Assembly (NCBI RefSeq): GCF_910596095.1 | Contig: NC_056554.1 | Span: forward strand, 1,798,001-1,862,000 | Source of the DNA: Thunnus maccoyii | Lineage: Eukaryota > Chordata > Actinopteri > Scombriformes > Scombridae | Direction of reading: 5' to 3' | Length of the DNA: 64,000 bases | Part shown: positions 1 through 64,000 of the stretch, in pieces | How positions within the stretch are numbered: position 1 is the first letter of the stretch | Layout of the letters: each line of letters starts with the position of its first letter | The notes under the pieces: model-generated | What the model was told of the DNA's origin: nothing | Database searches by the model: none | The model's input: only the letters and a program-made list of their open reading frames with translations | Position numbers and translations under genes: made by a program

Positions 1-85
1 TCCTTGAAACCCTCAAACTGATGACATGCTTATTATAATGTAATCTGACTCTTCCTCTTTCTGTCACCATCTGTTTTGCTTGTAG

Positions 86-1391
86 CACATAACGTTAAGG
101 CTACCGGACTCCCTGCCAATATTTGAGCTGCTGGTGTTGGTGACGGATGAGTTCCCCCAGCTGTGTGTTGGGGTGAAAGACTGTAGTAATGGGAAACCCT
201 CAACCAGCCAACAGCTCAAGTTTGATATTATAGAGCTGAACGGCACACCTATTTCAGTACCAGGTAGGATGGACTGCTGTGTTTCTCCACTGGCTGTTAA
301 TAGAGCTTAAAGCCACCATGTGTAGAATTTAAAAATAATCAACTTCTTCCCCGTCTCGTAATTTAAACCCAACCACATCTTTGTCATACTACCACTCATT
401 TTTAAACCGTGATGATTGTCTTGTGTTTGGTTAGTTTTTATTTTGTCATGTCTTGAGCCACTGATAAATGTTAGTTTGACTTGACTTAATTTGAATTTAT
501 AATAAACAAGAAAACAAACAAACAAACAAGTGGAGTATAAATAAATGTCTGTTCTTAATCTCTCAATGTTTCAATGTCTCAATGCAGAAAGTGGAGCACT
601 CAGGGCAGTACAGGTAACCCAGTTGGACAGGGACACTGTTCTCATTGCATTAGAACGTAAGTCACTTCCATCTCAAGAAATATTACAAATCTGCCAGCCA
701 TCTTTCAAACTGATAATATACTCTCATGATTTGAACTCAACAGAAACTGTTAAGGTTGTGAACCTACAAGGGCTTCCATCCAAAGAGCTGGCTGCCGAGA
801 TGGCCTTTGACTTCCCCATTGAAACTCTAGGTAAAAACAATCACCTCAAAAATGTATTTGAATGCAGTGAATCAGACTTGATGTTCTTGCTGACAGCTGA
901 ATGACATGACATGTTCTCACAGTTTGCTTACAGGATAGTGTGCTGGCTTTCTGGAAGCATGGCCTTAAAGGGAAGAGTTTTCATTCGAATGAGGTGATTA
1001 TGTTACAAGATTGATGTCAGGCTGGAACTGAGGTGTTTTTGGCATGGGTTTTTCATTCATTCAAGTTAATAGTTGCATGATGTCAATGAAAAGGTGAATT
1101 GTATTTGCAGGTAACACAAGAAATTACAGATGAGAGTCGAGTATTCAGAGTTTTAGGAACAAACAGGTATGTTGGCATTTGTCTTCCAAAATCAATCGTT
1201 CACTGGTGAAAAAATAGTATTATTAATAGTAGTAGTAGTATAGCTGTTGGTGATAGAAGTAAGCGTGACGTTTTTTGCCCCTTTTTTTCTTGACTTCCTA
1301 CAGGGACATCATCCTTCAGAGCACACCAACAGATGACCCCTCCGCACTGAGCAATGTGTACATTCTGACTGGACATGAAAGCAGCTATTGA
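86..1391 (+). CDS. map4k2: MAP4K-family kinase, C-terminal part of CNH domain (partial, likely map4k2)
   Basis: These are the last six coding exons of a Ste20-type MAP kinase kinase kinase kinase: 86-263, 588-656, 744-830, 923-993, 1111-1166 and 1304-1391. All have AG/GT boundaries and compatible phases, giving 182 codons plus a TGA stop. The product ends in a citron-homology (CNH) domain, a beta-propeller-like regulatory domain that binds small GTPases and adaptors. Diagnostic segments are [47 protein letters not shown] and the C-terminus [12 protein letters not shown]. These are typical of the GCK group (MAP4K1/2/3/5), which feeds JNK signalling. The kinase domain and PEST region lie upstream of the window. 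The choice of map4k2 over map4k3 or map4k5 rests mainly on neighbouring sf1 and pygm, which flank MAP4K2 in human 11q13. Family is very likely; the paralog is less certain. Confidence 0.82.
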
Positions 1392-1599
1392 GAGAAATGG
1401 GTCAGCTTGTAGTAGAGGTCGGATGTTGCAGATCTTCAAAATCCCATTGGAGGGGATTACAGATTTGTTCTATAACGCTGTGTGGAAATGACTGAAGCTG
1501 TAACTGACACCAGCACCAACTGCCACCAACAACTCCCACCAACTATATGCTGTGAAAAAGAAATGTCGTCATGGGATTCAGTTGCTAAACTATATTCAG
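1392..1599 (+). other. Proximal 3' UTR of the MAP4K gene
   Basis: This sequence follows the MAP4K TGA stop with no intervening gene. The first good AATAAA signals downstream are at 4329-4334 and 4915-4920, with an ATTAAA near 3950. The true cleavage site cannot be fixed from sequence alone because repeats begin at about 1600. Confidence 0.45.
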
Positions 1600-1857
1600 T
1601 AGACCTTTTTCACGGCAAACCTTTTGACTTGTCAAGTAAGGAAAAACACAGGTGTAAATAATAACACTAATAGTAATGATGGCTCCATTTCTTTAAATGT
1701 CCCATTAAGTCATGTCAGTGGGCATACCACTCACTGACACATTACGAGAGCTGGAACTGGCTCACTTAAATGCAATGCAGCCATTGTTAATGTTATTAAT
1801 TTCATCTGTGCTTTTCCTCCTTTGACTAGTCAAAAGGTTTGCTGTGTAAAGGGTCTA
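1600..1857. repeat. MITE-like element with ~42-bp terminal inverted repeats
   Basis: The left end (TAGACCTTTTTCACGGCAAA, then CCTTTTGACTTGTC) is matched by the reverse complement of the right end (TAGACCCTTTACACAGCAAA, then CCTTTTGACTAGTC). The arms of about 42 bp differ at a few positions. The outermost bases are TA on both sides, which could be a TA target duplication as in Tc1/mariner-type elements. There is no coding capacity, so this is a non-autonomous element. Superfamily is inferred only. Confidence 0.75.
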
Positions 1858-2379
1858 TTGGGCAACGCATGTACAAGAGAGACTTGATAAAGGCTAAGTG
1901 AGTTTCTAATTCTTGGGTGTGTTACTTAAAGCTGCAATAATTTTCATGTAAAAACAACTGCTCTTACCAGCTTAAATCAGTGTGACTGCAACAGACAATA
2001 CAGTTCCATTCATGCTGACTGAAATGATGTACCCTCATTGCCCAGATTAGATTCTACTGTCACTATGGACCACTGACTGTAGAAAGACATGAACATAACA
2101 TCTGTGACATCACTCATAAGTTTCTCAAGGGATGTGTTGAAGCTTTCATCTGGATGCAGCTTAACGCATTTGGGCCCTACTCGGTCTTTGGGTTTAGTAC
2201 ATTGATAGAAAATCTTAAAACAGTAAAGGTCTCAGTATGCTTCAAGTGAACTTGATGTTAAGACGTGTTTCTAACCACTTCTAAAGGCCAAACTCTTTAA
2301 CCTGTTCTAAATGGCCACACTCAAAGGCGGGGTGAGAACCCTGCTATCATAGAGTAAAGACAAATTAGGATAACAGTGC

Positions 2380-2600
2380 ACATTTCTGACAGTCTCTCCT
2401 CAAAGGCATTCATGGTGTATCACTCAGTTGAAAAGTTACAGAAGTAGTTGTGTGAAAAATGAAAGAAGGGGATGATTGTTGTCTGTTTGGAAAAGTTACA
2501 GAACCTGTTGACCTCTGCCGTACATCAATTCAGCTGTCAGAGAGCAGGTTTCAGATGCAACCAAGTGATCTGACAAAGACTTTGTTTGAAGCACGCTGAA
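2380..2600. repeat. Dispersed repeat shared with ~61620-61830
   Basis: Blocks such as AAAGGCATTCAT, ACAGAAGTAGTTGTGTGA and GTTACAGAA(C/G)CTGTTGA occur in the same order and orientation in a second copy at about 61630-61800. Their spacing differs only by small indels. No ORF or clear terminal repeats were seen, so the class is unknown. Confidence 0.5.
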
Positions 2601-4620
2601 ACCTTTAGTCACCAAACCAAACATGGAAAAGCACCAATAGATATCCCTTATAGGTTCTTCCTAACTCTCAAAAAACAGCGATTATGACAATGTTGTTGGA
2701 CTTAAAGTTATAATCCTTAAGATATCCATCCTGGTTGATTTGGTGACATCTGTGGTTACTGGTGGTAGCAGCAAGTGTGGTTTAATAGCCTACTACAGGT
2801 CCCAGAATTCTGGGGGCAGCAAACAGTCATTGAGCACCTACTTTGTCAGAAAAACAACTGAGGAACAAATGGTGTATCTGTTTACAAAGCAGAAAAAACA
2901 AACACGTTGTTTTAATTGAGAAGTCAGTCAATAATAATTGGAACCAAAATCTGATTTCAGTCTACACAAAGTGTGAGTAGTTATCCACCCAACAGCAGGA
3001 CACAGTAAAAGGAGTTGGTCGAGCATGGTTAGGCATTTTGAATCCCATGTAGGAATGGCGGACTACGCCACTAACAATGAAAATGACTATGTAGAGGAGT
3101 AATTAAACATTGTAAATCCATTGAAAAGTTATTGAAGAAAGAAATGCAGACTAAATAGTATCATAAATTGGGTTTGATTTAATTAAAATCTGAAGGATAA
3201 TAACTTAAACTAACACCTCTTGCTGTAATGATTAAAGGAATAATTGATCAAAGTTTAGTTTGTAGTTTGCTACAGAGAGAACAGCAGCTTTAGTCCATGA
3301 AAATTCAACAGTTAGCATGAGGTTTTTACTGGGATACTGTGTGTTGCTGTATGCTAACTGGTGTTTAAATTATTAGCCAGTATAGTACTGGATACTCATT
3401 TATCCTAAAATATGGAAAGAAACACCCAGTATAGACTTATGTTTCAGGTTTTTAGAAAGAAATCCTCTATAAGGAAATGCACTATTTTGTTGGGGCTTGG
3501 CATCAGGACTTTGGCTCTAAATATTGTTGTCCATGAAACAGGTCAATGATATTAAGAATGTTAGTTTGAATGTTACAAAGAGTGGGCAGATTTCAGTTAC
3601 CTTTTCAAATGTATATTTAACCAAGATCGTATAGGCCTAATTTGTGAAAAACACATTTAAAGGTATTTTGAAGACTATGAATGTGCTAGCTTAGTAGCAT
3701 TTACATGTGCGAGTATCTCAGGGCTGAGATACTGTTCAAGTTCCCCCTGGGTGCCATTTTCAACAGACAACATGCACAATAGCCAAACACAGCTTTAACC
3801 TGTGACTCTATATGTCTCCTCTCCATCTCCTTTATTGATAATTCAACTTACACATAGAAACAATGTACATTTGATTATATTAAGTGCCATAGAAATGCTA
3901 TTAAATTGTAATTAAATTGTCTGTTTGACTAAAATGTAAATGCCACTACATTAAAGTTTTTTTGTGTAATGATATTTATGTTATTTATGGAAAGGGAACT
4001 ATATAAGTAAACACCCATACCAGAGAGATACTTGAAGAACATAATATGCATATAGCTTTTTGTTTTTAAGATTTTTTTTTAATTGTTATTGTTTATACAT
4101 TTGGTGTATATAACTATTCAGTATGCTCTTACAGTGTGGGGGTTGTAATATGCAACGGATTTAGATATATTTCATTGCTATAACTACAAAGATTCACTTC
4201 TAGCCTCAACAGAGACTTGGTGAGATGCCAGAAACAGTCATACAGTCTATGTTTGTGGTCACTTTGACTGGGGTGACTACTGATGGTCCGTAAACAGGTT
4301 ATAGTACATGTGTTCTCAGATAAACCAAAATAAACTTTATTTTCCATTCCGGAAGAGAGAAATCAACAATCTGTGATTATATGGATGATGTGATGTTTTT
4401 GGCTCTTTGACAAGAGTTAGCTCTAAGGAGGTTTCATTTCACTTGACAATATGATGATTAAAATGTGTTTTCTCAGTCCATTTTTAAAATTATATTTACC
4501 TTATTATATGCTTTGTTGTCAAGTACATACTTACAAAATAAAGCAGTCATCAAGAGTATATAAGGCCACCAACACAAACAAAAATCTGTTGTATTTTCAG
4601 AAGATACTTTTGTGTTACCA
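2601..4620. other. Intergenic/3' UTR sequence without a recognised gene
   Basis: This is AT-rich sequence with no convincing ORF and no splice-consistent exon on either strand. It may include the distal 3' UTR of the MAP4K gene, since an AATAAA lies at 4329-4334 next to a T-rich stretch. Confidence 0.5.
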
Positions 4621-4624
4621 CTGG

Positions 4625-5450
4625 CGGACTCAGGGATGGTGAAGTGGGGCACACAGGGTGCCCACACAAAGGAGAAAAAATACCAAAATTCTGTAATGAC
4701 TGTCTAGTTATGGGTAAATCAGGATATATGGCCCTCATGATTGCCCTTTCAGTGGAGGAAAATGTTATAGTGCCCTGTATAGAACCCCCACAAGATGTGA
4801 TGCAGTGTCCTATGAGTTGCCATTGTAATGGGGTGAGCTGGAGGTTGGATGGAGTAAACTGGCAATTATGGTAGAAATTAATGTATCCTTCTTTATGTCA
4901 CTGAACATTAAGAAAATAAAGCACCCTTAAAAACATTTTTTAGTTGTTGTAGCTGACATTATACCATTCAGGTGATTTTGGCACAGTATTACTCACTAGT
5001 TTGCTCAGTCACACCCCTTCAGATTGTTTTATTGTCTTTGCGTCAGTGCAGTCTAAGCTAACAGTGACAACTGCATCAGTCGAGCAATCGTTCTCCAAAC
5101 TGAAGCTGATCAAGACCCAGCTTAGAAAAAGACAATCTCAGATCTTCTTCTGCTGTCCATTGAGAGAGATGTCCGAATCACCCTATAAAATGTTCATCTT
5201 AATTGGGGATGTAGCCTTATTACCAAACATGTATCATTGTTCTCTGTTGATAGGGACCCACTGAATGGATTGGGTGCCCTTTATATTTTTTTGCCCCTGC
5301 CCCTCACACAGCCTGAGTCCTTCACTGTCCCTTACATTTCTGCAGACTCATATTAGCACAGAACTGGAAACTTTTCAAGGTCCAACGAAGCAACAGTTAT
5401 ATGTATGTACAATCATTATGATTCATTTTCACATTAAATGTAGTTGAGGT
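4625..5450 (+). mobile_element. hAT transposon remnant with C-terminal dimerisation-domain fragment
   Basis: The reading frame at about 5001-5150 encodes VTTASVEQSFSKLKLIK. This closely resembles the hAT-superfamily C-terminal dimerisation motif (typically TTASAERSFSKLKLIK) that lets the transposase oligomerise. The frame continues only a short way and the rest of the transposase is missing, so the copy is dead. The left part starts near CAGGGATGGTGAAGTGG, which could be a decayed hAT terminus. A related, more eroded copy lies at about 50595-51140. There is no evidence that it is expressed. Confidence 0.75.
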
Positions 5451-5782
5451 TCTTCCAGATGACATTGCTGTTGCTGACATATTATTTCATCAATTTATTT
5501 TTGTTGAATAAACTAATATATAATTATCAGTCTTGTGATTAATCAACCCTGATGTTGATTCAAGAATTATCAATTAAGTTGGTTAATGGATGATTTGAAA
5601 ATGGCACAAACGCAACCTTATAAATTATACACTGTTTGACATTCAACTTGAATGCAGCGCCAACCTAATGTTTGAGTTTAATGAATCACAATTCCAAAAA
5701 AGAATCAAGTTTTCAAAGATGTTATAACTCAGTTTTTAAAAGATCCAACACAGGTATGTAGTGTTTACAATACATTATTCCA

Positions 5783-5840
5783 CCCAGCTGGTGGCGGTAA
5801 TGAAACAGGAGCCATTTAAGAACAAGAAGGAAGAAGAAGC
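5783..5840 (+). repeat. GGTGGCGGTAATG...AAGAAGAAG repeat in the rbm4 promoter
   Basis: The motif CAGCTGGTGGCGGTAATG, followed by GCCATTTAAGAACAAG and a GAAGAAG tail, resembles a short sequence often seen upstream of transcription starts in fish genomes. It sits about 20-70 bp upstream of the inferred first exon of the first rbm4 gene and may contribute promoter sequence. Identification is from memory of the pattern. Confidence 0.4.
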
Positions 5841-5849
5841 ATCACGGGT

Positions 5850-5909
5850 GCAGCAGTACCGCCATTTCACTTTTCATTCATTGGCGTCGAGGCCTACATC
5901 ATTTCGTAG
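5850..5909 (+). promoter_or_regulatory. Non-coding first exon and promoter-proximal region of rbm4 copy 1
   Basis: A CpG-containing stretch ends in the strong donor CGTAG|GTGAGT at 5909/5910, with no ATG in a useful frame. The next acceptor is at 8408, 18 nt before the rbm4 start codon. This fits the RBM4 family plan of a 5' UTR exon followed by a large first intron. The transcription start is estimated only. Intron 1 (5910-8408) shows no other gene. Confidence 0.55.
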
Positions 5910-8408
5910 GTGAGTTAGATAAAATAAGTTCAAAACAGGCGGTGAAATACATTTTAGGAAGTTGGTGAAGCATAACTGTCCTCGTAGTTTTGTTAAATAT
6001 GCCATAATGGAACGACGTGGGCTGAATTAGCGGGCGGACGTTAGCTAGTGAGATGTTACATTAGAACGCCATTACACTAAACTATGGACGAACGTAGCAG
6101 TATTGCGCACACTACACTATCTACCAAAGTTTATCATTTCAGATTGAGTTAACATTGGCGTCAAGCTAGTCAGCTTGTAATTAATGTATCATAATAATGA
6201 CACGACTTGAACTGTTAGCGTTAGCTAGCTAGAAGAACTTGTTCGCTTGTGTTAGGTTTCTGTTTGCTTATCTACGTTGCTGACGTCAGAATCCAAACCA
6301 ACGTCTCGTGCAAAACAACTGAGGTGTAAATACTGACGGTTTATGTTGATCAATCCCCCTTCACTTTGGATTACTTTGGAAAAATGTATCGTTTGCATCC
6401 TCTGAATAGGACAGGAATCGCTGTTCGCACTTCTATCTGATTAGTTTGTTTATTATTTTGACCAAACTTTATATTGACAAACCCAAATTCTTTGGCAAAC
6501 AGCCAAACTTTTCAGAGCTGACTGTCCATGTCAAACAATATATTCCTTCAATATCTGAATGTACAAACAAAAAAAGCTGTTAAATAGTATAATCACTGTG
6601 AACTTAACAAGATATTTATTTAACTTTTTATTTTTTGTATTGCAACCTTTTGTCCCCCTGTCGTGTTTGTGACTGCAGTCTCGAGTTCTGTATACAAAGT
6701 GCTGTAAAAACAAACAGTGCGCATAAGTTTACAGAAGTTATTCTTTTAAGCACATATTAAATGTTAAACGGAATTTCAGAGCAGGTAAATTGTCAGTGTT
6801 AAGTTACAGACAAATAGGTAGTAGTTAGCCTGGTCGCATTCCTTTCTATTCAGGAAGGCTGTCTTAATTCTTATAATTTTCTTTGTGTGTTGTATGTTTT
6901 TAATGCTGTAGCACTTTGAGTTTCACTACAAATGAAAAGTGCTGTACAAATTAAAGGTATTATTTACTTATTTATTACAGATGAGGCTCTCGCTTTAGAA
7001 TGTTTAGCTCATCTATACAGAAGGAACAGCTCGTTTTACCTGTGTTTGACCCTTTCATACATAAGTGTTTCTCAGTTTAGTAGCACCTTTTCTAGTTTTG
7101 AACATTAAGTACTGCTTGGTGTGTGTGTGTGCACTAATGAGTGACACATTGTAAGGTAAGTCTGTGTACCTCCAAATGACATACATCTACCACATCAAAT
7201 AGTTGTGGTCTGAATCAAATCCCCTTAAAAGTCTCATACACTCTTAAACAGTCTAATAGACTTGCAACAAATTCTGTCTTCATGAATGTTTGAGTGTACA
7301 GTTTTTATTTATTGGGCATCGATTCAACTTCACAAATTATGTAATTAAGTCCAGTCTTTATATACAACTTTTATCTACCTTCACAGCGTAAATGGGGATG
7401 GAAAAAAGTAAAATAATGCATCACAATTCAACACCACCACAAAAGACCACCTCCAAAATGACCATAAAGTTTCATTAACACCTGTGTTTATTTCAGAATT
7501 TAAATAGAGGATAAACCCCTCTAGATGCTACAACATTTAAACAAAACAAAATACATTAGTAACAATAATGATAATACATTAAATGATACAATAAACAATA
7601 GTAACGTCAACATGGACATACACATAAGGGCTCTCCCACCCTCCCAAACCCCACTTGCTACATCTGTTACACAAATCATCTGCACAAAGAATGAAATAAA
7701 ATAAATGAATACATCAAATAACATTATGTCAAAGTACAGAGTCTACTTATGAACAAAAATGAAAGTACATACAATAAAAAACAAGAACAAATAGATTTAA
7801 GGTAAACAAGCAAAGAAGTTTTGAAGTTATGGAAAGAAGTAATTGATCTGAGTGAGTTACTGAATGTGTTTTAAACCTAAAAGCACATACAACCAACCAA
7901 ATACAACCAAAAGATATTTTAAGTATAAAGGATAGTTAACAGATTGCATTTGCAAATGCATTTGAAAAGAAAGAGCAACCGATGAAAACATCTCCTAGAG
8001 TGACAGCCAGTGGTAGCCAGTTCAGTGTGTTGTACATCAAAGGACACCTCAGGACTACAAATATTACTGTAGACTACATTTAAAGGCAGAAGATGGGATT
8101 CAGAGGTGTTCTGGTGTATGATATCACCATAATCAATAATGAGAAATAAAAGCTGTTGGACAATTCATTTTCTTATTTGGAGAATAGAACAACACGTTCA
8201 GAAAAAACTGAACAGTTGATCCTTTGTGACCTGTGTGCTGTCTTAAGGCAGGTTCTAAATGTTTCTATCCTCCTAGTGTATTTATGAATTGCACCATTTC
8301 ATTGTTCACTGGCAGACAGTAGTGGGTGATTGTCTCATTTTTAAATAATCATTAAATAGCGGTTGTGGTTATACAGTTGTAATTGACATGTTTTTCTGAA
8401 TCTTCTAG
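5910..8408 (+). other. Intron 1 of rbm4 copy 1
   Basis: The intron is bounded by the donor at 5910 and the acceptor TCTTCTAG at 8401-8408. It is AT-rich, with only short spurious reading frames. A short (TG) run sits near 7117-7131. The stretch at about 7500-8150 is A-rich and may be an old retroelement tail, but no family could be assigned. Confidence 0.5.
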
Positions 8409-8426
8409 GATACACAGAGCTTCATC

Positions 8427-9158
8427 ATGGTGAAAATTTTTATTGGCAACCTTGCCTGCAACACCACACCTGAGGAGCTGCGTGAACTCTTCGAAAAGTA
8501 TGGTAAAGTCTCAGAGTGTGACATTGTCAAAAACTATGGTTTTGTGCACATGAACAACATATCTGAAGCAGAGGAGGCCATTAAAAATCTCCACCAGCAC
8601 CAGTTGCACGGCTGGCGCATGAACGTGGAGATGAGCAAAGGGAGACCCAAGTCCACCACTAAGCTGCATGTCAGCAACTTAGGTGAAGGGGTCACCAGTG
8701 AAGTTCTGCGGGGCAAGTTTGAGGAGTTCGGCACGGTGGTGGAGTGCGATATAGTGAAGGACTTCGCCTTTGTTCACATGGAACGAATGGAGGACGCCAT
8801 GGACGCCATCAATAAGCTGGACAACACAGCCTTCAAAGGTGAACTCTTGGGCGGGGGAGAGCTAGTTGTCTTTGCTGTCCATAGATACGAATTTGGATTC
8901 TATTCTGTCGCCGTAGAGCTCTCCTGACAAATAACAGCCACTAGCTGATATTTTTCCACATAAAGAGAAAAAGAATGGCTAACCTAAGCCTTAATTGACC
9001 AGATGGACTGAAAGTAATCACTTGTAAGTTTGGCAGTGTCTCTTGTAAAACCAGTTGCAGTGTACCCGGTGAATAGGCACTGGCATAAAATCCCCTGCAC
9101 CTGGCGCTGCAGGTTATTACGCTTCGCTCAGTGATTGTCGGTCAAGTGCATTTAACGT

Positions 9159-9193
<35 letters not shown>

Positions 9194-10006
9194 TCGGCAA
9201 GAGCCTTTTCGTGTCAGAACCCCACGTTCTCATGCGTGTCTTCTCTCTCCTTACAAGGCAAGCTGATGAGTGTACAGCTGTCCACCAGTCGGCTTCGCAC
9301 TGCCCCAGGAATGGGAGATCATACTGGCTGCTATGTCTGCGGGAAACATGGTCATTGGTCGAAAGACTGTCCAGTCGGTCGGAACGGTAGCCACAGTGAT
9401 GACACGAGAGGTCGCAGCGGCCGGGTCCCCCCACGCGGTCCCCCGGGTTATGGCAGGGGCAGCTACCGGATGGCCAGTCCTCCATCATCTGATTACATGG
9501 GTGGCTCTGCGTATAGTCGGGCTAGTTACTTAGGTGGGTTGCCGCCTCCCCCTCGTAGGCTTAGCGGTTACGGCTCTGAGCTGGGGGATCGGTACGGCAG
9601 CCGAGCAGCAAGCTCCTATGCTGAGAGGTCATCAGTTTATGACCGTGACCGTCTCTATAGCAGTGTTGACTATTATGAGAAATACAGAGCTCGCCCTTAT
9701 GGCTCAAGCTATTTCGAGGATCGTCGCATGTCCTATCTCCCCCCTCCCCCACCTCCCTCTTCCTCCCTCTCAAAGCTCTCCTCCAGTATAGATCCATATG
9801 ACCGTCGGCCACTGCCTCCACCGTCATCGGCTGCTGCAGCCGCCGCATACTATGCACGGGACCGCAGCCCGATCAGACGAGTACCAGTCTCCTCAGCGGG
9901 CTACACCTATGAGCGAACACGGCTGTCACCAGTGTCTTCCTCCAGGAGCTCCTATCCTGCTCCACGACCCAAGGATCATTACGCGCCACGCTATACGCCT
10001 TACTAA
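8427..10006 (+). CDS. rbm4: RNA-binding motif protein 4, copy 1
   Basis: Two coding exons, 8427-8838 and 9258-10006, join in phase to give 386 aa. RBM4 proteins are nuclear/cytoplasmic RNA-binding proteins that control alternative splice-site choice and translation. RRM1 covers about residues 2-70 (RNP2 KIFIGNL, RNP1 KNYGFVHM). RRM2 covers about 78-145 (RNP2 KLHVSNL, RNP1 KDFAFVHM). A CCHC zinc knuckle follows with ligands C162, C165, H170 and C175, after the family signature [13 protein letters not shown]. The tail is rich in Tyr, Arg, Ser, Pro and Ala and keeps [18 protein letters not shown] and DRSPIRRVP blocks shared with copy 2. The ATG is at the RRM1 boundary, as in human RBM4 (MVKLFIGNL). 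If intron 2 were retained, the frame would run to a stop at 8925-8927 and give an RRM-only protein. Confidence 0.95.
9160..9191 (+). repeat. Poly(T) run in rbm4 copy 1 intron 2
   Basis: An uninterrupted run of 32 T ends 66 bp upstream of the exon-3 acceptor. It may extend the pyrimidine-rich region used by U2AF or PTB, or it may be the tail of an antisense retroinsertion. Its length may be an assembly approximation. Confidence 0.85.
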
Positions 10007-11400
10007 AGCCATGGTGCCAAGGTGAGCAACACAGTAAACAAGTATGACAGTTTATTTTAACTGGTCAGTGGGCACTTGGATCTTTTTATCCGTTGTAACT
10101 TGCGGACAATGGGCGGGCTAAACCCTGTTTCCTAAAAGGAAATGTTTTGCTCTCTTTCTAGGTCTGTTTGTGAACTGCAGGACTTTTCCCTTGCCGTCAT
10201 TTCTTCAAGCTTCATGATTCCATCAGTCTGCGTGATGTACAGCAAAACAAAATGTATGAGATGCGGAAATACTGGTTGGAAATCACATTGGCATGTTAAG
10301 GTGCCAGTGGCCTGCAGATGAATCGTCCTTACAGTAACACTCACATAATCTGTTTTCAATAAGGAGGATTTGCAAACTGCACTGTTTGACATTTACGATG
10401 TATAAAACTTAACTCACTTGCTCTGCATGTTTTCAGCTCAGTTTTAAACATGTCCTCTTTTCTTACCTGTGTTTCTTCCTCACATTAAGCAAATCGTTAA
10501 ATTTAGCAAAAGTTAATTGTTTGGCTTCTGTTAATGTCATTTAAAAGAAATGTTCTTGTTTCATCAATATGAACATTTATGTACCTTTTGTTGAATGGTG
10601 GAGGGTTAATCCATACAGTTAACTATCAGTTTCCTAGTGCAGTAGAATCTTATCCTGCTCTTGGACACACATCTGACATGTTCTAGGTCTGTTATATGGA
10701 TGTGGTTAAAGATTTGATGAAAACAAAGCAGAAAAAAAAACAAAAGTTGTGTATCGTCGGGTGGGAAAGAAACTACCCACTGAATCCATACCCATGCAAC
10801 TTACTTGGCTGAGACTTTAGCTAGGCTATAGAATCACACTTTGCGTTGGAATATAAGTTAAGAAAAAAAAAATCTCTCAAACATTCCAGCCTCTCATTTT
10901 TCTAATTTGAATGTAAGTCTACAAAACATTGAATTGCTGAATTTTATAACACTTGTTGAGGTGTTTGCTGATCCGAAGTCAAAATTCTTGAATTAAGTGT
11001 CTTTGAGTGACACCGAAACAGGAATGTCGGCTGACATACGTCGTGCAATTAAGTAACACCATGACTATGTTCTCTCCATGCCAACGTCGTTGCAGACTTT
11101 GCCTTCAGCTGACAACAGAAAAATCTCCTGTCATGTCTTTTTTTGACTTTTTGTCTTGGGTGGATGTTGATTGTGAAACTATATACATACATATAACAGC
11201 ATAAGCAGATACAGAAATGTGAGGCAAGGACTCAGGGCTTGGGCTGGATGTCAAAGGCACTTGTGTTTTGTTGAAGGTGCCTTTGTTTGTTTTGCATATA
11301 GAAGTTGGATTTCAAGTTTGTATTTTTCATACTGTAAAAGTACCAGCATACATTACACATCTAAAATGAATATGATTTTTAATAAAGCCAAAATGATTTT
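10007..11400 (+). other. 3' UTR of rbm4 copy 1
   Basis: This non-coding sequence follows the TAA stop and holds a good AATAAA at 11381-11386. A donor-like AAG|GTGAGC lies 14 nt past the stop (GT at 10021), so part of this region may be an intron in the UTR. No other gene is seen. Confidence 0.55.
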
Positions 11401-12200
11401 GGTGACACTTGACATTTTTCAGTTTTTTTGTTTGAAGCTGTTTTTACAGTGTCTAACTTTTGCTGTAGGTGTAGTGGTGGAAATTTTAAAAATCATTTGC
11501 TTTTGAGCATGAAGATCATGGTTTTAAAACTGCATAATTTCAAAGGAATTAAACATAATTATCAGTATGTTGAGAGTGTTTATGGATAAAATAACTAGAC
11601 AGAACTCAGAAGAAAGACCACATACTTCCTCACAATGATGCCACAGTCTGTACTGATTTACAACACTGACCACAATGGTCTGTTTTAAGTCACCATTTGG
11701 GTTATTACTGTCAGACAATGGGATGAAGTGTGGCAAAATCTCTGATGGTACAAGAATTAATAGTGTACTGTCTTACTGACTATATATGGCACAACCTTTG
11801 TGTCTTAACATTTCTTGTCAGTTTTATTGACATCGGGTTAACGGTATTGTTGACCACCAATTTATCCAACAGGATATGCAAACCTACCTACCTACTATTG
11901 TCTTTTGAAAACAAAGACATTTTAGAAAAATACTCTGGAACAGTAACACCTTTGTGTCTAGGAATTTACACCATTAGCTCAATTTGTGGCTGCGTCTTGT
12001 TGAGATCTGTATCAAATTAGTTTAAAGAATTAAATTGTGCCTACATGGTGCATATTCCCAAATGAAGTGTATAAATCAACATTAATCAGACAGCCTCCTG
12101 TGTGTGAGCATACACAATGCACTGAAGGCAGCAGTTACGGATTGGGGTGGTCTGTCAATAGGGGTTTAACAGCAAAGTCTTGTGTTTGGGCCATGATGTA
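11401..12200. other. Intergenic DNA between the rbm4 copies
   Basis: AT-rich sequence with only short unsupported reading frames. It ends where the TTAA-flanked repeat begins. Confidence 0.45.
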
Positions 12201-12456
12201 AGATCCTGAAAGATATCTACTTGATTGACTCATTTGGACAGCTGAAACTTCATATTAGCTTCAGATAAACTTAAATATATTTTTGCACAGGAGGACTGTG
12301 GATTTTGTCCCCCATCGTTTTCATTGTAAGTGCATTATGAAGGAATCTTCTAATGGTCAGTATGAACAGGATGGATGATTACAAGAAAAACATGTATCAA
12401 TGTTCATGTGGGCACCTGACTTTTGTTAACTTAAAAATAGTGAACACGTCCTTTAA
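12201..12456 (+). repeat. TTAA-flanked MITE family, copy A (left-truncated)
   Basis: This shares ordered blocks with copies at 32950-33307 (inverted) and 41449-41663: GATATCTACTTGATT, GACTCATTTGGAC, GGAGGACTGTGGATTTTGTC, AATCTTCTAATGGTCAG and a right end near AACACGTCCTTTAA. The left terminus is missing. It is a non-coding, non-autonomous element. Confidence 0.7.
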
Positions 12457-12599
12457 GATAATATTCCTAATAAGGGATGACCTAGCCTTTTATTGCATGG
12501 TTGCGTATTTCTCTCTCTTGTTTCCGTTGTTGTGTTTTTCATTGGACCATGATGGTGCAGCACTGTGCGCAGCTTCGTGTGTTAGCAGTTAGCTGTAAC

Positions 12600-12714
12600 G
12601 TTATGTCTTGCGTTAGTCACAAGCTGGTCACGTAGTACAGCAAGCGAGAAAGCGGCAGTCGCCATTTCATTCTCCGAGACTCCATGGTCAAGACGCAAAT
12701 TGCAGCTTAAAGAG
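12600..12714 (+). promoter_or_regulatory. Non-coding first exon region of rbm4 copy 2
   Basis: A CG-containing stretch, including CGGCAGTCGCCATTTCATTC, ends in the donor AAGAG|GTATGG at 12714/12715. The next usable acceptor, CCCTTAG at 14311-14317, is 18 nt before the rbm4 copy 2 ATG. That matches the 18-nt leader of copy 1. The CGCCATTTCA motif also appears in the copy 1 leader region. The transcription start is not determined. Confidence 0.5.
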
Positions 12715-14317
12715 GTATGGACTCCAATACCACTAAAGGAAAAGAAACAGAACTGTATCCTGACAAACAAAATTAGCCAGCACTCCACTCAGCAGTGTAA
12801 CCTATAGCTAATAGTTTTACGGATGCACAGGGCTATGTGTTTTGTCACGGCTATTGCTAAAAACGCGTGCAGGAACAAAACTCTTACCAATTAAGACACT
12901 ATACAAATGGTACCTTGCTTGGCTAACGTTATTTTTGTGAAGTCTGGGGCTTGCTACTCAGCTATGATGTGTGGTTGTGAAGGGAGAAAATATAAGAAGC
13001 GATGTTTGCATGGGTTTCGGTAACGCGGGCCCTCTGTTTTGCTACCAAGTTAGCTAAAAAACAATGCAAATCAGGGCTGTTCTGCACACGATACTAGCTA
13101 TAGGCCTATATACTATATCATATAACCAGCACCGTACCGTCTTTTGCATTAAGACGAAGATTCTGCTATCACGAGCCTGTCACAGTAATTTAAGTGATGA
13201 TGCGAAAGTAAAAATCGATGAACTCTAGCAAAATGTATACTTGCACGAGTAAATTGATAGGAACCTGTCGGGGTGCAGTGTTACAACCTCAGGTTAGTTA
13301 GATGATTACAGTCATTTGTCCGGTCAGCTCTATTGCTGATGTTTAGCCATATCTACACTAATATTCCTCGTATTGATAGTTTGGATGTGTTTTTGGAGAC
13401 TGGTGATGACACTGTCCTGCCAAAGTCTTTAAGTTTGAAGAAAAGTTTGATTCACAGGTACAAGCTATGGGTTCTTATTGAGTTTGTAATTTGATGGTGT
13501 TCAGTTTTTAAAAAAAAAAAGGTATGGGCTATGGGCTCCTCTTTGATACCAAGTAATGCCAATGTGGGAAAATGTTTATGGATGTGTTTTTCTATTAAAA
13601 CAGAGAAAGGGATCTTTTGAAGTAGGAGCCACCTGTTAAACGATTTCTTGATGAGAAAAGTTTTTTAGGTTGAAAAAAAAAAGATTTAAACACTGATTGA
13701 ATAAAATTTGAATAAGAAAAACAACATGTTAGACCTATCAGAAAATATGGCCTTAAATCTGTGGCAGCTGTCCATGTGAACACAATGAGATTTTATGTTT
13801 GTTCTCTGTGGTTCCAGAGCTATGAATTGGTACAGAATCCAAAACCACATGATGATTTAAAAAAACCCATAGTGAGCTGCATATGATAGCCACAATGCAC
13901 ACCTGTGGTTAAATTGGGCTTTTGATTGGCTTAGTGCTATTGTAGGACACAACTACTCAAATTCTTCAGTTGAATTGTCTGTTATTCAGTTTAGTAGAGT
14001 GACAATTTTGGTGCGATTTTGTTTTATGTCAGAGTTGTGTTGAACAACTGCAAAAAAATTCTAGTATGGTGAATCAGAAATACTCTGGACACAGACTCTC
14101 TCTAGTGCTCATCCCTTGATCCTTCATTGTTAGCACATTTCATCATATCAAAGATTATGGATGTCATTATCTCCATTCAGGAAGCCTTGTGAATGTATGC
14201 AAATTAAGGGTCAAGTTTCTGAAATGAAAATAATGGTAATTTGGGTAACTGGTCAAGCTTTTCATTGAGTCAGTAGAATTATGGTGCTAATAATCTTAAT
14301 TCCTTCTCTTCCCTTAG
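12715..14317 (+). other. Intron 1 of rbm4 copy 2
   Basis: This sequence lies between the inferred donor at 12715 and the acceptor at 14317. It is AT-rich with short poly(A) runs and no recognised gene. Confidence 0.45.
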
Positions 14318-14335
14318 TGAAGCGGAAGCTCCACA

Positions 14336-16549
14336 ATGGTGAAAATATTCATTGGGAACCTGTCACCAGACACTACATCCGACGAACTTCGCTCTCTCTT
14401 CTCCCAATATGGCAAGATTGCAGAATGCACTATTGTCAAGAACTTTGGCTTTGTGCACATGGATGACAAATCAGAGGCAGAAGAAGCCATTCGCAACCTC
14501 CACCATTATGAGCTGAATGGCCAGCCCATGAATGTAGAGTTGAGCCGTGGCAAGTCAAGAGGATCCACCAAACTACATGTTGGCAACATTGCCTGCACCA
14601 ACCAGGAGCTGAGGGCCAAGTTTGAAGAGTTTGGCTCTGTGGTGGAGTGTGACATAGTAAAAAACTACGCCTTTGTTCACATGGAGCGAATGGAGGATGC
14701 CATGGAGGCCATTAATCAGTTAGACAACACAGCATTTAAAGGTGAAATCTCAGGCTGGGCTTAATGGGGAGTGTACCTTATTAACATGCAGTATCAAGAA
14801 TATTTAATTCTCTTCTTGTGAATTAGTAGGTAAGTTATGGATGCACCGCAGGTAAGTATAAAGAAAGATGAAGGGATAACAGTAAGCTTAAGAGAGTAAG
14901 GCAACCCTGAATACTTATTTTAAAGCTGTTATCCGTAATGTCATTGGTTATATCCGTCTGTATGATGGACTGTTGGAAAACACAAATGGGCACCTACTGC
15001 AATTTATGATCGACTTGTCAGGTCACACCTGTTCTAGTTAATAATGCAGGAAGAGTCTGTCTGTAAGAGGAAGTAATGAATAACAGATCGTTATCTATAT
15101 TTTAACCAAATAAACTCAACTGCATAGGCCGCATATACACCAAAACGGACGTGCAAGCGGGTCTTATACTTTATGTGGTTCCTGCACACAGATGTGCTTG
15201 TTCATACGTTTGTCGGCATGGTCATAAATTTTAGACTGCACAGACAGTCTGTGTGGCCACTTGACAATATGCTCAGATGACAAAAATTTACATCCAATGA
15301 ACCCTCGTGATGTAAAGGTGTAATTAAAGTATTTTAGTGTCACACTTTTGTTAACTTGCTTCAAGTTTAATACCGGCTGATTCTGATCGCAAGTTTAGAA
15401 GCAGCCTTCTAAACAATCTTAAGATTTTTGTGGTAGCGTTAACATCATTTGAAATACGTGTTGCTGCAGAAGATAAAATGTGCGGAAAGTTACGGATTTC
15501 AGCTTTAATAACGTGTTTTTTTTTAATGCTTAAATCATAAGCCATGTCTTATTGTTATTTTTGGAGTGTAATGCTTCTTTTTAACAAACTGATGGATTGG
15601 GAGACTCTTTTATGCCAGGCAGGAAATGTCAAATTTCATATTTAGAATGAATGTAGGCACAAGTCCTTATTGAGTTTTTTCTTTTTAAGGCAAACTGATG
15701 AGCGTGAAGCTTTCGACTAGCCGCCTGCGTACTGCGCCGGGAATGGGAGACAGATCGGGTTGTTATCGTTGCGGGCAGGAAGGCCACTGGTCCAAAGAAT
15801 GCCCTCTAGACCAAAACGGCTACCACAGAAACGGCTCAGAGCCACAGTCTGATGGATACGATGCCTTGAGATTTGGCGGGCGAGGTCGCAACAGGGGTTA
15901 TCATCCGGGCTTCAGTGGCGATCCGGATTATGGTGGCGACTATGCTCCTGTACATGGTTTTTCCCGGGGTTCTGGTCACAGCAGCAGTGTGGTGGGGTAC
16001 AGAAGGGGTGCGGGCTACGAGAGTGCAATGAGATACGGGCCGCACCCCGGTTACGGCATAAGCGCTGTGGCTGAACATAGCATGGCTCGGATGTACGGCA
16101 GCGAGGCGGCATACAGGAGCAACGGCTCACTCTATGGCGCGGTACCAGCCTACCCGATGCGACGGTCGCCTTACGAGGAAAGAGATCCGTACGGGGTCGT
16201 GGACTACTATGAGAAGTACAGGGCCAATTCGTACGGAGGCAGTTATTTCGAGGAACGGCGCGCCGTCCCCTTGCCTGCTCCATCAACATCTTCCTCCACA
16301 GCTATAATGAGGGAACGTCTGCCCCCCTCTAGCCTTGACCCGTACGAGTGCCCTCCCCTCCCTCCTCCACCAGCCCCAGTCTCCTCATACTACGCACGTG
16401 ACCGGAGTCCGATTCGGAGAGTCCCTGCCGAGGCAGATGGATACACATATGAGCGTTCGCGCCTTTCCCCGGTGCCCACCATCCCAAGAAGCTCTACTTA
16501 TGACCATCCGCGGGATCCCGGCGCTGAGCGGGCACGATATACATACTGA
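14336..16549 (+). CDS. rbm4: RNA-binding motif protein 4, copy 2
   Basis: Two coding exons, 14336-14741 and 15690-16549, join in phase to give 421 aa ending in TGA. The order matches copy 1. RRM1 has KIFIGNL and [11 protein letters not shown]2 has KLHVGNI and KNYAFVHM, and then comes [13 protein letters not shown]. The CCHC knuckle has ligands C160, C163, H168 and C173 ([14 protein letters not shown]). A long Tyr/Gly/Arg-rich tail follows, with [20 protein letters not shown] and [10 protein letters not shown]. The knuckle is closer to human RBM4 ([14 protein letters not shown]) than that of copy 1, and the tail is about 35 residues longer than in copy 1. Both copies split the coding region at the same codon (Lys-Gly at the end of RRM2), so they arose by tandem duplication. 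It is expected to act as an alternative-splicing and translation regulator. Retention of the last intron would stop the protein at 14762-14764. Confidence 0.95.
14742..15689 (+). other. Intron 2 of rbm4 copy 2
   Basis: The 948-nt intron runs between donor AAAG|GTGAAA and acceptor TTTTTAAG. It contains no recognised gene or strong repeat. The homologous intron in copy 1 is 419 nt. Confidence 0.7.
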
Positions 16550-17640
16550 CCCTTGTCCCAAACAGCTAGGTGAGAGCTGACTGACATTAAGCGTGTAGGA
16601 TAGCCTAAGTGCCATTGGAATCACTGAAAATTAAACTTCAAACTGTATATCTTATTGATAATACCAGAGGCAAAAGTCCGCCCTCTGTCTGTGTGAGGCG
16701 TGTGGGTAGTAAGGCCCCATTCAAGCTTGTCCATCTTAATACCCAGTGAGTAGGTTTCAATGAGTGGTTGAATGCATTCACATTATGCTTTGATCTCATT
16801 CCAGTTTATACTTCAAAGTGCAGCAGTACAACTAATGCTCAGTTGACCTCCTTTCATTGTCCTATTTACATGTTGTGGTATTGGTGCAGCTCTGAGATGG
16901 CTCATCCCAAGTGTGGAAGTGCAGGTACTGGGTTTATCTGCAACCCGGTTGACAGTCCCTTCATGATACTGTAAGAACATAATTTTTTTCCCCTCTGAAA
17001 GTATCTCTATTGTTCATATACTGTTTAGATTCACTCAATAGAAAAGTATTAAATTAGTGCATGGTGCATGTTTTAAAGGTGAGTCTTATGGTTCCATTCA
17101 TGAAATTTAATAAATTCTTTTCAGCAGCATTTAATGTATTACAATGTGCATTTTAGTGTATTTGTGTACGTTCACAATGTTACTGTGTATGATCACAATG
17201 TTACTTACTTAAATTTAAATACTGTATCAATTGCATTGTTTTACCTGTGGACTGTTCCAAATATCGACCCACACAGAGTAAAGAAACGGTTAGACTTTTT
17301 TTAATTTGGGTTATCAGACCTGTTGTGAAATTAGTTGAAGAAACTCTTAATCAAGCTGCATTGTGATCCTTATTTTCTTTTTCAGTAGAGGCAATACTTA
17401 CATGAATTAGATTTTTCTTGCGGTAATAAATATGAGGCTTTACATCTTGAACATATTTTGTAGTTTCATTATCAATTTCCTATGCTGTCTGTCTTGATTT
17501 GTAACTTAGGTTAAAATTAAAATTTGTCTAAAGTCAGAAGACTGTGTGTGCGTGTGTGTGTGTGTGTGTGTATTGTGCTGAGTCAACTTGTATTTTTTCA
17601 AATTGTAAATTGCAACAGTCAATCAAAATAAAAGAACATT
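16550..17640 (+). other. 3' UTR of rbm4 copy 2
   Basis: Non-coding sequence after the TGA, with AATAAA signals at 17109-17114 and 17627-17632. A donor-like TAG|GTGAGA has its GT at 16570, 21 nt after the stop, mirroring copy 1. A TG dinucleotide run lies at about 17543-17571. Confidence 0.5.
17543..17571 (+). repeat. (TG)n microsatellite
   Basis: Alternating TG/CG dinucleotides in the distal 3' UTR of rbm4 copy 2. It is a likely length-variable microsatellite with Z-DNA potential. Confidence 0.8.
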
Positions 17641-18455
17641 ATACTACATGGATCCCTTCATTTTCCAAAAAAGAAAAAAAAAGCGTGATCCCAGGTAAAT
17701 GCCATTTGTTTTTATGACTTCATGAACCATAGCAACTGAAGTGTAAGCACATACTGACTTCATACAATGAGATGGCACATGCATGATTGTGGATCACTAC
17801 ACAGGTAAAATGAATATTGGCATGTACATATCTTGCTCATTTCTTCATCACTAGCTGCATTAGGCTATTGCCATTTCAATATTCAAGTTGGCCAATATAT
17901 TCATAATTCACAGTTAAAATTTTAGGGGTAAGTGACAATTGGGAGGTTTCCAACCAAGATACTCAGTCAGGGATGATGATGTTGATGCTTTGCCACTCCA
18001 CACAAGTTTCGTTGATCAGACATTGATACTTTGTCAGCTCAATTAAATGCATGCCGACTGTGCTACTAAATAAAATTATTCTTCTGTTGTAGGCTATATT
18101 ACTAGCACTGATTGCATATAATTAAGTGCTATGAAATTTAATCTACACAGGCAGATAAAATATTTTCACGTGAGTGCGTTCGTAAGAAAATTTATTAATT
18201 TGTAGTACAATTTCATTAACGTGAGATGTTTAGAAATATTCATCCATACATTCGACCTTTATTTAAGATTGACGGAATCGAAGGTGACCTTCATTTACAA
18301 TGACGCCGAGATTAAACCATGGGAAATACAAACAAAATCAGTTACAGCAGTTACAGGCAGGTATTATGTGGCTATTAAGTGCTACTAAGTGTTCAAGAGG
18401 TATGAGGGTATTCAGTTTTTTAATATAACATAATGTAACGGGATTGATAGTCATA
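17641..18455. other. Intergenic DNA between rbm4 copy 2 and sf1
   Basis: AT-rich sequence without a supported gene. It leads into the sf1 promoter. Confidence 0.5.
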
Positions 18456-18459
18456 TGAG

Positions 18460-18600
18460 CCAATCAGATTCCAGAATGAGGATAGCTGCGTAACTGACCA
18501 ATAGAATACGACATAGGGGGAGGAGCTCGGTTTGACCAATAAGAATGCTTTATACTACAGCGGCTGATCCCACGTTCATGGGATCATCTTTTGTGGTGTT
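18460..18600 (+). promoter_or_regulatory. sf1 promoter with three CCAAT boxes
   Basis: CCAAT pentamers occur at 18460-18464, 18498-18502 and 18536-18540, all on the + strand and each starting exactly 38 bp after the previous one. A TATA-like CTTTATAC follows at about 18548-18555. CCAAT boxes are the recognition site of NF-Y. The sf1 ATG is at 18741, so the 5' UTR would be about 150 nt. The assignment is by position and motif only. Confidence 0.6.
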
Positions 18601-18740
18601 CTGTTGAGCGCCATTTTGATTATAGTATTAAGGAGGGGGTTCCAGACAATACTTTGCCAGATATTTTTCCAATTTCAACACATTTGTACCTGATTCGACT
18701 GACCTTAAGAAAGAGACTAAGACATTTCCGTATAGCGAAA

Positions 18741-21700
18741 ATGGCCACGGGAGCAAATGCAACTCCTTTAGGGAAGTTGCACCCCAGCATCGGCGCTAAA
18801 CGAGGATTTGACGCTGGGCCTGGTGCAGGCAACGGGTTGATGCCGACGCCGGGGCCGCCTGCAGCCTTCCCGTCGCTACAAGGTTTCCAGCCCTCGATGC
18901 CAAACACAGCTTTTCCGCAGTCACATCAGTTCAATGCAGTGGCGGGTTTTGCGGCCCAGGCTCAACAACAACCAGCGGTGGCGGCCGGACTGGCCAAACC
19001 AGGTTAGTCCGCTAACGTTAACGTTACAAGGACCCGCATTAACGCTGGCAGGCTAACGTGGCGAGCTAAGTGACATGGATTAAAGGACGGCGCTGAAGTT
19101 AGCTTCTGATTCGGAGTTAAGGGGCAAGTCAAGGGAAACATAAATAATGATATTTAACGGTTGGTTCTTCATTTTATAACAACTTCTCACTCGTGAAAAG
19201 GTGTTAAACAGCGAACAGGTTTTGAAACCCACTTTTCGATTTGTGAAACCTGTATTTTGCTTATTAAAAACACTTTTCGATTTCTCTGCTTTCTTTTCTC
19301 TATGGACAAATACCATTTGAAAACGTCATTTTACAGTTTTCACAGATAGAATAAATGTTTCACATATCTGAAACTGGAATTAAGTCCAGATTAGATAAGT
19401 CTCTAATGTTTTTGATCTGGGCCTGGTCTAAGATGGTCTGGATGGGAAAAAACAGTGAAATCTCCCTTTTTCTGTTTTCGAAAACAAAAGAAAGGTTTCA
19501 CAAATCAGGAAGTAGGTTCAGGCTTTTTGTTACGATGTCTTGACTTTTTCACATGTGAGTGCGGAAAAAACGGAGACTCAGCCGCCAAGTATCACTAGTT
19601 TCCCTTAACCTCGAACCAGAAGCTAACTTCAGCGTCGTGATCAAAGGCCCACATCAAACCCTGGCCTTGCAGGAAAATGGAGACAGCCCCGCTAACGTTA
19701 GCTAGCAAACGAGTGCTACTGAGTAGTCAGTTCACTAAGTTTTCCATTTAACGAGGCTAATGTTATCCTCTTCTAGTGTTAGAATTTTAACATACTGTTG
19801 AACTGCCTATAAACTTAGGATAGGGTTCTTGTTTTACAGTTTACATTGTTTTTGCGCTAGTCTTTGGCTCTTAGACTATTATTTTATACACAGATTGTTC
19901 CGTGTATGTCCTTACGTTTTGTGTCGTGTATTTTATGTCTTGCATTGGCTACCTGTTTAACTGTTGCACCATAGGCTCCTGGGAAACGGTATTTCATCCT
20001 AAATGTATACTTGTATATGGATGGGCTGACATTAGAGAGTCTGAGGTTGACAATTATATGTAGGCATCAAACCAGTATAAAGTTAGCTTGGTTTGCCGTG
20101 TTATGGTTTGCTAATGACATGACATAATTGCTTTCACATGGTAACCATGTTAATAATAAGTGACAAATTGGAGGCAGACGAAGTACCCATGAAACCAGAC
20201 ATGTTGCCACAGGTGCCCCTTGTCTGGTTAAGTGTACCTAATCTAAAAGCTCATACACTCAGTTCAACTTTTTGTGGCTACTTTGGGGTCATTTTTAAGC
20301 ATTTCCCTTGAACTGGCCGTCATCCTGTAACATTAGGCATTGAAGCTACAGCCATCATGGGTAACATCCCACGTTTCTCTCAGTAGATTTTGGTCAGAAG
20401 AAACACAGAAAGAAAAGTCGTTGGAGCAGCGAGACGCCTGATCAGAAGACAGTCATACCGGGCATGCCCACTGTCATTCCCCCTGGACTAACCCGGGATC
20501 AAGAGAGAGCCTATATAGGTAAATTTTTAATGATTATTTTGTGTTAATCAAGTTGTCATGTAAAATATGAATGCAGTTTTGTTTTATAATGTCTCATTAA
20601 TTATATCTGTTGGAGATTGTAGTTTTCCTAAATGGCACATACCAGTATTAATGTTACACCTATGTCCTTTTTGCTCAATTCCCAACAGTTGGAGTTCTCT
20701 AAAGACACCCATAAGATGTCATGAACTAAAAACTTTCAGTCACATTTCCAATGTATTTGACAGTAACATTACTGTGTTACACCACATGAGCAATGTCTAA
20801 TTTTGCTCCAACTGTTGAGACAAAGCAATCACCTCTGATGAGTATAACTTGTTGATGCAAAGTGTTAATTAAGGTAATTTCTCTTTAATGGGGGTAAAGT
20901 GGTTCTGCTGTGGCTAGTGTTTCTGTGGTCTTACGGTTTGCATACCACTGGGCACCCATTAGCAAGAGGAGTTTCAGATAGATGATTAAACACTACTGCT
21001 TGCTGATATCTGTCCCCAGCTGCAGGTCACTGCTCACTGTCTTGCCTGATCCCCAACACATCATCAGTATTGTTCCTGTGCATGGAGGCGTTGTGCTAAC
21101 ATGCTAAAGTATGCTTCTGTTTCTATTGATCTAAGTGTGAGCAATGCTGCTTCAATGGCAAATCCATCCAGCATATTTTAAAATTACTTATTCATTTGGT
21201 AAAAGCTTAAGTTGTTGTGGGCATCACAAATTGGGAAACACTTGATCACTTATTGCTGTTCTTAGTTTGGGCTGTGTTTTTTAAAAAACAAACAAAAAAA
21301 AGTCATCATATGAACCAAGTTGTTTTTAACCACAAATGCCTTCCAGCAGCAGTGTAGCACCAACAAACTGCCTTCACAGGCCCTCAACAGGGTGTTCTGA
21401 AGCAGATATAAGTCCTTTTTGTCAATAACTGACATTGTTATTGATGTTCACTCATTGGTAATGGTTGTTCTTCCTTGGTATGTAAACATTCATTTGTGCC
21501 CACCTTCCGTTGTCACACTTCTCGTTTCCTTTGCTCATTCAGTAGATCCCCTAAAACAATTCAAGGGAAGCGTTTTAAGACGAAATCGCTGTGAAACACA
21601 ATTCACAGGGCCTTGTATTCATCTCTATAATCCAGAGTAATTGTTTCAGTGACCAGTGAATCTCTGTGTTTGGGGCGGGGGGGGGGGGGGGGGTTTCATT

Positions 21701-24700
21701 ACAACTTTCCTAATGTGCATGGGATGACTAATTTATTTATTTTTGTCATTGCCTTCTAAATGTAAGAGTTGTTTCTTAGTCACTGCAGCCCCACAGTGTT
21801 AGATCTGCGGAGTCCAAAGAGTGACTGATCACCCATTTTGTTATTGAATAATAGACCAATCCGTGATTTTTTTAGACCTGATGTGTCCTTAAAATGCCGA
21901 AGCCTTTAAACCCAACATGTTGCAATATGTGTTGCCCTGTCTTCTTCGAAGAAAACCTCTGCACAGGTTTGAAATATGAACGGATTGGCGGGCATTTTTA
22001 GGAATCATGGTCTAGTCATTTACTGACATGCTGTCATGTTTAATCATTGTCTGAGAAAAAGTTAGTCCTGTTTATGCTAATGTAACTGACTCTAGAACAT
22101 ATTCATACTGGGTAATGTGTTCTTTTGATGTCCTCAGAAATGAGTAGATGTTTCATGCTTTTCAGTCTTATCAGATGTTCATTTGATCTCCCTTTTTGTT
22201 TTTTATTTAACAGACTCACCATGTGTCTTTACCTCAGTAATGAATGAGACGTGCTCTAATGTGCAGAGCGTTGTCTCTCTGATGTTGTTGTGGTAACCAC
22301 ATTTCTCTCCATCCTTGTTTTTCTTTCCTAACCTGAATTCTTCCAGTCCAACTGCAGATTGAAGACCTGACTCGTAAACTGCGTACAGGAGACCTGGGAA
22401 TCCCTGTTAACCCTGAGGACAGGTCGGAAAAAGATTAAACCCACGAACAGTAACATTTTCTCTACCTTCTTGACTTTTTGGAAGAAAAATGTTGATTTTC
22501 AGTACATGTGGTTGTTAGCCTAAATCTCAGACTGCATAGTAGTATTAGCTGGCAAATGTAGAGTTTAGTTAGCTATCTCCTAATTTTAAAAATGTTTTCT
22601 CACATTGTTAATGCCTACTGTTAGAGGAGAATAGATCTACATTCATATATTTATTGAGCTATCTGGCTGCTCATCATTCCATCACCAGTAAGGGTACATA
22701 ACTGTACATTTACTGGTGCTGGTAGCTTTAACAGATATTATATTAATACTTAGCTTGTTTTGAATTTAATGGTAAATTATTTGACTTAACATTCATTACA
22801 TCTTTGTGAAAATAGGATAGACTTAGATTTGGACTTGATAATTAATTATGAACTGTACAGTGGAGTGCACCATTTTTAAATCATCACTAGTACACTAGTT
22901 TTTGAAAATTGGATATATACATTTTTTTTTATCCAAGACAATGAGACAGTGTTTGCAGTTACATTCTATGATTGGCAGAAATGCAAAGTTATATAAACAA
23001 CATTTTGAACAAATGGTTGTCAGTGAAAATTTGTTCTTGACTGTAGAAACAGTAGTTTAACCAAAAAAAAGCTGAACTCAAGGCCCACTTTCTTGCCTTT
23101 TTTGGGAGCTTTCAGTTGCATCTTCCTCAAGGGAGGAAGTTTGCTCAGAGCTGAGCAGCTACCATCTGCTGAGGCCAATTGAGAAATGCAGTTGAAAGCT
23201 TCAAAAAAGCTAACAAGTAGACTTTGAGTTGAGTGTTTTTGTTTTGCTTTTTCTATTTTTTAAAAAAAATTTTTAAATCGGATTCATTATGATGTAGCGG
23301 AAAACAGTTTCAATCTTGGGTAAAAAAAACCAACTAATTTCATGAAATTGTTCTTGTAAGAGACGGTGTCCAAAGTGGAAGGCAGCAGGCAGGTATGAAT
23401 GCTTGGGCAACCCACTGTATATAAGTCAACATAAATTAAGATTAGATGTATTTCAGCTGAGACAATTTAGCATGTCACTTGAAAATCTACTACCAGAACC
23501 AAGATAACTGTTTTTGAATATTTGCACTTTTTTTTTTATCGGATTCTTTCTCATTTTACTTGACAGTTAGGTGGAGTCTTTGCTTTTAAATTTAGCTTAC
23601 TAGTATTTATGCATCATGGTTTCACCCACTGCTTGTTTCATGTGTCTGATGTAGAGTGCTGTGTGAATATATGAATACATATACGATGCATAATGTACAC
23701 AGATTTTTCTCTGAAACAGGTTTGGGTCAATACACGTCACTCTTATGTAAAATGTTTTTTTATTTAACAACTTGTTAGCTTTAAAGTTTAAAATAGTTGA
23801 GATAAATTGGCTCTTTCGGAAAAAATGTAATCTGTAACCAAAGATTGACAGTCCCATAAATTGATAATGCCTGGCCTGACTCTTTTTACTTGGTGGATAT
23901 TAGATAACGTTTTTGCCAATGATGATTGAGAACATGGCATTGAGGCTACATCGTAACACACCAGTGGTTAATAGGCTTTGTCTTAGACCTAACCTAATGA
24001 ATTGTTGCTGGTCATCTCTGGTTTTCCCGTAATGTGGCTTTAAACATTTCCACCCAGGGGGAAGGGGGGCATGTTCCAGTTTCCCACTGGACTCTTGAGG
24101 TCTGGAAGAAAACTGCCAGAATTATGTCTTCTGGAAAAAAGCAATGGCCAGCTTATAACATAGTTTCCATAAGGATGTGTTCCTGCGGGAAGTGGCTTGT
24201 TCTTAAGAGTGTGTGAAGTTGACCTCTGCTAGCTAGAGTCCCTGTCGTCTGTACATGAGTTTCTCATCATAATCAGACATTTCCACAGCAACCAAAAAAA
24301 GTTGATTGCAGCTGCAGCACTCTTATAAACCACTCCCCAATCTAATGTGAAAGAACCAACTGGGGATGTTTCAGGTTGTCACCGTTGGAAGTTTCAAGCG
24401 TAAAAGGAAAACCCAATATTTTTTTTTTCTTACTCTTCACATCACATGGACACAAATGTGACTCTCTTATGGGAGAGCATAGGAAAAGGTGGATATCTAA
24501 TCTTAATTCCTTTTCTCTAACCCAAATTACCCCACGTCAACCTAACCCTTTTTCAAGCACAGAGCCTCCTTAACGCAGCAACACAGGTTTTCAGCATCCA
24601 AGGGGAGGTACGGACCTCTTCCGCCACGTCAACACCAAGCAACTCTCAAAGCCAGCGTTTTCTGCTTAGGATTGCGAATTTTGCTTTGGTTTCTTTTTCT

Positions 24701-27700
24701 TACCTCCAACTTTCCTTTCTTGTAGGCCAAAATCCTGTATGCAGGTTTAGTGATGGCCATGTATTTGGGTTTTTGTTTTGTTTTTGTTTTGGTTTTTTTT
24801 CCCTTTGCCGTTGATGCCCCTCCAGTGTACTGGGTTAATTACCACCATACAGCTTTGGTTGCCCCCTTTTTACCCTGAATTGAATGAGATAATGGACTCT
24901 AGCCTTTGAGAAGTCAGTGCAGAGTTTCTATCAAATTTTCTGTTCTTTTTGAGTTTGCTCTTGCACTGGCCGTAAGTCACATAGTCAGTCTGAGAATAAG
25001 GATTTGTTTCTCTCAGCTGATCCAAATTTCGAGAATTTTTTTGAAATTCTTTCCTGTGAGACATGTCAGTAATTATTAATTAAAAAAAAATTTCTTCTGA
25101 AGAATTGAGATTCTTTAAATGCTTTGGTTAGCCGTAGGGAGCCTGTGTGATTGCTGATGGCAGATCTCCACTTCAAGAAAGGTATTGATGATGTCTTTCT
25201 TGTCTTTTGTCTGCCACCATTTTCAGGTCTCCCTCTCCTGAGCCCATCTACAACAGTGAGGGCAAGAGGTTGAACACTCGCGAGTATCGCACGCGGAAGA
25301 AGATTGAAGAGGAACGTCACTCGCTCATCACTGAAATGGTCGGCCTCAACCCTGACTTCAAACCTCCTGCAGACTATAAGTATGATTTTATTTGTTTGTT
25401 GGCTCTACAGTGTGAATACTTGACTAAAAATGATTTTAATAGAAATCTACCCAATTCTAGGCTTTTTCAAGGAACTTAGCAAAATGCTACTTGCAGTGAT
25501 TGTTACATGTTTTGCTTTTTGTTAGCACTGTTCTCCATCCACTTTATAGAAGACTGTCTTGAACTAAATGTGGTCACTGTACAGAATGTGATACTAACTG
25601 AAAGTTCACATACTTTCAGGGGTTGCTAGCTTTGTAGACATGACGTTACATCTTAATATGGACAAATACAACAAACATGAAAGAAATCATCAATCCCACT
25701 AGTCCAACTTCCTCGCCCACCAAACCACACATTAAATGGTCCAGCAGTCATGAAAAAGATGACTGCTAGACCAACTATGCAACATCACAGTTTGTAAGAC
25801 ACATTAAGAACCTTGTAGCAAGGCTTCTAAAGGTTTTTAAAAGTACAATTTGGGACAACCTACGTCATGTATCATTTATTCCTGCAGTAAAAAAGGTGTA
25901 ATACATGTTAATAGAAATGTCTATGTGGTGTAATAATATGTATTCACACTGGCTTCTATGAATATGGGGAAACTGTTAATTGATCCAAGTGAATGTGTGT
26001 CTTGTATTGTGCAGACCTCCGGCCACTAGAGTCAATGACAAAGTCATGATTCCCCAAGATGAATACCCCGAGATCAACTTTGTTGGTCTGCTTATTGGAC
26101 CACGGTAAGTTACATTTAATATCATGTTGGCATGTTTTACATAGTGAGTTAATAGCCAGCGCAGTCAAACATCTGTTAATGATTTTCCCTTTTTTGTTAT
26201 GTCTTTTTTTCCAGTGGTAATACCCTGAAGAACATTGAGAAGGAATGCTGCGCCAAGATCATGATCCGTGGTAAAGGATCTGTGAAGGAGGGGAAGGTTG
26301 GCCGAAAAGATGGACAAATGCTGCCAGGCGAGGACGAGCCTCTGCACGCCCTGGTCACTGCCAACACAATGGAGAATGTCAAGAAAGCTGTGGAGCAGGT
26401 TAGGTCAACCCCCCCCCGGGATTATACTCATGATGTTCCCCATCTGTGCAGCTCTTGACCCTGCTGACATCTCCTTATCGCAATAGGAAGTCATGTATGC
26501 AATGTACCTAATGTGAATGTACATCATGGACAGTATATTCATGATGAGAAATGTGTATCCACAGATTCGCAACATCCTTAAACAAGGCATTGAGACGCCT
26601 GAGGATCAGAATGACCTACGCAAGATGCAGCTGAGGGAGCTGGCCAGACTCAATGGTACACTGAGAGAAGATGACAACAGGTCAGTGTAAAAATCTGACG
26701 GTGGTCACTGGTAATTTGTTCAAAGCGATTATTTGGAGACTCTCTTGATTTAGTTGAGCTGGGTGCTGCACACATTCAGACCCTTTTGATTTCTTTAATT
26801 GTGCTCAGAAATATGAACTTCAGGAAGAGAAATTTTAGAGCGAGTCCAGTTTATGATCATGTACTCAGTTTAAGTTCCAGTAATAAAAGAATGTGCTTTG
26901 TCTTTGTTTCTGTAGGATCCTTCGTCCTTGGCAGAACTCTGAGCCCCGCAGCATCACCAACACCACCCTCTGTACCAAATGTGGTGGAGCAGGCCACATC
27001 TCCTCTGACTGCAAGTACACAAGGTGCTGATCAGTTGATCAAGTCACTCAATTTAAGCCTAATTATTAGTTATGTAGTGTATAACAGAACTTATTTTTTA
27101 CATTTTGCTTTGTGTAGCTCATTCGCTGCCCACAGAGCAACTGGTGGTGAGCCTCCTCAGTCGGCCCAGGACAAGGCTCGTATGGACAAGGAGTATCTGT
27201 CCCTCATGGCTGAGCTGGGGGAGGCTCCGGTCCCTTCATCAGGTGGAGGACACTCCAGCACCCAGGGAGGAGCTCCTCGGGCCTCTGGACCCAATAGTAA
27301 CCAGCCACCACCGGTAAGTTGGTGAGACATTATTCCAAACTCCTGCTGGTGTATAAGGTTTCTTAAATGACAGATGACTGTGTGTGTGTGTGCAGCAGAA
27401 CCGGCCTCCTTGGATGAGCTCTGGTCCAACTGAAAATAGGAACTTCCATGGCATGCATGGAGGGCCCGGCGGCCATGGAGGACCTCACAACTTCCCTCCC
27501 CCCATGCCCAACATGGGAGGCCCTCCTATGCCCCCCAACCCCAATGGCCTGCCTCCCCCCTGGATGCAGCCCCCTCCTCCCCCCATGGGCCAGGGTCCAG
27601 GACCTCACGGACATCCCATGGGTAAGGACTGACAACAAGGATCTGAATTTCATACATTTCTGTAAAACATACCTTCATAGACAAAACAGGTTCTGTGTTC

Positions 27701-29504
27701 ATTTGAATTTTGGCTTCCTCGTAGGTCTGCTGCCACCTCCAATGGGCATGATGCCACCTCCACCCCCTCCCCCCAGCAGTCAGCCACCACCTCCCCCTTC
27801 TGGACCCCTGCCACCGTGGCAGCAGCAGGCTCCACCTCCCCCGCCAACCAGCAGCATGGCAACCAGCACACCGCTGCCCTGGCAACAGAGTGAGAACGCA
27901 CAAGAGCTACATCCGAAACCATTCAGTCATTCACTTTGAATATAGAGGACTCAGTGTGTCCAGACAGTACCCTGCTCACGTTTTACTTTTCACATTGCAT
28001 TATGTGATACTGAGTCTGCTCTATGGGATCATTGTTTTTACTAAACATTCTAACAGTTCTACTACATACTGAAGGAACCATGTCAGTCGTATAAAGTGCT
28101 GCCTGGAATATTAAGCACTGACAGCTTGAGTGACCCAAATACCAAAGTGTTTCTTTCTGAAGAATAATCGCCTGTTTTTTATCAGTAGTTTTTTGTCAAA
28201 CTGCAACTGGATTATCACAGAAATTAATTAGACATAATCCTCTGCTCAAATAAGTTGACATCACAAAATGAGAGATCAGATCTTCAAATAGTTCAAACTC
28301 TGTGGAGTCCTACAATTATTTATGATCATGTAGGCAAATGGTTTTATTATAAGACAAGAATAGTCCCACTGTTTCTATGGATACATGAATGTGGAGTATA
28401 GAGTTGCGAAGTGGAGGAGCTATTTCAGGCAGTCCTGGCTCTGGAAGTAAAAAAATTCCATTAATTTTTCCCATAGTCAATGTTACATTATTCACAGTTT
28501 GAGCACCTCTACAGCCTGGATCAACATGAAACTCTGTTATATTATCAGTACAAACATGAACAACTGTATTAGAAAATATTAGGTTCTTTAGTAAAAAGTA
28601 TAAGGTACAAGACTGTGGACATAAAAATTTCAGGGTAGACGTTAACTACGACTCCCAGGGTGCATTTCAGCAAGAAACAGCCAATCACTGAGCTTAAAAT
28701 TCAGTCATGTGCACCGCTAGCAGCGAGCTGAAGTTTAAGATAACGATGTTGAGAAAACAGATTTTACAATCTACAGAGTGGATCAGTATTCATTATGCTC
28801 TGATTTGTGCCCATTGCAGCTTCTCCATAACAACAGTGCTCGAGGCTCATGGGTATTGTAGTGTTCTCAGAATGATTGATGATTTCTCAGAAACGAAGTT
28901 GAAATAATTTAAACTGGTGGTGCTTTAGTAAACCTCTACATTTTCTGGGTCGTTACATTAAGCAGGAGAGTCCTGAGTTTCTGTGTTCAGTAACATTGAA
29001 GAGATCATTTAAGAAACATTTGAAATGGGAATACAGAATGGGGGGGAAAAACATGTGTAGCACCAGCAGCCCCTCCCACTTCACAATTCTATTGGCAGAC
29101 ATGATCATCACCGTGTGAACTTGATGATGATGATGATGGTAAAGAATTAACCTTCAGCTATCCCTCCCGCAGATACCACCACCACATCCAGCCCTGGCAC
29201 TGCCACCCTGCCTCCATGGCAGCAGCCCCAGCAGCCTGCAGCCTCCGGAGCCCAGCCCCCACCACCCATGGGTACCCCATCCATGGTGCCGCCTCCCCCC
29301 GGAGTCCAGCCCCCATTGCCCCCCGGTGCCCCTCCTCCTCCCCCTCCACCACCTCCAGGCTCAACCGGCATGATGTACGCCCCACCACCGCCCCCGCCAC
29401 CAATGGACCCTTCCAACTTCGTCACCATGATGGGGATGGGTGTGCCAGGCATGCCCCCCTTCGGCATGCCTCCTGCCCCACCACCTCCTCCACCCCAGAA
29501 TTAA
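18741..29504 (+). CDS. sf1: Splicing factor 1 (branchpoint-binding protein)
   Basis: Twelve coding exons give 673 aa: 18741-19002, 20387-20518, 22347-22422, 25227-25379, 26015-26104, 26215-26398, 26565-26680, 26916-27023, 27136-27313, 27396-27621, 27725-27889 and 29173-29504. SF1 binds the intron branchpoint sequence in the early spliceosome and pairs with U2AF2. The U2AF-binding ULM is the basic KKHRKKSRW segment, with W100 as the key aromatic residue. The SPSP motif (S158, S160) precedes the KH-QUA2 domain, which carries the KH loop GPRG and is nearly identical to human SF1. A CCHC knuckle (C357, C360, H365, C370) follows, then a long proline-rich tail ending PPPPPPQN. Exon 1 encodes the long N-terminus beginning [13 protein letters not shown], known from longer human isoforms. 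A human tail segment around YLGSTPVGSG is absent. Exon 10 has a CAGCAG tandem acceptor. Confidence 0.97.
19003..20386 (+). other. sf1 intron 1
   Basis: The intron runs from donor CCAG|GTTAGT to acceptor CAGTAG. It has no recognised gene. Its first bases contain CTAACGTTAACGTTAC. Confidence 0.7.
20519..22346 (+). other. sf1 intron 2 with poly(G) run
   Basis: No gene is seen. A G-rich tract at 21672-21693 (GGGGC then a run of G) is the only strong local feature and could fold as a G-quadruplex in the transcript. Confidence 0.65.
22423..25226 (+). other. sf1 intron 3
   Basis: This is the largest sf1 intron, at 2.8 kb. It holds the hairpin element at 23073-23234 and T-rich stretches near 24418-24430 and 24772-24800. 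No exon-like ORF conserved with SF1 was found inside it. Confidence 0.65.
23073..23234. repeat. Hairpin MITE with ~50-bp inverted arms
   Basis: The left arm begins TGAACTCAAGGCCCACTTTC and continues to TTTCAGTTGCATCTTCC. It is matched by the reverse complement of the right arm, which begins CAACTCAAAGTCTACTTG and reaches CTTTCAACTGCATTTCTC. The whole unit is about 160 bp and non-coding, so it is probably a folded non-autonomous DNA transposon. Confidence 0.7.
27890..29172 (+). other. sf1 intron 11
   Basis: The 1.28-kb intron precedes the last coding exon. Its second half holds a dispersed repeat, and a short (GAT)n run lies just before the acceptor at about 29123-29138. Confidence 0.7.
28630..29090. 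repeat. Dispersed repeat shared with ~44480-44840
   Basis: Ordered blocks GAGGCTCATGGGTATTGTAG, TCTCAGAAAC(G/A), AGTTGAA(A/G)TAATT and the end (CCTCCCACTT against CGCCCACTTAGC) are shared with a copy in pygm intron 12. The family is unidentified and non-coding. Confidence 0.6.
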
Positions 29505-30780
29505 CCCTCCCACAGAAGAATCGTCCTCCCACAAGAGTTTCCACCCTGCAGCACATTGTTCACCAGATACCAATAGACTGATGTTATATACAGAGCGTCT
29601 GTCTGCTCACAGAAAAAAATATAACCAGTGCTTTATTTTTTATTGATCCTTGATATTGTGAAGACATCTCTCAAACAATGAAAGGCTGTGTCGGTTCAAT
29701 TTGTAAAGTTGCGTAAATTAATGAGTTATTTTCCTGTTTTTAAAGTCTGTATTAATACAAAGCTCCTTGTGTGCATACAAACACTTGCTTTCGGGCATAT
29801 GTTCTGCAGTGCTACTGTAGTCTGTCATATTATTTGTATACCAAATAAACTGCTCCAATCGGCAGCTGTAAGTTTAATTTGTGCTGAACAGTCTCATCGC
29901 TTCAAATGTTCAATTCAAACCTGAACTCTTAACTTTGATTGGATTAATATATTACAGCTCAACTTGCATGATCCACTTTAAACACCACATTCTGTTTCAA
30001 GTGACAAATTTCTACTCCTGTTATGCTTCCTGTGTTGGCTTTCAGTTGAATAAGATTAATATTTTTGTAATAATGAGATGTGAAGTGTATCTTATGTCAA
30101 ACCTTTTTGTAGTACTGTATCATTGTTTTCCAGAAATTCCCAGGGGTTTTGATTATTTTTCTTTTTGTTACTTGCATGCATCTCAGTTGTGAAATTGAGT
30201 TTGAAAAGAGGGGAATTGGTGCTGCGATCTGCCAGCTTCTGAACCTCTGGACTACTTGAATGCTGAGAATCTGAATTATCCTTGTTTTTCTGCATCTCTC
30301 TGCTCTAAGACGCCGTGTGCAGTGTTTGTGTTGCTTCTGCAAGGACAAAAATATCAGATTTGTCCCTCCAGTTACTAAAGAAGAAAAATGTTAGTTTTCC
30401 TCTGTTTCTGCAGTTGTTGGTCTGTTGTGTTACAGCGCTAGCTTGAATGAATAGCTGTTAAAATCTTGCTTAGTTAGCATTAAACTGATCTATTTCACCT
30501 TTATGTTGTTGAGTGCAGACTGATTTCTCCTTTCATGGATGTAGGACCCTTTGTTGAGTCACAAGGCTTGCCAAGAGTAGTTGTTTTTTTTCCATGGCAG
30601 AGCCCTGTTGGCTGCCTCATTCAAATGTGTTACATAACATAGTTTTGTCAAGGGTGACCTCCGGCTCACAGACACTCCAGGAAGCCTGCACACGGAGAGA
30701 CGTGTAGTTTAAAACATTTTGTGTGGGATTTCTGCTCATTTCCTCCACTAACATTCACAGCAGAATTTTATCATGATCAT
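29505..30780 (+). other. sf1 3' UTR and downstream DNA
   Basis: The sequence follows TAA at 29502-29504. A clear AATAAA lies at 29844-29849, so the main cleavage site is probably near 29865-29880. The remainder to about 30780 shows no gene. Confidence 0.6.
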
Positions 30781-30856
30781 TAGCAAAGTCTAGGTTTTAT
30801 TTTGAAATTCCTGAAGAAAACAGTGATGGTGGTGAACTGCAGGACCACTTCCCAGA

Positions 30857-31020
30857 GCTTTCCACTACATCTCATGGTCTTCCTTAGTAAATGGAGTTCA
30901 CTCTGTTGTTTTGGAAGGTGTATGTTTTCCCAGCTGTTCCCACTTCATCTTAAACATGTTCTATATTTAAGTCACTTGATGACAACTGAGCAAACACCAT
31001 GAGATGTGGTTTAAAGCTCA
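30857..31020. repeat. Inverted-repeat element between sf1 and pygm
   Basis: GAGCTTTCCACTACATCTCA at 30857 is matched by the reverse complement of TGAGATGTGGTTTAAAGCTC near 31001-31020, giving 24-bp arms (with GGT/ACC inside). A partial relative (GAGATGTGGTTGAAAGCTC) lies at about 32912-32930 in pygm intron 1. It is probably a MITE. Confidence 0.6.
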
Positions 31021-31241
31021 GCAGAAAAATCCAGTAAGCTGACCTTAGATCATTGTTTTCTTTGTAAAACTTAATTTTCCAAAATCAAGAGTGAACTTTC
31101 ATGCTTGATAGTTGGGAGTTTTTTTTTGTTCTTTTAACTTGCTCAACATTTCCCCTCAGCTTTTCCTGTCACTCCTTTCTGCTATCACTGCTCCGTACAT
31201 CAAGAATCCTTAAATGGAAAAAACTATTTTTGAACTCAGGG

Positions 31242-31285
31242 TTTATAGTTTATAAAGAACACTTTTATAGTTTATAAAGAACACT
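31242..31285 (+). repeat. Perfect 22-bp tandem duplication
   Basis: Two exact adjacent copies of a 22-bp unit (starting TTTATAGTTTATAAAG) lie at 31242-31263 and 31264-31285, upstream of pygm. This is a recent or gene-converted micro-duplication. Confidence 0.9.
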
Positions 31286-31399
31286 TTAGTGTTTGTGGTG
31301 TCTGTAATTTTTCTCTGCAGGATGTTTTAGGAATGCAGATTCAGGTCAAAAAGAGCGGAATGAGCCCGGAAGTGAGGTGATAGTATCGTCAAAATAAAA

Positions 31400-31788
31400 G
31401 CAATACATGGCCGTTTCCCGCTTTTCACTTAACACTTAACAGCTTTTCAGCGTGTTTTAAGATAAAGTGGCTACAGCTTCACCTCAACTTACCGACGCTC
31501 ATTCCTGTGCCGTTCATGAGAGTACTCGGTGACGGTGAACCGTGTGACGCACTTTCAAATCCAGTTCATTAGCTGACACCAATTCGAGTTTTATTTTGAA
31601 ACTGTAAACCGGAAGCACTTGTTTTCTTTGTTGTAAATTGACGGTGAGTACGTGACATAAAGAGGCTGGCCGTCACATCCTGGCTGTGTGTGTCAGCTGG
31701 AGAGAAAGAGGAGGACGGCCCGGCCACAGGTGACACTCATCGCGACGTTCAGTTGAAAACTCAGCCGTGCATCGTCAGCCAGCTCAGC
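31400..31788 (+). promoter_or_regulatory. pygm promoter and 5' UTR
   Basis: This region precedes the pygm ATG and is the only plausible promoter between sf1 and pygm. An E-box-type CAGCTG occurs at about 31694, and an ATAAAG sequence near 31658 could act as a weak TATA box. The frame upstream of ATG 31789 is open back to about 31690 but has no in-frame ATG. The transcription start is inferred only. Confidence 0.45.
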
Positions 31789-49005
<17,217 letters not shown>

Positions 49006-50085
49006 ACCGCATCTGCCTCCTGCACTTTAATGTAGCTCACCATGTGGTTCAGCCACAAAAGATAAACCCCTGTAGCTTTTCACTGTGTACTGTGGCATTA
49101 TTTCCTTAGATGATTGATCCCTATACAACCTCTGTCACTTCCAGTTCATCTTGCATTAACAATTATTGAAGTGGGCTTATTCACAATCTGTATTTCTTTT
49201 CCCTCTGTGCACCAGCAATGCATTTTCTGTTCTCACTGTTGGGTGAAAACCTTGTATCTATGTCAGCCTTACAGGAGTTTAGGAACTGCTTGGATTTTAC
49301 CTCGAAGAGGATGATTTTTTGATATTATTCAGTCAGATAATCAGATGGATTCCATACAGTTTTCACACGATAGTGACTTAAACTATATTTCTAACTACAT
49401 TCCCCTTCTCCTTCTGAGCCCTAATGGCTCTGAGAACGCAGCAAAAATGCCAGAAACCTCAGCACTGTTATGGTACCAAACCAACCCAGGTCTTCCACGG
49501 AAGAGAGAAGGGACACAAAGAGGTTAATGTGCACCACAGCCTCATCAGCACTGTGAGCGGATGGTGTTGGAAGGAAGCCATGTCTCCATAATCACAGCAG
49601 ATTGCCACTTAATATTAATATTTCATATTAAAAGTGTCTGACTGCTGTCAATGTTTGATGGTGTTTGCTGAATGTATCTGTGTGTGTATTATCATTAATG
49701 GTCCGGGGAGCCCTGCAATGCAGCTGTATTGACCTGTCAGTTTACTGTGATCTCCTCAGCATGTTTGTGTCTGTCTCATATTGCTGTACTGTTCCTCGAA
49801 GTGATCTGTGTTAGAATATAAGAAAGCCTTCTCTGCCTAAAACCTAAGTGACTAAAGATGTGTGTATTCTGTGGTGTAGTTGTGTGTTTAACATTGAGTC
49901 CATGACACTGTGGATATCAGCTTGATGAAGTGTTGTAACACCATACTGTCCTGCTTCAGCTACTGCATATGACTGTCTGACTGCTGTGGTGCTGCGGAAG
50001 GAACCGTATACAACACTAACCCTAACATTTTCACTGTCAATCAGTGCTTTTCCTTTTTATTCAATAAATGACAAAAATACATCAA
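49006..50085 (+). other. pygm 3' UTR
   Basis: This is non-coding sequence after TAA (49003-49005), with a likely AATAAA at 50063-50068 and a second candidate near 50371. No gene is seen inside it. Confidence 0.55.
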
Positions 50086-50594
50086 CAGTCGACACATATA
50101 ACTTCACTTTTGCTGAAGCAGCAACATACACATTACTTGAGTCAGTGAATCAACAGAAAATTCAGAAATACTTTTAGTAATCAATGTGGCTGCAAATTTG
50201 TGGGTGTCAGAGTCCTCCTTGCGTTCTGGTGCAGTAAACCAGTGACCAGTACTTTATTCTCAGGGCAGAGGAGGGCATCTACACACTCAACCTTAATGAA
50301 CTTCATAAAGATACATCAGAGAAGGTAAAAAAGGACTGATCCATGTATTGAGCATGATGTTGTTGTACCACAATAAATTCTAAAGTGAAAATTAAGTTGA
50401 GATGAAAAAATGGAGATGATTTCCTACAAAATATATAAAGATGTATAACATTTAATTAATAACTCCTGACATGATGGGTATATAGAACACACATCACAAA
50501 TACACAATATTAATACAGTATATTAGTGATTTGCCTTATTTAAAAGTCAAAAAAACAAATGTGAATTTAGTTTTCAACAAAATCAGATTTAGAA

Positions 50595-51140
50595 GTGCCC
50601 TCTACGGTGCCTGCACGAAGGAGAGAACATAAAGTTCTGTAATGAATAAATCAGGGTGAAATGACCTATAGAGGGTGACAATCTGGAATGAAGTGCCCTC
50701 ACTGGTGCCCTTTCAGTAGAAGAAAGTATGATAGCAGTAGTAAAGAACCCCCAAAAATGAAAAAAACAAACATGATGTGCCCTTTAAATGAAGAGGATGT
50801 ATATATGTTGTAATGGGGTTTGTGAGGTAACAGTTAGGTTACTAAGGTTATTAACATTTACAAACTCCTGGCTAAAAGAATTCTCCTTTTATTTCACCAA
50901 TCTTGCTTTTCGCTTCCTTAACAAGACTGCTCAAAACAGCTAAATCTCAAAATATTAATAGTTCCATCTTTTTACTACAGATGTGTTTGAGAGATAAACA
51001 TTCCCTGTATTTTATTACAGAGATGTTATAAAATGCTATAAAATGTTCATCTTATTCGGGGATGTAGCCTTCTTACTAAACATGCATCATTGTTCTCTGT
51101 TGAATGTATCAGGTGACCTTTATATTTTTTCATCCCTGCC
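50595..51140 (+). mobile_element. Eroded second copy of the hAT-like repeat
   Basis: It shares with 4640-5330 the blocks GTTCTGTAATGA, GTGCCCTTTCAGT, AAGAACCCCC, AAAATGTTCATCTTA, GGGGATGTAGCCTT, ATCATTGTTCTCTGTTGA and CAGCCTGAGTC in the same order. The segment encoding the hAT dimerisation motif in the first copy is deleted here. It is non-coding and inactive. Confidence 0.65.
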
Positions 51141-53140
51141 CCTCAGACAGCCTGAGTCTACCATTGTCTATGATCTCTCTGTGAGGTCACAGGGTTTACA
51201 TAACCTAACACTGATTAACCTCATAAAGTAATTGCAGCTGTGTTGTGGGATCTTTACAGCAACAGTCTCTTCAGTGTGATGCATCTGAGCACCTCTCCAA
51301 AGCCTCTCTGTTGCAGAAAAGTAACTGAGTACTAACCTACACCACTGCTTTGATCACATGAACAGTTTTCTAGAAGAATACGTCACATACTCTTATCTTC
51401 CAGTCAAGAACAGATTAAACATTAGATAAAGAGATCAAATATAGCTGTTGTTGGGTAAATAACGTGTCTTTTTTTTTTAATCAGTGCTTGGTTTTAGCCC
51501 CATTGTAATAATGTCTTAACACTCTCCACCAGAGCAGACAGCAAGAGATATGATGATGATACTGAGACTGATACATGAACACATACAGTAGTAGGTATGG
51601 TATCGTCCAGGACAAGAACGCTGAGAGCAGTGGAGGAACAAATACACAACTTATTTAATTAAAGGGTGTGCCTGAAAGTGCCTGAGTGTGCATGAGCCAC
51701 TTTCTTTTGGCTGCCAGTAGAGGGTGATAAGAGTCTTACTGCTTTACATGGAAATGCATCATATGATATAATGAATAACACTTGATGATGAAAACCGGAA
51801 CCAGTCATGCTTACACCAACATAGTTCTTCATATTACAAAGTAAATGAATGAAGGTCCACATGAAGTTTATTTACATATGGCTGGAGGCACAAGAAGATG
51901 AAGAACATGATTTAAGCAAATTGAGGGAACATAACTGAGTTTTCTTTCAATTCAATTGAATTGGATGATCTCATCTTGAGATGTGAACTACTGCAAAATG
52001 TAGGTGCAAAGGCAGCATCCAGTAGACACAGTTAGCCCTCCTGAGAGACTTTAAGATATCAAATGAACACAATAGCTCAAAAATATATCAAGGTTCTTCA
52101 TCATGTAGTACCTGATAGGTAGTAAGTGAAACTTTATATTCAGGTTAATTCTAAATTCACTGTTAGACAATGGAGAGTCCAGGAAAGTCCAATAATGTGC
52201 TCCCAGCACTTTGTCTATGTTAGACAGTACTTGAAAAAGAGTATAAGAACTGCAGTAATCCCAGTATGCCAGATACCAGTGTTTAATTAGAGAGACTGGG
52301 ATCATTCTTTTATGTGTGAGGCAAAATCAGGCTTGACTTAAACATTGCTTTCCTAACTTTGTAAAACAAATGTAACAAATAAATACATAGATATAAATTT
52401 ACTGAACTGCTATTTATTAAAATAATGGTATCCTTTACCAGTCTGGCCCATTGTCACTGTTCACCGATCCAGCTATTTGAGTCAGTATCGGACCGATATC
52501 TATAACCGTATCGGTGCATCTCTAAATTAAACACAAATGTGTTGAATAATATGCATCATGTGAGCACAATATCAAGTTAGTGTGGATTCCATATTCCATA
52601 CTTAGGTCACATGATAACAACTAAACCATCTGCATTACCAACTGAATAAATTCAATCATAGATGGAATTTATTCAGCGACCGAAAGCTCAAAAAACTGTA
52701 TTTATCAAATTTCAAAAACATTGATATATGATCCAGTTAGGCATTAATACAGCATCATTATCAGTTTAGTTGATATTGTGCTTTAGTGGTGCAGATTGCC
52801 CCACAAAATCAGTCAATTATTACAAACCTGGGGCATTTGGGGCCCCTGAGGGTCTGGAGTTGCCCGCTGTGCCTGCTCACTAATCCAGCCTTGCAGGAAA
52901 TAAACACAAAAGCATGAATTAATTTCTCAGCTCTTTCAAATGATAGAATATGTCTGATCTGATAAATAAATAAATTCTTACTTGAGAAATTATCATTGCA
53001 GAAGTTCCTTATATATGGAAATAAATAATGCACATAAATCAAATGTGAATTGTACAGTATATTCTTTTGCTCATGTACACACTGTTTGTAAAGTCAAGTC
53101 TAACATGATCTGGTAATTCAATGATTCCATGCTGAGCCTC
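51141..53140. other. Intergenic DNA between pygm and the ets-like gene
   Basis: No gene was recognised on either strand; all reading frames are short and without known motifs. It contains the hAT-type terminus at 52460-52525. Confidence 0.5.
52460..52525 (-). mobile_element. hAT-type element terminus (TATCGGTGCATC)
   Basis: The sequence carries TCGGACCGATATC, then CCGTATCGGTGCATCTCTA. Its reverse complement begins TAGAGATGCACCGATACGG, close to the TAGGGATGCACCGATA end seen in many fish hAT-family elements. Only this end is present. Confidence 0.5.
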
Positions 53141-53302
53141 AAACGTGTTCCCCCTGCCCCTCCCACTCCCACATGATTGACAGATGTCCGTCAGAACCCG
53201 TCCACTCCTCCCCTCCCATCTATCATATTAAAAGCCAAATTCACCCTTTAGTGGTCTCAGTTTCCTCCACCTGATCCGCCAAGACCTTACTCACACACTG
53301 GG
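53140..53302 (+). promoter_or_regulatory. Promoter and 5' UTR of the ets-like gene
   Basis: A C-rich block (CCCCCTGCCCCTCCCACTCC) is followed by a TATA-like TATTAAAAG at about 53226-53234. The ATG lies at 53303, about 70 bp further on. This spacing fits a TATA-type start with a short leader. It is motif-based only. Confidence 0.5.
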
Positions 53303-56300
53303 ATGGACTGCAGTACTTACGGTAAGACGACTCTTAGTGTGTTAGTTAGTATTAGTTATAAGCAGATATAAGGACAATTCACTAGTATTAATGATTCATA
53401 ACAGTATAATAAAGCTGTAATCATATTACACATTTTAACAAATCCTCACTGTGATACTATTTACTATAAAGTATAGCAGTTATCAATAAGAAATCTCATA
53501 GTACCTATCTACAAAAAATATGCACAATTTGAAATATTAATTGTCTCGGTAATATTAAAACTGTAACAAGAGATGTGCACCACGAATGTCTTTACAAATA
53601 CTGTTTTTTTTGTTTTTGTTTTTGTTTTAAAGAACAGAGCGATATGCAAATGTACGCAAATTTTATAAAATTGCAGGAAACTACATATGTATATATATGA
53701 ACAATGTGTGTCAGATAAAAGATGAGATGAGTTACAAGTGAGCAAAAAACATACAGAAGTGCTGCTACACACCAATCACATTAAAGAATGCTTCATATGT
53801 TAGACATATATGATTACAACTGTTATATTATACTGTCAGTTATCCATCATCTGTTTATACATTAGTCTTCACAGGAAGTCAACAACTGCATAAATAAACA
53901 CTTAAAAATGCCAATATATCTGTTTTTAATTTGCAGTTTTAAATGCTAAACAGGAAATGTTTGTAATGATTTTCTATATAATCTAAAGATTTATGATACA
54001 GTGCAAGTTTAAATGAATTATCACATATTTGATTGATATTTATAGCTGTCACAGAGCTGGACACCTTGGAGGTTCCTCCTCTCACCCCAACTAGTAAGGA
54101 GGTCCTCAGCCAGGCGGTGAGGGCCAGTTTCTCTGGCTTCACACAGGAGAGGGTCAGTCAGCACTTTCCACAAGGTACAACCTGAGCCACCTGCAGAATA
54201 CTTTAGTCTTCAATAAAGAAGTGAAAGCTTCTATTAAGAGAGATTGAGAGTGCTTGGTACATTAAGAGTTGTAGACTGATGCATATTTGCATATCTAGAT
54301 CCTACCTTGTGGTCTGAGTGGGAGGTGAACCACTGGCTGGAATGGTGTCAGACTGAGTTTGGTCTTCACTGCCTGGGTTCAGACCTGAAGGGCCTGCAGG
54401 GTAGTGAGCTGTGTGGCCTGAACCGAGAGGCTTTCCTGGGCCTGATGTCTGACTGCACTGCTGGAGAGATCCTGTGGGAACATCTGGAGATCATGAGAAG
54501 AGGTAAAGTAAGAAATAAAAGCCCTGAGGCACCACAAACTCACTCTTTCAATACCAGATTTTTGCATGAATTATAATTTACAACTGTTTTTTTCAATATG
54601 AGTCTTTAGGTCATCAAAGCCTAATATCACAATTTTCTAAAAATTACATAAAATACAGTAGCCATATACAAATGATGTTCATAAATTTACTTCCATAGTG
54701 TGGGGAGATTTGACAGATTTTTAAAAGAGTGGTCAAAATTGAAGAGCTGAGGCTGAGACATCCTGACTTTTTTCCCATTATGGGTTAAACTCAAAAACTA
54801 CCAGATCCTACAATCCCCATAATGCAACTCAGTTGCATATTTTTATTAGACCCTCCCTACCTGGTAAATGCGCACATCTTTCAAACTCCACACCTCCAGT
54901 AACACAGGCTTTCTGTCATAAATTTGAAAGCTGAGATCACCTTGATGACATCACTAGGGTTATTTTTTTCAAACCTGCTCCAGAGTCACAGAAGATATTG
55001 CACTAGTGTTTTTACAGACTGAGTGGTATTTATAGACTATGTATGAAGGAAATCTTTTTTTTAAAAAGTCATTTTCTTTTAACATTCAACTCACATCAAC
55101 ATGAACATACACATAGAACTGAATGATATAATTCAAAAACTACATCTGAATATATTGCCATATCTATAACCATAAATGTAACAATAAAAATATCTATTGA
55201 TACATCTGTAAAATTACAGTGATATTCAGACTATTATTAAAAACTGTGGTAAGAGTACATTTATGCTGGTAATTTGATCAATTCATTTTAATGTGCATCA
55301 CTGAGTTTAGCTGCTCCGCTACATCTCTGCTGGTCTGCCTTGGAGAGATGTTTGTGTCTTTCATTTTTGTCAAACTTCTTGTCATTTGAATTTGATTCTC
55401 CAGACAATGAATATGACTGCAGTTCTGCATTGCCCACAGTACCATCTTACTGCCAGCCTCTAATCAACAAAGGTAATAATGTCTGTTTCTTCTCCAGCCT
55501 ACCACTTTCTCATGTAAATGACCACATTGTCTGTTGTTATAATATTATCCTCATAAAGTTAACAGTTCTATTGTCTATGTTCCCCCAGAGAACCACTCAG
55601 ACTATGTTCAGGAGCATTCAGTCAAGCATGGCTACCATGTTCAGTATCATCCCACTGAGAGGACAGACCTCCATACTCTGGAACCTGTGACTCTACAACA
55701 TCAAGACTACTATCTAGTCAAAACAGAAGACCCCAGCAGGAACATGGCCTCCGTCCCTCTGCTGCAGGAAGCAGGAGGAAATGGAGGTGAGAGGATTATG
55801 CTCAAAACAGAGTTTATACATGTTAAAGTTACACACAAGACACATTACTGTGGTGACTGAAGGCATCATTCTGCTTTGGTCTAGAACTTGTTACTGTTTG
55901 GTGTGAGTCATGTTTCAGGAGATAAATGACATTTCTGCCACCACATCAATTCAATGGAAGTGAGTGGAATTTTTTTAAAGTAAAATTAGATCTGAAAACA
56001 GAATAGCGGTATTTTGTTCCAGAAACAATGTCCTCAACAGTTTTCATTGGGACTACAAAGAAATAGCTTGTAGTGACAAACTCACAGAATTAGTTTTGCC
56101 TCTTTAGCTAATTGTTTTGGTTTTACGACCCTCAAAGCCATGTTTTATTGGTCTCTTTTTTAGCTGTTTTCAGTGAAAAAGCTCTAATAACCTGCTCAGC
56201 AACAAAAGGCAGACAGACATAGCTTGCAACTAGCTGGTGTACATAGTGGAGCATTTAGCAGCTTAAGACAGATATAATTCTTGGGAGTTGGTGGAGACCA

Positions 56301-58437
56301 AAACATTGTGAAAAGAAGAGTGAATATTGCTAAATACTAAAGCTGCTCTGTGTTTGCTGGATGTAAATATAGGCAACAGTGCTAACATATTTACCATAGC
56401 TAGCCCCCAATAAATAAATAAATAAATAAGTACACCTGCCTTATTCCCGTGTCTCTACTGTTCTGTACTTCCAGAGACAGACTCAGAAGTGGAGATGTCT
56501 CACAGTGACGATTCCGACATTGTGAGCTCTAAATCGTGGACTGGTCCACTCCATCATATAGAGCCAGTGATGGAAGAGACCATGTCACTGGATGTTTTCA
56601 CTTTACCACAACCACACAGAAGCTTCAAAGAATATGTAGGAAACAAGACAGACCTAAGCAGAGCTGTGATACCAGCAGCCATCCTCGCCGGTTACACTGG
56701 TGAGTTTTTACATCGCACATGGTTTCGTGTCAGCTTAAGATGAATCCAGCAGGTGTTCAAGCTGATTCTTCTCATCATGTTTCAATAGGAAGTGGTCCCA
56801 TTCAGCTGTGGCAGTTTCTACTGGAGCTCCTGACAGATCGCAGCTGTCAGTCATTTATAAGCTGGACAGGAGATGGGTGGGAGTTCAAGCTGACGGACCC
56901 TGATGAGGTAAATCAGATGCCTGTTGGTTTGAGCAATATGGGATGTAAAATACATTTTGGGAAATATATTTGTTGTCCATTGCACTCACAGACAAGATCA
57001 CTTTCAGATAGCTGTAGGCCTTATTTAGCCTAGCTTAGCACTGCTGGAGAAATTAACATAACTTTTAGCTCAATTCCTTTAATGCCAAAGTTTTGTTTTT
57101 TGTTTTGTTCATTATATTTAGTTTATTTAACATATGAAAATATTAACTGCTGGTTTAGCGACAGAAGTTAGCTATTTCTTCAACAACTGCTGGACACTGA
57201 CTACATCGCAAAAGTCCTGTCCTCGTAGTGAGGTTGTCAGGTTTGAACACTGCTAGCTAGCAAGAAAAAACATGAGTGAACCTGCGTTGGCGTTGTTAGA
57301 AGATGTAGGCTATGTATCTTTTAAGCTAGGCTAACATTTTCCTCTGTTTTCAGTCTTTGTTCACATGTACCTGGCCTACCAGCATGTGTCACATCCAACA
57401 AAATCCCAAATTATTTGATTAATACTTTACATTAATACATTCTCAGGAGTTGGTGGAGACCAAAACAGAGCGAAAAGGAGAGTGAATATTGTGGAATCAT
57501 GATGATATGATGATCCAAATTATGTCCAGAGTCCAAATTAATTATTAAAACCAAACTTATAATTAATAATAATAAAAAAAATAAGATAGAAAAAAATATG
57601 TAACAGCAAAATAAGTTGTTTTCACGTGAAAAGTTTGGTCTGATGTAATACACAACAGTGGAACACAGCTCATTGCTTTGAACATAATTTTGATTACTTT
57701 TTATATGAGTTGCAGACATTTTCTATATTGTGATATAGTATATATCAATATAGGAAAATATCCCTATTAATATTGTGATATTAACATGATTTCAACCTTA
57801 TCACCCAGCCCTACCACTAATAATAATATTAATAATAATAATGATGTTAAAATGACAAGGACTGCAATGATTATTTCCACTAGAGATTAATATGCTGATA
57901 ATTTTCTCAATTAATCACTTAGTCTATGAAATGTTAAATGTGAAATTTGCTTTTTTTTGTCTGACTAACTGTTCAAAAACTAAAGATACCCAATTTATAT
58001 TGAATATGACAAATAAAAGCAGAAAATCATCACATTTAAGAAACTGAAACCAGAGAGTATTTGGCACTTTTGCTTGAAAAATAAGTGAAACACTGAATTA
58101 AGTAGGAAAATAGCTGAAGATTAATTATTTATAATATCAAATCAAAACCAATTCAAAAGACACCCAGTCAAGCAATGATCCAACGCTACTGTCCTCTGGA
58201 GTTAAGGTGTAGCTTTGTCTCCAGGTAGCCCTGCTGTGGGGTCAGAGAAAGAACAAACCCAAGATGAACTATGAGAAGCTGAGCCGCGGTCTGCGCTACT
58301 ACTACGACAAGAACATCATCCGCAAGACAGCTGGCAAACGCTACGTCTACCGTTTTGTCTGCAACCTGCAAGGCCTGCTGGGATATGAGCCCAGGGAGCT
58401 GCATGCCATGTTGGACATCAGTAATAAGAGCCACTAA
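53303..58437 (+). CDS. ETS1/ETS2-like transcription factor
   Basis: Eight coding exons give 391 aa: 53303-53321, 54046-54174, 54299-54502, 55404-55472, 55589-55786, 56475-56699, 56789-56907 and 58225-58437. A MAPK-type site in PPLTPTSKE (T20) matches the ETS1 T38 context. A Pointed (SAM) domain spans about residues 30-117. A VKTE sumoylation-type motif is at 184-187. An acidic/serine segment [11 protein letters not shown] lies in the position of the ETS1 serine-rich region. The ETS DNA-binding domain covers about residues 284-372, with recognition-helix arginines R342 and R345 ([12 protein letters not shown]). The exon plan and [20 protein letters not shown] place it in the ETS1/ETS2 subfamily, but it is more diverged than ETS1 and ETS2 are from each other. 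It may be a third paralog kept in fish. It binds GGAA-core DNA in the nucleus by family inference. Confidence 0.93.
54503..55403 (+). other. Intron 3 of the ets-like gene
   Basis: The 0.9-kb intron is mostly AT-rich, with a possible repeat at about 54770-54960 (CTACAATCCCCATAATGCAA). No exon-like ORF is seen. Confidence 0.6.
56085..56330 (+). repeat. GTTGGTGGAGACC repeat family, copy 3
   Basis: Located in intron 5 of the ets-like gene. It has TTGTTTTGGTTTTACGACCC, AGCTGTTTTCAGTGAAAAAG, GGCAGACAGACATAG and GGAGTTGGTGGAGACCAAAA in the same order as copy 2. Confidence 0.65.
56908..58224 (+). other. Intron 7 of the ets-like gene, splitting the ETS domain
   Basis: The 1.3-kb intron falls after the Asp-Glu of DPDE, inside the ETS-domain coding region. 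It contains a repeat fragment at 57440-57495 (GGAGTTGGTGGAGACCAAAA) and AT-rich simple sequence near 57810-57845. No gene is seen. Confidence 0.7.
57440..57495 (+). repeat. GTTGGTGGAGACC repeat family, copy 4 (fragment)
   Basis: Only the right end remains: TCTCAGGAGTTGGTGGAGAC followed by CAAAACAGAGCGAAAAGGAG and AGTGAATATTG. Confidence 0.65.
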
Positions 58438-58438
58438 C
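58433..58438 (+). repeat. Left target-site duplication containing the stop codon
   Basis: ACTAAC here and at 59076-59081 are identical. The left copy includes TAA (58435-58437), the stop codon of the ets-like reading frame. Confidence 0.85.
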
Positions 58439-59075
58439 TGTCACATCTTGCCTGGACTTTGGGTTTTTTGGTCTTATGTTGTGTTCCGTGGGGTCTCCTG
58501 GTTTTGCACGTCTGTTCAGTCCCTCGGTTCATAAGGGTTTTCTTGTGTGATTTGGGTGGTGGGTTTTAGAGGACTGCGGCACTGGTTTGTTTGGTTGTGT
58601 GCTTGGGTTTGTGTTTTTGTGGTTGGTTTTGGATGGGTTAGTGTAGATGGCATTGAGTTTGTTTTCTGGGTTTTTGTTCTGTTTCCCTTGTGTGTTCATG
58701 TACTCCTCCACACCTGCCCTGCATTTGGACTCGTTAGCCCTGCCCTGCTGTCTTCCCCACACCTGCCCTGTGTTAGCCTCGTCAGCCCTGCCCCGCTCCC
58801 TGTGTGTCCTCAGCCTATCAGCTCCCTGTATGTTCATTCCCCTCTCGAGTTCTCCACCCATCTCCCCACCTGCACCTCATCTCCTTGTTAGTTCAGTTTC
58901 TTTAAGTTCTGGTTTTCTGTTCAGTCCTTGTTGGATCGTTTTATGTTGTTTCTTCTGCTAGTTCTGTTCAGCTCTGTTTGCCTGTCCATGACCATCCACA
59001 ATTAAAGGAGTTTTTCATCATATCTGCATTCTGGCCTCTGCGTTTGGGTCCACTCCTGCTTCCCCGAGTCTGACA
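58439..59075 (+). mobile_element. Solo LTR (gypsy-like) with 6-bp target duplication
   Basis: This 637-bp unit begins TGTCACATCTTGCC and ends CCGAGTCTGACA, so its termini are the inverted TGTCA...TGACA expected of an LTR. It is flanked by identical ACTAAC at 58433-58438 and 59076-59081. An ATTAAA signal at 59001-59006 followed by a T-rich stretch fits an LTR polyadenylation region, in the same orientation as the ets-like gene. There is no internal retroelement coding region, so this is a solo LTR left by recombination. Assignment to gypsy rather than another LTR class is by general resemblance only. Reading frames inside it are not genes. Confidence 0.85.
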
Positions 59076-59081
59076 ACTAAC
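59076..59081 (+). repeat. Right target-site duplication of the solo LTR
   Basis: ACTAAC directly follows the LTR terminus TGACA. The original 3' UTR of the ets-like gene resumes at about 59082; a canonical AATAAA is at 59245-59250. Confidence 0.85.
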
Positions 59082-61610
59082 GACCTCAACACACACTGGC
59101 AAAAAGGAGCAAAGAGACTTTTTGATATGGGACCCTTTTACATTTTTAAAAATGACTTATGGATCTCTGCTATCTCTCTGCTAATGTCAGTTCTGAGTCT
59201 TAAAAGGTGACATGTAGCACTTTAACTTGTTGTGACTGTCAAACAATAAAACTCACAGCAAAGTCATTTATGTAATTTATTCCTCTGTGCATACGTGAGA
59301 CTGATGGGTTGGATTGTCAATATAATATACATATGATATTGACGTTTTGTAAAAAAAATTAACCATAATTGTTGGCTGTCTGTTTTCTTGTGATAGGCCA
59401 TTTACTACAAGCCATGTAGACAGGACTACATTACAAATCAAACTATAGTGTTAGTTTGAAATTAGCTAGGCATGGCTGGTGCACTAATCAATAGAAATGA
59501 CGTGTCCCAGGTCAAGGGAAGCAATGCCAGGAACGGACGTCTTTCATTTTTTGCAAGGGAAGACTGGCTCGCTACCGCTAGCTACTACTTGTAGCTTTTC
59601 CTGCACTGGCTTAAGCTAGCAGGAAGAGGTGGAGCTAGGTGATGTTTCATCTCGCTGGGCTGATTTTTATATCTCGTGAATGTGGTCATGTTGTACATTT
59701 TGCATTTATACCTGGTTGAGACCTGATCACAATTCAACCAGACCACATTTGGAGGCGGTCTGGCAGCTAAGAACAACAGATCACTGTCCAGTGGTTGTAC
59801 TAGAAGCTCCCACTGTGAATATGTGGCACACTATTGACTTTCAGCTGAAAAAAGATCCAAATAATTCCTTTCAGAGAGAAGCTCAGTGGATAGGATGGTA
59901 AAAGATCTTATGTTAAGACAGGGATCTAGCTTATAAGAGAATCCCTGCCAGGAGGTGTTTTAACAGAGATCAGCTGGTGACTGGACAAATGGAACCTAAT
60001 TGATGTATTCACTCTTGCTCACTGAACTCTTTCTGCCTTTCACTTCACTACATTCAGTATGTGAAGTAGGCTGTGTGTGGGGGACTGGAATAGTCAGCTC
60101 AAGCGGTCTAATTTAACATCTCCGATACCACACAAGGCTTGTCTGTGAAGATTCTCAGTCATCCAGATCACACAAGGCTTGTTAATTGATTTATTGCCTT
60201 CTAATTTCTAATCCAGCAGGGGGGTTCTGCTCCCGTGGATTTAAGAATGACTCCCTTAAGTCTGACCATGTTTTGTCTCCAGACCTGGATAATCTTCATA
60301 TAAATGCGCAAAAGAAATTATTTATTGAGGTTATGGAGATTCAAAATAGAATGCAATTTAATTTCTTGGGAAATAGGCAAGGGGTCAAAAATACTCCTAA
60401 GCTTCTAATGTTATGTATGGATTGTTCAGTAAGGAATTGTTTGGTTTAACAAGTCCTCTGCTGAATAAAAAAAAATCAACATCAAAAGCATTCCATTGTT
60501 CTGTAAAAAAAAAATAAAAAAAATTGAAAGGTGGGGTACAAAGTGTAATGATTGTATGTGTGTACTGATATATTGGGACTCGTATTTGTAAAACATTCCT
60601 TGAGCCAAGAAAAGCGATTTAAAAAATCTGTGACGTCATCACAAGCAGGCCAAGTGGGAACTTGCAGGTGGGGCCAATGGGAGAAACACTACTTCACATA
60701 TTCGTGGGCCACACAACGCGGAAGCAAACACGTTAGCTAGAAACTTTTTTTGGCGTATGTGCCAGCAATTCTTATAGGACTGAACAGGCGCCATTTTTAG
60801 TGTGGTGCCCAGCTCTTATCATATATCCATTGGTTGGCACCATCTTTTCCGTTTGGAGCCAGGACGTTCTGAATAAGGAGTGCAGGGTGTTGCCCTTCAT
60901 GGTCTGGAAACACGCCCTCAAACCTAAGCTAACAGTAGCTTACTGGGACCACCAAGCACTGCACACTTGGGCTAACATTAGCTACCTTAGTTAAACTATG
61001 CTAAGTATGAGGCAGGTATCGTTAACAAGTAACGTTAAACTTAGTAAAATATTGTGAGAACAGTCCGACTCAGTGTGAATCCCGGAGCTGGGGAAAGCTA
61101 CTATAAGTCTTCAAATCTTATTAATAGAGCAATCATTTCCAAAAAGACCACCAGCACAGTTATAAGAGAGCCTGAATTTAGCGATTGAGACCATAATGAC
61201 TCATTGAAAAAATGATTGACTTCATATTTCTAGAGAGAAGTTGATGTTTTTTGAATGGGAGTCAGTTGGAGCATATAGTAGCCGTCAGTGGCACTTTAAT
61301 GTACTTCCTCATCAACTTTAGCTACAAGCCATGGTAGTTGCCGCTTGGTTTTGGCAAAAGTGGAGCCAGACTTAACCTTTTTGCTGGACGACCATGCGTT
61401 TTTTTGCTGGATTCCTCTATGTTGGCACCCTTGCTGCGCTGTGGTTCAAATGAATGAGGGATCTGCAGTTTTTCACACAAAGTTAGAGTCAGTCTTTCTG
61501 CCATCATAGCTTCCTCCAGACTGCATCACACTGCTTCCTATGTCTTTTTCCAAGAACTGTGTAGCTTTTGTTTGTCTTTGTAGTCTCAGTGTGACAAATT
61601 GTACAAATAG
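59082..61610. other. Displaced ets-like 3' UTR and repeat-rich intergenic DNA
   Basis: The first ~180 bp are probably the original 3' UTR, ending near the AATAAA at 59245-59250. Beyond that, no protein with a recognisable domain is encoded on either strand. Blocks such as CCATTGGTTGGCACCATCTT followed by TTCCGTTTGGAGCCAGGA (about 60827-60865) resemble dispersed fish repeats. The short direct duplication CACACAAGGCTTGT occurs at about 60129 and 60169. Confidence 0.45.
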
Positions 61611-61619
61611 GGAAAATGA

Positions 61620-61830
61620 GTCACACCGTCAAAGGCATTCATACATTGTACACACAATAAGTGACAGAAGTAGTTGTGTGAGAAATAAAAAAACGAGAGC
61701 TTGAGAGACAAGTTTAAACCCTTTTACTTTCACACCTCCACACACCTGGCCAATCACTGGTGGACTGTCGGTTTTGGAGAGTTACAGAAGCTGTTGAACA
61801 CAGCCCTCCCAACTGACTGCATAGCACAGT
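61620..61830. repeat. Second copy of the 2380-2600 repeat
   Basis: It shares AAAGGCATTCAT, ACAGAAGTAGTTGTGTGA and GTTACAGAAGCTGTTGAAC in order with the copy downstream of the MAP4K gene. Confidence 0.5.
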
Positions 61831-62885
61831 CTTCATCAGCAGATGGAGTGTTTTAAATTGTAATAGAATATGTCTTATTTTTGCCAAAATATGGCTAAAT
61901 AGACTGTTTCTAAGTTGCTCTGTCGCCCTCTTTTAAGCTCCACTTGCAAGATTTTGGTCACAATATGACTGAAAAAAAGGATATCACATTGAACGTGGCA
62001 TTATGAAGACTATCACATGTGTTCTCTAAAATAAGAATTTAAAAACTGACATTTGAAAAGTTTGTATCCTGATGTGAAAGCTAAACAGAGTAGAGAACCT
62101 TGAATAAGTTTCCATGATTGTTTTTCGTGTCTTCTTTTGTTACTCACAGCTCTCATGGGGAAACCACTGTGGTATAAATAACAAGGTTGATGTCATATAC
62201 TCATAAGCTCCAGCCCTGAAAACAGAAGTGCACTGCTCTAAACTCAACACAAACACACAAACAGCTATGTAGACAAGACACACACTCTCCCCCATGTCGG
62301 CTCTACCATTAGCAGGCTTTGGGAGGGTAAGTGGTGGAAATAATCCCCACACACTCGACACTGTTTCTGTCACCTGTTCACTGAGGGAGAAAATCAAATG
62401 AGCATTCAGCCACCTCTGTTCAAAAGCAGATTTTTATTTTCACGTTGTATATCTGGGCATGTAAATGATATGTTGAAATCTAACTCACCACAATGATGCT
62501 TTATGTACATGACTGACTGTAAGGTAAAGGTAAATCAAGTGAAACATGTTTTCTTCTACATTTGGACCAAAATCGTCATCCCAGTTTCATCAAATGTGAT
62601 ATATTTCTTTCATCCTTTTCATGAAAATATCTTTTTAATCTCAGTTGTTATATTTAACAATTCTAGTGCTCAGTTAAATACTTGACAACTGTCCTACGCT
62701 TCTTTGTTTACTGAAATTTCACTGACAAACTGTTGTTTGTTGTGTTCACTTTTTGTGAACACAACAACATTTGTGTGTAAAATGTTTGACCTAATTCTGT
62801 TATGAGACAAAAATTTAATTGAGTTTAAACTTTTATCCTTTTAAAGTAAAACAATCTGGTGTTGTAATTGTTGATTGAATTTATT
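61831..62885. other. Intergenic DNA, no gene seen
   Basis: AT-rich sequence without a supported reading frame. A small palindrome-like pair (GTTGTGTTCACTTTTTGTGA then ACACAACAAC) is at about 62738-62767 and could form a short hairpin. Confidence 0.45.
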
Positions 62886-62887
62886 TA

Positions 62888-63274
62888 AAGGTGCATTGTG
62901 TAGAATTTAGTGGCATCTGGAGGAACAGACTTGGCAGAAATGTAATATAATATTCATAAGTATATTTTAATTAGTGTATAATCACCTAAAAATAAGAATT
63001 GTTGTGTATTTGTTACCTTAGAATGAGCCCTTTATATCTGCATAGGGAACGGGTTCTCTTCCACGGAGCCCGCCATGCTGCACCGCCATGTTTCTACAGT
63101 AGCCCAGAATGGACAAACCAAACACTAGCTCTAGAGAGGGCCTTTCGCATTTTTTGCAAGTTTTGCAGCCACCATAGGTTATCCAACACACTTGGAAGGT
63201 GAGGGGAAAGGGTATTCATTTGATTGCAATCTGCAATCTCACCACTAGATGCCACTAAATCCTACACACTTTTA
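62888..63274. repeat. TIR-bearing MITE common in teleosts
   Basis: The left end TGTGTAGAATTTAGTGGCAT(CTGG) is the inverted repeat of the right end (CTAG)ATGCCACTAAATCCTACACA. The outer AAAGGTG/ACACTTTT bases extend the match. The interior (GGGTTCTCTTCCACGGAGCC, then CGCCATGCTGCACCGCCATG) resembles a family I recall as abundant in fish genomes. The reading frame inside it is not a gene. Confidence 0.8.
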
Positions 63275-64000
63275 GGTGTTCTGCATTAGTTCTTGTCTTG
63301 TTTTCTTATTACTATTCAGTGCTGTTCCCAACACTGTGCAATTTGATGAGTGAGAAATAACAACACACAGCACATGAATACAAAGTTGATCATTTTAAAA
63401 ATGCCAAACATTAAGTTTCTCTCAGAGTTTGGTAAAAGCTGCTGTAAAATCCTCCGAAAAGCATTTAGAGCAACAGTGGACAGTAAAGTTCTCCACTACA
63501 GCACCATAACATGACAAAAGTCTCTTGATATAACAAGAATGTGATATTTTTCATGTTTCAACATATGACATTTGATATATTTCATACCATTACTGTTTAA
63601 ACAAGACTCTTTTCTCATCATTTAATAAAGAAATATTCTCATTTTAATTTATTTGATTTAATGCTACTTATTTTATTTGTTACGGGCCATGTACTCCATG
63701 TATTGTAGCTTACACAGTTAGCTAAAAGCTAATTTTCATGACATACTGACTTATCTCAGTAAAACAAGAAGCTGTTTTGGGGTGTCTTGGTGGCATGGTG
63801 GTTATAACCTGAGTCAGAGCTGCTTGTTTTTTAATTCAGTTTTTTGTGATCATAATTGTATTATTTCAGATAGATCTTATTGTGGTTTGCTCCAAGACTG
63901 TGATATTGTCACACAGGCTCTATATTGGGTGGATGCTGCCTTTACATTATAGGATATTTTGAGTTTGAAAGTGTGCAGTGATTTTATTGGCTCCTTGTCA
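63275..64000. other. Intergenic DNA at the window end
   Basis: AT-rich sequence with no recognised gene, promoter or strong repeat up to the end of the window. Confidence 0.45.

Follow-up and report, generated by a model that had tools for sequence, protein, structure and literature searches.

Do the 637 bp that follow the stop codon of an ETS-family gene in Thunnus maccoyii represent the long terminal repeat (LTR) of a retroelement, and if so, what has the insertion done to the 3' untranslated region (UTR) of that gene? We examined this question in a stretch of 64,000 nucleotides, here called the window (assembly GCF_910596095.1, NC_056554.1, positions 1,798,001-1,862,000, forward strand); the gene and insertion features described below lie on its plus strand. 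The 3' portion of the gene was modeled from 54046 onward as seven exons with AG/GT borders (54046-54174, 54299-54502, 55404-55472, 55589-55786, 56475-56699, 56789-56907, and 58225-58437), which form a single open frame of 384 amino acids ending at TAA 58435-58437. The frame is thus open up to the stop, as an earlier sequence-only reading of this DNA had held. Pfam matches of the product (Ets, 2.7e-35; SAM_PNT, 2.1e-19) and its best PDB sequence matches (Protein C-ets-1, 3mfk, E 3.2e-74; C-ets-2, 4bqa, 5.1e-70) identify the host gene as C-ets-1/2-like. It is possibly a divergent third ETS1/2-type gene, and no paper title on a third teleost Ets1/Ets2-type paralog was present among the matches listed.

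The neighbors of the ETS gene include frames that, from their translations, we take to be rbm4-like, SF1-like, and glycogen-phosphorylase-like. Two frames in the window (8409-8927 and 14321-14764) are 72.6% alike in DNA and presumably resemble RNA-recognition-motif proteins; they are perhaps neighboring rbm4 duplicates. Among four downstream frames compared with Pfam, one scored above the cut-off, with the SLX1 C-terminal domain (L048:8601-9314, ∼13.5 kb beyond the LTR). One difference from C-ets-1 is in the ETS domain encoded by the last exon, which has VALLWGQ in place of VARRWGK; together with the neighbors of the gene, it points to the possible third ETS1/2-type gene mentioned above.

The last exon ends AGC CAC TAA C, and a single host base, the C at 58438, separates the stop from the LTR. 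The LTR itself (TGTCACAT...GTCTGACA, 58439-59075; ends TGTCA...TGACA in the window copy) is bordered on the left by the target-site duplication ACTAAC (58433-58438), which holds the stop codon of the gene, and on the right by a second ACTAAC (59076-59081), downstream of which the native 3' UTR restarts and leads to a canonical AATAAA at 59245-59250. The sequence-only reading had given these positions, together with an ATTAAA at 59001 inside the LTR, and all of them are exact to the base. It had put the displacement of the native UTR at 637 bp, which is wrong; the native UTR and its AATAAA were moved by 643 bp, because the insertion consists of the LTR plus one duplication. Equal 6-bp flanks spaced 637 bp apart occurred at 18 of the 63,280 positions tested in the 64-kb window, and addition of TG..CA ends left one of the 63,280, the ETS-gene LTR. 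A search for a second LTR copy within the window found only short, weak matches, an Rfam scan of the whole window at gathering scores returned zero matches, and the exact start of the LTR had zero matches in viral_contigs.

The sequence-only reading had proposed a search for relatives of the LTR elsewhere in the genome. In the genome to which the window belongs (782 Mb on 54 contigs; at least 42 matches), we scored the best 40 of 1040 candidates and found 34 end-to-end LTR matches, i.e., the window copy and 33 others, with partial matches at the remaining 6 (L030, L031, L032, L038, L039, and L040). Because other genome copies have the same two ends, the boundaries of the LTR are those of the family, and orientation was set by the side on which interiors begin. 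To obtain independent sites from the 34 copies, we merged the LTR pairs L009/L011 and L033/L034, removed L024-L029 (which have the flanks of L022), and removed L005, L016, L017, and L019 (element sequence on one side), leaving 22 sites, of which 20 are solo and 2 are paired. Exact flank duplications were present at 20 of these 22, 5 bp long at 12 sites and 6 bp at 8, and the 6-bp duplication at the ETS gene is therefore ordinary for the family. The other two sites (L035 and L036) have near matches of 4/5 and 5/6 bases. LTR pairs surround interiors at L009/L011 (C12, duplication AAAGG) and at L033/L034 (C3, duplication GATATG).

Based on the 33 end-to-end copies and the exact flank duplications, we conclude that 58439-59075 is a true solo LTR; its sense orientation to the ETS gene, also part of the sequence-only reading, is borne out by the side on which interiors start. 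The alternative that these 637 bp are ordinary conserved 3' UTR with no retroelement involved has nothing in its favor in these data. It is refuted by the dozens of dispersed copies, which have sharp ends and duplicated target sites, and we give it virtually no credence.

Seven of the LTR copies (L022 and L024-L029, on C14, C9 [three places, both contig ends included; two of the seven copies], C41, C29, C15, and C7) are identical in both flanks except for one base, and they therefore represent one insertion copied inside larger duplicated blocks. Several of them lie within ∼0.1 Mb of a contig end, and the blocks are perhaps subtelomeric. The sequence TTCAG, which is outside the duplication count, flanks L017 on the right and also borders a partial LTR start in L045 on the left.

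The layout of the LTR bears on how the element may have been primed. The usual tRNA primer site starts with TGG, whereas the bases just inside the LTR, as read in the first internal positions of interior-bearing copies, do not open with TGG. GAACGATCCAACCAG was sought in nine loci where element sequence follows the LTR and was present in 9/9, directly after the LTR; these loci represent five independent insertions (C16, C9, C15, C12, and C3). GAACGATCCAACCAG is complementary to 11 nt of the LTR at 58930-58940 (GTTGGATCGTT, the putative start of R), a stretch kept in 29 of the 34 copies and variable in five. Among 5000 random sequences matched to the LTR in dinucleotide frequencies, 6 reached a complement of at least 11 nt. 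The match begins 29 bp past the first base of a TATA-like TTTAAG (58901-58906, kept in 33/34 copies) and 71 bp before ATTAAA (59001-59006), so position 58930 appears to fit the place expected for an RNA start.

These features suggest that the family is self-priming in the manner of Tf1/Sushi elements, the case against tRNA priming covering the first internal bases. The borders of U3, R, and U5 would follow from the same layout, with a putative T-rich U3 (40.5% T) at 58439-58929, delimited by its composition and, on the right, by the complement at 58930. The layout resembles that of Tf1/Sushi self-priming, and it marks ATTAAA, which has the same sense as the ETS gene and is retained by 29 of 31 copies viewed (of 34), as a poly(A) signal belonging to the family itself.

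Where interior frames could be read, they open with MDPAETNCFQ (with a single change in one copy), and the C16 copy differs. The frame stops after 26 codons in 2/5 reads, and the longer interiors examined pass into tandem repeats rich in GC. Members of the Tf1/Sushi group carry gag-pol with Gypsy-type reverse transcriptase and integrase, plus a chromodomain in Sushi, and one published paper reportedly covers vertebrate members. We found no pol gene or chromodomain in the interiors examined, and a 154-amino-acid interior piece had no Pfam match at E 0.1. Because no pol gene was found, the family's class rests on LTR features, and we do not file it under the Tf1/Sushi group. The family looks non-autonomous, with a minisatellite-rich interior; no autonomous partner was seen among the LTR copies scored (best 40 of 1040 candidates).

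Long GC-rich tandem repeats, with periods of, e.g., 42, 39, and 48, were noted at L043, L044, and L047, where they are open in several frames. At L041 (C16:30209500-30213500), the LTR is followed by the first 15 bases of the interior and then by other sequence. The minus strand there carries pol-type retroelement frames, one with LLAYVDDL, which we take to be a pol-type motif. This arrangement suggests a chimera or a nested element.

The age of the window insertion was considered from the divergence among copies. Young members of the family exist, given that the paired LTRs are 0.94% apart in one element and 0.67% in another, and these could speak for an insertion that arose recently and still segregates within the species. 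Against this, in a tree of 34 copies that were sampled nonrandomly as the best matching, and in which gene conversion or sampling could distort ages, the longest terminal branch (0.0216) belongs to the window copy, which also, with 7, ranks second to L005 (8) in private substitutions. The length of that branch indicates that the insertion is probably not recent. We regard a recent, polymorphic insertion as improbable; the window insertion is probably older than the two paired elements and is likely fixed.

Starting from the observed anatomy, family, duplication, and open frame of the insertion, we propose the following history. An element would have integrated in sense by a 6-bp staggered cut spanning the stop codon of the ETS1/2-like gene. 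Fill-in of the staggered cut would have duplicated the stop, which each ACTAAC therefore contains, and the left ACTAAC still terminates the reading frame. The interior was presumably lost later through LTR-LTR recombination; the single LTR that remains makes up, one host base beyond the stop, the opening 637 bp of the 3' UTR. That a self-priming, Tf1/Sushi-like, probably non-autonomous element inserted in sense across the ETS stop and was later reduced to a solo LTR is, taken as a whole, very probable. The position beside the stop needs no special cause, because selection presumably purges insertions into coding sequence and chance would place some of very many insertions at stops.

The consequences for the transcript are less certain. 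The sequence-only reading had proposed that the LTR could replace the stability and microRNA sites of the mRNA or create a new 3' end. "Replace" is too strong, since the native UTR with its AATAAA persists farther downstream, and only transcripts ending inside the LTR would lack it. An LTR-derived 3' end of ETS transcripts is plausible from the arrangement of signals. Some share of the transcripts would be cut ∼10 to 30 nt past ATTAAA 59001, giving a UTR of ∼580 to 600 nt without the native part, and others would continue across the LTR as far as the native AATAAA, giving a UTR of ∼830 nt. We would expect a mixture of both 3' ends, with the protein sequence unaffected. ATTTA occurs zero times in the LTR and twice in 209 native bases, and TGTANATA occurs in neither, counts that are too small for an argument.

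A stronger claim would be that transcripts of the gene now end mainly or exclusively at ATTAAA, most of them without the native UTR. This signal is the first one encountered, is in sense orientation, and is largely kept in the family, and the best G/T-rich stretch beyond it (10 of 12 nt) starts 38 nt on. The native signal, however, persists as a canonical hexamer, and the G/T content beyond it is no poorer, with a best stretch of 11 of 12 nt, though 61 nt on. On balance, we consider this takeover rather unlikely and continue to favor a mixture of 3' ends. More doubtful still is the combined proposal that a divergent third ETS1/2-type gene now relies on the LTR for both its functional 3' end and its main UTR, that regulation through the native UTR is gone from most transcripts, and that this exaptation was enabled by a stop-preserving duplication. 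Interest in the site would rise if the LTR has indeed taken over the 3' end of the gene.

As proximal 3' UTR, the retroelement remnant cleanly illustrates a common, known kind of event. The locus offers a natural insertion, defined to the base, in which a transposable element became 3' UTR and left the protein untouched, and it is useful for testing poly(A) use from an LTR in a fish transcription factor gene. What is new concerns the family, whose internal bases do not open with TGG and are complementary to its own LTR, and which looks like a self-priming, minisatellite-filled, and non-autonomous element. The family may draw specialists more than the ETS site itself.

Comparison with known systems places the family near, but apart from, two described groups. 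Sushi chromoviruses (Ty3/Gypsy, Metaviridae) in fish have LTR ends TGTYANR / CNTNACA (PMC3601003). The LTRs are alike in that the 5' end TGTCACA fits TGTYANR, U3 is T rich, and a poly(A) hexamer lies near the 3' end; they are unlike in that the 3' end TCTGACA of the window copy meets 6/7 positions of CNTNACA, the hexamer here is ATTAAA versus AATAAA, and the interiors examined yielded no pol or chromodomain. Fission yeast provides the precedent for self-priming, which was demonstrated first in Tf1 and is proposed for Tj1 (PMC4600332). The family resembles both in having a candidate primer site complementary to the putative RNA 5' end of the element itself, and Tj1, with a 5-bp target duplication (PMC4600332), compares with 5 or 6 bp here. 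The fish family differs in its host, in interiors that, where read, are minisatellite rich versus gag-pol, and in an RNA start that here is predicted. Transposable elements that donate poly(A) signals to host genes are well known (PMC3554611). Compared with these, the LTR signal described here is a candidate, and the distinguishing feature is that the target duplication itself holds the stop codon of the host gene.
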